This document shows, piece by piece, positions 1-64,000 of a stretch of DNA of 64,000 nt. The stretch covers positions 62,001 through 126,000 of the forward strand of contig CATKHK010000054.1 in NCBI GenBank assembly GCA_949751835.1, in the 5' to 3' direction. The number at the start of each line of letters is the position of its first letter. The stretch's first letter is position 1. The position numbers were made by a program, and so were the translations under genes. The notes under the pieces were generated by a model, which had not been told where the DNA came from, did no database searches, and saw nothing but the letters and a program-made list of their open reading frames with translations. Origin of the DNA: Blepharisma japonicum (Eukaryota; Ciliophora; Heterotrichea; Heterotrichida; Blepharismidae).

Positions 1-203
1 TTAAAGCAGAAGGATAATTAATTCAACTGATAGAATAATTTAATCAATAACAAATATGCACATGTCAAATTACTATTAAAATTTTTTGTATTTTAGCTAC
101 AATTTTATATGCCTTCAATTTTCAACAAATAATGCTTTTAAATAATTACAAAGAGCATCTATGCTAATTTATTTATCAATAAAATAATTACAGAATTTTT
201 TTA
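1..203. other. AT-rich window edge, no gene seen
   Basis: AT-rich sequence downstream of the convergent end of the first gene. I see no reading frame of note on either strand, even with TGA read as Trp. It may hold the 3' flank of a gene outside the window. Confidence 0.4.
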
Positions 204-1019
204 TTATGTTTGCACAGTTATATTGATAAGGGTCTCTACATTCGTCCTGCATATAGGGCATCTACTATTATGATGGCTTCTCATAATATTTGCACACTCT
301 ACACACAAGCACATGTGACAGCATGGAATTACAAGAGTGTCTTTCCTATTAGTGAGACAAACAACACACTCTGGTGTTTCTTCATCTTCACACCCAGTAG
401 TTGTCCCATAAATATCATGCAGCTCGTAACACAATTCATTCATTGATAATTTTTGTCTTATGAGCTTCGGCTGATATTGGTTCCCAGATTGTCCAAATTT
501 TATATACGTGCTTTCAATAATCCTTGAAGTAACACTTGCTCTCTACATAATACTTACAATTTCTATTACGAGAGGATAAGTTTTTCCATCTGCGTGACTT
601 AATTCGTGGAAAGAATATTTACTTGTATCAAAAATTGCGAGGTTTTGAGGGAACTTTTGATCAAGACCTGAGCTAAATGTATGAGTGCATGGAACTGGGA
701 ATCTGGAGGTATCAACATAATAGCATTCAGTGACCCCAGTTGACATAAGGGTTTCAATTGCAAAGAAATATAGGGAAATTGTACAGTCAGTAAGAGAGTC
801 AAATGTAAAAGAAAGAGAAAAAGTTGTAGGGGAATCGGCTTGGACTGTTAAACTGCTTCCACGGATGTGAACTTGCTCAATTACTGTAGGAGTTGGAGTC
901 ATAATTTGATCTTGAGTTGGAGATGAAATATTAGGGATAACTTCATTAGGTGGAGGCTCTAGCAAGTTTTGGGCTTGAGGATTATTTTGGCCTACATAAA
1001 GAGGTTGACGATTTCCCAT
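204..1019 (-). CDS. MGRN1-type RING finger E3 ubiquitin ligase
   Basis: A 266-aa protein in two exons. A 15-nt intron (543-557, GTAAGTATTATGTAG, phase 0) interrupts it and would leave an in-frame TAG if retained. The start at 1019 gives MGNRQ, a plausible N-myristoylation signal; an upstream in-frame ATG at 1124 would bury it. Residues 50-160 match the beta-rich domain that precedes the RING in mahogunin/LOG2 ligases. The C-terminus has a C3HC4 RING (CVVCL...CCHMCLCVECA...CPIC) and the family's short hydrophobic tail. Such proteins are membrane-linked E3 ligases acting in endosomal trafficking. Both halves match the family in order, so I am confident of the join. The substrate cannot be read from sequence. 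Confidence 0.9.
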
Positions 1020-1187
1020 GTTGAAAGAAAAATTATAAATGGACTTTTCTGTCCATTTTGTATTTAAATAATTTAAAATAGCTATAAATTCTAAATGACA
1101 GGATTTAAATAATTGCTTGCACAAGATATATAAGCAGAGTTGATTATTGTATATAAGCCTTATATATTTTTTTATAATTTATTACAA

Positions 1188-2114
1188 TTATTCCTGTTTT
1201 TCTTCATCAGTGGTTTTTTGTTTTTTATTAGGAGTTCCTATTTCTTCCTGCACTTTGCCTTCAAAATTATTTATCCATTTTATCACCTTCTCATCCAAAT
1301 CATTGCTTTTTACACCTCCATTTAAATAGTGTTTTTCAAGAGCCAGAAATTTTGTCATTGTATCTCCTTCTTCATCGCTTTCAATAGATCCTCCTTTAGA
1401 GTATCTTTGTCCTTCTGCTTCATTTTTAAATCATCTTATAACAGTTCTTTCAGGGACTCCAATTTTCTTTGCTAATCTTTCTTTATTTTTAATTTTTTCA
1501 TGTATTTTTAAAACGGCTTTAATTTCATTTTGGCCATAAACAATTGCATATCTTTCAAGATCTCCAGAAACTTCAACGATCCTATGTTTTCCTATTAATA
1601 ATTCTTTAGCAATTTGGTCGTCAGTCTTTCCTTCTCTTCTTAAAAGCTGAATTTTATATTTTAAATAAGAATTCTTTTTCCCTTTGGAGCCAACCATTTT
1701 GTTTCAGTCAAATCAACTGTGGATCATGAAAATATTGGGAAGATCAAAAAGAGTTTGGATTATTCTAGGCTTTACACCAATTTCATAAAGTCTTCCAACT
1801 CTTTTTTTTAATTGAGTTACACATTCACTAGTGTTTTCTTCGAAATTTACTTGAAGTGGTGCCGCTTTAATGCTTTGTGAAGTAATGAATTCAAGAGCAT
1901 ATGAGGAAATATTAAAAATCTCAGCAGCCCTTTCTAGAGATAAATTGTCAATCATTTTTCTTAGAACTTCAGATAAACTGCTTAGGCAAGGGATATTTTC
2001 ATAGTTTATTTTTGATATCAAATGCTTTATTTCTCCTTCAGATTTGTGGAGTAATTTACTTGCTGTGCCAATTCCTTGAAATAATGCACAAAGGCCTATA
2101 TATCTATCTTCCAT
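1188..2114 (-). CDS. Protein with several helix-turn-helix-like motifs, function unknown
   Basis: A 308-aa frame containing three in-frame TGA codons read as Trp; without them it would look like two fragments. I see up to four helix-turn-helix-like stretches. The clearest are DDQIAKELLIGKHRIVEV (about residue 165) and NKERLAKKIGVPERTVIRWF (about 205); weaker ones lie near LERAAEIFNI and VKPRIIQTLF. The tail is charged (ESDEEGD, KKQKTTDEEK). The motifs resemble homeodomain-like or resolvase/transposase-type DNA-binding helices, but no catalytic domain is present. A DNA-binding regulator or a domesticated transposase remnant are both possible. The next gene on the strand (PIG-M) ends 129 nt upstream. 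Confidence 0.6.
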
Positions 2115-2243
2115 TTTATTAAATTTTGAATAAGCCCCCTAGTCTTAAAGAAATTTTGTTTTTTGAGTATAAGAAATTAAATTAAAAATAAATTATTTTA
2201 TTGATTACATTTTTATTTTCTTTTGAAATTAATAATAAATCAG

Positions 2244-3404
2244 CTAATTCTCTACTATTTTATATGGAAAGACTTGAGAAGCGTGAATAATTTCACATAA
2301 AAGTCATAAATTTGAAATGAAAAATAATAAGCTTGCTATCCAAATTTGCAAAAAGACGTTCTCACCTAAGAACTCTAAATGATATCCTCAATAAAGCCAA
2401 TGAACTTCTGATGTGATTCAAAATATAAGAATAGCAATCCATCTTTTAACAGATATATTTACTTTCGGAATTACAATTGGAAGTAAAGTTATATATCATA
2501 TAAAATACTGAGCTGTACAAACTTTATTGAATATCACAAAAATAAAAGTCTCTAAAATTATTGCGGAATAAAGATTTTTCTTTGTTATAACAAGACTCAA
2601 ATATATTATAAGTTCTCACTGTGGGATAAAGGCTAATAGCCCAAGAATTTTGGCTGTAAAATCGTATGTGAGATATAGCATATAAAAATACAGAGAAAAA
2701 TTGTGACGATTATCTTTTCTAATAAAATGATATAGGTATGTTTCGTATAAAAATTCTCAGCCATATGTATTTCAAAACACAAAAATAAGTGTTAAAAATA
2801 AGCCTCCACTTATAAAAGTAAATTGCAACCTTTTATATGTAAAAAATGAAGTCTTTTCCTTGCCAACTCAAATATAAAAGCTTAAAGAATAAATAATGGG
2901 ATAGATACGAAAATGAACAGAAAGACCATATAGGATCCCAGCTTGTCAAATTTTATTTTTTTTTAAAAAATAAATTGTGCATAGCAGTAAAAAACTTGCT
3001 AAAGAATCTGATGATCCTCTTGTAGACATATTAAACACTATTGGATTTAGCAAAAAGGTCGAGCTTCACAAAGGGCTTTCATTTTCAAGCTTAAGCAATT
3101 TTATTAAAAAATATCCACATAATAAATCGCATATAATAAATATAAGTTTTCCATAGAAAGAGATATATCAATTAGGAATAAGAATGTATGCCAACAAGGG
3201 AGTGTATCTGTATGTATGTCTTAGATACGGGCTTTTGCCTTCGCGCACATAGTTGGCAGCATCTGAATATATTTGATAATCTAAGTCTGTATATTTCACT
3301 TGCATTGTCCTATCTTGCCATTCTCCATATACAAGAAGAAAAAATCTGACCACAATAGATGCAATGAATAAGCTATTTCTGCCTACCATACTCTTAGATG
3401 GCAT
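2244..3404 (-). CDS. PIGM: GPI mannosyltransferase 1 (PIG-M)
   Basis: A 386-aa multi-pass ER membrane protein that adds the first mannose of the GPI anchor from dolichol-phosphate-mannose. The standard code shows only a 78-aa stub. With TGA as Trp the whole family sequence appears: [18 protein letters not shown] with the luminal catalytic DxD (DLD), [32 protein letters not shown], a [11 protein letters not shown] block, and [14 protein letters not shown] near the C-terminus. About 11 of 15 Trp codons are TGA. Family length is about 400-420 aa, so it looks complete. It ends TAG at 2244-2246. No intron was found. The divergent kinase starts 153 bp away. Confidence 0.95.
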
Positions 3405-3557
3405 ATAATAAATTTTTCCTTATTATTTTTCTGATTTGAGAAATAGTGCCAGAAAATCTATTACTTAAAAAATATTTATTTAAAAATAAATCAATATATA
3501 TCAAATAAATAAACTTTAATTTTTATATTGCTTGACGAATAATAACAAATAAATAAA

Positions 3558-5087
3558 ATGGAATCTCGAGACTATATGAATCTCTCCACCGACAAAGCCT
3601 TTCCCAAGCTTTTAAATCCAGGAGAATCCCTTCTCATGAGTCTCAAAGTGATAAAATTTAACAAGCGAAATAAAGCTCAGGAGCGTACAATTGCACTGAC
3701 CTCAACTTCTCTTCTCAATTTAAAGGGAAAAAAGCTTCAGAGAAGAATGGATATCACCTCTTTAGGAGGCATCACTCGTAGTAAGCATGGCGACGAATTT
3801 GTGCTACACTCCCCATCAGAGTACGACTATAGGTTTGGTTCTCCACTTAAGGACCAAGCTATACAGATTCTTTGCCAGGCTTTCAAAAACATAACCGGGC
3901 GCACTCTTTATGTATGAGAGTCCAACGAAATCAGTTTAAAAGACCTCACAACTACTAAAGGCGACAAGAAAAAAGGCCTCAATAAAATGCCTGCACCTGA
4001 AACTGCAATCAATTTCAGAGGCGAAGTTCCGAATTTTAATGAGGAGTCTAAAGATGTTCGTGGCAGGAGAAGCAGAACAATTTTTGCTGCCACAGAAAAT
4101 CCATCTGCAGCGATTTTAGATGATTTTACTATACTAAAAGTATTAGGAAGAGGAAGCTTTGGAAAAGTAATGCTTGTGAGAAAAAAAGATAATGGGCAGC
4201 TTTATGCTATGAAAAGCCTAAGAAAAGATGCGTTGCTTGAAAGTGATCAAGTCGAGCATACAAAAACCGAAAAAGTTATTTTACAGCATATAAACCACCC
4301 TTTCTTAGTCAAACTAGAATATGCTTTTGCAACTTCTACGAAAATTTATTTTGTGATGGAATTCATGAAAGGCGGAGAACTTTTTTTCCATCTGAGAGAA
4401 GCCAAAAAATTCCCAGAAGATCGAGCTAGATTTTATGCTGCACAAGTAGGGCTTGGACTTGGTCATCTCCATGAGCAAAATATTGTTTATCGAGACCTTA
4501 AACCTGAGAACGTCCTCATGGATGAGTTTGGGAATGTTTATTTATCTGACTTCGGCATGGCAAAAATGCTGGGAGAAAATGGATCGACCCAAACCTTTGT
4601 AGGAACTCCTGAATATGTAGCCCCTGAGATTATTTCATGTGCTGGCCATAACATAACAGCAGATTGGTGGAGTTTTGGTGTATTAATTTATGAAATGATA
4701 GTTGGAATTCCTCCATTTTACGACCAAAACGTGAATCTAATGTATGAGCTGATTCAAAGAGGAAAATTGAAGTTCCCTGTAAAATCCCCTGTTTCAGATG
4801 ATGCAAAAGATATTATCACAAAGCTCTTAGACAGAGATCCAACAAGAAGATTGGGTGCTCAAGGTTTTAATGAAATTAAAAATCATCCGTTCTTTGCCCC
4901 AATTGATTGGGTAGCATTAGAAGCCAAAAGATTACCGACTCCATTTACTCCAAGAATCACGGATCCATTGCAAGTTGAAAATTTCGATAGAGAATTCACT
5001 GATGAAGCTCCAACTGATTCGGTGATCCCAGAGAACAGGCTGAATATGATTTTGCAAAATCAAGATCAGTTTCAAGCATTTCATTAG
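3558..5087 (+). CDS. AGC-family Ser/Thr protein kinase with N-terminal PH-like domain
   Basis: A 509-aa protein; one TGA (3915-3917) is read as Trp and fuses the N-terminal domain to the kinase. Residues 1-120 look like a PH/TH1-like lipid-binding fold. The kinase follows: glycine loop LGRGSFGKV (about 196-204), AMK lysine (about 219), YRDLKPEN catalytic loop (Asp about 313), DFG, and a GTPEYVAPE activation-loop end with TFVGT upstream. The AGC C-terminal extension follows, with a turn-motif-like TDSVIPENR. The protein ends FQAFH, an FxxF hydrophobic motif lacking a phosphorylatable residue, as in PKA. The layout recalls Akt or other lipid-recruited AGC kinases. Exact subfamily is unclear. 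Confidence 0.9.
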
Positions 5088-5152
5088 ATAAAGTAATAAT
5101 TATAATTCTTTATGAATTAAGCTAAGGCCAAATATTTACCATATCATATAAT

Positions 5153-8100
5153 ATGGAGGCAGTAGGACACAAAAGACAAAAAATCGGAAATTTTAATTAT
5201 ACACTTACACCTACTGTATCACAAAATCTTGCGGATCTTGAGCTTTGTTCAAAGACGAAGTATGGGCTATGCTTGATCGGACCTCCTTCTAGTGGTAAAA
5301 CAACCTTGATTCAGATCTTGGCTGAGCAAAATGGCCATGAGCTGATAAGCCTTTTCATTGACAGCTCGATTGATAGTAAGACTCTTCTTGGAACTTATCT
5401 ATGCACTGAGGTGCCAGGTGAGTTTACATGGGTCCCAGGTCTTTTAACTCAAGCTGCTTTGGATGGGGCATGGCTCATATTAGAGCAATTTGATAAGATG
5501 CCTGAAGATATCTATTGTCTTTTCTCTCATCTCTTAGAAACTAACACACTACACATTCCAAATAGAGGACAAATTATAAAACCAGCCAATGGGTTTAGAC
5601 TATTTGCCACAGCTGAAAAAATGCCAAGCCAATATAATCTGTCTAATTGGCTTACACATCATATAATCCCGTTAAACGAAAATGATTTATTTGAGCTAGC
5701 TCCTTTAAGAATCAGCAAAAGCGATTTGTTAAGAGATTTATTAATAAAATGCTTCAGAACTATGAAAGAAATAAAAGGAAATGAATTGGTAAATCGAGAC
5801 TGGTTTAAATTGTGCGAAAGAGTAAATTATCATGTGAGAAATATTTATGGTGATAGAGAAATGAATAATATAATCACTGAGAGCTTAAGAGAGTTAATAT
5901 TCCTCGAAGCTATGGGGGTTTTACTCGGAACAAGAGATAAAGCTCAAGCAATAGAGTGCTTAGCTGGATGCTTGAATATAGATAAAGAGCATTTAAAAGC
6001 ATTTTATGAAAATCGGACTATTAGACTGACTCTAACTGAAGATTCTATACAGATTGGAAAAGCTCCAGGATTGCCTACAGATAACAAGCCAAGCTCAATT
6101 AATTTTGCATGCACTCCTTACACACTAAGGCTGCTAGAAAACTTATGCACAGGCATTGCTAATTCAGAAAGCTTACTTCTAGTTGGAGAAACAGGAAATG
6201 GGAAAACAACTATTGTCCAATCTTTAGCAAAACTATTAGGTGTCAAACTATATGTACATAACCTTAGCCAAGTGTCTGATCCTTCAGATATTGTTGGTGG
6301 CTTTAAACCTATTGCAGTTTCCACTTTACTATCTCCGTTAGTCTCTGACTACTTCGATTTAATCCCAATCATCCTCGACAAACCCAATTTTTCCCAGCTT
6401 TTCACTAAACTTCGCAAATCTTTTACACAACAAAAATGGCACAAAGTAATAAAATATATGCAAATTTCATATACAGAAATCCAAACTCTTCTTCAAAAAG
6501 GAGCCCTTTCTTTATCTGCAGAAATCATACAAAAACTTGCAAAGTTGACTGAAGAAACTCAAAACACCGAAAATAAGCTAAAAGCTTCCCATTTTGCGTT
6601 TCAATTTGTAGAAGGGTCTCTTGTCAAAGCACTAAAAGAAGGGTCATGGATTCTTCTAGAAGAAATAAACTTGGCTGAAAATGAAATGTTGGAAAGGCTT
6701 CATAGTGTTTTAGAAGGCAGAGGAATCACACTTGTAGAAAAAGCTGAAAGCAAAGAAATAAAACCACATGTCAATTTTAGGTTGTTTGGCTGTATGAACC
6801 CAGGAAAGCAAGTTGGGAAAAAAGAATTGCCAAGCTCACTAAGGGCTAAGTTTACTGAAATTTGGGTAGAAGAAATGGAGAGATTTGAAGATATAAAAGA
6901 AGTCGTTATATGGTATCTTGAAGGAAGAGCTGATAGAGGCATTATGGATAAAATCGTCAATTTTTATCTTGAAGCTAGAAAAATGTGCAGAGAAGGGATG
7001 CTTGAGGATGGAAGAGGGAAAATTCCTCAGTACTCAATGAGAACTTTATGTAGAGCACTTAGATATGTACAAGAATTCGGCCCCTTATACGGGGTTCAGA
7101 TATCATTGTTTAATGCTTTGAGAATCTTTTTTGAAACAATGCTATCCCCTCAATCTCGGATAGAATTCTTGAAAATTGTAAAAAACCTTGACCCTCCACC
7201 TACAAGAATGCCAAAATCTCCTTCATCATCACATATAGAACTCTTTGGGTTTTGGCATGAAAAAGGCCCACTACCTGAATTTAACGACCCCAATTTCATT
7301 TTGACTCCTTCTGTAAGAGAATATTTAACACAATTATCCCGCGCAATTATTTTCAAAAATAATGCAATTTTATTAGAAGGTCCCACAAGCAGTGGAAAAA
7401 CCAGCATGGTTAAATATTTAGCTGGCTTAACAGGCCATGAATTTTTAAGGATAAATAACCATCAACATACTGATATAGAAGAATATATAGGCTCTTATGT
7501 TTCTGATGAAAGAGGCAGACTTATTTTCCTTGAAGGACCACTAGTAAAGGCTGTTAAAGAAGGTTATTTTGTAGTCCTTGATGAGCTGAATCTTGCCCCT
7601 TCTGAAGTATTAGAAGCTTTAAACAGACTTCTTGATGACAATAGAGAACTTTTTATTACAGAAACACAAACCACTATTAAACCGCATCCTCATTTCAGAT
7701 TATTTGCCACACAGAATCCTACAGGATATGCTGGGAGAAAGGAGCTTTCTAAAGCTTTTAGAAATAGGTTTGTAGAAATGTTTATTCCTGAGCTACCTGA
7801 TTCTGAACTTATACAGATTTTGGAAAAAAGAGGCAAACTAGCACCTTCATATGCACAAGTTTTGATTAATGTAATGAGGGAATTGCAAAGACACCGACAA
7901 CAAACTAGAGCATTTTTGGGGAGACAAGGGTTCATTACAATTAGAGATCTGTTAAAAATAGCTAATAGAGAGCCTATTGGATATGAACAATTAGGACATT
8001 TCACATTCGCAGTTTTAGGTGAAAGACTGAGAAATGAAGAGGAAAAAGAATTCGTAAAAAGTGTGATAGAAAAAAACTGCAAAAAAATTAAAATTGATAT

Positions 8101-11100
8101 GCCGAAATTTTATGATGAATACACAAAAAGCGAAAGCTTTCTAATGGATGTTGAAAGGCTAGACGAGACTATTGGAGTTGCAAGAGGACTAAGAAAAATT
8201 GCTTGGAATTCGCATATGAAAAGACTATACACACTAGTAGACATGGCAACTAAATGCAATGAGCCTGTTCTTCTAGTCGGAGAAACTGGGTGTGGAAAGA
8301 CAACTATATGCCAAGCTTTATCCTCAATGAGGAATACTGAGCTGAAATGCATCAATTGTCATCAATATACAGAAACATCAGACTTTATTGGAAGCCTTCA
8401 GCCTATAAGAGACAGAACAGCTATAAATGAAAATGAGCAAGAAGGCGGCCATAAGCTCTTTGAATGGGCTGACGGGCCATTAGTTGATGCTTATAACTTT
8501 GGCAAGTTCTTGTTAATTGATGAAATTTCCCTTGCAGATGACAGTGTTCTTGAGAGACTTAACAGTGTTTTAGAAATAGATAGAAAACTTCTGGTCCCTG
8601 AAAAAGGCGGAGAATGTAGTCTTGAAATGGTAGCAGCTGAAGGATTTCAGCTATTTGCAACAATGAATCCTGGAGGAGATTATGGCAAAAAAGAGCTTTC
8701 ACCTGCATTGAGAAATAGATTTACTGAGATGTGGGTAAGAGTTGGGATAGAAGAAATCAACGAAGTATTGATAACAATTTTAGATGCTGAAAAGACAGCA
8801 TTTCTCATAAGATTTATTGAATGGTATAACAGTTTTGCAAGGATTCCTTTATCTCTTAGAGATGCTATAGCATGATGTGATTTTATCAAAAATTCATCTT
8901 TAGATTTTTCTGTTTCTTTTTGGGAAGGCTTGTCGATGATCTTATTAGATTATTCAGACGACACGAATAAAGCAAAATGCATGAAATTTATAATTGAAGA
9001 GCTTCATGTCCCAGAGCCAAAAATCGAGTACAATGTTACAGCTACACCTCAGCTGTTTGGGATTTCGCCCTTTTACATTGAAACCAACTCATTATCTCTG
9101 CTAAGTAATTACTCTTTCAATGCACCAAACATAAAGAAAAGTCTTTATAGGCTATTAAGAGCTATACAGCTGAATAAGCCTATTATGCTAGAAGGACCCC
9201 CAGGAGTTGGGAAAACAAGCATTGTTGAGTCACTTGGCAAAGTCACAGGACATAAAGTTACAAGAATTAATCTTAGCGAAGAAACTGATTTAATTGATCT
9301 TTTAGGATGTGACATTCCTATAGGAGAAAGATTTGAGTGATGTGATGGCGTTTTGCTTTCAGCAATCAAAGCTGGAGATTGGGTCATTCTTGATGAACTT
9401 AATCTGTGTCCTCAGCCAGTGATAGAAGGCTTAAATGCATTACTAGACCATAGAGCAACAGTCTATATCCCAGAAATAAACAAAGAAGTCCAATGTCCTA
9501 TTTCTTTCAGAATTTTTGCAGCACAGAACCCAGTAGCTCATGGAGGAGGCCGCAAAGGCCTTCCAAAGAGTTTTTTAAACAGATTCACTAAAATATATAT
9601 AAGTGAGCTTACCAAGGAGGATTATATCAGAATTATTTCCGACATTTATCCTAATTTAGCTAATATCGATAAACTAGTAGAATTCAATGAAAAGATAAAG
9701 ACAGAAATCAAAGGGCCTTGGGAGTTTAATTTAAGAGATATGCTGAGATGGTGCCAAGGAGCTTCTATTGAGCTTCTTTACTACTATAGAACAAAAACAC
9801 ATGAACATCGAGAAAAAATTCAAGAAATTTATTATGAAGTATTTGGCTCTCACCTGATAATTAGCCCAGTTCCTTATTATAGAGTTAACCCTGATTACAT
9901 TGAAATAGGAAAATGCAAAATTCCAAATCTTAAGCCCGATACAAATTTAGCATTTATTCCAAGCCAAATGAACATTTTAGAGCAGGTGCTTTTTGCTATT
10001 GAAAAAAGGTGGCCTATTTTGCTTGTAGGAGATCATTCAGTAGGCAAAACTTCTATATGTAGGCTAGCAAGTGTTTTGATGAATAAAAACTTATATGAAT
10101 ATACTTTAAGCCCGACTACAGACTCAAGCGAACTTTTAGGCTCGTTTGAACAGAATGAAAACGGCAAATTTGAGTGGTATGAAAGTACTTTAGCAAAAGC
10201 ACTGAGAAATGGCGACTGAATTTTATTGAAAAACGCTAATCTTTGTCCTGCATCTGTTCTTGACAGAATTAATTCATTAATGGAACCAAATGGAAGCTTG
10301 CTTATAAATGAGCGTGGTCAAGTAAACGGAGAAAGCTATATCCTTAGAGCGCATCCAGACTTTTGTATGTTTATTACTTTTAACCCAAAGCTTGGGGAAG
10401 TTTCAAGAGCTCTTCGTAATAGATGCATTGAGATTTCAATGCTTGAGCATTATAATTACATGGATGTGCTCAGAATAACTGGCTCTCATTTTGTCACTAA
10501 GGACAGTTTTGCACGTTTAATCAAAAATGGATTTGGAGAAATTTTGAAATGGGAAGAACTCAGTCGATCAATAGAAAATAAAGAAAAAAGCTATTCACTA
10601 TTGTTTGGAGAAAGTATAGAGGATGAAATGGATGTAGAAGGAAGATTGATGTTTGAGAAACTAAGCAGCATACTTAAATCGCCGATTGAATCATATTTAA
10701 ATGAAGACTCAAAGTTCCTGGAAAAATGAAATAACCATAATGAAGCCAAGGCATGCTTTTTTGCAAATTCTTGCTACTTTGACTGTAATGAAAGAGCAAG
10801 CAAAGTCAAAAATGGCAATCTTGCTGAGTATTTTCAAAGCATATGAAACGAATACAGCAATAAAGGGATTTCGATGGACTATTATACACCTCTTTTAAAC
10901 CCAATTTGTCCTACCGCTCAATATATTCCTTATGAATTACAAGTTCATCTAGCCTTAATGTTAAATCTATCCATTTTCAACCTACCATGAAAAATGAATA
11001 TTACCTTAAAGCAGCAAGCTGATTTATTCCTTTATCATATTGCAAGTGATGATTTCACCAAGCACAAAATAATATCAAAATCCATTATGCCAGATGAGAT

Positions 11101-14100
11101 AACTTTATCTTATGCAAAACCTCCTCTTTCAAAAGAACTTATATCTTCATGAAAACAACGAGTCAGAACCTCGATCAAAGCCTGCCCAATTCCTATTGAA
11201 AAATTTCCATCTGTGCTGTCATCAAACTTTGTAAAAAAACTAATGAGCAATATAAATTACTCTGAAGAATTCCCGAAAAGAAGAGTAGTAGCTATTTCTG
11301 GAGAAGAATTTATAGACCAAGAAATTGGGCTAATTATGGACAAAGAAACATATCAAGCTGAGCAGCTGTTTTATATAGAAGAAATAAAGGATTTATATGA
11401 GCAGGTGTTATTGAGAGCATTATCAAGTATGGTTGATTCATCTTCACTTACGGATTTAGATGTTATTGAATTTTTGAATAATGAGTATATACCAACTTCT
11501 CTATTAAAGCCTTTATGGATATTGAGGTATAAAGTAGGGCTTCCTTTCTCTATCAGAGAAATCGCCTTGCCTATCTTGCAAGCTCCAATTGTACCAGAAA
11601 CTGATTTTTTGAAAATATATAGAGATTCCAAAGACACAACAATTTTCCATGCTCCAAAGCATTGGTTTTTAATTAGAACTCTGCTGAAATGGCCTCAGGT
11701 CAAATCATCACTAGCAATTCCAAATTCATATTTAGAGCTAGTATTTAATGAATTGGCAAATAAAATTGATGGCTCAGAGCTTGAACTATATTTCACTAAA
11801 AATGAAAGCTATAAAGCTGTTGGACTTGGGTTATGGCTTTATAAGCTTTATAAAGGTTTAATATGTGATCCTTCAGCTCTTTATAAAGGTTTGTCTATTG
11901 ATTATCAGCAAATGCAGCAAGAAATAGTTAAGAGAATTGAGATACGACAAGACTACAGTGCTTTTCGATATGGCTACAATTTTGATATTCCAATTATCAC
12001 GTTTTATTCACAATCCATTCAGCAGCTATCACAAAAAATAAATAAAGCTGAGCAAAATATAATATCCAGGTCATCAAACTCAGCAGAAATTATTAGTTAC
12101 ATCGCCAAACTGCCTTCTTATGAAAGACTTTCTCAACTTGTGTCTCACAACTTAACATCCCTGGAAACTGAAGGAACTCGCTATTTATTTGATTTACTTC
12201 AATCCTTACTATCCACCCTCATATCTTATCAAACAATTTTCCCTGACCTTTGTTCTCCGCTTTTAGAAGCATTACTTCTTATTCAATATGGCTTAAAATC
12301 TCTTTCCATTATTCCATCTCCTGTATTTACCTTTCCTTTTACTTTATCAAGTATGCCAAATTCTCTTCAGTCGTCTCTCATTAAAGGTCACTTATTCTAT
12401 GATTCTTCATTCCTTCCTAAATTTCTAAGCCTTATTCTTGATTTAACAGAAATTAAAGAATCCGAAGAACCAAAAAAGCTAAAAATAGTAAAAACCACTG
12501 AGCTAGAAACTGTTCATACAATTGGTGAACAGACAAGAGAAGAAAATATTAGAGAATATGAAGAAATTGAGAAGAGAGAAATCGAAAAATTGTTCCCAAA
12601 ATATAGAGATGAAAAAGCATGGATACCTGTTGAAATGAAAAAGAGGAAAGAAATTATTGAGGCTTGGAAAGACTGGGAATTTGCATGTGGTATGAGAGAT
12701 AATGAAGCTAAAAAGAGGTTTTTAGCACTGATTAATCCAGAAATTGCAGGAGTTTTCTTATGCAAGCCTCTAGAAATCCACTTAAAAAATCTATGCAATG
12801 AATTTGAATATACCCCTGAAAAAGAATCATACAATTTTTATTTAGACCCAAATCCAAAGGAAGCTATGGCAGCTTATACACCTTTAGTGAAGCTAATTAG
12901 CAAGCTAGCAGATTTCCTTAAATTATTCCCAGACCATGAAATCCTTAAGGAAACTCAATATCTTGCTTATAAAGTCCTTTCTCGGCCGCTTTTCTCAACG
13001 CCACTAATGCAGCTAGTCTCAGGATTTGACAATGTCCTGAAATTGGCCCATGATTGGGAAGACTATACAGGCTCAGAATATTCTCTAAAATCAGAGCTTC
13101 ATGAAATTTATGATTTGCTTAAAAGATGGAGAGAAAGTGAGCTTCAAAACTGGGAAGGGCTATTAGAGGCTAAAAAGTCAGAAATGATAGGACAAGATGC
13201 AAAACTATGGGCTAGGCTGTTTAGAGTTCTTTATGTTGAAAAAGCTAAAGGAAAAGAACTTTATGAAGCTCTTGAAATGTATATTCGGTCATCAAGCTTA
13301 GGATGTTTTGAAAACAGGCTTAAGGTACTGAAACTATTTGAAGACAAAGTAGATGCTGACCAAGTCTCATCTCTTCACCACATTTATGCATTTTACACAC
13401 AGTTCCAAGACCATTTCAATAAAACTATTGATTTCTATTTAGAACCTATAAAAAACAAGCTAAAAGAAATCGTTAAAATTGCCAGATTTAACGTCTCGAA
13501 CTATCATGCATGGAGAGAAACTGCTTTCAGAGCTCATAGGCAGCTGAATACCTTGATAAAGAAATATAAAGATGTGCTAGTCCTTAAATTCGAAGACGAA
13601 ATTTTGAGAAAAATCAGGCAGGATTATTCAGAAAACATCTTAGAGAAGCCTATACAAATTCTTGAGACTGCAGAGCCTGATAATGTTTTTGAAGAACTTT
13701 CACTAAGAATTTTCGAGAGGATTGAGACTATTAAAAATACAGAAAATGAGCAAGGGATTAAATATAGGTCTTTAATTGATTTATTGAATAATTTGAAAGA
13801 GCTAGGGTTTAGCCAGTTTTACCATTCAAAAGATACAGAAAAATTGTCGTTCAGCGAGCAGCCTGTAATTAATTATTATCCAGAAGAGCTAAAAGAAATT
13901 ATTGGTAAAGGAGAAGAGTATTATTATAGGTGCATTGATAAATTGACAATTCTTCATTCACTTATGGGGATTAATGATACAATTAAGCTGGAAGATAAGG
14001 AAAAATGTCTTGGATATGCGATTTTTATTATGTATTCTTTGATTGAAGCGCGAAAAGCACTTGCTAGCTCTTTAGAAACTTATAAGGCTTATGCAAAACT

Positions 14101-16651
14101 GAATGATGAAGAGATGAAAGTAGTTTGTCAAATTAATGAACTAGTAAAAGAAGTGACTCTTGAAAATCTTCAATTAGAAATAGATCAAGCTAATGGATTC
14201 AAAATATCATGCTTCAAGGTTTCAGGCACTATGAATGATTTATCTTTATGCAAAACTGCATTAAGCCAGCTCTCAGAAATTCCTAAATATTCAGAAATTG
14301 CCTCAACCCTCTCAGCAATACTTCCTGAGCCACGCCCAATTCCTAAATATTTTGAAAAATCTGAAATTCCAGACACTTATGTTGACGATCTCACTTCTTA
14401 TCCTTTACCAGCTATATGCTCTTATTATAAAAGTCTTGGAAAGCTCTTATACATTTTGATCTCAATATTTTCAAGTCTTTTTTCTAAAGGATTTTGTGGC
14501 TCTGAAGAAGAAGCTGCAGAAGAAGAGTCGGGCGAACAATTAGTTGAAGGGACTGGACTTGGAGAGGGCAAAGGAAATAAAGATATAGGAGAAGAATTAA
14601 TTGATGAAGAACAGTTCCAAGAACTTCAAAACCAAGAAGAAAGCGAACAAAAAGATGTGGATAAAGAAGGAGGAATGGATGTACGTGAAGAGTTTGAGGG
14701 AGAAGAAAGAAGTGCAGAAGGCAGTGAAGGAGAAGATATAGAAGGAAATGCTGAAGGAAATGAAAAACTTATGGAAGAAGAGCAAGAAGCCCGCAAGGCT
14801 GAAGGAGAAGTAAGGGAGTCTGCAAACCCAGAGATGACCAAAGAATCAGAAATGGAAGCCGGACTTCAGCCTCAAGATAGAGAAGGAGAAGCTGAAGACT
14901 TTGAAATGGCCCCTCCTGAGTCAGGATCTGAAGAAAACATGGACATGGACATCGACGCCAAAGAAGAAGACTTAATAAACGTGGATAAAAGAAACGAAGA
15001 CTATGAAAGCTCACAAGAAAACAGTGGAGATGAAAGCATGCAAGAAGACTCCGAAGCTGAACAAAATCAAACCAACGAACCCAACCTAAATGAATCAGAA
15101 ATGGAAGGCAAAGAATCAAAAGAAATAGAAGGATCAAGCGGAGAGGAAGAAGAAAAAAGATTAGAAGAATATAAGGACAGAGAATTCACAGATTATGATA
15201 AAGAAGCTTATGGAGTTGATAATCAAGCTGCGAACACTGATAAAATGAAAGGAAATGAAAATAAAGGAGAGCAGAATTCCAAAGATAAAGGCAGCTATAC
15301 TGATGTCATTAGCCAGATGAAAGGTGAATGAAACTCCCAGCAACAGCAACAGCAGAGTGAAACCGGCCAAAACCCAGAAACTGAAATAGAAGCTACTGTT
15401 AATGATGTAGAAACTGTAAATATGCCAGATGATATGAGCATCGAAAGGCCAGAATCTTCAAACATTTATACCTTTGATGAAAATTTCAATGATGTTACTT
15501 CTGCTCCCAGTTTAAAAAATAATCCCCAGCAAGAAGCAGGCAAACAAGTGCAGCCTAAAAAATCGGAACGTAAAGAAAGACCAAGAGAAGAAATCAAAAG
15601 TGAAAGCTTCAAAACTTTTGATAGCACAAAGAGAGATGAGCAGAGAAATGTGATACCAAAAATTGACATGATTAATTTCAATGATGGGAATGTTGGAAGA
15701 AAAGGAACTCATAGAACTGGAGGAGAAGAGGCCCCTATAAGCATAGATAATAGCGTTTTAGATCCTTTAGAAGAGCTTGAAAAACTTAGAAATCAAGTTA
15801 ATATGGAAGCTTTTGAAAAAGGACTTGCCGAATGGGAAAACTACGAAAGAGAAACTGCTTATATTGCGCAAGAGCTATGCGAACAATTAAGAATCATTCT
15901 TGAACCCACAAAAGCAAAAGGCCTTCAAGGGGATTATAAAACTGGTAAAAGAATCAATATGAAAAAAGTCATTGCTTATATTGCAAGTCAGTTCAGAAAA
16001 GATAAAATTTGGCTAAGAAGAACTAGGCCTACTGCCAGAGAATATCAAGTACTGCTAGCTATTGATGATTCTTTTAGTATGAAACAGCATGGACTAGGAG
16101 ACATTGCGAAAAAAGGCTTATCTATTTTGGCCCAAGCTTTACATAAGCTTGAAGTAGGAGAACTCGGGGTTGCTGGTATCAGAAATGGTATGAATTTATT
16201 GCATGACTTTGGCCGGCCATTTTCAAGTGATGAAGGAGGCTTTATCATGTCTCAGCTTGATTTTGAATATGGAAGAGATGTGGGCTCTGATACAGCATAT
16301 CCAAGATTTATGCAGCAGTGCTATGATTATTTAGAAAAATGTGGAAACCAAAATATGCAGCTCGTTATTATTATTTCTGATGGAAGACTTAATAAAAACA
16401 AAGTCAGGCCATGGGTCAGAAAAAATGAAGGGATATTCTTTTTATTTGTAATTGTCGATAATCAAGAAAGTTCTATTATGGATATGCAGAGCGTTGTGTT
16501 TGAGAAAAAAGATGGGAAAAATGTTGTGAAAAAGACATCATATTTGGAAGATTTTCCTTTTGAATATTATGTTGTGGTACAAAATCCAGGGTTACTGGTT
16601 ACAATTTTGCTGGATGTCATTAAGCAGTGGTTTGAGCTTATGAAAGAATAA
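5153..16651 (+). CDS. MDN1: Midasin (Rea1), AAA ATPase of 60S ribosome assembly
   Basis: One 3,832-aa frame, held open through eight TGA codons read as Trp (8873, 9338, 10217, 10727, 10844, 10988, 11150, 15329). Six AAA modules carry Walker A motifs near residues 44, 344, 742, 1042, 1347 and 1625 (for example GPPSSGKTT, GETGCGKTT, GDHSVGKTS). A helical linker follows, then an acidic stretch at about 3115-3350. The C-terminal MIDAS domain has the DxSxS motif (IDDSFSM, about 3636). Midasin is a nuclear dynein-like motor that pulls assembly factors off pre-60S particles through its MIDAS domain. Yeast and human forms are about 4,900-5,600 aa, so the linker here is short. No intron is needed, though a phase-1 15-nt intron without a stop could hide. 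Confidence 0.96.
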
Positions 16652-17057
16652 ATAAAATTAATATCTAATCATTTTCTTTATTTTATTGTATTCCCTAGTC
16701 TTTATATGGTAAATAAGTTTTCACTTGATAAAGTGGCTATTTTCAATATAATAGCCAGTTAAATATTTTACTGTATTATATTCACAAATATGTCAGATCT
16801 TAATAATAATTTTTTAAATCTCTTAATTCCTACCGCAAACAGTTTCTTCATACCTATATCGAATTCTATTATAAAATAAAGTAACCTGAAATTAGATTCT
16901 GATATCAAAATCAATTAAAAAAATTATTTCCTATATGAGCAGATTTCAATAATAATTCTTATTCTTTATAAAAAACCTATAGAACTTCCAATACAAAATT
17001 AAATAGTTATTAAATTTATTTGAAAGCTTCCATTATTATTTTATATCCAACCGTAAT
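16652..17057. other. Intergenic spacer after midasin
   Basis: An AT-rich spacer between midasin and the selenoprotein-W-like gene. It holds one clear inverted repeat (listed separately) and no convincing reading frame. The promoter of the next gene presumably lies in its last part, but I can name no motif. Confidence 0.5.
16731..16760. repeat. Inverted repeat / hairpin downstream of midasin
   Basis: The 8-bp perfect arms TGGCTATT (16734-16741) and AATAGCCA (16750-16757) enclose an 8-nt loop, with two more pairs after a G-G mismatch. It starts about 80 nt past the midasin stop. It could be a 3'-end processing or terminator-like structure. The 14-nt word CAATATAATAGCCA in it recurs at 17669-17682, without a matching arm. 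Confidence 0.4.
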
Positions 17058-17318
17058 ATGGAAAGCAAGAAGGTTCGGGTATGGATCTGTGGATCTTGAG
17101 GTTACTGGAATAAGGCCAATTTAACTAAACAAGCTTTAATGCAAGAATTAAACTTATCAGACTCTCAAATCGAGTGCATGCCAGGTGAGTCAAGACAACT
17201 CAAAGTCGACGTTGTTGTTGGAGGACAATCCCACACTGTAATCAGCAGAAAAGGAGGAGACTTCTTCCCAAGACAAGCACCAATGGAAATTGTAGAGGCT
17301 GTAAGAAAATACTTCTAA
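17058..17318 (+). CDS. SELENOW: Selenoprotein W-like (Rdx family), candidate Sec at UGA
   Basis: A small 86-aa thioredoxin-fold protein. Its N-terminus reads VRVWICGS-(TGA)-GYWNKA, with the TGA at 17097-17099, codon 14. In the SelW/Rdx family this loop is CxxU or CxxC (C-G-x-U-G-Y), so the TGA sits exactly at the redox selenocysteine. The family's later signatures are present: a QELNL-like helix, an ECMPGESRQLKVDV strand, SRKGGDFFP, then a C-terminal helix. Trp at 9 and 17 are encoded by TGG. Elsewhere in this window TGA means Trp, but Trp here would destroy the redox pair. A SECIS-like hairpin starts 4 nt after the TAA stop. SelW proteins are small cytosolic glutathione- or thioredoxin-linked redox proteins. 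Confidence 0.85.
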
Positions 17319-17321
17319 CTT

Positions 17322-17375
17322 CTCAATATCTATGTGAAGGGGTCACTTAAAGTTTAGTGGCTTCTGAGGATAGAG
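17322..17375 (+). promoter_or_regulatory. Candidate SECIS element in the 3' UTR of the SelW-like gene
   Basis: This sequence folds as a eukaryotic SECIS. Helix I: CTC-AA-TATC (17322-17330) pairs with GATAGAG (17369-17375), with AA bulged. A 5' internal-loop stretch TATG follows. The quartet is UGAA (17335-17338) against UGAG (17365-17368), giving the tandem G.A/A.G pairs. Helix II has nine unbroken pairs between 17339-17347 and 17356-17364, some G-U. The apical loop carries AAA at 17349-17351. About 11 nt separate the core UGA from the loop adenines, the usual spacing. Deviations are G before the core UGA (usually A) and G at the last quartet position. It lies about 236 nt after the UGA codon. 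Confidence 0.8.
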
Positions 17376-17973
17376 CAAGCTAGAATAATCTTTAATAACT
17401 TTTCTTTTTAAAAACTAGAAGGTTGCTATTTACTTTTTTTCTGATCAGTTGAAACACGTGAAAAAGATATTAATAGAGAATTATAGTGCTTCTATGAAAT
17501 GGAAATTATAGCAAAAAATCACTTTTTCAATTTCGTATAAATATTTATAACATAAAGCAATGACTTCTTTTAAAATTATTTCTTACTAAAATTTATTTAT
17601 ATATATAATTTTTATAAAACTAAATTAACCCTTTGTGAGTATAATATATAAGTAATTATTAGATCTTGCAATATAATAGCCAAAAATTCTATGAAAATTG
17701 ATTTAAAAGTATCAAAGCAATAATTTAGTGTGAATAAATGATGTTTCAATGATTCGAAAGGCTAGAAGAAAAAACCTCATCATTTTCAAGCTACTTGATT
17801 ATAAATTCATAATATATTATCCTTTACTCATTTAAAGGTAAAGTCTTAAGCCGCTTCTCACTTTGCATCTTCATAAAAGCCCAAAGCTCTTCCAAATCCT
17901 TTATTCCTCACAACTATATCCTCTAAATTTGAAATTAGACTGTTCTCAATAACTAATTCGTGGATTAAATAAA
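17376..17973. other. Intergenic spacer before the SOD-like gene
   Basis: About 600 nt of AT-rich sequence. The longest frame I noticed is a 24-codon stretch at about 17739, which is not convincing. The last 100 nt presumably hold the promoter and 5' UTR of the next gene. No RNA gene was recognised. Confidence 0.45.
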
Positions 17974-18507
17974 ATGGCATTAACTCGAATAGCTGCAGGC
18001 TTTACTCTCTTATTCACTTCTACCACCTTATCCTCCTCCAACGAAAGAGCCAATACAGAAGTCAAAGCTCGTGCAACTTTAACAGGGAAACTTGTCTCAG
18101 GAGAAGCTGAATTTTTCCAGCCTCGTTATACATTGAACACTGAAATCTCCATCAAAGCAACTGGACTTAACCCAAATAAACCACATGGTCTACAAATTCA
18201 TGAGGCAGGAAAAGACGGACAAGTTGCAGAAATTTACAACCCATTTGCGAGAAAGCATGGAGGTCCTTGGAGCACAGAAAGAAAAGTAGGAGATCTAGGA
18301 AACATCAAGGGAGATGAAAAAGGGGAAGGAACCCTAAAGGTTTCTGACCCATATGTAAAATTGAGCGGGAAGTTCTCTGTTATTGGAAAAATTCTTGCAA
18401 TTCATGAAAATCCAGATGATCTTGGATATGGGAGAAATGAGCAAAGTCTTATTGATGGGCAGGCTGGGCCAGCAATGTCAAGTGGATCCATCAGCCAAGT
18501 AAGCTAA
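17974..18507 (+). CDS. Secreted Cu/Zn superoxide dismutase-like protein with lost metal ligands
   Basis: A 177-aa protein with a signal-peptide-like N-terminus (about residues 1-25, hydrophobic AAGFTLLF). The SOD1 fold is clear: GLQIHEAG, NPFARKHGGP, ERKVGDLGNI, AIHENPDDLGYGRNEQSL and a C-terminal AGPAMSSGSI. Compared with the seven canonical ligands, only four remain: His76, His95, Asp107 and His144. The first Cu His is Gln74, the bridging His is Ile87, and one Zn His is Lys104. The structural disulfide cysteines and the active-site Arg are also gone. Both metal sites are therefore broken, and dismutase activity is unlikely. It may act as a binding or structural protein, or bind a metal differently. 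The frame is intact with no sign of decay. Confidence 0.85.
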   Translation: MALTRIAAGFTLLFTSTTLSSSNERANTEVKARATLTGKLVSGEAEFFQPRYTLNTEISIKATGLNPNKPHGLQIHEAGKDGQVAEIYNPFARKHGGPWSTERKVGDLGNIKGDEKGEGTLKVSDPYVKLSGKFSVIGKILAIHENPDDLGYGRNEQSLIDGQAGPAMSSGSISQVS

Positions 18508-18531
18508 AAAATTAGATACTTTGATGAAAAA

Positions 18532-19692
18532 TTAGTTAAATGGTTTATAAGAATTTAAAACAGATGATCTCGCAAAGGAATCTTGATCAAGATCACTTTT
18601 CATTAGTCTGCCTGAGTTCATTAAACTTTTGTACCTATTATCGATTTCTTCGACTTCTTTGTCGAGGATTCTCTCTTGGATGCTAGGCTTTTTTGTATGA
18701 TGAGAGTGGGTATGTGATTTTTTGGGAGGTTTGGTGGAGTAGTCTTCAGACTTTTTCTTGGTTTTTCTATGTTCTCGTTTTTCTGTGAGCTCTCGAAAAT
18801 ATTGCTCGTTTTGACGATTCTGCTCAATTAAAACGTCTTTGCTTTCTTCTAGCTGATTTATGGTGGACCGTAGAATTTCGATTTCTCTTCTGAGTTGTTC
18901 GATTTCTTTTTGCTGGGTGTCTGCTAAGTCTTGTAAAAATTTATTTTTGTATTCCATTTCTCTTACTTTATGACTTTCATATAAGGCTCTGTTTTGCTTT
19001 TGCTTATCTGAGCCTCTGGAAGAAGAAAGTTCTCTTTGCAATTGAGTTATGAATTTTTGGGCTTCTTCAAGCTCACTTTTAAGCTGATTCTTTTCTACTT
19101 CAAAACCACTAGTATGCTCTTCAGTTTCTTTGACCTCAGTTTTAATTTTATTTATTGTGTTTTCTAGTTTTTGTGTTTTAGAAGACTCATAGTCTAAATC
19201 AGTTTTTAAAACATTTGATTCTTGCTTAACTCGATCAAGCTCCGCTGATATCTGCCTATTTTGATCTTCAAGCAGCAAAATTCTACGTCCACATCTTTTG
19301 AATTCATCTTCATAATCAAATATTTTTTTCTTATTTGCTTCTAATTGCTGCTGGCTATCTTCCAATTGTCTAATTGTTTCCTCTTTATCTTTTTGTGCTC
19401 TTTCTCTTTCAACTATAATTTGCCTTTTTAATTGTTGATTTTCTTTATCAAGAACAGCTGCTTTTTCTGTTAAAGCTCTAATACAATTAGCAACAGCTTT
19501 TGAGTTAGTTTTTTTATCTTCTAATATAGAAGATGATTTTAAATCTTGAAGCGGGCTCGGAGATGTGTCAAATCTAAAATCAGGACTATAAGAGCTAAAT
19601 TCTGGGTTTTGAGAAGACTGGAGCACTTTGCTTTTTGGCGAAATATATTGTTCTTTATATGAATTCATTCCTTTTTCGAATGATTTATCCAT
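18532..19692 (-). CDS. Coiled-coil protein, unrecognised
   Basis: A 386-aa protein. A Ser/Pro-rich N-terminal 65 residues precede a long heptad-rich coiled coil at about 70-300 (many E/K/Q/R with periodic L/I). A basic His/Lys-rich patch follows (KKSHTHSHHTKKPS), then a short conserved-looking tail (EEIDNRYKSLMNSGR). It ends TAA and uses neither TGA nor introns. The layout would suit a centrosomal, basal-body or cytoskeletal linker, and there is faint similarity to CEP57-type proteins at CIRALTEKAAVL. I cannot assign a family. It diverges from the next gene with 157 bp between start codons. Confidence 0.75.
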   Translation of the reverse strand: MDKSFEKGMNSYKEQYISPKSKVLQSSQNPEFSSYSPDFRFDTSPSPLQDLKSSSILEDKKTNSKAVANCIRALTEKAAVLDKENQQLKRQIIVERERAQKDKEETIRQLEDSQQQLEANKKKIFDYEDEFKRCGRRILLLEDQNRQISAELDRVKQESNVLKTDLDYESSKTQKLENTINKIKTEVKETEEHTSGFEVEKNQLKSELEEAQKFITQLQRELSSSRGSDKQKQNRALYESHKVREMEYKNKFLQDLADTQQKEIEQLRREIEILRSTINQLEESKDVLIEQNRQNEQYFRELTEKREHRKTKKKSEDYSTKPPKKSHTHSHHTKKPSIQERILDKEVEEIDNRYKSLMNSGRLMKSDLDQDSFARSSVLNSYKPFN

Positions 19693-19849
19693 TTATATTG
19701 AAATTCATAATTAAAATGAGCAATTTTTTTGCATATGTTTTCCATGCTAAACAAAATTTTATTCAAATTAAGTATGCTCAGAAAGCTAATTATTATTTAT
19801 TTATCACAATTATTCTCCTGAGTTGATAAATTTATGAATAAAAGTGAAA

Positions 19850-20740
19850 ATGTCTAGAAAGATCAATTCAAAACATAATCATTCCAAACTCAAAAATATA
19901 TCCGCATTTCCAAAATTGCCAAAACATTTTGCTGAACAAGTGATCGACCTTGAGTCTGACCTTGATACAAATTGTACCGCCCTTGGTGCATCAAAATTAG
20001 TCGAGCTCTACTCAGTGATTTTTATTTAGGCTGCTGTAGAATATTATGGTTCAATAAAAGACACCCGATATTTGCATTATAAAGAACGTATCCAGCAATT
20101 GCTGGCCAGAGATGATGTAATTAATGTTTTGAACAATAATCAGCCAACAAAGTTGGAGCGCAGCAGAAGTGAAGATATGCTTCCTAGCAACGAGTTTGAG
20201 CTAGAAGAATTTAAAATTCCTAAATCCGACCAAATAAATTTGCATTTTACTTCACCTTTAGCAATAAAAAAAGATGCAGAAGATATAATTAATCACCATC
20301 TCAATACAAGTAACTCTACAAGTGAAAAAATATGTGAAAATCTTAGAAGCCAAGAAGGAAAACATCTAGAGAGAAGATTAAAGCAAAGGAGGGCAAATAG
20401 TCCTCAGATTTTGCACAAATCAGATTTAGCACCTGTAGAAGCTGTTATGAAAATCACTGCAGAGCAAAAGCTTGAAAGGTATCAAGATGAGATCGAAAAA
20501 GTAATGGAAAAATATATTGAGGAAAAAATTACAAGGATCCAAACAATTAAAGGCAATTATAAAGAGCAGATAAACGAGCTAGCTGCTGGGATGAATAATG
20601 GTAAAAGATATATAGAAACTATGGAACTTCTTAGGAAGCAGATGGAACGGGATATGGAAAGTGAGATTAATCTTGTGACAGAACAATTGGATCTTGAAAG
20701 GAAGAAAGAAATTTCACAAATCAAGAAAAAATTCAAATAA
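19850..20740 (+). CDS. Coiled-coil protein with one mini-intron, unrecognised
   Basis: A 291-aa protein in two exons. The intron is 20015-20029 (GTGATTTTTATTTAG, phase 0), which would give an in-frame TAG if retained. Splicing joins KLVELYS to AAVEYYGSIKDTR, and the downstream frame continues to a TAA at 20738. The first 90 residues look globular and helical. The C-terminal third (about 190-291) is a charged coiled coil (QDEIEKVMEKYIEEKI, ERDMESEINLVTEQ). The start ATG at 19850 was chosen over an upstream in-frame GTG. The intron begins GTGA rather than GTAA. I do not recognise the family. Confidence 0.8.
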
Positions 20741-20931
20741 ATATACTTTTAGATTAATAATGCTCCATTTCAGAAAATAATGATTGTCTTATATAATTAA
20801 AGAAAGTAAAAAGTGAATTTTTAATAATTCTGTTGGTAAGAATAAAAAGCACATTAATTTATTTGAAAAATGCTAATCATTGTAATTTTTAATGTTTTAG
20901 AAGTTATATTTCAACGAGTTATAATAAAAAT

Positions 20932-21384
20932 ATGGCTACCTTAAATACTGAAGAGCGCGAAGATTGCCAAGATATTTTCAAGCTTCTTGATCACAACCAA
21001 AACAATACGATAGAATTTTCAGAGCTAGGGAAAGGTTTAAGAGGTCTTGGCTTGAATCCAACAGAAGCAGAGGTTCGGGATCTATTAACAGCATTTGATA
21101 AAAACCATGACAATAAACTTAGTGAAGCAGAGTTTCGGGGGGTTTATAAGAGATGCCTAAGCTCTTCATCAGTTACTGAACAAGAAATAAGAGACGAATT
21201 TAAAAAACTTGACAAGAATCAAGATGGAATGTTAGATTCAAGGGAGTTAAGACATATATTAACGACTGGAGAAGAGGCATTAACACAAGAAGAGGCAGAT
21301 CAACTGATAAGAGATTTTGATAGGGATGGAAATGGATTACTCAACATTGAAGAGTTTGTGAACGGCATTTTGAGCCGCGTATAG
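20932..21384 (+). CDS. Calmodulin-like four-EF-hand calcium-binding protein
   Basis: A 150-aa protein with four EF-hands in the calmodulin arrangement: loops DHNQNNTIEFSE, DKNHDNKLSEAE, DKNQDGMLDSRE and DRDGNGLLNIEE. The first loop has Asn where the central Gly is usual, and the second likewise; loops three and four look canonical for calcium. The linker RCLSSSSVTEQEIRDEFKKL replaces calmodulin's central helix. Length matches calmodulin (149 aa), but divergence marks it as a calmodulin or centrin relative rather than calmodulin itself. It probably acts as a calcium sensor for ciliary or cortical targets. No intron. Confidence 0.9.
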   Translation: MATLNTEEREDCQDIFKLLDHNQNNTIEFSELGKGLRGLGLNPTEAEVRDLLTAFDKNHDNKLSEAEFRGVYKRCLSSSSVTEQEIRDEFKKLDKNQDGMLDSRELRHILTTGEEALTQEEADQLIRDFDRDGNGLLNIEEFVNGILSRV

Positions 21385-21524
21385 ACAATGGTTTTAATGT
21401 TTAACTTTCAAATTTAATTATGAAAAATTGATGGTTTTGAGAATATTTGATTAGAATCAGGTAAAAATGTGTGTTAATAATTTTTAAATAGTGAAATTCA
21501 TTCAGTAAAATAATCAGTTAAAAT

Positions 21525-23279
21525 TTATGACATGAGGGAGCCGTTCTTTTTTCTTGCAGCTGCCTGAGCTCTGCTCAGCTGTGCTGACAAAGAATCACAC
21601 TGTTGTCTGTATTTCAGAGCTTCTTCTTCAGTTGATTTCAAAGCATTTCTAAGCTCTTCTATTTCATTATCATTTCTTATAGGCTCTTCTTGCTTGGTTT
21701 CTTCTTGTATATTTTTATTTAAGTCCTCATACATTTTCTTAATCTGGCTATGGCTTTCTTTTTCAGACTCTAATTCATTTTCAAGTTTTTCAAGCTCTTC
21801 TTCGAGACTCCCAATTTTTTTACTTAAAATTGATCTTTGACCTAGCAATGCTTCATTTTCTTGCTTTAGCTTTGCAATTTCTTGCTGGTTAGCTTTTTCT
21901 TTTATGAGCTCCTTATTTTGCTCTCTATATATAATTTACTCTAATATCTCATTTTTTTTCTGCATTTCCCCTAAAGCACTTTTCAGATTTTTAATTTTTT
22001 CTTGATATTTCGAAACTTTGGCATTTAAAATCTCTAGCTCTTGAGAAGTAAACTCAATTTGAGTGCTCATTTTCTTTTCCATCTCTTCATACTTCTCTAG
22101 ATCCTGCTCTTTTACAATCTTCATTTCCAATTCTTTTTCAGCTCCAATCTGCTTCTCTTTCAATGTTTCGTTTTCAGTTCTCAATTCTTTTATTTCCTCT
22201 TCTTTTTCTTGGACTTTTTTTCTTAATTTTTGTTTATTCACAATAGCCATATTAAGCTCATTTTTGAGCTTTTCAATTTCTTCAGACAGCTCTGTCTCTT
22301 TTCCCCCTTCATTTTGATAATTAAGCATTGTTTGATAAGCTTCAATAGTTTCTTTCATTTCTCCTTCTAATGCTTTAAGCTCTCTTTTTTGTCTTTTTTT
22401 ATCTTTATTTAGTTCGAAATTTTCATTTGCCAAATTATTAAGCTCATTAAGAGCAATTTCAAGCTCAACTGCATAGTCAATATTAACATTCCTTGGAAGC
22501 TCTTGAGAAAACATCCCATCAATCGCTCGAGAGTGTATTAAATAATTCCTCACCGCAAAAGCTCTAACAGTCATCACAATTAAATCTCTATTTTGTCTTG
22601 ACATACACTGTACTGACATTTTCCTGTTATAAGGTAGCTCTTCAGTCTCATTTATTGCAGCAACTCCTTCATTTAAGATAAAAATCAGCTTTTTACTATC
22701 TGAGTGATGAAGGATAATTTTTGGATAGTCAATTGAATAAGAAGTTGAAAATGAGTTTGCTGTATCAAGAGTTCCATCTCTTTGATAAACTTCTAATTTA
22801 AGCATTGTCTGGTTTATTTCTAATACAGCTTCATCATTTCTTGCTAAATGGTCTAATAAATCACTAGAGTAGTATAGCGTAAATTTGGAGGTGCCACTAG
22901 ATAAAATATATTCTAAGTTTTTCCTTATATTGGGATCTAATGCTAATTGCCCACATACAGCTTCAGCTGTTCCTTGTCCATCATGAGGATCTACAGGAGT
23001 GGCTTCAACTGCTATGCAGGATCCTATATCTTCACATGTAGGCTGGTAAGCACTAAATATTAATTACTTGCTAGTAATTCCAGGGATTAAATAAGTTCTA
23101 TCTCCTGTTATTCTTTTTCATTTGCACTCCATAAGAATTGGGATATTGCTTGCATTTGTGGCTTTTGCTATAAATGCTGATATATTGGTTTCTTCGTATT
23201 TCACTTCAAGCTCAAAGTTGTATGTAAATTCTCCTCTTACCTCAATCTTTTGTTTTGCTTTGAGAAATTTTAAACTCAT
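21525..23279 (-). CDS. A9-like (AIR9-type) domain plus long coiled coil
   Basis: A 574-aa protein in three exons; both introns are 15 nt and phase 2: 23053-23067 (GTAATTAATATTTAG) and 21925-21939 (GTAAATTATATATAG). One TGA is read as Trp (ECKWKRITGDR). The N-terminal region has the pattern of A9 repeats of plant/trypanosome AIR9 proteins: WKRITGDRTYLIPGI, YQPTCEDIGSCIAVEATPV, GTAEAVCG. A middle globular part includes YPKIILHHSDSKKLIFIL. From about residue 290 to the end it is coiled coil. AIR9 proteins bind microtubules, so a cytoskeletal role is reasonable by inference. It ends convergently with the EF-hand gene, 140 nt apart. Confidence 0.8.
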
Positions 23280-23556
23280 TTTTATTTAAGTATAACAAAA
23301 ATATAAATAAGCAATTTAGGAAGTAAATAACATTTATAAAGTGAATAAACTTTTTCGTATATAAATTTAGAAATTCTTCATTTCATTTTTCAAATAAGAT
23401 TATCATTTCCCCAGATTAATCATATTCAGTTAAAGTTAATTTTATAAACTTATAAAGGAATTTTATTTTAAAGAATAAAATTTCATATATACAATAGTAA
23501 ATCGGAGGAAATCCGGATATCACTATTTAAAATAAATGTTCTAATTGACGAAACAA

Positions 23557-23877
23557 ATGGTAAATTTCGAGCATGCTTTATTTGGGTGTTTTAGGGATAT
23601 TTATAGCTGCCTGATCATATGTTTACTTCCTGGAGGCTATTGCATTTATCAAGGCCTAACAGTTTCTAAAGCAACAGGAGAGCATTGCGCAGTAGCATGC
23701 TGTTGCCCTTTAATTTTATGCTGTGTAGGAGCTGCAGTGAATAGAGGCAAAATTAGGGATAAATATATCATTGGAGGGACTTTTTGTGCAGATTGTTGGC
23801 TTCATTTTTTGTGTGGGCCATGCGCTGCATGCCAAGAATACAGAGAAGTAAATCAAAGGGAGATGCAAAATAATTAA
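23557..23877 (+). CDS. PLAC8-family cysteine-rich protein
   Basis: A 106-aa protein with the PLAC8/cornifelin layout: FGCFRDIYSCLIICLLPGG, a CCCPLILCC cluster, RGKIRDKYIIGGTFCADCW, and the C-terminal CGPCAACQEYREV signature. PLAC8 proteins (including plant PCR and FW2.2) are small membrane-associated proteins linked to metal transport or cell-size control. The start at 23557 is the first ATG after a stop; an in-frame TTG lies 12 nt upstream. Two hydrophobic Cys-rich segments could be membrane hairpins. No TGA or intron. Confidence 0.85.
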   Translation: MVNFEHALFGCFRDIYSCLIICLLPGGYCIYQGLTVSKATGEHCAVACCCPLILCCVGAAVNRGKIRDKYIIGGTFCADCWLHFLCGPCAACQEYREVNQREMQNN

Positions 23878-24123
23878 ATCTCTTTTTCTCAAAACCTTAA
23901 ATGTGATGAAGATAAATATAAGTAGCTTCTTTTCTGAGGTTGATGCATAAAGAAACTCGATAGAGCAATAGTTCCAGGCCTAGTTTCAGGGCTATTTATT
24001 AAGAGAATTAACTCTATAAGTCTGACTTATTTGCTTAATTTGATTTTTGAATATTATTTAATTCACCTAATATGATAGTCACACAATATTACGTAATCAC
24101 AATCCTTGACTATACTATTTTTA

Positions 24124-25293
24124 ATGGACACAATAGGCATTTTCGGAGCCTCTATCGGTGGGATGGCACCACTTACAGTAATAACACTAAGCGGAGTTCT
24201 CTTAACCAAGCTCGGTATCTTCACAAAACGCACAAATGATACAATATCAAGAGCTTTAGCCAGATTTTTGCTTCCTATCTATTTGTTTTTTAATCTTGTC
24301 CAGACAGTCAATCTCAACAAACTCGACGTTTTATGGCCTAACTTTGTGATGCCAATTATAGGAGTACTCCTTTCCTTTATCCCTGCTATAATAGAAATCC
24401 TTCTACTGAAGCATCCTAAAAATTTAAGATACTCCTTTATCTGCCTGATAGGGTTCAGTAACGCAGGCCTATCTTTGCTTATTGCTGACGGCAACTGCCA
24501 TTCATATGGGCCTCTATCTGGAAAAAAAGAATGCTCAGAAATAGGTGGCTACGTAGCAATCCAGCTGATGGTTTGAAGCTTAATAATTTTTACACTTGGA
24601 TATGCCTTGATGAATGTTGATTTGATGGAAGCAGAAAAATGTAAGGCGAAAGAAGACGCAAAAGATGTGAAAGAGATTGAAGATAATGATGAGATAGAAG
24701 AAAATGATCCTATGAAAAATACATTGGAAATGGCAAAAACCCAATCAAATTTGGTACAAGTAAAAACAAGCTCTTTTAAAAGAGACATGATAAAGATTTT
24801 AACTGGGCCAATTCCTGTGTTTTCCCTTCTTGGAGTCTTAGTTGGGTTTATCCCTGGACTAAATGCTGTATTTTATGACTCTGATGCCCCTTTACTCCCA
24901 GTTGCTGATACAGGACTAGTAATTGGAAAAGCAGGAATCGTTATTGGACAAATGATTCTTGGCAGCAACTTAGTTTTATCAGCACGAGCTAAAGTATCAT
25001 TATCCAAGCCATTAATTTTAATCACCATTCTTGTCAGAAATATCATAATTCCTGCCATTGCTTTAGGAACTACCTATATCTTTTGGGTTTTAAAAGCATT
25101 TGGTGACGATGTTGTGATGGCTTTTATTTTTGCAATCAACTTTGCAGCTCCTCCTTCAATTTCTGTATTGGTGGTGTCACAAATTTTTAATAACGGAATT
25201 CAAGAAGTTACAATTCTAATTTTATGAACATATGTGACTGGAGTGTTTACTTTGACAATATTTTCATATCTATTTTTCACAGTTTTCTTGTAA
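24124..25293 (+). CDS. PIN-like (auxin efflux carrier family) membrane transporter, copy A
   Basis: A 389-aa multi-pass membrane protein of the membrane transport protein family (PIN/PILS). Two TGA codons (24574-24576 and 25225-25227) are read as Trp. An N-terminal block of about five membrane helices has LSGVLLTKLGIF and ALARFLLPIYLFFNL. A charged cytosolic loop (residues about 160-210, KCKAKEDAKDVKEIEDNDE) follows, then a C-terminal block with FAINFAAPPSISVLVVSQIF, a hallmark of the family. Length and topology fit PILS-type carriers of organic acids or hormones at the ER. The ciliate substrate is unknown. A second family member lies at 56091-57252. Confidence 0.88.
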
Positions 25294-25398
25294 AACGGAA
25301 CATTAAGTAATTCAGTATTCTATGTTAATTAGATAATTTGTGTTTTAAATAAAATAATCTATTTAGGCTATGTTTATTTTAAGAAGAAGTTAAATTAG

Positions 25399-27930
25399 TT
25401 ATCTGACTCTCTTGGCTGGTGAAGTCATATCAGATCCCCAACCTTTTTGGTAAGTTTTTCCTTCAAAGTTCCAGCTGTTCTTCATCATGAGTTCGAAATA
25501 TCTATCATCATCAATAGAGGCAGAGACATGAGAATAGTATTCCAAAAACTCGTCCATGGTAACTTTAAAGTCCCTAGTGTTTTCTTTATAAACGGCATGA
25601 TGGGTTTCAAAGGTATCTAAGAACTCGCACAGAATATCATCTTCAGTTTTCTTACCTGAGATGACATCTGGATGTCTTGAAGCATTATAAACACCTTTAA
25701 TGTCATCAATCTCTACAATTCCGTTTCCATTCTTATCAAGTTTACTGAAAGCCATAGAAATGAGCTGTCTTCTGAATTGGTTGAGTTCTCCTCTCAGTCT
25801 ATGCATGAATTCTTCATAATCAATGGTTCCACTACGATCAGCATCCATATAATTGAAAAGTCTTCTAGTGTCTGATTCATTGATATCCACTCTGAAGTCT
25901 CTCATAGCTTTTGAGAATTCTTGTAAGTCTAAACTCTTTGAACCGTCGTCGTCCATAATTTTGAAGCTTCTGGAAAGGCCGATGAATCCTCTTGCACCTC
26001 TGGATGCAAGTCTTTCTTTAAGAGCAGTCAAAAGTCCTTCAACTGGGCCACCTGCAGTAGGTCTGCCTGAAGAGGTTGGCTCTGCTTGTCTGCTGGCTGG
26101 TCTATTGCTGGTGCTGTAATCTACAGGCTCTGCTGAAGTTCCCCAAGGGGTTTTGGCTGCTGGGTCTCTTTTATTGACTTGTCCTGCAGATTGGACTTCT
26201 CCTCCTCTTGAAGGAGGTTGGTTTCTTGCACCTCTTCCTCCAACTTCTCCAGCCCATGCTTCTCTTTTTGGTGCTTGTGCGCCTAATTTCCAGGCATTGG
26301 TCATCATAAGTTCGAAATATCTGTCATCATCAATGCTTGCTGATACGTTGTTATAATACTCTTCGAATTCTTCTTTAGTCACTCTTCTGTCTCTTTGTGA
26401 GAGATCACTGATATTGTGGTGGGTTTCAAAGGTTTCTAAGAACTCTCCAAGAATTTCGTCTTCAGTCTTCTTTCCTGCTCTTACATCTGGATGTCCTCTG
26501 GCATCATAAACTCCTCTGACATCATTGATATCAATGATTCCGCTTCCATCCCTATCAAGTTTGTCCCAGGCTTTACTAACTAAAGCTTTCCTAGCATTAT
26601 TCATTGGTCCTCTGACAGCTCTGATAAGCTCGTCATAGTCAATAGTTCCACTTCTATCCCTATCTAAAGCTTGGAATAGTCTTTCAATGTCTCTATCTTC
26701 AATATCAACTCTGAAATCGTGGCAAGCTTTTTTGAACTCGTCGACTGAAATGTTTTTGCTGCCATCATCGTCCATAATCTTGAACTGTCTTTGGATTCCA
26801 ATAATACCTCTTGTTCCTCTTGCAGCCAGTCTTTCTCTGAATTTCTCGCACAAAGCTTCACCTGTTTTGGTAAGTCCGCTGCTGGTAGCACCTCCTTTGC
26901 TCTCTCTTTCAGGGACACGTTCAGGGGCTCTTTCTGGTTCACGTCCTCCTTTAGAAGCTGGTCTCCTTCCTGCTTCTTCACCTCTCCAAGCTTTATTTTT
27001 GGTGTAAGCTGGTGCTTCACTGAGCTTCCAGGTATTGTTCATCATAAGCTCGAAGTATTGATCATTATCAATGCTGCAGGAAATATTGTTGTAGTACTCT
27101 TCGAACTCCTCTCTAGTTACTCTTTGGTCTCTTGCTCCACCAATATTGTGGTGCATTTCAAATGTTTCCAAAAACTCGCCTAAGACTGCCTCTTCAGTCT
27201 TTCTGCCGCTTCTGACATCAGGATGTCCTTTAGCATTATACACGTTTCTGATATCCTCAATATCTAAAATCCCTGAGTTGTCTCTGTCAAGCTTATTGAA
27301 AGCTTGAGTGACCAAAGCTTTGCGGAAGGCATTCATAGGGCCAGCGACTGCTCTTAAGAACTCATCATAATCGATTTGTCCAGATCTATCTCTATCAACC
27401 AAATTGAAAAGTGCCTGAATATCTCCTTGAGAAATTTCGACTCTGAAGTCTCTGATTCCTTTGGTGAATTCTTGTAAGTCCAAGCTCTTTGAGTTATCAT
27501 CGTCAATGATCTTGAATTGTCTGGCTAGGCCAATGATTCCTCTCCCTCCTCTTGATGCCAATTTCTGGCGGAGTTTTTCGAGAGCTTCTTCTCCTTCTCT
27601 GATTTGGCTTGAGGAAATGCCTTTTGAAGGGGATTTCTTAGCTGAGGTGTCTTGCTCGAAAATGACAGCAGTGAATTCTTTATAGTCCAATGCGCCTGAA
27701 CTGTCAGTGTCGTAGAAATTGAAGAGCTGTTGTACTTGGTCTGGGTTCACAACCATTCCGACCTTCTCTAAAGCTTTGCAGAACTCAGAGAAATCAACTG
27801 TTTCGGTGTTGTCTAAGTCAAAGTACTTGAAGGCTCGGAGAAGAATTGTTTCTTCTGATACGTGCGCTGTTGATTTTTGGCTCAGTCTTTGTCGGAGCTC
27901 GTTCTCAAATTGTGCTCTAAAGCCAGCCAT
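25399..27930 (-). CDS. Triple calcyphosin-module EF-hand protein
   Basis: An 843-aa protein. An N-terminal EF-hand pair (DLDNTETVDFSE, DTDSSGALDYKE) is followed by three tandem modules, each like a whole calcyphosin: LASRGxRGIIGLxRQFK, then D-D-x-S-K-S-L-D, DRDRSGxIDYDE, DRDxSGIxDIxD, GHPDVRSGxKTEEExL, and a degenerate fourth hand before W-K-L. The modules begin near residues 115, 360 and 620. They are separated by Pro/Arg/Ser-rich linkers. Animal calcyphosin has one module of about 190 aa. All eight Trp are TGG. Such proteins are calcium sensors of the cortex or cilium in ciliates (inference). No intron. Confidence 0.92.
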   Translation of the reverse strand: MAGFRAQFENELRQRLSQKSTAHVSEETILLRAFKYFDLDNTETVDFSEFCKALEKVGMVVNPDQVQQLFNFYDTDSSGALDYKEFTAVIFEQDTSAKKSPSKGISSSQIREGEEALEKLRQKLASRGGRGIIGLARQFKIIDDDNSKSLDLQEFTKGIRDFRVEISQGDIQALFNLVDRDRSGQIDYDEFLRAVAGPMNAFRKALVTQAFNKLDRDNSGILDIEDIRNVYNAKGHPDVRSGRKTEEAVLGEFLETFEMHHNIGGARDQRVTREEFEEYYNNISCSIDNDQYFELMMNNTWKLSEAPAYTKNKAWRGEEAGRRPASKGGREPERAPERVPERESKGGATSSGLTKTGEALCEKFRERLAARGTRGIIGIQRQFKIMDDDGSKNISVDEFKKACHDFRVDIEDRDIERLFQALDRDRSGTIDYDELIRAVRGPMNNARKALVSKAWDKLDRDGSGIIDINDVRGVYDARGHPDVRAGKKTEDEILGEFLETFETHHNISDLSQRDRRVTKEEFEEYYNNVSASIDDDRYFELMMTNAWKLGAQAPKREAWAGEVGGRGARNQPPSRGGEVQSAGQVNKRDPAAKTPWGTSAEPVDYSTSNRPASRQAEPTSSGRPTAGGPVEGLLTALKERLASRGARGFIGLSRSFKIMDDDGSKSLDLQEFSKAMRDFRVDINESDTRRLFNYMDADRSGTIDYEEFMHRLRGELNQFRRQLISMAFSKLDKNGNGIVEIDDIKGVYNASRHPDVISGKKTEDDILCEFLDTFETHHAVYKENTRDFKVTMDEFLEYYSHVSASIDDDRYFELMMKNSWNFEGKTYQKGWGSDMTSPAKRVR

Positions 27931-28885
27931 TGTTTAATTCTAATCCAATAATGGCTAACTGCTTTTAATTTTCGAAAGCTTAAGACAGAAAAATAAAGTT
28001 TGGTAGCTGGGGAGAAGAAAAGGGAGATAAGGTAGTCGAATTCAAATGAAAATGAAAATTAGAATATATAATAATTGAATAATGGCTCTTGAAAGAAGAA
28101 ATAAAATAGAAATTATGCTAGTTTAATCTTAATTTAATTATTGGCATAAGTTTAATCCAGGAATAAAAGTTAACGCAGAATTTAGATGAAAAAAATTAGA
28201 AGCTTGATAAGAGTGTCTTTATATTTAATCAAATTGGCATAAGAAGCAGATTTTTTTTGTGTTTCGCAGAGTTTGGGAAATTACTCCATTAATTAAATGA
28301 AAACTAAGTCAGAATCTGTAAGTTAATGCAATAATAAATATTTACCTTGTGCTCTAAAGACTTATCTCCACACAAGAAACATAGAGTATCTAATATAATA
28401 ATAATTATTCAATATATATAAAACTACCCTAAAGGTAACTAGGCTCCTTGCAAGCTTACTCTATTTAATTATTTAAGATTTTCATAATTCTTGACATCAA
28501 TCAGTAGTTTATTAATATATAACCCAAGATCAGTTGTATATTGTCCTCCGCTAAAATTTCTTTGTAAATCCCCGGATGAGCTCTCCAAGTTATGATAGAC
28601 GAAACAACCCAGAAATTTACTTCAGATCAGGCGATCCATATTCATTCCTAATAAATTTCAAGATTTATTTTTTATTTTTCTTAGAAGCTCTGATAATAGT
28701 ATTCAATTCCAATAAAACTGAAATTTTATCTAATTTATTTTGAATATTTCCAAATAAAATTTAGTCCAGCTGAATTGTACTCTGATAGAATTTCCATTAA
28801 TTAAAACTTCTTATATCATTTCTTCGCCTTAATAAAGCCATCATTTTTCCAGTTAATTACAAATGTTAATATCTTCCATTTAAAT
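27931..28885. other. Long intergenic region, no supported gene
   Basis: About 950 nt between divergently transcribed genes, AT-rich. One 62-codon frame at 28576-28764 (MSSPSYDRR..., containing one TGA) starts plausibly but becomes compositionally biased and matches nothing I know. I treat it as chance or a very weak candidate. The region must contain both promoters. Confidence 0.45.
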
Positions 28886-30993
28886 ATGATTTTATTCTAT
28901 GCACTCATTTTGTCTCCTTTCTTCCTAATTTTTTCAGCAACCTGAACATGCAAGACCATCAAAAACATACTCAAGAACTGGAAAATGTAATGTCTTACCC
29001 AGATTTTGATATGGCTTATTAGCAATCGTCATAATTTTTATCCTTTTCATCCAAATTCAACTAGAAATTGCTATGGGAAATTGGTATTATGGCCTAGGAG
29101 ACCGCTATCTAATTTCTAAGAATGAAAAATGCACACTTACGCCGCCTGGCTATCCATGGCCTGGAGTTCTTCCTGATAGAGCTTTAAACTTATTCAGTAA
29201 TCTCTATATCAGCTGGAAGCAATAAATGTCCAAAACAAGAAGAATTTTCAAGTTTCCAATCAGGGATTCTTTCAATATGGTGCCCTTCAAATGCAACTAT
29301 AGTAGAGCAGCCTGATTTTCTTTCCATGAGAAATGATACTTTTATCTTGACTGACACGGGCATGGAAAACTGGAGTAAAATTGCTCCTGGTCTTCAAAAG
29401 AAATATTCTGTTAGTGGAGAGTAATGCAAAATCAGGTCATCCCATAAGATAAATTCAGAGTGGTTCCAGGCTTTTTGCGAAAATAAAGAAAATTATTATG
29501 TGCAAAATGTAGTAAAAGATGAAGTTGTAAAAAGAATTGAAGGACAAATGCAGCGGAGATCGGTAAAGCCTATGAATTTAGTTGTTTTTATGATTGATAC
29601 TGTGTCACGAGCAAGAGTTTATAGGAAAATGCAAAATTTGGCAAATTATTTGGAAAATTTAAATAAAACTGGAAATAGCCAAGTTTTTCAGTTTTTTAGG
29701 ATTATTTCGAACGGAATAAGTACAGCTTTCAACACGAGAGCGATGTATTCTGGGTCTCAATTAAGGCAAAATCGAAGTGGAAGACCCTTTTGAGATATTT
29801 TTCAGAAACAAGGAAACGCAGCACTTTTCTTAAATGGGTTTTGTGAAGATTGGCAGCAAACATTTTTAAAAAAAGAATTCAGCGATATTGATTATGCTGT
29901 ATTTTTTCCTTGGTGCCATTTTGATTGCCATCCTTTGCAAGGAACTTTTGGGAATTTTGCTGGCCCTTTTTCTATTTTAAGGAGATGTATTAATGGAGAT
30001 TACCTTCACAATTACATTATAGAATATTTGAATCAATTTTGGAAAAATCATGAACAGTTTGGAAAAGTAGTTTTAATTCCATTTCAGGAAGGCCACGAAG
30101 GAACTGGAGAAGTTATTTCAGTTCTTGATCCAGATTTAACGAATTTTTTGGAAAAACTAGAAAAAGCTGGGGATCTAAATGAAACAGTTGTGGTCATAAC
30201 TTCTGATCATGGCTTGCATATGGGACCTTATTACACAGGAAGCAAAATGGGTGCTTTTGAAGAGAAACTTCCAACTTTATTTATGATTTATCCGCAATGA
30301 TTCATCAACAAGTACCCAGAATTCGGAAAAAAATTAGCAAATAATGAGCAAAGACTTGTCAGTCATTATGACACATATTGGACGTTCAGACATCTTGCAA
30401 CGCTTCCTGAATTTGGAGGGGAAATCTCTGAAAATTTTGAAGAAAACTCAAATTTATATGAAGATACCTGGGACTGCCAAAAAAACTTATACTTCATGGA
30501 AGTTGCTTATCAATTTAAAGGGAAAAAATGAAGAAAAGATTTTTATTCACTTCCATTGAATATTACTTACACAAAAATAAATAATTGTTTTACATCATTA
30601 CAGCATACCCCAAAGGTTTATGAAAATTTGACATCAATTCCTTATTCGGAAATTTCTAAAGAAAGCGATAAGTATAAAAAAGAAAGAGCTTTAGATACTG
30701 TGCTGCTGGATAAAGATGCGAGATATTGGTTTGAAGATGCCTATCAAGATGTCATTAAAAAGCTTATGCTGCAGAGCAAAGAGGTTGTTGGACAAGAAGA
30801 TTACATTATGGAAAGCAAAATGCTAGAGGAAGAATCATGGCAAACTTTAAAAGCACCTGGAAGAGGAAGATATTTGTTTGGAAGAAGCTTGCTTAAATAC
30901 ACAGATGATAGAAACTGCGATATGGCTGGAATTCCTAATTGCGTTTGTGATGGAGATGACAGTATCACTAAAATAATAGCAAAATCAGGTTAA
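28886..30993 (+). CDS. Membrane-anchored sulfatase/alkaline-phosphatase-fold protein (DUF229-like)
   Basis: A 686-aa protein in four exons. Introns: 28987-29002 (16 nt, GTAATGTCTTACCCAG), 29197-29212 (16 nt, GTAATCTCTATATCAG) and 29421-29435 (15 nt, GTAATGCAAAATCAG). Several TGA codons are read as Trp. Two hydrophobic segments near the N-terminus (ILFYALILSPFFLIF and GLLAIVIIFILFIQI) suggest a membrane anchor. The catalytic-fold region has NLVVFMIDTVSRARVYRKM, FRIISNGISTAFN and VVVITSDHGLHMGPYY, matching the DUF229 branch of the superfamily. The MIDTVSR segment places the probable nucleophile. It is likely extracytosolic. The substrate is unknown. Confidence 0.85.
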
Positions 30994-31064
30994 TTGAATA
31001 CTAATAGTCAATTAATTTAAAGCTTATCCTATTAAAATCATATACAAAATAAAGATTTACGTTA

Positions 31065-32600
31065 TTAGGCCAACCCTTGTCTCTTCAAATCAGTAAACTT
31101 TTTCTTGCTCATTACATTTCCTTGAGAATCTTCAAATTCCTCCTCTTCATCTGCTCTAAACAAATCCAGCTTATGGTCTTCGATTAATTTTTTATGCAAA
31201 GTGATAGCTTCATCAATTTTTGTGACCTCTCTAAAGTGCATAGTATTAGGTATCCTCAGACATCTCATTCCATACGCATGCCTCCACTCCTGGAAATGCC
31301 GTTCAAAAGCTCTTCTTCCCCAATATGAATAATTTCCACATATTTCGCATTTATATTCCACATTTAATCCTTGCAGTTTATAAAGCCAGTAAGGTATTGG
31401 TTTTCCATCATATCCTATAGGTAGATTAAGAGGGTTATAAGCAGGCCGCTCGTCTTCTGAAGAACTGCTTTCTTCTTTTTCTTTATTTTCTGATCTTTTT
31501 TTCAATTCTTCAACAGGCAGAGAAAAAGGTTCCTCTTCTTCATCAGATTCATAGATTTGGGCTGCAAGTTCTTCAGCTGTTCTTGTTTGTTTTTTTCTGA
31601 TATTATTCATGGTGTCTTCAACTGTATCACCTAGAGTTTCTCGGAGTCTTGAAATGAAGCATTCTAAAGAGGCGACTTCTTGGTAGTGCTTTATTTCTTC
31701 ACTTTCATCTGTCCGATCTATAAGCTCAGCAATATTTTCTGCAGCTTTTCTATGCTTTGCTCCTGTTTTGTGAGCTTTGTAGACGTTTTTGTTAGTAAAT
31801 AGCTTGTTGCAGGGAAGGCAGAAAAGAGGGTCTGTTTTTAATTCATGCTTCTTAGGCAGCTTTTCCCACCCTTTTATAGATCTGCTTTCCCATCGTGCTT
31901 GAAAATCTCTTCGATGCTGCTCTTCAAGCTGAGAAATATTAAGAAGTGGCTGTGTTCTATTAAAAAAGTATTTTAGATAATCCAACAAGTTTTCCAGGTA
32001 CTTCTTATATTGATGATCTTTACAAGATATTGGAATAGTATGAAATTGATCAAATGTGGACAAATATGTAAGATAATCCAGTGTAATTCGTAGCCTTGGA
32101 TTGTTTTTATTAAGCTTTTTGAGATTGATAAAATCTATATATAAGTTATGCAAATCCACAAATCGGCCATACCCTTCAGGGCCTGAAAATTTTGGAATTT
32201 TTGATCGATCATCAAGAGCATGAAGAAAATATCAGTTATCGTCATGATTTTCAGCAGGGGTTCCATAGGGTGTAAATCGGTCATGGTAGTCTCTGATTTC
32301 ATTGAGCTTTTCATAATAGTTTGTCCATACATCTAATGATTTATTTCCTGTTGCATCTTCAGCTTCTCTGTAGCCTTCTAAGAATTGGATTTCATTTTTT
32401 CTGAATCCATCTTCGTCTTGGTAGATTTTTAAAGCTTTTGCGCTTTTTGATTGAATTTCTTCGAGGAATTCTTTTATCATGAAATCTGCTAAAACAGCAT
32501 ACTTTGGGCTTTGTGATTTTAGAAATAGAGCTTTTACTATAGCTTTTTCTAAGTTTTCAATGTCTTCTTGGTCTGATCTCTGCTGCTCTATTATAGACAT
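31065..32600 (-). CDS. SF3A3: Splicing factor 3A subunit 3 (SF3a60/Prp9)
   Basis: A 511-aa protein (human about 501) with one TGA read as Trp at 32232-32234 (HDDNWYFLHAL). The N-terminal helical region carries the family's YGRFVDLHNLYIDFINLK. A middle zinc finger is CLPCNKLFTNKNVYKAHKTGAKH. The C-terminal matrin-type C2H2 finger is YKCEICGNYSYWGRRAFERHFQEWRH, followed by YGMRCLRIPNTMHFREVT. SF3a binds the U2 snRNP and helps branch-point recognition, which is notable in a genome with 15-nt introns. An upstream in-frame TTG is ignored; the ATG at 32600 gives MSIIEQQRS. No intron. Confidence 0.96.
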
Positions 32601-32768
32601 TATAAATAATAATTCCAAATGTTTTTATTATTTAATGCTTCCTGACTATAAAAATTTAATTTATGATATTCTGCAATACTTTACACATAATGCGATAAAT
32701 CGATTAAATATCATTAGGAAACTAAGAGAAGCTTACTTTCTAAATATTAATTAATAAATAATTATGAG

Positions 32769-33383
32769 TTAAGAATGGATATCCATAATTGCTTTAATCT
32801 TTTCCAAATCCCCATACAAGTCATAAAACTGCCTTGGCGTCACTTCCAAAAATATTTCATTTCTCTTCTTATCAGGTGTCTGTATCACAAATTTCAGCTG
32901 CACAAAGCACTCCCCTTTTGCATTAACAAATTTATTTCCATATGTGACTCCAAATTTCCACTCCATATCTACTAATTCATGTCCAACTCCAATTTGTCCG
33001 AGCATAACTTTGCAAGCTCCAACCTTATTTTGGTCCCACAAAGTCCCAATTCTAGCAGAAATACTTTCATTAAATCCTAATTGATGTAAATCTTCTAAAA
33101 TCTTGGTCCTGTTTAATACCTTTTTAGCTGCAAATCTGAAGAAAAGAATCAATGTTCTTGCAGCGGATTCACGCTGTTTTACAGGAAGTTCTACATCATC
33201 AAGGGCACTATAAAAATGCTGGGGCTGAAGTGAAGAATTTTGAAGATATTGGAGACAGATAGAAGAAAGGGCTTCTAAAGCTGCATCAGGGAGAGATGAT
33301 AAAGATCGAAGGTCTGCAAGGAGCTAATTAAAAGTTACTTCTGCACCGAGATCGTACTCTAGGGGTAAAAAATTAAAAGCCAT
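32769..33383 (-). CDS. COMMD7: COMM domain protein, COMMD7-like
   Basis: A 199-aa protein in two exons, close to the 200 aa of human COMMD7. The intron is 33324-33338 (GTAACTTTTAATTAG, phase 0). Exon 1 encodes only MAFNFLPLEYDLGAE. The N-terminal helical domain is followed by the COMM domain with LVDMEWKFGVTYGNKFVNA and EIFLEVTPRQFYDLYGDLEK, the arrangement seen in COMMD7. COMMD proteins form the Commander complex, which recycles membrane proteins from endosomes. The gene lies 57 nt from the frataxin gene, same strand. Confidence 0.9.
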
Positions 33384-33440
33384 TTATAGAGAAATCTTTA
33401 CAATTTAGTCAACTTTCAACTTTCTAGTTATTTATAGTTC

Positions 33441-33812
33441 TTATTCCTGAAGGTTTATTTCTTGTTTATATATGGAAGAGAGCTCTTTTGATAAAAGGTC
33501 GATAAGCTTGTGCCCATCAGTAGCATTAACCCAAGTATTATTAACAAAATCGTATCTTTTTGGCCCACTAATAGGAGATGACAGCCAAATTTGTTTGTTT
33601 GGGCTCTGTTTATTGATTATATAAGTTTTTTCCTCCTTGCACTTTAGTGTCACAACCCCATCAGATAGCTCAACATCTTCAAAGCATTCAAGTTCTTCAC
33701 ACTGTTCTGCAATTTTCTATTTAAATCATACATCCAAAAATGCAGCAGATACCTTCGAGTATTGATTTTCATTCAATACACAAAATCTCCTAGCAAGTTT
33801 AATAAGAATCAT
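33441..33812 (-). CDS. FXN: Frataxin, mitochondrial iron-sulfur cluster protein
   Basis: A 118-aa protein in two exons. The intron is 33717-33731 (GTATGATTTAAATAG, phase 0), which would add a TAG if retained. The N-terminus MILIKLARRFCVL fits a short mitochondrial targeting peptide. The frataxin fold follows with the acidic first helix (AEQCEELECFEDVELSDG), YIINKQSPNKQIWLSSPISG and RYDFVNNTWVNATDGHKLI, then the C-terminal helix. Frataxin stimulates Fe-S assembly on the NFS1-ISCU complex. The start codon lies 26 bp from that of the divergent phosphatase gene. Confidence 0.95.
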
Positions 33813-33838
33813 TATTTATATTTCTTAGATAAGAAAAT
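33813..33838. promoter_or_regulatory. 26-bp divergent start-to-start spacer (frataxin / phosphatase)
   Basis: Only 26 bp separate the two start codons, so any shared promoter and both 5' UTRs must fit here or overlap the coding sequences. The sequence is AT-only apart from one C and two Gs. No motif is claimed. Confidence 0.4.
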
Positions 33839-35182
33839 ATGCAGGACTCCAAATGAATTATTTTTTTCCTTTTTTTCTGAACATTACAGCTAACTGAATC
33901 TGCTATGGGGACCCCAGAACATATACATTTGGCATGGACTGAAAATGAGAATGAGATGATGGTATCATGGTCCACATTTATTCCTGTAGATTCCTATGTG
34001 CATTATAGGCCTATTTTGTGCAATGATGCAGCAGAAAATACAGAATATACAGAAGTTCTTGGAAATCGGACGATGTTTAATGAAGGGATTCTTTTATTAA
34101 GGTTTATTTTTTTGCACAATGCACTGATAAAGGGAATTAGATCTGAGTGCTTTTATGAGTATTTTATTCAAAGTTCGATTGGGAAAAGCAAATCTTACAT
34201 ATTTAGTGGAAGAACGCCAGAAAACGATGACTCGTTTAATGATACAAATAATCCTTTTAAAATGATAATTATAGGAGACTTAGGTGGCGGAGATATTGGG
34301 TCGATAACCGCAGCTCTTTTCAAAAGGGAAATTAAGTTTAGAGATTCAGCTGGGCTTATTCATCTAGGTGATCTTGCATATAACTTAGATACAGATAATG
34401 GCCTTACAGGAGATAATTTTTTAAATTTAGTTCAAGATCTTGCAGCATCTGTTCCTTATATGGTTCTACCAGGAAATCATGAAAATTCTGATAATCAGAC
34501 TCATTACAAAATGAGATTTAAAATGCCTAGAAATGAATATAATGATGGCCTCGGGCAATTTTATTCCTTTAATCTTGGCCCAGCCCATTTTATAATAATA
34601 AACACCGAAGTTCATTTTTTTGAAAACCAAACCATTTCAGCAGAAGTCCAAAGAAAATGATTGAGAAATGATTTAGCAGTAGCAAATAAAAACAGAAAAG
34701 AAAGACCATGGCTATTTGTACTTGCACACCGTCCATTATACTGTTCTTATGATTATTTGGTTAATAGCAAAGAAAGAAATCGGACTTGTGGGCCTGAAGC
34801 AAAGCATCTCAGACAAGAATACGAAGAATTGTTCCATGAAAATGCTGTCGATGTCTTTTTTACTGCTCATGTGCACTCATATGAACGAATAACTCCAATT
34901 TATCATAATGTCACTGTGAAAAGTCAATATGATGATGCAAATACACATATTAACCCAAGGGCAACAGTTCATATAGTTGATGGAATAGGTGGAAACCGAT
35001 TAAGACACAATGCCAAGGCTACTCATACTCCTCAGTTGTGAAGTGTTTATAGGACAGATGACTATGGATATGGGAAACTTACTGTGTATAATAAAACGCA
35101 TATGCTCTTTGAGCAGTATAGCTCACTGACTTGGAATATTATAGATACAGTGAGCATAATTAAAACTCGAGAAAGATTTTAG
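33839..35182 (+). CDS. Purple acid phosphatase, tandem copy 1
   Basis: A 447-aa secreted metallophosphoesterase. Reading TGA as Trp reveals the signal peptide (MQDSKWIIFFLFFWTLQLTESA); other TGAs lie at 34658 and 35039. An N-terminal Fn3-like domain (HIHLAWTENENEMMVSW) precedes the catalytic domain, with GDLG, GDLAYN, GNHEN, AHRPLYCSYD and AHVHSYER. These are the five PAP metal-ligand motifs; the last has Ala instead of the usual Gly before HxH, which is not itself a ligand. PAPs hydrolyse phosphate esters in acidic vacuoles or outside the cell. This copy is the most diverged of the three. Confidence 0.93.
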
Positions 35183-35564
35183 GAAATCATCTAAGAACTA
35201 ATTTTATTAATTCATATTGATAATTTAATTTATGAAAACATTGGCAAATTAAGTTTTCAACTAAATAACTGAAGTTAAGCAACGCGCTCAATTAATACAG
35301 CTTATTATAGCGTCATCAAGCATTTTAAAGCAATAAGTCTCTCTACAAAGAAATGTCACAAAATGCTTTGAATTAAAATCTCAATTTTATGCTCTTTATG
35401 ATTTATGATTTCAAATAATTAAGTTCTTTTGCTCAAAACCGTGAATATAAACATCAATTTAATTAAATTTAAAATAATTTCTTATTTATTTCTGCTACAC
35501 CAATTCTTTCTTTCGCTTCCACTGTTTCAGTAAAAATCAGTGCACAAATGTCGGAGTCGCAACA
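35183..35564. other. Spacer between phosphatase copies 1 and 2
   Basis: AT-rich, 382 nt, with the promoter of copy 2 presumably at its end. No frame or RNA gene seen. A short out-of-frame ATG at about 35548 opens an 11-codon frame that stops inside the next gene. Confidence 0.45.
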
Positions 35565-36920
35565 ATGGAAATTAATTTTTTAGCAAAAATGTTTCTACTC
35601 CTTATATTATGCGGCTTAATCACAGGCACTCAAGCCTCACTGGCAAAGCCAGAGCAAATCCATATTTCTTGGACAGAAAATGAGCATGAAATGAAAATCA
35701 CATGATCCATCTTCTTAGAGGCTGAATGTGATTTATGGTATCGCCCAACCCTATGTAGCGATGAAAACACAGATTTAGCGTTTAAGCATGTAAAAAGCCA
35801 TTACACAAAATTTGACGAAGGAACTTGGGTTAACCGTTTTGCTTTTATCCATACAGCAGTCTTAACTAATCTTCAAGATGATTGCTTCTACGAGTATTAT
35901 ATCCAAAATTCTATCTCGACCAGTGATACCTATATCTTCAGTGGAAAAACTCCTGAGTCGTTCGATAATTATAGCAACTCCAATAATCCTGTTAAATTGA
36001 TTATCTTCGGTGACTTAGGGACTGGAGCACATGGAAACTTGACTTACCAGTATTTGCAAGCGGAAGCCATTTCTAGAAATTTTTCAGCTGTTTTTCACAT
36101 GGGAGATATAGCTTATAATTTAGAAAGCAATGACGGAGAAGTAGGTGATAATTTTTTAAATATGATACAAAGCACAGCAGCAATTATCCCATATATGACT
36201 TTACCTGGAAACCATGAAAATGACCAAAATATGCTACATTACCGGATGAGGTTTAATATGCCGAAAAACAGTATTGACCCAGATGGTCTTTTTTATTCCA
36301 TAAATATTGGCCCAGCCCACTTTGTATTTTTAAATACAGAAATTTATTTTAATTATTATTATTACCCTTACGATGATGAAGATCTTCAAAGACTTTGGCT
36401 TATAAATGACTTAACTGATGCAAATGCCCACCGTAATGAAAGACCATGGATAATTGTTATGACTCATCATCCTCTCTATTGCTCATATGATTTCTTTAAA
36501 CATAGCGTAGAGAGAAATATTGTCTGTGGAGCTGACACATGGTTCTTCAGAGATAAATTTGAGGACATTTTTTATGAGCAAGGAGTTGATATGTTTCTTG
36601 CTGGCCATTTACATACTTATGAAAGAATGGGCCCAATATACAAAAATACAACAATTCAAAGCGAACGTGATGATTTGAATTTACATTTAAATCCACAGGC
36701 AACTGTTTATATGATTGATGGAAATGGAGGAAGTGTTATAGGCCACAATGCAGAGCTAAGCAATACCCCTCATTTATGGAACTTATTTAGTTCTAATGAC
36801 TTTGGATATGGAAGGATGACTGTCTTTAATAAGACTCATTTGTATTTTGAGCAATTCAGTGCTGCACAAGAAAGAGTTACTGATACTCTTTGGTTGATAA
36901 AAACCAGAAATAGATTCTAA
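35565..36920 (+). CDS. Purple acid phosphatase, tandem copy 2
   Basis: A 451-aa secreted PAP. One TGA (35703-35705) is read as Trp, where copy 3 has TGG. The signal peptide is MEINFLAKMFLLLILCGLITGTQA. Fn3-like HISWTENEHEMKI is followed by the motifs GDLGTG, GDIAYN, GNHEN, THHPLYCSYD and GHLHTYER; all metal-ligand motifs are intact. It is much closer in sequence to copy 3 than to copy 1, so these two are the younger duplication. A second TGA is not present; all other Trp codons are TGG. It probably works in food vacuoles or is secreted. Confidence 0.94.
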
Positions 36921-37609
36921 TAAGATTAAAATTTAATTTATTATTTGTAATTTTACATTTATTCAATTATTTTTATATTAACTTGATATATTATATATAC
37001 ATGCAATAGATTTAAGAGTTATTTATTATTCGAAAGTCTTGATAATTATCTGACTTGGAGCAAAGTTTTATTTAAGTTAATCTTTCAAAAAAAAAACTTC
37101 AAAATAAAGTTAAATAACTGATTAATATTTTTATTTACATCTAAGCTTAAAACGCTTTGCCGAAATATAATAATTTTGTCCCTTAACTATTTTTATTCCA
37201 TATATCATTATGATTCTTTATTTTTATTATTACTATTCAGCTCCTATTAACTTTCTATATGTCACCGAACAGTAGATAGCTAGTATATTTAAGCTGTATT
37301 AAATTTTTTTTAAAATTCAGATAATAATTTAAAAGTAAATTTAATTTAATTATAAATTTTTGTTCAAACGATCTGTTAGTTCTATCGCTGGTTTTAAAAT
37401 CTAAATTATGCATTTCTAAAATTTATATATTATAGTAGAGCCTTTCATTAATATCTCAATTTTACTTTTTTTGCTTTTTAAATTTTTAAGTCATTAGGAT
37501 TAACTTTAATGTTGTTTACATTAAAATTAATTTAATCAATTCTAAATACTCCGCTACAATTCTTGCCACTTAATTTTTTTAATTTGCTTAGGCAAAATAA
37601 ATATCCATA
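36921..37609. other. Spacer between phosphatase copies 2 and 3
   Basis: About 690 nt, strongly AT-rich. It includes a decayed copy of the 3' end of the neighbouring minus-strand gene (listed separately). Otherwise I see nothing in it but low-complexity A/T runs and the presumed promoter of copy 3. Confidence 0.5.
37011..37101 (-). pseudogene. Relic of the 3' end of the gene at 39063-39557
   Basis: This stretch closely resembles 39055-39150, which holds the C-terminal codons and stop of the downstream minus-strand gene (shared TTTAAG-ATTATTTATTA, CTTGAT, CTGAC, TTTATTTAAGTT-AATCTTTC). It lies after phosphatase copy 2 as the original lies after copy 3. One base is missing and the stop codon is altered, so it cannot encode the same tail. 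The simplest reading is that the duplication producing copies 2 and 3 also carried the end of the neighbour, which then decayed. Confidence 0.6.
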
Positions 37610-38962
37610 ATGTCGGCTGTTACAAATATGTTAAATAAAATGTTTCTCCTGCTTATCTTATTGTGCTTATTCTCAGAAGTCAGAGCATCGTTTGCGAAAC
37701 CAGAACAAATCCATATTTCTTGGACAGAAAATGAGCATGAGATGAAAATCATGTGGTCTATATTCATAGAGGTTGAATGCAAATTATGGTATCGTCCAAC
37801 TCTATGCAGTGACACAAATGCAGATTTAGTATTTAAAAATGTATCAAGCCAACACACAAAATTTAATGAAGGAACTTTGGCGAATCGCTTTGCTTTTATT
37901 CACACGGCAGTCTTAACAAACCTTCGAGAAGATTGCTTTTATGAGTATTACATCCAAAATGATATTTCAACAAGCAGTACCTATATATTCAGTGGAAAAA
38001 CACCTGAATTATCAGGCAATTATAGAAATTCTAATGACACTGTAAAGTTGATTATTTTTGGCGACTTAGGGACTGGCGAATATGGGAATTTGACTTACCA
38101 GCATTTACAAGCCGAAGCCATTTCTAGAAATTTTTCAGCGATTTTTCATATGGGAGATATAGCTTATAATTTAGAAAGTAATGATGGCACTGTAGGTGAT
38201 GACTTTTTAAATATGATTCAAAGCACAGCAGCAATTATCCCATATATGACTCTGCCTGGAAACCATGAAAATGCTCATAATATGTTACACTATCGTACTA
38301 GATTTAACATGCCGAAAAATAATTATGCTCCAGAAGGCCTTTTTTATTCTATAAATATTGGCCCAGCCCACTTTGTTTTTTTAAATACAGAGCTTTATTT
38401 CAGTTATCATCATGATCTTGAAAATTCTCAAAGACTTTGACTTATCAACGACTTAGCAGATGCAAATGCCAATCGTGACGAAAGGCCATGAATAATAGTA
38501 ATGACTCATCATCCTCTATATTGCTCTTATGATTTCTCCAGACATAGTGTAGAAAGAAATATTATTTGTGGAGCTGAAGCAAGGATTTTGAGAGATAAGC
38601 TTGAGGATATTTTTCATGAACAGGGAGTTGATATGTTTCTGGCTGGGCATTTACATACATATGAAAGAATGGGCCCAATATATAAAAACAATACAGTCCA
38701 AAGCGAATTTGATGATGTGAATTTACACCTAAATCCACAGGCAACTGTTTATATTCTTGATGGGAATGGAGGGAGTGTTATAGGGCACAATGCAGATTTG
38801 AGCACAACTCCTCATTTATGACATTTATATGACTCTAATGACTTTGGATATGGAAGAATGACTGTATTCAATAAGACTCATCTGTATTTTGAGCAGTTTA
38901 GTTCTGCACAAGAAAAAACTACAGATAATCTTTGGTTGATAAAGACCAGGAATAGATTTTAA
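37610..38962 (+). CDS. Purple acid phosphatase, tandem copy 3
   Basis: A 450-aa secreted PAP with signal peptide MSAVTNMLNKMFLLLILLCLFSEVRA. Three TGA codons (38438, 38489, 38819) are read as Trp, each where copy 2 has TGG. Motifs are GDLGTG, GDIAYN, GNHEN, THHPLYCSYD and GHLHTYER, all intact. It is nearly co-linear with copy 2. Under the standard code it would look like a broken gene; reading TGA as Trp makes it complete to TAA at 38960-38962. Which copy is expressed when cannot be judged from sequence. Confidence 0.94.
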
Positions 38963-39062
38963 TAAGCACATAATTATATTCATTTTATTTTTTAAGTTTT
39001 CATATTTTATTTTTAATTTTTTTTTATATATGTCTTTTTAGAGATACAAAAAGGTTTAAGAA

Positions 39063-39557
39063 TTATTTATTAGTCAAAAGCCTTGATGTGTTTCTGACCT
39101 GAAACAAGGCTTTATTTAAGTTTAATCTTTCTTTTGAGAGAAAACTTCGATCATAAATAGATTTAAGAGGCTTATCAATATTAGTTTTTTCTTCTAAAAC
39201 AGTCGATATTGATTGATTTTTCCATGAAATTGAGCTAGGTGGGGGAATCATTACGAGTCTTTTAGAAATTAAGCTGCTTCCAGATCGCACAACTTTCTGC
39301 TTTGTATTAGCATTTAAATTAACATGTGTATGTGGAAGCATCCCAGGAGCATAAATAATCGGGGTTTGTATTATGCTACTTAATGAATGAGATTTATGAT
39401 GAATATTTGTTTCACTGGATAGGTTGATTGATACTGACTTTTTACTCCGACTATGAGATGAAGAAGGCTGATTTTCTTTATCGTTATTATATGTTGGCCT
39501 AATAGCAGATTTTAACGCCTTTGAATTATTCCCAGGAATAGGTTTGCCTAATTCCAT
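39063..39557 (-). CDS. Small basic, Ser/Asn-rich protein, unrecognised
   Basis: A 164-aa protein, rich in Ser, Lys, Asn and Pro, mostly disordered by composition. Conserved-looking words are PGNNSKALKSAIRPTY, PIIYAPGMLPHTHVNL and SIYDRSFLSKERLNL. No transmembrane segment, signal peptide or known domain. It ends TAA and lies about 100 nt from the convergent end of phosphatase copy 3. A decayed copy of its last codons sits at about 37011-37101, which supports that this is an old locus. The codon use is like its neighbours'. No function is proposed. Confidence 0.65.
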   Translation of the reverse strand: MELGKPIPGNNSKALKSAIRPTYNNDKENQPSSSHSRSKKSVSINLSSETNIHHKSHSLSSIIQTPIIYAPGMLPHTHVNLNANTKQKVVRSGSSLISKRLVMIPPPSSISWKNQSISTVLEEKTNIDKPLKSIYDRSFLSKERLNLNKALFQVRNTSRLLTNK

Positions 39558-39648
39558 ATTTTCAAATTCTTTAAGAATTGCAAAGATGACATTTTTTGAA
39601 TAATTTTGAAATGCCCAATTAAAATAATTTTGTAATTAATTAAGAAAT

Positions 39649-40227
39649 CTATATATCTATGATTTTACTTTCATCTTCAGCTGACTCTATAATGATTCTT
39701 TCTCCAGTTATAACTTTCTGTAGTATCTCTTTATTAAAAATTGTTCCTTTTGGAGGTATCAAAAAGTTATCCTTTTGTTTTGTTAGCAATATTCAAGCCC
39801 TAAAAAAATTAATCAGGTCTTTATTCATGGGATCTAATTCAGGATTAATAATATCCTCAATATTTATAAGCAGCTTTTTTTTAAAGAAAAGATTCCCTAC
39901 TGTTGAGACTTCAATCTGATTTCCATTATCGAGAAGACTTATTTCTTTGATTGTATAGTGATTAAGTAAACATCTTTTACCAATTTGATACAAGCATGCA
40001 GAAAAAGCTACCCAATCAAATAATCAGTGAAATCAGCCCATACTTGAACGGTAAAAATAAAGACTTCTTCCAAGATATGCTCCAAAAGCTCCAAAGCCAA
40101 CGATTTTTAAATATCTTTTCTTGATGTCTTCAGTGCTGCTATAAAGCATCATCCTGCCGTTTTTAAAAATTAATCTGCTGGTTGGCTTGTAAGCAAATCC
40201 TCTGGCTGTGAACCTTATAAGAAGCAT
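39649..40227 (-). CDS. Probable mitochondrial two-TM protein (TMEM186/TMEM223-like)
   Basis: A 192-aa protein that becomes continuous only when three TGA codons are read as Trp (two in GWFHWLFDW, one in FFRAWILL). The N-terminus MLLIRFTARGFAYKPTSRLI fits a mitochondrial presequence. Two hydrophobic segments follow: IVGFGAFGAYLG and WLFDWVAFSACLY. A C-terminal matrix-type domain comes after (TIKEISLLDNGNQIEVSTVG, then IPPKGTIFNKEIL). This layout recalls TMEM186, TMEM223 or TMEM70 assembly factors of respiratory complexes. I cannot tell which, and similarity is weak. The start codon is 14 bp from that of the divergent IQ protein. Confidence 0.75.
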
Positions 40228-40241
40228 CAAATACCAAAATT
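40228..40241. promoter_or_regulatory. 14-bp divergent start-to-start spacer
   Basis: Only 14 bp of AT-rich sequence separates the ATG of the mitochondrial membrane protein (minus) from the ATG of the IQ-motif protein (plus). Promoters must lie within the opposing coding regions, or the 5' UTRs are nearly absent. No motif is visible. Confidence 0.45.
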
Positions 40242-41711
40242 ATGAATTTATGGAATTTTAGTATTGAGAAAATGAATAAATTGCTCAAGAAGAGACTCCC
40301 TGAGAATTACGGTAAAAACTCATCATTTAGTGAGTGAGTAGGCCTGGCGACTCAAAATATATCGTTTCATAAAGATAAATACACAGAAAGAAATTTAGAC
40401 GAAAAGAGGAAATCTCTGGAGACAATTAAAGTAAAAGTGAAGAATTGTAAAACACAGATAAAGAAACATTTAAAGCTGCAGAAACTTTTTTATAAGGTCG
40501 AAAAAGCAGAAACTATGCAAGTCTTTAAAGAAAGCGCAGCAGCTATTCGAATCCAAGCTGTATTTAGAGGATTTTCAGTTAGAAAATGGATTTCTAAGGT
40601 AGCATTTATTCAGATTGCTGATGAAAAAATTGAAAATAATTTGAAGAAGACTTTAAATGATTTAACAAACTTCACTGAGGACTGTTTTTTGCACCTAGGA
40701 AACAGGGCAGAAGAAGTATCGTTTAGTTAGGCCGCAATAACGATCCAAAAATTCACAAGAGGACTGCATGAGAGAAATAAATGAAGAAAAATTATATCAG
40801 AGTACAGAAAATCTAAAGAAGCATTTATATCATCTGTAATCAAGTTTCAAGCCTTAATTCGTAGATCCAGAGCTAAAGAAATTATCCAAAATTTAAAAGA
40901 AGAAAAAATAATTGAAGAAAAATTACATGAAATAAAAATAAAAATTGCGGCAAGAAGAATTGCGAAATTCTGGAAAACGCTGAAATCAAAGAAAAAGAAG
41001 AAAGAAATGATAATTAAAGGAATGAAAAAAGGGAGCATCCTTATGAATATTTTAAAGCCTGGACAAGAGTTTTCCTGCATGGGGAAAAGCCATAAACTTA
41101 AAGACACTCAAGAAAGCTTAAAAAGAAGGGGGAGTCTTATGACTGATGCTTCTGAGAGCCAATATGCTAATAATTTTGGTTTTCCAAATCCGATTTTGGT
41201 GAAAAGCCTTATATGGAAATACAAAAATGATGGAATTTCTAGACCTACAGCTTCTTCAATAGAAAGAGAGAGAAGCATTAATATTAGACGCCACATTCCT
41301 CAGCTATCAAATTCTGCAAATTTAAATGCATCTCGTAGAAAGTCTGTTGAAAGAACAAGAGAAACTCCTCAATTAGAGCGCTCAGGTACTTATATGTGCC
41401 AAACTGAGTCTTCTTATAACAGATGCAATTCGAATGGGACACCTCCGATACCGTTATTTTTTAAATTTAAAACTCAAAAATCGATAAGGCTTTCTTGGAA
41501 TTTTACGAAAAGAACGGTCTCTTCTCAGCAGCATTCTTTAAAAAGAACTAAATGTAAGGAACTATGCAATGAAACTGTAGATTATAGCTTATGCAATCGT
41601 CGGCACAAGTGCTCATCTATATTGCAGAGACCAAGAACGGCTTCTCCAAATTTATCAATGAACACAACAATTTATATTAGTTATCCTTCAACACCGTCTC
41701 CACTATCTTAA
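40242..41711 (+). CDS. IQ-motif (calmodulin-binding) protein
   Basis: A 484-aa protein in two exons. The intron is 40716-40730 (GTATCGTTTAGTTAG, phase 0). Two TGA codons are Trp (SEWVGL, RNKWRKII). Several IQ-like motifs are seen: AAIRIQAVFRGFSVRKW (about 105), AAITIQKFTRGLHERNKW (about 165), IKFQALIRRSRAKEI (about 195) and a weaker AARRIAKFWKTLKSK. These bind calmodulin or related EF-hand proteins. The C-terminal 200 residues are basic and Ser/Arg-rich, probably disordered. It may tether calmodulin-like proteins to the cortex or cilium. The intron lies between the first two IQ motifs. Confidence 0.85.
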
Positions 41712-42042
41712 TTTTTGTAATTTAATTTATCTCCGTAAAAAGTAAAATTGTTGCTATGAAAAACAATTTAAATTATTTTAAATTATTATAAAAGGATAGA
41801 AATTATAATTATTTAGAATAAATATAAGGATTATTAATGGTTATTCGCTATTATATATTTAATAAAATCAAAAATAGCTACCATTATGCTTGCTCCTAAA
41901 AAGATATGACTTTTTTTAATGAATTATAAAAGAAGTGAATCATTTTATGATGAAGATATTAGCAATACTAATCAGCCTAGAGCTGAGATTAAAAATACTT
42001 AATATTTACCAAATGAAACCATTCTTAAAGGAAAGTCATTAT
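41712..42042. other. Convergent spacer, no gene
   Basis: AT-rich 331 nt between convergent 3' ends. I see nothing in it besides presumed 3' UTR sequence. No hairpin like the one after the SelW gene was found. Confidence 0.45.
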
Positions 42043-43104
42043 TTAGAACGATGGTGAAGGATACCAATAATCAGAGTTATAAATGTTCTTGATGCACTGA
42101 TCGTTTCCAAGTGACCTTGTGAAGAACTCAACTTGTCTTGCAGAGTTTATAACATTGTTCAATATTGCTCCTTGCATATATGGGCAGCTTGCTTGTCCAA
42201 CATCTAAATAGTGGCATTTAGTGATATTAGGGGTCAAAGTGTATGCAACGACTGCTTTGAAATACTGCTGATAAAGATCATCACCTGGGAATAGAGGACA
42301 GTAAGCACTTCCATTGCTGTTGAACCCACACTCACATGCAACTGCATACTGGCCATCAGCAGAAATGCAGTAAGAGCCTGGAGTACATTTAGCTGGCTGA
42401 GGAAGGTTAGGACTCTTAGGTGCCTTTGCACAAATTGCCTTGTTTAGGTTGTTTTTGACATAGGTATAAAAGCCAGTTGAGCATAAGGATGCAGCTGATG
42501 TGGCATCTACAATGGCTCCAACACCCATTGAAAAAGCTTTTTGGCAAGTGCCGAAATTGCAAGCCAAGTTATTTTGGCAGTTGTTCATTGTCAAATAGCT
42601 ACCACATTGCTGTCCAATGGATTTCTGAGGCTGACATGTAGAATTTGATGGGATATTGTAGCAACTAAGGCCAACGTTACAATCTGGCTGATCATCACAC
42701 TTAGCACCTATATCACCAGCCATGCAAATCCCATTTACACATTTAGGCCAGTGGCCACCACAATCACTTGGAACATTGCAGGAATCGCCTGGATTTCCTC
42801 CTGGAAGATTAGGGACAAATGGCAAGCAATAAGAACTTGATTTTGAATATAAGGCCCAAGGACAATACTGGCCAGATGGGCATACTTGGAGATTGTAGGT
42901 GTTGGAAACTGAGTTATATGAAATGCACTGATTCGCTTGCAAAGGAGTTGAGGAGCATTGGTAATTTGCACAAGAATAAGTGGTAGCGTCTAGATTATCA
43001 ATATCTTCAGTTGGGATAAAACGCGAAATATATTGGTTGTGATGATCTATCAGCGGGTTTGCGAATATTAGGGGAAGAACAGCTAAAGTAATCAGGACTT
43101 TCAT
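42043..43104 (-). CDS. Secreted cysteine-rich protein
   Basis: A 353-aa protein with a clear signal peptide (MKVLITLAVLPLIFA). More than 25 cysteines occur in EGF/Dickkopf-like spacing, for example CNVPSDCGGHWPKCVNGICM, CDDQPDCNVGLSC and CTPGSYCISADGQYAVACECG. Three Trp codons are all TGG. Long Cys-rich secreted or surface proteins of this kind are frequent in ciliates. There is no GPI tail or transmembrane helix at the C-terminus, so it is probably soluble in the secretory pathway. The function is not identifiable. No intron or TGA. Confidence 0.82.
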   Translation of the reverse strand: MKVLITLAVLPLIFANPLIDHHNQYISRFIPTEDIDNLDATTYSCANYQCSSTPLQANQCISYNSVSNTYNLQVCPSGQYCPWALYSKSSSYCLPFVPNLPGGNPGDSCNVPSDCGGHWPKCVNGICMAGDIGAKCDDQPDCNVGLSCYNIPSNSTCQPQKSIGQQCGSYLTMNNCQNNLACNFGTCQKAFSMGVGAIVDATSAASLCSTGFYTYVKNNLNKAICAKAPKSPNLPQPAKCTPGSYCISADGQYAVACECGFNSNGSAYCPLFPGDDLYQQYFKAVVAYTLTPNITKCHYLDVGQASCPYMQGAILNNVINSARQVEFFTRSLGNDQCIKNIYNSDYWYPSPSF

Positions 43105-43358
43105 TTTTTCACCGATTAGAAAATGGCTGAGTAGAATTTATGTGAATTTAATTTTTAAACTTGAAGACTTTTTAAAGAGCTTAATTGATCAATATTTATA
43201 ATTCTCTTAGAATTTATCTAACAATTCAAATTAATAATTAGTTATATAGGTGTGCTTACAAAATTTTTTATTATTTAAGTGGCTAATTATCAGATTCTTT
43301 TCACAAGGAATTATTGTAGCTGGAAACACTTAATTTACAAAAAAATAATTATATTGAA

Positions 43359-44975
43359 ATGAACAATGAAAGACACATTAGAGCAATTTCATGGCAATCT
43401 AATGAAAATGATTTCACCATGGGCTTGATTAAAAAAACAACTCCAGCCCCAAAATGAGGCCAAGTGCTTATAAAGGTCGAAATTGCTCCAATTCATCATA
43501 TGGATTTTGAAGTCATAAAATACTGTGCTAATAAATCTGTTATCCCAGGCTGTGAAGGGGCGGGAAGAGTAATAAGTACCGGCAGCGGCATAAATTGAAC
43601 CAGCATGCAAAATAAAAGGGTCAGCTTTATTCAATTTGACAGCACCTTATCAGGATCATGGGCTGATTACATTCTGTGCAGTTCTAAAAGCTGCGCTATT
43701 CTAAACGAAGACATTGACTATATAAAAGGAAGTGTTCTTATGAGAAACCCTCTAACTGTTTTGATGATAAATGAGCACATAAATAACCAAAAATTAAAAG
43801 CAATCATTCATATAGTCGATTCTTCAAATTTAGGAAAAATGATTGTGAGATGATGCAATTTTTCTGGTATAGACTGTATTAATATAGTAAAAAAGAAAAA
43901 TGATGAAAATTTACTTGTTGATATAGGACAAACTAATAATTTGTGCTTTGAAGATCTTGATTTTAACACAAAACTGCAAGAAATGGTTGAAAAAATCCAC
44001 CCTATTTGCATAATTGACAGATTTGGAGAAAATGACGCTTTAAAAGTACTAGAAAATATTGAGCACAAATGTGAGCTGATAGTTTATGAAGGAAATACCT
44101 CGAATTATCATTGTACGGCAATTCCAAATTCTCATTCTCAAATCACTTATTTGAACCTCAAACAATGATTTCAAAAATTATCATCATATAAAAGACGCAA
44201 ATATTTCCAACAAATCCAAAAGCTAAGCTTCGTTTTTTCGACTGACATTTCAGGGATTTTCCCAGCTCATCTATATAAAGACGCTTTTTCTGTCGCCAAA
44301 GAGCCTGAAAATGATGGCAGAGTTCTTTTGCATATTGGAGAAGATATGAAAGAAGACATAATTGAGACATTTGAAGCTCCAGAAGAAAACTCATCATTTA
44401 TAAGTGAAGAAGACTTTGCATACACAGAATCAGACGAAGTAGAAAGAATTATAGAACAATTTGAAAAAAGCAAAGGGTATTTAATTGAAAAAAGTTTGCC
44501 AAAATTCGAATGAGGAGAATGAACAACCACTGAAAGTGACACGACTGAAGTTAACTTAAAATTTATGCCAGATAATTCAGTTTATAGTGGGGAATGGTCC
44601 AGAAATCATTGCCATGGAAAAGGAGAAAGGTTTTATCATGATGGGTCTTATTATCAGGGATATTGAAATAATGGCAACACACATGGAATGGGGAGACTTA
44701 TAAGACCTGATGGAGAATACTATGAAGGGCAGTGAAAAGACTCAATGAGGCATGGGGAAGGAAAATTGTGTACGATGGATAATATCATATTTCAAGGAGA
44801 ATTTATTGAAAATAATATAACTAGAGGAAAAGAAATAAGAAGCGACGGAAAATGCTATGAAGGATATTTTGACAATTGAAAATGGCATGGGCACGGGAGA
44901 TTGATAATGCCAAATGGTGAAACTTTTGAAGGTATATTTGAAAAAGGCGTATACATGGATTTCAAAACAGTATAA
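43359..44975 (+). CDS. Zinc-less MDR oxidoreductase-like domain fused to MORN repeats
   Basis: A 538-aa protein, continuous only with multiple TGA codons read as Trp. Residues 1-120 look like the GroES-like half of a quinone-oxidoreductase/MDR enzyme: GQVLIKVEIAPIHHMDFEV, IPGCEGAGRVISTGSG, SGSWADYIL and MRNPLTVLMI. The following 150 residues occupy the place of the Rossmann half but are divergent; I do not see a clear GxGxxG. An acidic linker (ETFEAPEENSSF) precedes five MORN repeats, such as YSGEWSRNHCHGKGERFYHD, YYEGQWKDSMRHGEGKL and YEGYFDNWKWHGHGRLIM. MORN repeats bind membranes or partners. The fusion suggests a membrane- or cytoskeleton-tethered, perhaps inactive, MDR domain. Confidence 0.8.
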
Positions 44976-45035
44976 TGCAGGCGAAATTTCAATAATCAAG
45001 TATTTTAATTCATATAACCGTAAATGATTTTTATT

Positions 45036-46025
45036 TTATAAAATAAAATATGTTTGCTCAAATGGATAATGTGTGTAATACAAATCATAACTCCTAGCTG
45101 AATTTTTTATAAATTCAAAATCATTATCAAATTTATTTGAATTCTTTTTAGCTTCAGAAGCAAAAATCCTTACAAAATAATGCCCTAATTGGATTGCTCT
45201 GATATCATGATTGATTTCATGGAAATAATACTCACTATTTATTGTTTACTATGGTGGTTTTTCAGGATGCACCATCAAGGCATAGAATGGGTAATTTCTA
45301 CCTTCAGCAATCGCGATATTAATTTTTCCAGCTCTATCCTTTGATATTGCTAGAGGGTCAAAAAAGTCTTGAAGTTTGGTGTTATTTAAATATTTTTGAT
45401 AACTCACACCAAATGCATGATTTTCAAACGCAATAGGCTCATAACTCAAATCATAAAGCAAAGCTGGGTTAGCACCTCAAAGTAGCCTTGAATTTGGTGC
45501 TTTCTCAGTAAAATACATAATAGAGCGATACATTTCAGAGTCAAATCTCTCCAAAACGTTTTCTCCTGCAGCCGCTACAAACATAGCTTCAAATCCTAAA
45601 CAAGTCCCAAAAACTGGGTAATAAATTCCTTTGTCATTTAATTCTATCGCTTTATTGACAACATATAAAGCTTTATTCGCGTATTCAGTGAATTGATATT
45701 TTCCTTTTTTACGCTTCACAAGATTAGCCCTCCCTCCAAGCAGCATAATAGCTATATAGTAAATACCATTCACCCTACTCATAAGATAGTCAATTTCTTC
45801 ATAAGGAATATCATATTTAATGACTATAGTTCTGAATCCGCCTGATTCTAGATGCTTCACATATGATGCTGCAATATAAGATGTGTAGTTTTTAGTTGTA
45901 TTATACCCAAAATCATCCCATTCCATAGTAAAAATTCCAACTAGAGGGAAATCACTCTCCAAAGCTGATACCTGTATTAATACCATCAACTTCAAAAGCA
46001 GAGGTAAAAATAAAAGTCTCCACAT
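45036..46025 (-). CDS. GGH: Gamma-glutamyl hydrolase
   Basis: A 324-aa protein (human 318) in two exons. The intron is 45235-45249 (GTAAACAATAAATAG, phase 2). One TGA is Trp (RLLWGANP). The signal peptide is about 1-22 (LLFLPLLLKLMVLIQVSA). The class-I glutamine amidotransferase-like fold has VFGTCLGFEAM with the nucleophile Cys and ALMVHPEKPPYE with the catalytic His. The exon 2 part FVRIFASEAKKNSNKF matches the family end. It is a lysosomal or secreted peptidase that trims folate and antifolate polyglutamates. Only 60 nt separate its end from that of the convergent MORN gene. Confidence 0.95.
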
Positions 46026-46113
46026 ATGCTTTTAAATATGAAAGTAAATTGAAAAATAAAATCATATCTTTTTAAGAAATAATTGCTTATTATCATCAGT
46101 GAATTTCTTAATA

Positions 46114-46881
46114 ATGTCTATCATATCCAAAACCTATCGTTTAGTCCTTGTCCGACATGGAGAATCAGTATGGAACCTTGAAAATCGATTCACAGGCTGG
46201 ACTGATGTGCCTCTTACCCCAAAAGGAGTAGAAGAAGCTAAGCAAGGTGGGAAAATTTTAAAAGAAAACAGCTTTAAATTTGATCTTGTCCACACTTCTC
46301 TATTAAAGCGAGCAATCCAAACTATGAACTTTATTTTGAATGAAATAGACCAAGAGTATATCCCAATTAATAAAACCTGGAGACTAAATGAAAGACATTA
46401 TGGAGGACTTCAAGGATTAAATAAAGCAGAAACAGCAGCGAAGCATGGTGAAGAAAAAGTCTTGATTTGGAGACGCTCATATGATATCCCGCCTCCAGAA
46501 CTCCAAATAGATGATGAAAGATTCCCTGGAAATGATCCCAGGTATGCATTTCTCCCAAAAGATGTTTTACCAAAGACTGAATCGCTTAAAGAGTGCATTG
46601 CAAGAGTGCTTCCTTATTGGTATGATCATATTGGGCCTGATATTATTAATGATAAGCAAGTGCTTGTAGTAGCTCATGGAAATTCTTTGAGAAGCTTAGT
46701 GAAGCACCTTGACCAGATTAGTGATACTGAAATAGTAAAACTGAATATTCCAACAGGCGTCCCGCTTGTGTATGAGCTGAATGAGAACTTGAAGCCAAAG
46801 AGACATTATTATCTTGCAGATGAAAATGAGCTGAAGAAAAAAATTGAAGCAGTAAGCAACCAAGGGAAAAAAGCTAAATAA
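46114..46881 (+). CDS. PGAM: 2,3-bisphosphoglycerate-dependent phosphoglycerate mutase
   Basis: A 255-aa glycolytic enzyme. [16 protein letters not shown] carries the phospho-accepting His; [25 protein letters not shown] and [16 protein letters not shown] carry the second His and family motifs. The length matches the dPGM family (about 250 aa). It interconverts 3- and 2-phosphoglycerate in the cytosol. All five Trp are TGG and no intron is present, as in other likely highly expressed genes here. The ATG at 46114 is preferred over the GTG five codons upstream. The divergent gamma-glutamyl hydrolase starts 88 bp away. Confidence 0.97.
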
Positions 46882-46941
46882 ATAAATTATTTAAAGGTTA
46901 ATTATATGTGTGTATTGCATGCGATATATAACAGTTTAGGA

Positions 46942-47682
46942 TTAAACTTTTTCAAAATAATTGTTTATGCAGACTGAAATATTTCCCGCTTCAGGAGTCT
47001 GGCGTGGTTCAGGGGTCACAGCTAGGCTCGTTTGGTTCTCTTTTTGCCTTAAATATATCTTTGCACTCCGATAAACAAAAGTGTGTATTGTTGCTGCAAA
47101 AGGAAATATTAGTAAGCATCCTAATGCAGCTTTCGTCCCATCTTCTCCACAAACACATGAAGATGCATTTATAGAGTCCCAGTCCATTTCTTCACAATTC
47201 TCAGAAAAAAATAATACATTAAGCCCAGACCATACCCAAAATCCTGCTAAATGTATAATAAAAGCTATCCAAAAAGAGAATACTGAGAATCCTACACATC
47301 TCACATCATGAAAAATATCAAGAATAAGAATAGCCAAAGAAATTGTTAAAAATAAAATTGATGCGCATTCAAATATGCCATAAGTAACCCCACTAATTCA
47401 TAAATTCTTAAATATTAAGCATTCATCATTAGAAAAGCTGCTTGATGTTGTGTTTCGTTCGCATTTGTCCCATATATCAAAATAGCTCTCAGTTTTTGTA
47501 TATTTGGCAGAGTCAGAATTGGGGTAGAAAAGTCCACCATGTCAATTATTTGAATTTTTGAACTGGTAAAATCAGTTTGCAGAAAACAAGGATATAAGTT
47601 CAATTGATATTAAAGATAAAAGAAAGATGATGGTTGAAACTCTCCAATACCTTGTTGCCATAAGGCATGATCTAGAAGGCAT
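46942..47682 (-). CDS. Four-TM membrane protein, unrecognised
   Basis: A 246-aa protein with three TGA codons read as Trp (ANWFYQ, NNWHGG, KNLWISG). The first membrane helix is STIIFLLSLISIELISLF. A large Cys-containing loop with an N-glycosylation motif follows (CERNTTSSSF). Three more helices are FECASILFLTISLAILIL, VFSFWIAFIIHLAGFWVW and LGCLLIFPFAATIHTFVY. The topology resembles claudin or PMP22-type tetraspan proteins, but I see no family signature. A polar C-terminal tail follows. The gene runs head-to-tail behind the WD40-channel gene, 185 nt downstream. Confidence 0.75.
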
Positions 47683-47867
47683 TTTTAATTTTTTTTTGTC
47701 AATTCCTAATATACTTTTTATATTAAGCTTTATTTATTTGTTTTGATTATGCAGTGATATATAAAAATTGAAGTACTTTGTTGAATTAAAAGGTTTTATC
47801 TAGCATTTTTATTAATATTTATTATTTTGTCATATTTTTAAAATTCATTTATATATTTATAATAACC

Positions 47868-50800
47868 TTAGCTATCTCTTAAACTTTTCTTGATCGAATT
47901 TCTTAACCATTTCAACGGTAGATTATCTCTTATTCCTTCATCTGTGTCAATTATTTCACTTTTAAGCCCGTTTGCTTGCTTTAGTCCTCTTTGCAGCGAC
48001 GTTAAGGCTAACCCAATTTTAGCTAGACTTTCTTTTGCAAATTTCGCAGTTTTTTGTTTTTCAACCAGTTTATTTACCTCACTCTTCAAATTTTTCGGAA
48101 ATTCTTTGATCATCAGTTTCAGTGATTTCATTTCGTTTCTAATATTTTTGCATTTTGTATGGATTCCTTTAACTGATTTTTTTATCACATTCATTTTTCC
48201 ACTCCATTTTGAGCTGTTATCTTGTACTTCGGACTCCTTAATGGCGCATTGATGAACATAATAAGGTACATTCATTTCTCTATTCCAGATCATCATACTT
48301 TCTACTTCCATAATTAAAGCCGCGAACTCTTTTTGGTCATTAGCTTCTGAGTTTTCGCTAACTTTGTCGTAGGTGTCGCCCATAATTGAAATAATGATGT
48401 TAAGCATAATCAAGGTAGTGAAGAAAGAAGCAAATAAATCTAAAAATGTGGAAAATCCTGACCATTCTGTATCAATGTTGAACTCTCCATAATTAAGGGT
48501 ATAAGCTCTTAATAAAGCGTCCTTTAAAAACTCGTTTAGCTTGAGGACATAAAATACGATTCCAAATATAACAGTGCAAGACAGCAAAATAATCAAAAAT
48601 GGACCAATGTCCATATAAATTTGAATCAGCAGTCTTATAAATCTGCGTGTAGGCTTGTAAGCTCGAAGATATCCAGCCCCTCTAATAAAAGATGTCATTA
48701 GTGCAAATGGGAAAATATAAACTTTAGCATGCCACGATTCTTGTCCGAACCTAAAAAATAAATAAAGGTACAAAATAATGATTTTCGATAAGCCAACCAA
48801 ATTTCATGTGTCACCTATATAATATCTTCCGACATACTTAATTAGCAAAATTTCTTTGATTGCATAAACGCAGTTGAAAACAAGGAGGGCGTATGTGTAA
48901 TTGCTCCCATCATCATTATCAGATATACCATGAGCAATCATTGTTGCAAAGAAGCCTATAAAAAGCATCCCCTCAATGATAATAAATGCTTTTGTTTTTC
49001 TCCATTTAAACTGTAGTAAAGATTTTATTAACTCCGTTTTGAAGATCTCTTGATTTTTGCACATGACGATAGATTGTAAGAACAGGACACTTGACAAAGA
49101 TCCTGGAATTGTAGGCAGTCTTATTAAAGATTTTGAAAATGAAAGTGGCTGCTGTTTCAATTCCTGATCATTTTTTGCCTTTTCAAATATAAATCTGTTT
49201 TGGTCTATAAATTCTGAATAGCTTCATTTCACCTCAGGACTGGACTCCATCATTATTCCAAATTCAGGCAATATTTTATCATTATAAGAAGCAAAAGCGC
49301 TTTCATATAAAAAATGGAGATTCATTAAATTGGCATTGTTGAAATTTTTTAATAATGGCTCTACATATCTGAAGATTTTCGGATTATTCGGAGTTATATA
49401 TTTTGGAAAAGAGCGCAATATGAGCTCTGTGCATTGCTTGCTTTGAAATAGTGATATTTTCAAAGGATCTTCTGCTACAATACTCTTCAAGAATTTTGCT
49501 CCAGATTTTAATGCTTGACCTAGCATATTTGCGTTTTTTAAAAATGCAAGAAAATGAAGGATGTTAAACCTGTCTGGGAAAATTACATAATTAGTGAACA
49601 AAGGGTCGTATATATCAGCTTCTTTAAGCACAACTTTGCGAAGATAGTTCAAGAACAGGCCAGAATATTTCTCAGGCAAAACGCTAAGGGAGGAATTAGC
49701 TGATAATGGGTTTGGCATTCTTATTAAAACTCCCCCACTTGATCCAACTAATATCTCTTTACAATTATCAATAAACGTTAAAAATGTAATTTTGAAGCCT
49801 ATCCCGATTTTTCCTAATAGCAAATGGTCTTTTATTGACCAAATTCCGAGATATTTGTCCGCGCTTCCAGTAATTATAAATTCATTTTCGTAAACAAGCA
49901 AGCAAGTGATATCATCTTCATGGGCTTCCAAAGGTGTGCTATGTCTTTTAGCCCTCAGATCCCACATCAACAATGAATTGTCAGCTCCTCCACTTACAGC
50001 AAAGTACTCGTTTTCAGTAAAAGATAAGCATAAAATCCTATCACTATGTGTCTTTTGAATTGCAGCTAGCTCATTTCCTGTAATAATATTTCACACCTTT
50101 ATTTCTAAATCTTTGCTTGCTGAAATCAATATAGATTTATCAGTTGTAAGGCAAAGGCAAGTAATTCCCAATGAATGTCCTATCAGTGCTCCTCTTTTTT
50201 TTGCTGTCGTGCTATCCCAAACGCATATGATTCCTTCATCTCCTCCAGTTACAAAAGAATCATGTACCTCAACAAAACAATTAATTGCTGCATTGTGAGC
50301 ATTGAGAACATAACTAGACTTGAACTCTTCACCAACTAATTTTAGAGTTCTTAGTATTCCGTGCTCAGTTCCTATGCATGGCTGATTTATATGCTTCAAA
50401 AAGATGGCTGCTGTGATTTCAGTCTCATCTGAATCAAACCCAGCCTCAAGCTCCATAGTTTCGATTCTCCACATTTTCATTTCTTTATTGGTAAAAGTAT
50501 AAAAAAATTCAGATTTTGCGTCTTCAAAAATAGCTATAATGCTTGACTCATGCGCCAACCTTTGGTTATTTGCTAGAGATGATCTCCTGAGTGGCCAAAT
50601 TTTAATGCCATCAGATCTAGAGCTAGAAATTAGCATATCGTCATCAGAAGATATGCAGATATTATTAATATTGAATTCTTGTTCAGTTATAGGAATAGGC
50701 TGAGGTGTCAGCATATCTATATTTCATACAAATATTGCGCCTTCTGAACTTGCAGATGCCAGAAAAGTATCATCACTAGTTATAGCAAGATCAATAATAG

Positions 50801-51611
50801 GCCCATCGTGGCCAGAAAGTGATAAGGTTATAGCTTTTTCTCTTAAGTTCCATACAAAAATATTCCTATCATCTCCTGCGGAAATTATACTTTTTGAGTC
50901 TTTTGTAAAAATTACTATATTGATTCCTAGCTCATGCCCTTCCATTGTCCAGCCACGAGCTAAGGCCACGGTGCTCCAAACATGTACAAGTTTATCAGAG
51001 CCTCCTGCAGCAATTCACTTATCATTTCTGCTTATATCAACACTTTTTACCGTTCCTTCCTCTACAGACACTGTTTTATCAATTCTAAAAGTTTTTGCAT
51101 CCCAATAATGCACATTTGTATCTTCTCCTACCGATAAAAAAAACCTATCATCGTAGTTTATCGCTATATCATTTATCGAGCCTTGGTGACCGGTTACTTC
51201 TTTGCTAGAAATAGAAGGATTATCAAGCTCAAAAATTCTGACAGTTCCTAAAGATGTTCCAACTATTACAGTTTCGCAGTCATTTGTAACGCTAATTTTA
51301 GTAATTATTATGTCTTCTATAATGAGGCTATCGTCTTGTGAGCGCTCATTTGGAGCATCTTCAGCTTTTGTGCTCATTGCATATTCCTCATCTTTTTCTA
51401 GCTCGATAATATGCACTTGACCTCGATCTATACCTGCAATTATATGGGTATTATCTGAAGTTAAACAAAGAGAAGTTATTTGAGTGGTGAAGTGAAAATC
51501 TCTAGGCTCAGTAAAGGAGCTGGATTTAAGGTCACTAATAAATGCTCTTAGTGGAACATGAAAAGTTTCCAAAAATTGCATGCTTGTAGGACGTTCTGCA
51601 GCAAAACTCAT
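47868..51611 (-). CDS. WD40 repeats fused to a TRP-like ion channel
   Basis: A 1,247-aa protein, one frame through five TGA codons read as Trp (51015, 50724, 50091, 49224, 48804). Residues 1-620 contain about 11-13 WD40 repeats, for example EVTGHQGSINDIAINYDDRFF, LSGHDGPIIDLAITSDD and ALIGHSLGITCLCLTTD. A helical linker follows. Residues about 830-1090 hold several membrane helices and an ion-transport domain: RRFIRLLIQIYMDIGPFLII, a pore-like TLNYGEFNIDTEW, and FASFFTTLIMLNIIISIMG. The tail (1110-1247) is basic and coiled-coil-like. It is probably a polycystin/TRP-type cation channel with an N-terminal propeller. Similar fusions occur in other ciliates as far as I know. The start is 34 bp from a divergent small gene. 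Confidence 0.88.
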
Positions 51612-51645
51612 ATTTATTGAATTTACTTTATAATTAGATAGATAA

Positions 51646-51852
51646 ATGGGAATTTTTGAGACTTTGAGGAAGAGAGTGTGGCAAGTAAGGATGATGAGAT
51701 GGACAGGATATTGCCTATTAGCTCACACAGGGTATATATGGTTCACCGATCTTGCTTTAATTAAAGCTTTTGAGCAAGAAGTATTAGAGGAGCACACAGA
51801 ACTGGAGAAAAAAGTTGAAAAAGAATATAATAGGATAATAAGTGAGAAATAA
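51646..51852 (+). CDS. Small protein with one hydrophobic segment, unrecognised
   Basis: A 68-aa protein. A basic N-terminus (MGIFETLRKRVWQVRMMRW) is followed by a moderately hydrophobic stretch (TGYCLLAHTGYIWFTDLALI) and a charged helical tail (EEHTELEKKVEKEYNRII). The pattern fits a small mitochondrial inner-membrane or subunit protein, but I recognise no family. It starts 34 bp from the divergent WD40-channel start codon and ends TAA. Its small size makes it the least certain of the plus-strand genes. All Trp codons are TGG. Confidence 0.6.
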   Translation: MGIFETLRKRVWQVRMMRWTGYCLLAHTGYIWFTDLALIKAFEQEVLEEHTELEKKVEKEYNRIISEK

Positions 51853-52057
51853 TTTAATCTTATGATAATTTTTTTTCTTATATGATTTAAGATTTGATTG
51901 CGGTTTAATCCGGAAATTTTGCTGATTTTTTATAAAATTCTAGCAAATAGAAAGAAAATTCTAAGCAAATTTACATAAAGATATAGAAAACCCTCAATAA
52001 GCTAGATATTAATAATCTCCTTTCAGAGCTTTTAACTCTAGTTGCAATAAAGTTAAT

Positions 52058-53590
52058 ATGGCAGAACCTATGAGAAAACGAATTGCAGCAATTGCTGTCT
52101 TCCTCTTGTTTATATATGTTACTGATGAGCTTTTTAGTCCTCACAACAGACGATTGAGACACCCCACCACTAAACAAAACTCAGAAACACTTGAAACATA
52201 TAATGTTACTACTGAAGTGCAAGAATATGAATCTGAAGCGTTAAAAAGGGATTATTTAGGGATATGGCGGTCAAATTCCAATGGCCAAGTACTTGATTTA
52301 TTTAATTCTGCAAAAGGGAGAGCGCTTTATAAACATTTTAAAGATAATTCAAACCATACCATAAACCGATTCATTATTTGTGATGGAATGTGAGAAAGCG
52401 ATGACAAATATATGCTGATTACCAAAGGAGCGCAATTTAATGAGAGTACACAGACAATTGTGAGCAATAATGGAATAATTATTATTCCTAGCAGCTATAA
52501 AAACATTACTATATGTGAAGGAGCCAGCAAAATTGTATCAGAAAAAGACGAAAAAGAGAAATACAAGATGCAGATTTCGATGAAAAGCAATAATTGCACT
52601 TTAGACTTAAATTTTAAGCTAGAAGAACATACGAAGAATGAGCAATTGTCAGAGGCTTTACCGTATATTTGTTTGGTATCAACAACCACGATAATGCTTA
52701 TTGTTGTGTTTGCTAAGCATACTCATGACTGCTATTCAGAAAGTCATGCTAAGAAAACCTCAATCGTAACTCTAGGCATGCAAGCAGCAATGGACTTCTT
52801 TATGTGTATTTGAAACATAAGGCTGACTTTTGATCACCCAAAATGCTTTGACTACTTTACCATAGCATCAATTTTATCTTTTTCTTTATTTGTTGTAATT
52901 CAAGGAAGACTGCTGCAATTTGTGTGGAGGGCTCAACATACAGAACTATTAGAAATAGGTACAGAGACCTTTAGAAGAAATTATGCAATTTTTCAGTCCA
53001 GGTTTCTATTACTGGTTATGGTATCTGTCATTTTGTCAACAATTTTTGAGTCTATGTTTTACGTCACAATTTTTATTTTCCACAGCTTTTTTATCCCTCA
53101 AATAATTCACAATGCAAGATATGGGTACAAAAACTCATTTAGGAAATCTATATTATACATAATCTTTATTTCCAGGACTTCTATTGTACTTTATGTGTTT
53201 GGCTGTCCAAAAAATTTCTTTGTATATGAGCCAAAGCCATTATATTGTATTTCACTTGTGACCCATCTTACGATCCAATTTTTGGTTTTATTGAAGCAAA
53301 GTTCATCAGGGACAAGATTTTTTATACCAAAAGCACTGAGACCAGCTGCATATAGCTATTATAAAACCCCTGAAGAAGAAAGGATCATTGAAACTAATAC
53401 AGACTGCATCATTTGTATGACTCCTTTGAATTTGCAAGGCAAAGAAATGCATGACGTGGTTGATTTCACGAAAACTATGCATACACCTTGTAACCATATG
53501 TTTCATGAAGACTGCTTGACGAACTGGATGACGATAAAGATGGAATGTCCTACATGTAGAGGAACGTTACCTCCATTAGATGAGTGGTAA
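52058..53590 (+). CDS. Multi-pass membrane RING-H2 E3 ligase, Tul1/FLY-like
   Basis: A 510-aa protein with two TGA codons read as Trp (DGMWESDD, MCIWNIRL). An N-terminal signal-anchor (IAAIAVFLLFIYV) is followed by a luminal domain with N-glycosylation sites. About six to seven membrane helices lie between residues 200 and 430. The C-terminal RING-H2 domain (CIICMTPL...CNHMFHEDCLTNWM...CPTCRGTLPPL) ends the protein, with the CPTCRxxLPP tail typical of Tul1/DSC and plant FLY ligases. These sit in Golgi or endosomes and ubiquitinate membrane proteins. No intron was found. Confidence 0.9.
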
Positions 53591-53760
53591 TCAATATTTT
53601 AATACTTATTCTCATTTAGTACTATAAGTTAATGTATAGCAAAGAAATAAAGTGGGCTTAATTAAATCAGTTAAAAAGGATTATATCAGCACTTTTCTCA
53701 TGTGACTTATTTTCATCAATTTTTAAAGATTTATTCAACATATATTATAAAAGAAATAAC

Positions 53761-54537
53761 ATGGACTTACTCACAGAATTATTTAAAGATAGAATTATTG
53801 GCCCGTTCTTGAAGAAATTTCCGGAAAATGCCCAAATTGATATGGTTAAAAAAGTTCTTATATTTGGAATACATTCATTTGATGTAATTTCAGCGGTTGG
53901 ACTAACCGGGTGTATAGACAAATTCAACGAAAATAAACAAATGTCCACTGAAAGGACAAATTCAAGCAAATATGAGTATAAAGGCTCAAAGCAAACCTCA
54001 GTAATAATAGAGGATGCAACCGTCGAGCCAAAAAACCCTAAGAAAACCGTTCAAAAGAATGCAAAATCAGCATCGACCCCAAAAGCACAAAAAACCCCGC
54101 AATCTCAAACTACAACTGGAGCAGGAAAAAAGCAAACCTTTGAGCTAAGTGACTCACAAAGAATTAGCTCACGAATAACTAAAAAAAAGCGAGAAAACTC
54201 AGAGCCTAAAGTTCCAGCTTCCTTAATAAAATCTCAGCCTTCTTCAAAAAGAACACCATCTGCGAGAGAAAAAATGGTCTCAAAGATTTCAAATATTTCA
54301 TTGATCCTGGATGATATTACTGATTTCCCTTATAAGCCTTTTATTAATACCCCAGCAAATTGCTATTCAGCCTCAAATGCAAAGCGCAACGATTCTTCTT
54401 CACAACTTTCTAAAGATTACCGTCAGCCCTTACAAAATGAAAATCCACACAAACTAAAACAAATTGTCTTACCATCCCCGAAAATTTCTAAAAGTGCACT
54501 TGTATACACAACAGATTCGAGCGAAGAAGATGCATAA
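53761..54537 (+). CDS. Lys/Ser-rich protein, unrecognised
   Basis: A 258-aa protein. The first 55 residues look folded (MDLLTELFKDRIIGPFLKKF, then IFGIHSFDVISAVGLTG). The rest is basic, Lys/Ser/Thr/Pro-rich and probably disordered, with KKTVQKNAKSAS, SSRITKKKREN and an acidic end (TTDSSEEDA). It contains no Trp at all, neither TGG nor TGA. It may be a nuclear or microtubule-associated protein by composition only. It lies 41 nt before the next gene on the same strand. Confidence 0.7.
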   Translation: MDLLTELFKDRIIGPFLKKFPENAQIDMVKKVLIFGIHSFDVISAVGLTGCIDKFNENKQMSTERTNSSKYEYKGSKQTSVIIEDATVEPKNPKKTVQKNAKSASTPKAQKTPQSQTTTGAGKKQTFELSDSQRISSRITKKKRENSEPKVPASLIKSQPSSKRTPSAREKMVSKISNISLILDDITDFPYKPFINTPANCYSASNAKRNDSSSQLSKDYRQPLQNENPHKLKQIVLPSPKISKSALVYTTDSSEEDA

Positions 54538-54578
54538 TCTTATATTATAACAGTTTTAAAATAAAAATATTTTTCTTA

Positions 54579-55679
54579 ATGAGCAAGGCATATGCTCCCG
54601 TCCCACAATTAAGGAGTGGTGATAATACTTCTTTACCAGTTTTACGTCCTAATTATGAGTCAACAAAGCTATTGGAACATCAAAAAGAAATCGAGTCTCT
54701 AAAGAACGAGATTGCTGACTTAAAATACGATATGCAGCTTTTACGAAAAAAAGAAAAAGAGTCAATCAAGACCGAACTGCAATATAAGCAACTAATAAGG
54801 ACCTACCAGCAAGAGCTTTCTAAAAATTCAATGAGACAGTCAAAGATGCCAACAGAAGAGTCAGAAAAAAATGTGCATGCAATTGGTGAGGCTTATGATA
54901 AAGTTTATAGCTGTATTAAGGAGCTACAAGACAGAATTGATGATATGCTTGTAAATAAAGAAATTTCACTTATAGCAGTTTTTGACGCAAAACTTCAAGA
55001 AATTTCAAAAGAACTGGAAAACGAAAAAAAAGCCAAATTAGAATATATTGAAGGTTTAGCAGAAAGGGAAAATAAATCACTCAAAGAATTAGAAATCCTG
55101 AGAGGCTCAGTGGAATTAATTGAAGCTAAAAACTGCTATCTGGAAACAGAAAACAAAAGACTTAGGGGAGAGCTTAAGCAAGCTAGATCTGAGTACGTAA
55201 ATTTAGAACGTCGTCTTTTCCAAATGAAAGAAAGCAGGCCTAAGCCTAGGATTCCTTCGCCAAAATCACTTATTTCCCCTAAATCGTCGACAAGTGTTTT
55301 ATTATCTCCTCCAGTTTCTCCTGGGTCAAGAGTTAAAAGTTTTTTGTCATCAAAAAGATCAGAAAATGATAATGCAGATGCAAGATATCAACTGGTGATA
55401 GAAAAATTAAAAAAATCTATAGAGTTTCAGAAAAACAATTTAAGGGCTGCTAGAACTGCATATATAAGGGAACTTCAAAGCAAAAATGAGATTGAGCAGG
55501 TCGTGCAAGTATGCCTTGATGAGGTAAAAAAGCAGCTGGCACAGAATAAAGATAAAACGAAAAATAAAGCCGAAAATGCGAGACAAGAACTAATTAACAA
55601 ATTGACTACACAAGAAGAAATACTTTCATTATTATACCAAAAAGTCCACCGAAACGAAAACCAGAATCAATTTTTGTAA
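54579..55679 (+). CDS. Coiled-coil protein with Ser/Pro-rich insert, unrecognised
   Basis: A 366-aa protein. Coiled coil spans about residues 28-225, with heptads such as EIESLKNEIADLKYDMQLLR. A Ser/Pro-rich stretch follows (about 226-265, RIPSPKSLISPKSS...SPPVSPGSRVK) with several SP sites for proline-directed kinases. A second coiled coil runs to the end. No Trp, no intron. The layout fits a basal-body or cytoskeletal scaffold, without evidence for which. It lies 41 nt after the preceding gene; shared transcription is possible but not shown. Confidence 0.75.
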   Translation: MSKAYAPVPQLRSGDNTSLPVLRPNYESTKLLEHQKEIESLKNEIADLKYDMQLLRKKEKESIKTELQYKQLIRTYQQELSKNSMRQSKMPTEESEKNVHAIGEAYDKVYSCIKELQDRIDDMLVNKEISLIAVFDAKLQEISKELENEKKAKLEYIEGLAERENKSLKELEILRGSVELIEAKNCYLETENKRLRGELKQARSEYVNLERRLFQMKESRPKPRIPSPKSLISPKSSTSVLLSPPVSPGSRVKSFLSSKRSENDNADARYQLVIEKLKKSIEFQKNNLRAARTAYIRELQSKNEIEQVVQVCLDEVKKQLAQNKDKTKNKAENARQELINKLTTQEEILSLLYQKVHRNENQNQFL

Positions 55680-56090
55680 ATTATAAGCATTGATTGGCTT
55701 TTAGTTTATATATTAATTGATGGTTAAAATAAGTAAAAGATATACTTATAAGCATAAATAATCATTATAATTCCATATTCATTAATATTATACCCAAAAA
55801 AAATTTCATAAATTAAATATTCTTACTTCCAGCTTTGATGAAAAAAATTGGATTGCATTCAAAATTCAAATGTTTTAAATTTAATTAGATTTTATTTCAT
55901 TAACAACAGCGAGAAATATGCTCGATGACTAACAAAAAACTCATAAATTGCAATCTCAGCAACATTTTTCTCACACAAATTCATTACTGACCATGACCCT
56001 TTATTTATTAAAGTTTATTTTAAGAATTATCATAAAGCTCCTACAAGGGAAAATATTCATAAAAATTAGATAAGTTGAAACAACACAAAT
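55680..56090. other. Spacer before PIN-like copy B
   Basis: AT-rich, about 410 nt, holding 3' UTR of the coiled-coil gene and the presumed promoter of the transporter. No frame of note on either strand and no structure recognised. Confidence 0.45.
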
Positions 56091-57252
56091 ATGTCAGAAG
56101 TTTTGGACTCAATTATAGCTGCAATTGACGGTACTGTAGTTGTGTCTTTTATTGCTGGTTCAGGCATAATTTTGACAAGAGCCAAAGTAATCTTTATTTA
56201 GGTGCTTGATAGAGCTGGAGCTGAAACTTTTGGAAAAATTATCATTTACTTATTGCTTCCTTGCCTTCTTTTTACAAATATGCTTCTCTATGTTGATGTT
56301 TCTGATGTACAAAATTTTGGAATTGCTTTTGGTCTTGCTACGTTTCACTCTATTGTTGGGTGTGGGTTAGGGTGGGTTTTAGCGAGATTGACTGGAGCGA
56401 AAAGAGAAATTAGAAGGTTGATCATGTGCTGCCTAGGATTTCAAGACACAACAGCTTATCCTCTAGCATATGCTATTGTTCTGGGAGGAAATAGTGTTAC
56501 AAATGCAGATAAAAATTTTAAAGACAGAGCTACTGAATATGTGTTGATTTATACCATATTTATTGTTATTTTTAAGTGGACCATAGGATGGGAGTATGAT
56601 TTATATAGGATTATGATGAAAAAAAGGTCTTCAAGACTTCCTGGCACAGAAATCATAAACAAGTCCGACATCACTCCAGAGAACATTGGACACACTAAAT
56701 ACCTTCTCTGGAAAATAAAAAGAGGTATGACTCCGCCTGTATGGGCCGCGATATTTGCAATCCCTTTTGCATTTATCCCATATAGTCAAGAATATTTATG
56801 GACAGGCTCAGGGTCAGTTTTGAGGAAAAATATCTTTCAAGCAATGTTATCATTTGGGGGGTGTGCATCTCCATTGATTTCATTTATTCTAGGCTCTAAT
56901 TTAAGTCATGGATATCCTGCAACAGCTGACATTAGCAAGTAAATTTTATTCAGTCTTCATATTGCGGTTATACTATTAGGACGTCTAGTACTCATGCCTT
57001 TAATCGGTCTCGGCGCGATTGGTGGGCTTTATTATCTAGGAGTCATTGTAAGTCTTATTATAGGGTCGGATTATGACACTTATGATGCAGATTTGCTTTG
57101 CTGCTCCAATTTCACTGCAGCTTCTTGTTATTTGTGAAGATAGGAAGAATCAAGAAGAAAACCTGTCAAAAGTAGTTATTTTTGCCTATGGATTTGCAAC
57201 AATTATGATGCCATTATGGACCTCAATATTTTTGGTATTACTTTACGATTAA
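56091..57252 (+). CDS. PIN-like (auxin efflux carrier family) membrane transporter, copy B
   Basis: A 371-aa transporter in four exons. Introns: 56187-56201 (GTAATCTTTATTTAG, phase 0), 56939-56953 (GTAAATTTTATTCAG, phase 2) and 57048-57063 (16 nt, GTAAGTCTTATTATAG, phase 0). The last one shifts the frame if retained; after it the conserved C-terminal helix appears (MMQICFAAPISLQLLVICED), matching FAAPPSISVLVVS in copy A. The N-terminal block has FIAGSGIILTRAKVLDRAGAETFGKI and IYLLLPCLLFTNML. Topology is two five-helix blocks round a short loop (MKKRSSRLPGTEI). It diverges strongly from copy A at 24124, so this is an old paralogue. Confidence 0.88.
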
Positions 57253-57320
57253 TATTTTAGACATCCATAATAAGTATAAATAGATCATTATTTGCATACA
57301 ATTAATATTCATATTAATTA

Positions 57321-57707
57321 TTAAAATTGCCCTTTGCATTGTTTATATAAGTCGAGATAGCTCTGGCACATCCCGATGTCATTTTTGTTATATTGAAGAC
57401 AGTTTAGAAAATCTTGATTTTGCTGATAGCAAGGCTCTTGGATAGGCTGAGATTGGGATTGAGATTCTTGAGCATGATTGCTACTGCTGCTTCCCATTAT
57501 GCCTCTAACTGCTTGATGAGCTACTTCACTTCCAGCCCCAAAAGCCATTCCTTGCATTATAGTTCCACCGATAGAGCCGATAAGTCCTGGACTTTGCTGT
57601 GTTAATGGGGCTTGATGTGTAGGCTGAGGAGCTGCTCTTGCAGACCTTGTAGGTCCGGAACTTCTTGAAAATCCACTTGATTTCATTCCACTTGATCGTC
57701 TTGGCAT
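57321..57707 (-). CDS. CHCHD2/CHCHD10 (Mix17)-like twin CX9C protein
   Basis: A 128-aa protein. A Ser/Arg-rich mitochondrial-targeting N-terminus (MPRRSSGMKSSGFSRSSG) is followed by the central Gly-rich hydrophobic segment (GSIGGTIMQGMAFGAGSEVAH) and a Gln/Ser-rich linker. The twin CX9C (CHCH) motif comes last: CYQQNQDFLNC and CQSYLDLYKQC. Length and order match CHCHD2/CHCHD10, imported into the intermembrane space by Mia40 and linked to cristae and respiration. The 68-nt gap to the transporter is convergent. No TGA or intron. Confidence 0.92.
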   Translation of the reverse strand: MPRRSSGMKSSGFSRSSGPTRSARAAPQPTHQAPLTQQSPGLIGSIGGTIMQGMAFGAGSEVAHQAVRGIMGSSSSNHAQESQSQSQPIQEPCYQQNQDFLNCLQYNKNDIGMCQSYLDLYKQCKGQF

Positions 57708-57938
57708 TTTATTATTATAATATAGGGTACCAAGCCATTTACAGATTTAAGAATCTTAGAAATTCTGGAAAATAACTCTTGATTATGTATTTGTGAAGGC
57801 ATTATGAATTTTAATCTACTCAGAATTATCAAAAAGTATAGGAATAGACAATTGCAAACTTAGGAGTATTTTAAAAGAAATCTCAGCTATTTAACGAGAA
57901 AACTTAGATTATCTTGATATATTAATACAGTCTAAGTT

Positions 57939-60900
57939 CTATTGAAGCATAGTGCTAACCATATTCGTTCGGAGAGTAAATTGAAACTTCATATCTCTTG
58001 CGATAAGATTTTCTTCACTTCGGCTCTCTGAGCTAGCCTTCGGGAGTCCAGGGCTTTCGCCTTCATTCTTTTTTTTGATCTTCGTAATTTCATCAACCTT
58101 TACATTTGAAGTCAATAAAAACCTAAAGAAAATGCCAATATCTGGTGCCTTTTCTCTATATAATAAGCTAGGGTATCGTTTATGCTGCACAAAAATTCCT
58201 AATAATAGTAATATAAACCATCCTGTCAATTGCAGAATTATCCATAGGCTGATAAGGCCAGATGGGACTATCCAATAGACAGAAGATATTAGAACGCTTC
58301 ACATTACTGCAAGAATTGAAATAATTGTCCATCAATTGCACCTATGATAATTAAAAGGTTTCCACTTGATACAAATCATTAAATAAGCTGCAAGAATTAA
58401 TAAAAATACTAATCCATGCAAGGATTGATTATAAGACTTTAGAATTCCTTTAAGCACAACAATTGTGACTTGAACGACACTTTTGGTCATTAAGTGAAGC
58501 GGCCTTGTTATTATGTTAATTTCAAGCTGCAAATTCTGCCATAACGGTCTACAGTAAACTGCAAGAGGCACGTATGATAATAAGCCTAGTAAAGCCAAAC
58601 TTGCATATAAATTATGAGGATAAGTTCAGCATGTTGTAGTACAGTCTTTTCCCATAAAACTATCGGTTAAAGCATCTCCTGTCGCATTTCTACAACTAAA
58701 TACATCTAAAAGAATCGACACTATAGGAATTAAACACAGATTTCCTAATATTGGCATTGTTTCTCTTGCCATAGTAACGCTATGATCTATAAACCAATTT
58801 TGAAATTTATCACCGATTCGGTATAATATTATCACACAAAAATAAATCCACAGTGCACATAACCCTAAAACTGTGAAAAATCCCATTCAGTAATATTTCT
58901 CTGTAAACTCAATAATATTTGACAAATTTGCTGCTGCATAATCTCCAATTACAGCTGAAAATTTATCGTAGCCACTCATAGTAGGGCCCATAGCAATCAG
59001 CTGTAAGAAATCTATAAAAATAATTGACAACACTATCCCATCACCAAATTTGAAATTTTTTTTAATTGTTAAAGGTCCCACATGGATATTTCACCATTTA
59101 CGAAAAATGTAAATAGTGATCAAAGTAGTACCTGCTGCAACAGTAAATGATATAACGTAGAAAATAGCTGTACCTTGGAATGAGCTTTGCACATTTTTTC
59201 AATCAAAAGGACAATCATCAGGTTTTACTATGATGTCTGATGGCGGATCTGAAGTGCCTCCAGGCCAAGTAATGCTGCTAATAAAGGTAAAAGGATGTGT
59301 GCTCGCAATATTATAGGTCCCTACTCGAACATCAATCCATTTTCCGGTTGTTGAATTATAAATGGTATTGTAAACTACAATAATCACCTGACTTCTATCA
59401 TTACTTCCATTTGCAAAAGTGACAGTCCCTGAACATCCAGTAAACCTTTGCAGCCTCATAGATTTATTTAAAACAGATGGAGTGTTTATATTATCCCCTT
59501 TAGAGATGGAAAATTTTATAGCGTTCAGCACTGTCATCGTAGAGTCGTATGCAAAACATTTATAAACTGGGTCGACAGCGTTCATCAGACGAACATATAA
59601 ATCTTTTAAATAAAGACCATAATCTCCAACTCATTCATCTTGAAAAACAGCAATAGATCCATACATAAGTTCTTCAAGCTTAAGTTTGGCTGCTGGATCA
59701 GTTTCGAATAAGATTTCAAATGAAACTTTTATAGAAAACATCATGATGGCATCTCCTCTCCTTATCCCTACATCATAAAGACCTTCAATAACATAAAATA
59801 CAGATGGAGGATCAATTAACATAATAAAAATTCTTCCGTTGGTGTTTTTTATTGATTCAAATAGAGGTTGATATGCCTCGAAGTCTGATTTACCATAACC
59901 ATATTTAATAACTCTTGAAGTTTCATTGTTTAGAATATTGATATTTGCGTTTTGGGCACTTTTAAGAAAATAATTATAAAGATCAATTCCTGTCGTTGAG
60001 TTTTGATACAAAATAATAACATTTGTCCATCCAAAAATCATGGCCAAGCTTGCCATCATACTTACATTATAGCCATAATTCTTCATCACTCTCATAAATT
60101 CCGGAAAAGTCGTTTGATTATTAAAAATTGTTTCTCCACAAAGCTCTGATATCATCGGAATTGAAATTTTTAGTGCTCTAAATGCTTGAATTGTAGTAAG
60201 GCAAGCCGATGGAAATCCTGTTGCTAAGTGAGCTACACCCATTTGATTTTTTAAAGCTGCAAAGCATGGCACTGCATATGAAGTTGTAGAAAATTCAGCT
60301 CCACAGTCAGTATGTGTCACAGCAATTTGAAAATTGCCCAAATAATTTTGCTGATTTGCTAAATTGATTGCCATTTTTGCAGCAGCTTTTAGAGCAGGAT
60401 AAAACCAGCTAGTTGATGATCCTGAATTTGTTCTTCCATCTGCCATCGATATATTTACATAAGAAACAACTGTATTTGGAGTTTTAGTTGTATTCCCAGG
60501 GAAAATTATGGTTTTGTTTAAAAAAAATTCTTCATCAGAAATGTACCCAACTTTGATTTTTTGGCTTGATTGTATGTTTATTAGAGAATAATTAAATATT
60601 GGTTGATGCTCATAAGTAATTTCTTGGAGCTTTTCTCGAAGCTCAATATTGAGATTAGTAATTGATAAAGTATCAATAAATTTAAGCATTTTTAAGCATG
60701 CGAGGGCTTCGTAATGTGCATAATCTGAGGCACCTTCCAACTCAGATTCTACATATATTAAAAGTCCATCTGTGTCTGCTCCTCATATACCCATGCTTCC
60801 TATGATGACGCCAGTTCCTTTTTGGTAAAGGTCTTTAGTTGCCAAGCTATTTACAATTTTTTGGGTGCTATTTCCTGGATTTTGAATGACAATATTTTTA

Positions 60901-61448
60901 ACACCCGTCGGCAAAATTTCTCTACCAACAAATAAATCAGACAGAGTCTGTGATTGATTATCCACAAAGGAAAAATATTGAATATTTAAATCTGCGAAAT
61001 TTTCTTTTAAAGCTAATGATAAATCATTATAATTGTTTTCTGTCACAATCAATGCTGTCGTTCAGTTTAAGAGATTAAATATTTGTGACAGCGCTTTAAT
61101 ATTTTGATCGTGATCAAAATGAACAAAAAATTCCCAATCACTATAAATATGAGAAGGCTCTCCAATATTTAAGTACACAAATTTTGATTCTTCTGCAGTT
61201 TGTTTGATGATAGAAGTTATAGATAGACTGAAAGCTGCGTCTATAACTATACTATTTGGATGTAATAGAGGTTTAAGATCAGTTTCTTTAGTAACAAAAA
61301 TTGAAAAAACCTGAGGTTTGTTAAGGTTTTCTGTTATCACATTAGCAATTGTTGAAAAAAAGTATTCTTCTGTAGAGTCACTTATCAACATGTCAATGAT
61401 TAGGTCTGCAATTGCTAATTGCGCAAGCATCATCCATAGACGGGTCAT
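57939..61448 (-). CDS. Large membrane receptor with ANF/periplasmic-binding-like ligand domain
   Basis: A 1,169-aa protein from one frame through at least seven TGA codons read as Trp. The extracellular part (about 1-770) looks like type-I periplasmic-binding / receptor-family ligand-binding folds, probably two in tandem. The second is clearer: SSTSWFYPALKAAAKMAINLAN, HTDCGAEF, and IFGWTNVIILYQNSTTGIDL. Several N-glycosylation sites occur. About eight membrane helices follow (YVISFTVAAGTTLITIYIF to WIILQLTGWFILLLLGIF), then a short basic tail. The design recalls class C GPCRs with an extra helix. I see no kinase or cyclase domain. It probably senses an extracellular small molecule. Confidence 0.82.
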
Positions 61449-61775
61449 TTACTAGTAATTTATATAATATTTGAAGAGCTGTAGATTATAAATTTCGAAA
61501 TAAAGTATGGTGGTGAAAATTTCATATTAATAAATTTTCTTCTTAATATGCATAAAAATAATATTTATACATAATTCTTATATCTTACATAAGTAATTTA
61601 ACGCTCAAAATAAAATATTACTATTTCTCTCATTAATAAAAATCCAGCAATTTATAAATTTCTTAATTTGAATTCCCTATATTTATCTTATAAATGTCGA
61701 TTCCCGTAATTTTATTTTATCAGTGTATTACACTACAAAACCTTTAAATTAATTGCAAAATGGGAAGCAAGATAA
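61449..61775. other. Divergent spacer before the FHA gene
   Basis: AT-rich, 327 nt, between the receptor and the FHA gene, which diverge. It presumably holds both promoters. An ATG at 61760 (MGSK...) opens a frame that stops after 28 codons and is not the main frame of the next gene. Confidence 0.45.
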
Positions 61776-62744
61776 ATGTAATCTGTAATAAGGTGTTGCA
61801 GAGGTTCAGCCGAAACAAACGGCGAAGTTCAAATAATTTATGATAAGGTTCTTCGCAAAGATAACATCGATATGATGAATCTTTCAGTAGATGAATTAAA
61901 AGAGCAAAGTAAACAAACACTTGCTCTAATCAAGAGAGGAATGTGCACTCCAGATGATCCCAGTAGATGAAATAACCCAGAAAGGCTTGAAAAGCTATTG
62001 ATTGTTGCGATGCAAGGAAAACTGTTAAGGCTCAAAGTTAAAAGTTCTTTAATTTTGCCGAGAAATTCAGTTATCAACATATCTCCTCTCAAGTATGAAC
62101 TCAGTTATCGCGGAGCAAAGGATGGAGTCACTTATTTAGGGTGCAAGAAAAAAGATAGGCCTAAAGGACAAATTGTATGCGATTTTGTGATACCTTTGAC
62201 TGATAAAGCATTAGCAAATTCATTGAGAACTCCGCACTTTTTGATATGATATGACCCTTATATAGATTCTTATTATATTAGGGATTTTGCGGTAGGTTCA
62301 GGAGTATATGCAAAAATAGACTATACTTTAGCTTTATATAAGAAGCAGTATATTGTTACATTTGGGGAGTCACATTTGCTTATTACGATAATCCCATCAA
62401 CACCATATCCAAGACTTTGCCTTAAAGTATATGGAGGAAAAATGTCTGGAGAGTTGATATTCTTCGATGCTCATGAATATCACATGGACCAAGTTTATGT
62501 AGGGCGAGATCAAAGCTGCAATGTTTTTATTGACGATAATTTAATTTCCAAAAAACAAGCTACAATCTTCTACAGTCAGAAAAAAGGCTGAATGTTAGTA
62601 GATGGTGACCTACAAACTCAAAGGCCAAGCACAAACGGAACTTGGTAAAATCTATTTAGACTTTATTTAAATGACGATTTGGAACTCAAAGAAGGGATGG
62701 AACTTAAAGCATTTCAAACATTATTTAAAGTCAATATTTATTAG
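61776..62744 (+). CDS. FHA-domain protein; possible intron-split start codon
   Basis: About 312 aa if the start codon is assembled by splicing. The coding frame is open back to CCRGSAETNGEV, where no ATG precedes it except A-T (61776-61777) joined to G (61793) across a candidate 15-nt intron (61778-61792, GTAATCTGTAATAAG). Its AAG end is unusual for this genome. Otherwise translation starts at 61872 (MMNLSVDEL, 285 aa). A second intron, 62645-62659 (GTAAAATCTATTTAG), joins TG to A, making a TGA Trp codon. The C-terminus is an FHA fold: DQVYVGRDQSCNVFIDDNLI, SKKQATIFY, then RPSTNGTW and LYLNDDLELKEG. FHA domains bind phosphothreonine. Confidence 0.8.
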
Positions 62745-62845
62745 TATTTTATTATTTTCTTAATAAAACTTCTTAAAATTTGTTCAATTTATATTATTGT
62801 TAAGCTTCAAATACGAACAAAAATATTCAAAAAGAATAATCTAAA

Positions 62846-64000
62846 ATGGGGAGCGAAAGTTTAATTCAATCTATCAAAAGACTCAAGCAGCTTCATTCAA
62901 GAGCAACCAAAAGACACGTTAGGCTTATCACTTTACTTGATTCAATTGAAATTGATACCATAAAAGTAACTTTTATTCAGGAATATCCCAATAAAGTCGC
63001 CTTTGATATTGCTTCTTTTGAGGAGTTTACAAAAATCGCAAGTGATCTGTATGAACAAGATACAGAAAATTCTGAAATTACTGAAACAATCGAAGAGAAA
63101 ATCCTGGAAATCAGCAAAATAAAACGAGTCACAAAGTCTTTGAAACAACATCTTATGCATATTAAAGAGAGACTTAAAAGAGATGGAAAAATAATCAGCA
63201 CTAACGGTAAAAGAGTGACAGCAGTTGTCAAAGAATATAGAGAAAGATGCAGGATTGGCTTTATTGATCATCTGAAAATGATGGATTTAGACCTTAGGAG
63301 AATACTAAAACCTATTGTTCCAAATAAAGTTATTGATGAAAACGTTAGTTTTCCAAAAATCAATAATAATGAAAGCTTAGTGGCATCTCTTGAATCTTCA
63401 CAAGTATCAAAAAAACCGACTGAGACGGTAGAAGAGGTAGAAATTCCAGATATACAAGAAATACAAGAGATTGACCAGACAAATGACCTGGAAATTGAAA
63501 TTGAGAATGAAGAAAGCCAAATTGATAAACTAAACGCACATATTGGCATGCTGGTTAATACTTTAGAAACGGTTGCTAAAGATTTAATACAAGTTTTGGG
63601 AGAATGCAATAGGAAATATTATGAAATTGTTAACCCTGCACAGCTTGGCTCTGGCCCTCCAACGCCCTTGGCTATGCCATTGCCTGAGTATTTTACATTT
63701 GAAATGGGTGAATCTCAGGAAATAATTCCCCAAACACCCCAAACCCCTTTAGTCCAAAAGCAAACTATTCAAAAAATAAAATCGAGGCTCAATGAGTTAA
63801 AATCAAAAGGTGAACTATCAACTGCTCAATGCGATCTATTTAAGTCAAGACTTGAAAAAATGATGAAAGAAGGCCAATACGACCTAAACAAAATTTTCCA
63901 CGATACAAATATTCCAGTCACTAAACGTGAAGAAATTGTATTTAAACTTATTAATCCAGAATTTCAAGAAGCAAACGATGTAAGCATCCATGAAATCTTA
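62846..64000 (+). CDS. Large protein, 3' end beyond the window, unrecognised
   Basis: An open frame from ATG at 62846 to the last base (385 codons so far, no stop, no TGA). It begins MGSESLIQ, a possible N-myristoylation site. The first 180 residues are helical and basic (KRLKQLHSRATKRHVRL, HIKERLKRDGK). An acidic linker follows (VEEVEIPDIQEIQEIDQ), then a Pro/Thr-rich patch (PQTPQTPLVQ) and another helical region (SRLNELKSKGELSTAQ). I do not recognise a domain. The coding reading is supported by length and codon-like composition only. Confidence 0.7.
   Translation, partial: MGSESLIQSIKRLKQLHSRATKRHVRLITLLDSIEIDTIKVTFIQEYPNKVAFDIASFEEFTKIASDLYEQDTENSEITETIEEKILEISKIKRVTKSLKQHLMHIKERLKRDGKIISTNGKRVTAVVKEYRERCRIGFIDHLKMMDLDLRRILKPIVPNKVIDENVSFPKINNNESLVASLESSQVSKKPTETVEEVEIPDIQEIQEIDQTNDLEIEIENEESQIDKLNAHIGMLVNTLETVAKDLIQVLGECNRKYYEIVNPAQLGSGPPTPLAMPLPEYFTFEMGESQEIIPQTPQTPLVQKQTIQKIKSRLNELKSKGELSTAQCDLFKSRLEKMMKEGQYDLNKIFHDTNIPVTKREEIVFKLINPEFQEANDVSIHEIL

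Follow-up and report, generated by a model that had tools for sequence, protein, structure and literature searches.

A SelW/Rdx-like gene of Blepharisma japonicum with UGA at the selenocysteine position and a SECIS-form hairpin, in a nuclear code where UGA ordinarily means tryptophan

The window analysed here is a 64 kb stretch of Blepharisma japonicum DNA (C54:62001-126000; GC content 33%) taken from an assembly of 45,185,585 bases in 224 contigs, which was searched as a whole for the related genes and components described below. The window contains an open frame, SelW1, that an earlier note on this DNA had described as a SelW/Rdx-like frame of 86 codons with TGA in its CxxU motif, and our reading of the frame bears this out (Table 1). 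The N-terminal motif of SelW1 reads C11-G-S-U14-G-Y. With codon 14 entered as Cys, or as Sec (treated as Cys), nearly the whole Pfam Rdx profile could be aligned to SelW1 with a score of 22.0 bits (E 1.9e-4) against a cut-off of 22.6, and the score drops to 14.0 bits when Trp is placed at the same codon. SelW2, a second gene of the genome that is described below, reaches 20.0 bits against the same cut-off with Cys at its TGA and gives no match with Trp. Since both proteins score just below the curated Pfam cut-off, we labelled them SelW/Rdx-like. NCBIfam TIGR02174 gave 20.8 bits for SelW1 against a cut-off of 34.2, and there was no SelW among the PDB sequences searched. SelW1 and SelW2 were also both absent from the listing of a genome-wide Rdx profile search, indicating that such searches lose true members.

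Downstream of SelW1, in the presumed 3' UTR, lies a hairpin of SECIS form. As the same note had claimed, all the stems, the quartet and the apical AAA are present; two of its distances had to be corrected, since helix I begins 10 nt past the stop codon and not 4, and the apical AAA lies ten bases from the quartet and not about 11. The UGAA/UGAG quartet holds tandem G.A and A.G pairs between the two helices. Folding with RNAfold gave the same stems at -20.6 kcal/mol (z -2.06), 7 of 200 shuffled sequences being equally good.

Table 1. Features of the SelW1 locus, in window positions
Feature	Positions	Strand	Basis
SelW1, SelW/Rdx-like selenoprotein gene (candidate)	17058..17318	+	ATG at 17058, 86 codons plus TAA
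Cys11 codon of the SelW1 CxxU motif	17088..17090	+	frame reading
SelW1 in-frame TGA, codon 14, Sec position	17097..17099	+	also TGA in the paralogue SelW2
SelW1 stop codon TAA	17316..17318	+	frame reading
SECIS-form hairpin, presumed 3' UTR	17329..17374	+	RNAfold, descriptor, paralogue comparison
Helix I, 5' arm	17329..17333	+	RNAfold; partner 17370-17374
SECIS quartet, 5' side UGAA	17335..17338	+	sequence, descriptor
Helix II, 5' arm	17339..17347	+	RNAfold, descriptor; nine pairs with 17356-17364
Apical AAA	17349..17351	+	sequence, descriptor
Helix II, 3' arm	17356..17364	+	RNAfold, descriptor
SECIS quartet, 3' side UGAG	17365..17368	+	sequence, descriptor
Helix I, 3' arm	17370..17374	+	RNAfold

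A strict SECIS descriptor, composed after the SelW1 hairpin had been seen, asked for RTGAN, AA 9-11 bases on, a helix II of nine pairs, a 3'-side GA and a helix I of at least 4 pairs. When both strands of the 64 kb window were scanned with it, this site alone matched, and 0 matches were obtained in 20 first-order Markov resamplings. When one mismatch was tolerated, the descriptor also matched at 41907, the resamplings giving on average 0.3 places (0.05 when helix I was of at least 5 pairs). This second, weaker SECIS-like hairpin (41907-41935) stands without a TGA-bearing gene immediately upstream, and for that reason we rejected it as a second SECIS and consider it probably due to chance. When the SelW1 hairpin was compared with the Rfam SECIS families, none of them was among the matches to E 10, and the hairpin is therefore filed as a SECIS by structure only.

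SelW2 was turned up by a genome-wide search with a SECIS pattern and is located on contig C7 (786 kb). The two SelW proteins share 73 of 86 residues, including the C11-G-S-U14 motif, and codon 14 is TGA in both genes. With codon 14 set aside, dS is 0.58 and dN 0.10, about 41% of the synonymous sites being different. The first 61 bases past the stop codon, which include the hairpin, are identical at 57 positions; ungapped identity is 11/30 and 7/29 further downstream and 28/60 upstream of the start. Within the hairpins we observed four differences. Two fall in the apical loop; the other two lie in helix II, where the changes from C-G to U-G and from U-G to U-A keep standard pairs, and all 15 base pairs are intact in both genes. 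At the rate of synonymous divergence between the two genes, the chance of finding at least 42 of the 46 hairpin bases identical is 1.6e-6. Four transitions placed at random leave every pair and core base intact in 7.8% of trials, indicating that the keeping of pairs is in itself weak evidence and that it is the base identity that is strong.

The earlier note had proposed, as a check, to look for other family genes with TGA at Sec positions plus a SECIS, and three genes beyond SelW1 combine a TGA at the Sec site with a hairpin of the SECIS kind, namely SelW2, one GPx and TrxR. Eight GPx genes were found, of which seven have Cys at the catalytic site and one has TGA (NVACE-TGA-GL). Left as X, this TGA aligned with a Ser of the solved structure 2wgr and a Cys of 2v1m, both of which we take to be engineered replacements of Sec in the Schistosoma enzyme. 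The C-terminus of TrxR reads GC-TGA-G-TAG, and its X aligned with the X at the end of the solved TrxR1 3ean, presumably the Sec of rat TrxR1. At the 3' end of this gene (L040), the Sec codon lies just a few tens of bases upstream of the SECIS. Cys scored above Trp at the TGA in both cases, with 131.1 vs 124.7 bits for the GPx profile and 661.2 vs 656.5 bits for the TGR profile (TrxR). The preference of the profiles for Cys marks the TGA sites of SelW, GPx and TrxR as thiol/selenol sites but does not in itself show that Sec is made.

In all four hairpins GTGA is present, as are a 3'-side GA and an AAA ten bases past the quartet. Their quartets are UGAA/UGAG in SelW1 and SelW2, UGAA/GGAG in GPx and UGAC/UGAG in TrxR, the TrxR hairpin fitting only with a bulge in helix II. 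The folding z values of the three other hairpins are unremarkable (-1.17 for GPx, -0.87 for TrxR and -1.01 for SelW2), and in helix I the minimum-energy fold of the GPx hairpin does not follow the SECIS form.

A looser descriptor (at least 8 of the 9 helix II pairs, bulges of up to 2, at least 3 pairs in helix I), applied to the 200 nt past the stop of each frame, was present in 4/4 genes with TGA at the Sec site (192 nt covered for SelW2) and in 0/17 other genes. This contrast is not an independent test: three of the four positives (SelW1, GPx and TrxR) had served to shape the descriptor, and the stops of the comparison genes are open-frame ends uncorrected for splicing, so that a few of the 17, most of all L027 and L030, may in reality end elsewhere. 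The comparison genes were the seven Cys GPx genes, the Cys forms of SPS and SelT, four Rdx-like genes (two of which have TGA as Trp), two glutathione-reductase-like genes, SepSecS and eEFSec; an 18th gene, L026, was left out because it had no 3' sequence. As SECIS finders we rejected a covariance model built from SelW1 alone, which missed the GPx and TrxR hairpins, and a generic SECIS model made from 30 designed sequences, which placed SelW1 top in the window and GPx top overall, and TrxR below chance hits (12.3 bits vs 14.0 for a chance hit). Genome-wide, the SECIS pattern matched 289 places and its backward control 187. Among the matches listed (the first 100 of 289), SelW2 alone showed all nine helix II pairs and, the matches listed being 100 of 289, the count of selenoproteins is a lower bound of at least four.

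Five components of Sec decoding are present in the genome: tRNA-Sec, eEFSec, an SBP2-like protein and SPS, for which the earlier note had proposed to search, and SepSecS too. The tRNA-Sec scored 75.6 bits with the anticodon TCA (UCA) and was the sole match above the family cut-off in the genome. SepSecS was found by genome search with E 2e-126. Domain IV of eEFSec (E 1.2e-19) lies in a single open frame whose beginning resembles that of a GTPase. SPS (E 7.7e-62) is a Cys form, GCSC, its Cys presumably sitting where Sec forms have Sec. The SBP2-like protein, of 306 residues, matched a solved SBP2 with E 4.2e-21, the next best match being ribosomal L7a with 5e-4. A SelT-like gene on the minus strand of C31 (L023) encodes Cys (CQSC) once a 15-base intron-like stretch is removed by eye, and no SECIS was found downstream of it.

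Use of TGA dozens of times in the window, also claimed before, was confirmed: 77 TGA vs 150 TGG were counted in 32 ORFs chosen from 74, uncorrected for splicing. TAA and TAG were taken as the sole stop codons in this count, from which alone an absence of UGA stops does not follow. The midasin-like (MDN1) frame at 5153-16651 contains eight TGA among its 3832 codons, and one of them faces Trp in a single repeat-domain alignment to a solved homologue; the single TGA of SF3a60, another gene of the window, lies at no conserved site in the alignment to its solved homologue. Outside the window, the TGA of SepSecS, left as X, faces a Trp of the solved SepSecS 3bc8. In this gene (L029, C173:18481-19665; 1798-1833), the Trp-site TGA comes just after a 15-base GT..AG intron-like stretch that carries an in-frame TAG. 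At one site of the Rdx-like paralogues, TGA is found in L024 and L025 and TGG in L026 and L027. The Rdx-profile matches L019-L022 and L024-L028 sit inside longer proteins with insertions. All Trp codons of the four selenoprotein genes are TGG (2 in SelW1, 2 in SelW2, 1 in GPx and 5 in TrxR); selection against TGA-Trp in SECIS mRNAs was rejected as a cause, since the seven Cys GPx genes and the two glutathione-reductase-like paralogues, inspected by eye, also lack TGA past their likely starts. The window also holds a 386-codon minus-strand ORF (18532-19692) without TGA or TGG and without a Pfam match at E 1e-6.

In the tRNA survey 63 out of 2483 candidates were scored, and 20 loci were analysed with ARAGORN. 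Six identical tRNA-Trp genes were found, all CCA (L046, L047, L051-L054), three of them within 4 kb on C47. Their anticodon stem, ACGGA-CTCCAAA-TCCGC, has an A.C mismatch as its top pair, which leaves four pairs. The genome tRNA searches gave no tRNA-Trp(UCA), although an intron-bearing or strongly diverged copy may have escaped them. A four-pair tRNA-Trp(CCA) is described as raising UGA readthrough in Blastocrithidia and Condylostoma and as occurring in Blepharisma and Loxodes (PMC13092985), and a second report has it that such a tRNA appears present in these last two (PMC12005148). This tRNA feature and this code agree with those described for Blepharisma by Swart et al. (eLife 2024; cited by PMC13092985 and PMC12005148). 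The eRF1 of B. japonicum is reported to recognise all three stops (Eliseev 2011, as cited elsewhere), and competition between this eRF1 and a tRNA-Trp has been deduced (PMC4967479).

Taken from sequence, the most satisfactory reading of the locus is that SelW1 of this heterotrich ciliate very probably encodes a SelW/Rdx-like selenoprotein, its UGA 14 being read as Sec by means of a SECIS where UGA ordinarily means Trp. This reading, and with it the dual Trp and Sec meaning of UGA put forward in the earlier note, is strongly supported because the Sec machinery, three further genes with TGA plus a SECIS and the conservation of the hairpin between the paralogues all point to it. We infer which residue is inserted and how efficiently, that the mRNA includes the hairpin, and what part the tRNAs play. 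The SECIS of the 3' UTR would recruit the SBP2-like protein and eEFSec with Sec-tRNA(UCA), which would then read UGA codon 14 of the SelW1 mRNA as Sec, and in mRNAs without a SECIS the UGA would be read as Trp by the near-cognate tRNA-Trp(CCA) with its four-pair anticodon stem. The SECIS would thus serve less to override a stop than to switch the amino acid from Trp to Sec. A cognate UGA-decoding tRNA-Trp, once proposed as the competitor, is probably not the one at work, only tRNA-Trp(CCA) having been found, in six copies with the top anticodon-stem pair unpaired, and Sec-tRNA(UCA) would therefore compete with a near-cognate. The contest at codon 14 would then be between cognate Sec-tRNA(UCA), brought by eEFSec, and near-cognate Trp-tRNA(CCA), the release factor being a possible third competitor at this SelW codon. 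We tentatively suggest that, with UGA an ordinary Trp codon and no tRNA other than tRNA-Sec having a UCA anticodon, the SECIS could be a pure switch, selenium giving the active Sec enzyme and its absence a full-length, catalytically dead Trp version, possibly with a role of its own.

It is conceivable, if somewhat unlikely, that both residues are made at codon 14, Sec when selenium is plentiful and Trp when it is scarce, scarcity leading to a full-length inactive protein and not to a truncated one. Where UGA is otherwise a stop, failed Sec insertion leads to truncation, and in Blepharisma tRNA-Trp(CCA) is the only other UGA reader found, which argues for such a double product. However, the release factor may still compete at this codon (Eliseev 2011, as cited). 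The making of both residues refines the reading of UGA 14 as Sec and does not exclude it.

That UGA 14 is read as Trp, SelW1 being a Trp-bearing SelW relative and its hairpin having another role or none, would agree with the Trp-like UGA across the window and in the Rdx-like paralogues and with the near-cognate tRNA-Trp present in six copies. We nevertheless hold it to be very improbable, since four genes belonging to three families each carry TGA at the Sec site together with a hairpin that is missing from the 17 other genes, since the hairpin is conserved between SelW1 and SelW2, and since the Sec machinery would be left without a substrate. Insertion of Cys at UGA 14 through the SECIS route, thiophosphate replacing selenophosphate, is known in mammals at low selenium but is most improbable as an explanation here, SPS and SepSecS being present and nothing pointing to Cys as the main product. 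We likewise give almost no credit to the SelW gene or the Sec machinery being a contaminant from another organism: some of the 224 contigs are possibly foreign, but SelW1 sits amid TGA-using genes in the window, SelW2 lies on another long contig (C7, 786 kb), and SepSecS has a Trp-site TGA and a 15-nt GT..AG insertion like Blepharisma introns (PMC9942806).

UGA read as both Trp and Sec is, as a kind, already known from the reports on Condylostoma and Parduczia, Amoebophrya and Blastocrithidia, and the statement of the earlier note that it knew of no nuclear Trp/Sec case is contradicted by them (PMC4967479, 2016; PMC6394959, 2019; PMC12153298, 2025). In Condylostoma magnum and Parduczia sp., UGA means Trp, stop and, with a SECIS, Sec (Swart et al. 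2016, PMC4967479). These are ciliates too, with Trp and SECIS-dependent Sec at UGA, a tRNA-Sec in the C. magnum genome and a penultimate Sec codon of TrxR close upstream of the SECIS (PMC4967479). Unlike in these species, where UGA also stops, no such stop was seen here in frames read with TAA and TAG as the only stops. Relative to that report, the SelW pair and the GPx are additions from Blepharisma; among the TrxR homologues that its Figure S2E shows aligned about the Sec codon is MMETSP1395, labelled bjaponicum, and the Sec codon of Blepharisma TrxR may thus already be in print (PMC4967479, Figure S2E). A search among openly licensed papers gave no statement on Blepharisma selenoproteins.

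In Blastocrithidia spp., UGA likewise encodes two amino acids, and the report cites the Trp/Sec case in ciliates (PMC12153298, 2025). Blastocrithidia shares with Blepharisma the Trp and Sec meanings of UGA (there in SelT, SelK and SelTryp) and a tRNA-Sec (PMC12153298), and also a tRNA-Trp(CCA) with a four-pair anticodon stem (PMC13092985). Unlike Blepharisma, it is a trypanosomatid with UAR also reassigned, and its SelTryp holds both UGA meanings in one mRNA, which we did not see in the four Blepharisma genes (PMC12153298). Amoebophrya sp. ex Karlodinium veneficum, with UGA as Trp, has three likely Sec genes, selT, selM and selO (PMC6394959, 2019); as in Blepharisma, UGA means Trp and Sec, the sole UGA-cognate tRNA found there being tRNA-Sec, and a SECIS is given for selT, but it is a syndinean dinoflagellate with all three stops reassigned (PMC6394959). 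Euplotes crassus is, like Blepharisma, a ciliate in which one sense codon has two meanings including Sec (Turanov et al. 2009, cited in PMC12153298 and PMC4695839), but its UGA otherwise encodes Cys, chemically similar to Sec, and that of Blepharisma encodes Trp (PMC12153298, PMC4695839).

Blepharisma, a laboratory ciliate, would join the few lineages in which one nuclear codon stands for Trp or Sec. Its known set is compact, comprising two SelW genes, a GPx, a TrxR, a tRNA-Sec and an SBP2-like protein, and in it SECIS decoding would be set against a near-cognate sense tRNA. With such a set, the degree to which a SECIS shuts out sense decoding can be tested, and so can the consequences of selenium exhaustion.

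As to the genome itself, that of Blepharisma stoltei is 41 Mb with 66% AT, introns mostly of 15-16 bp and UGA as Trp, and its telomere repeat is CCCTAACA (PMC9942806). Among four contig ends examined in the present assembly, none of three carried TGTTAGGG repeats, and the remaining one carried 13.
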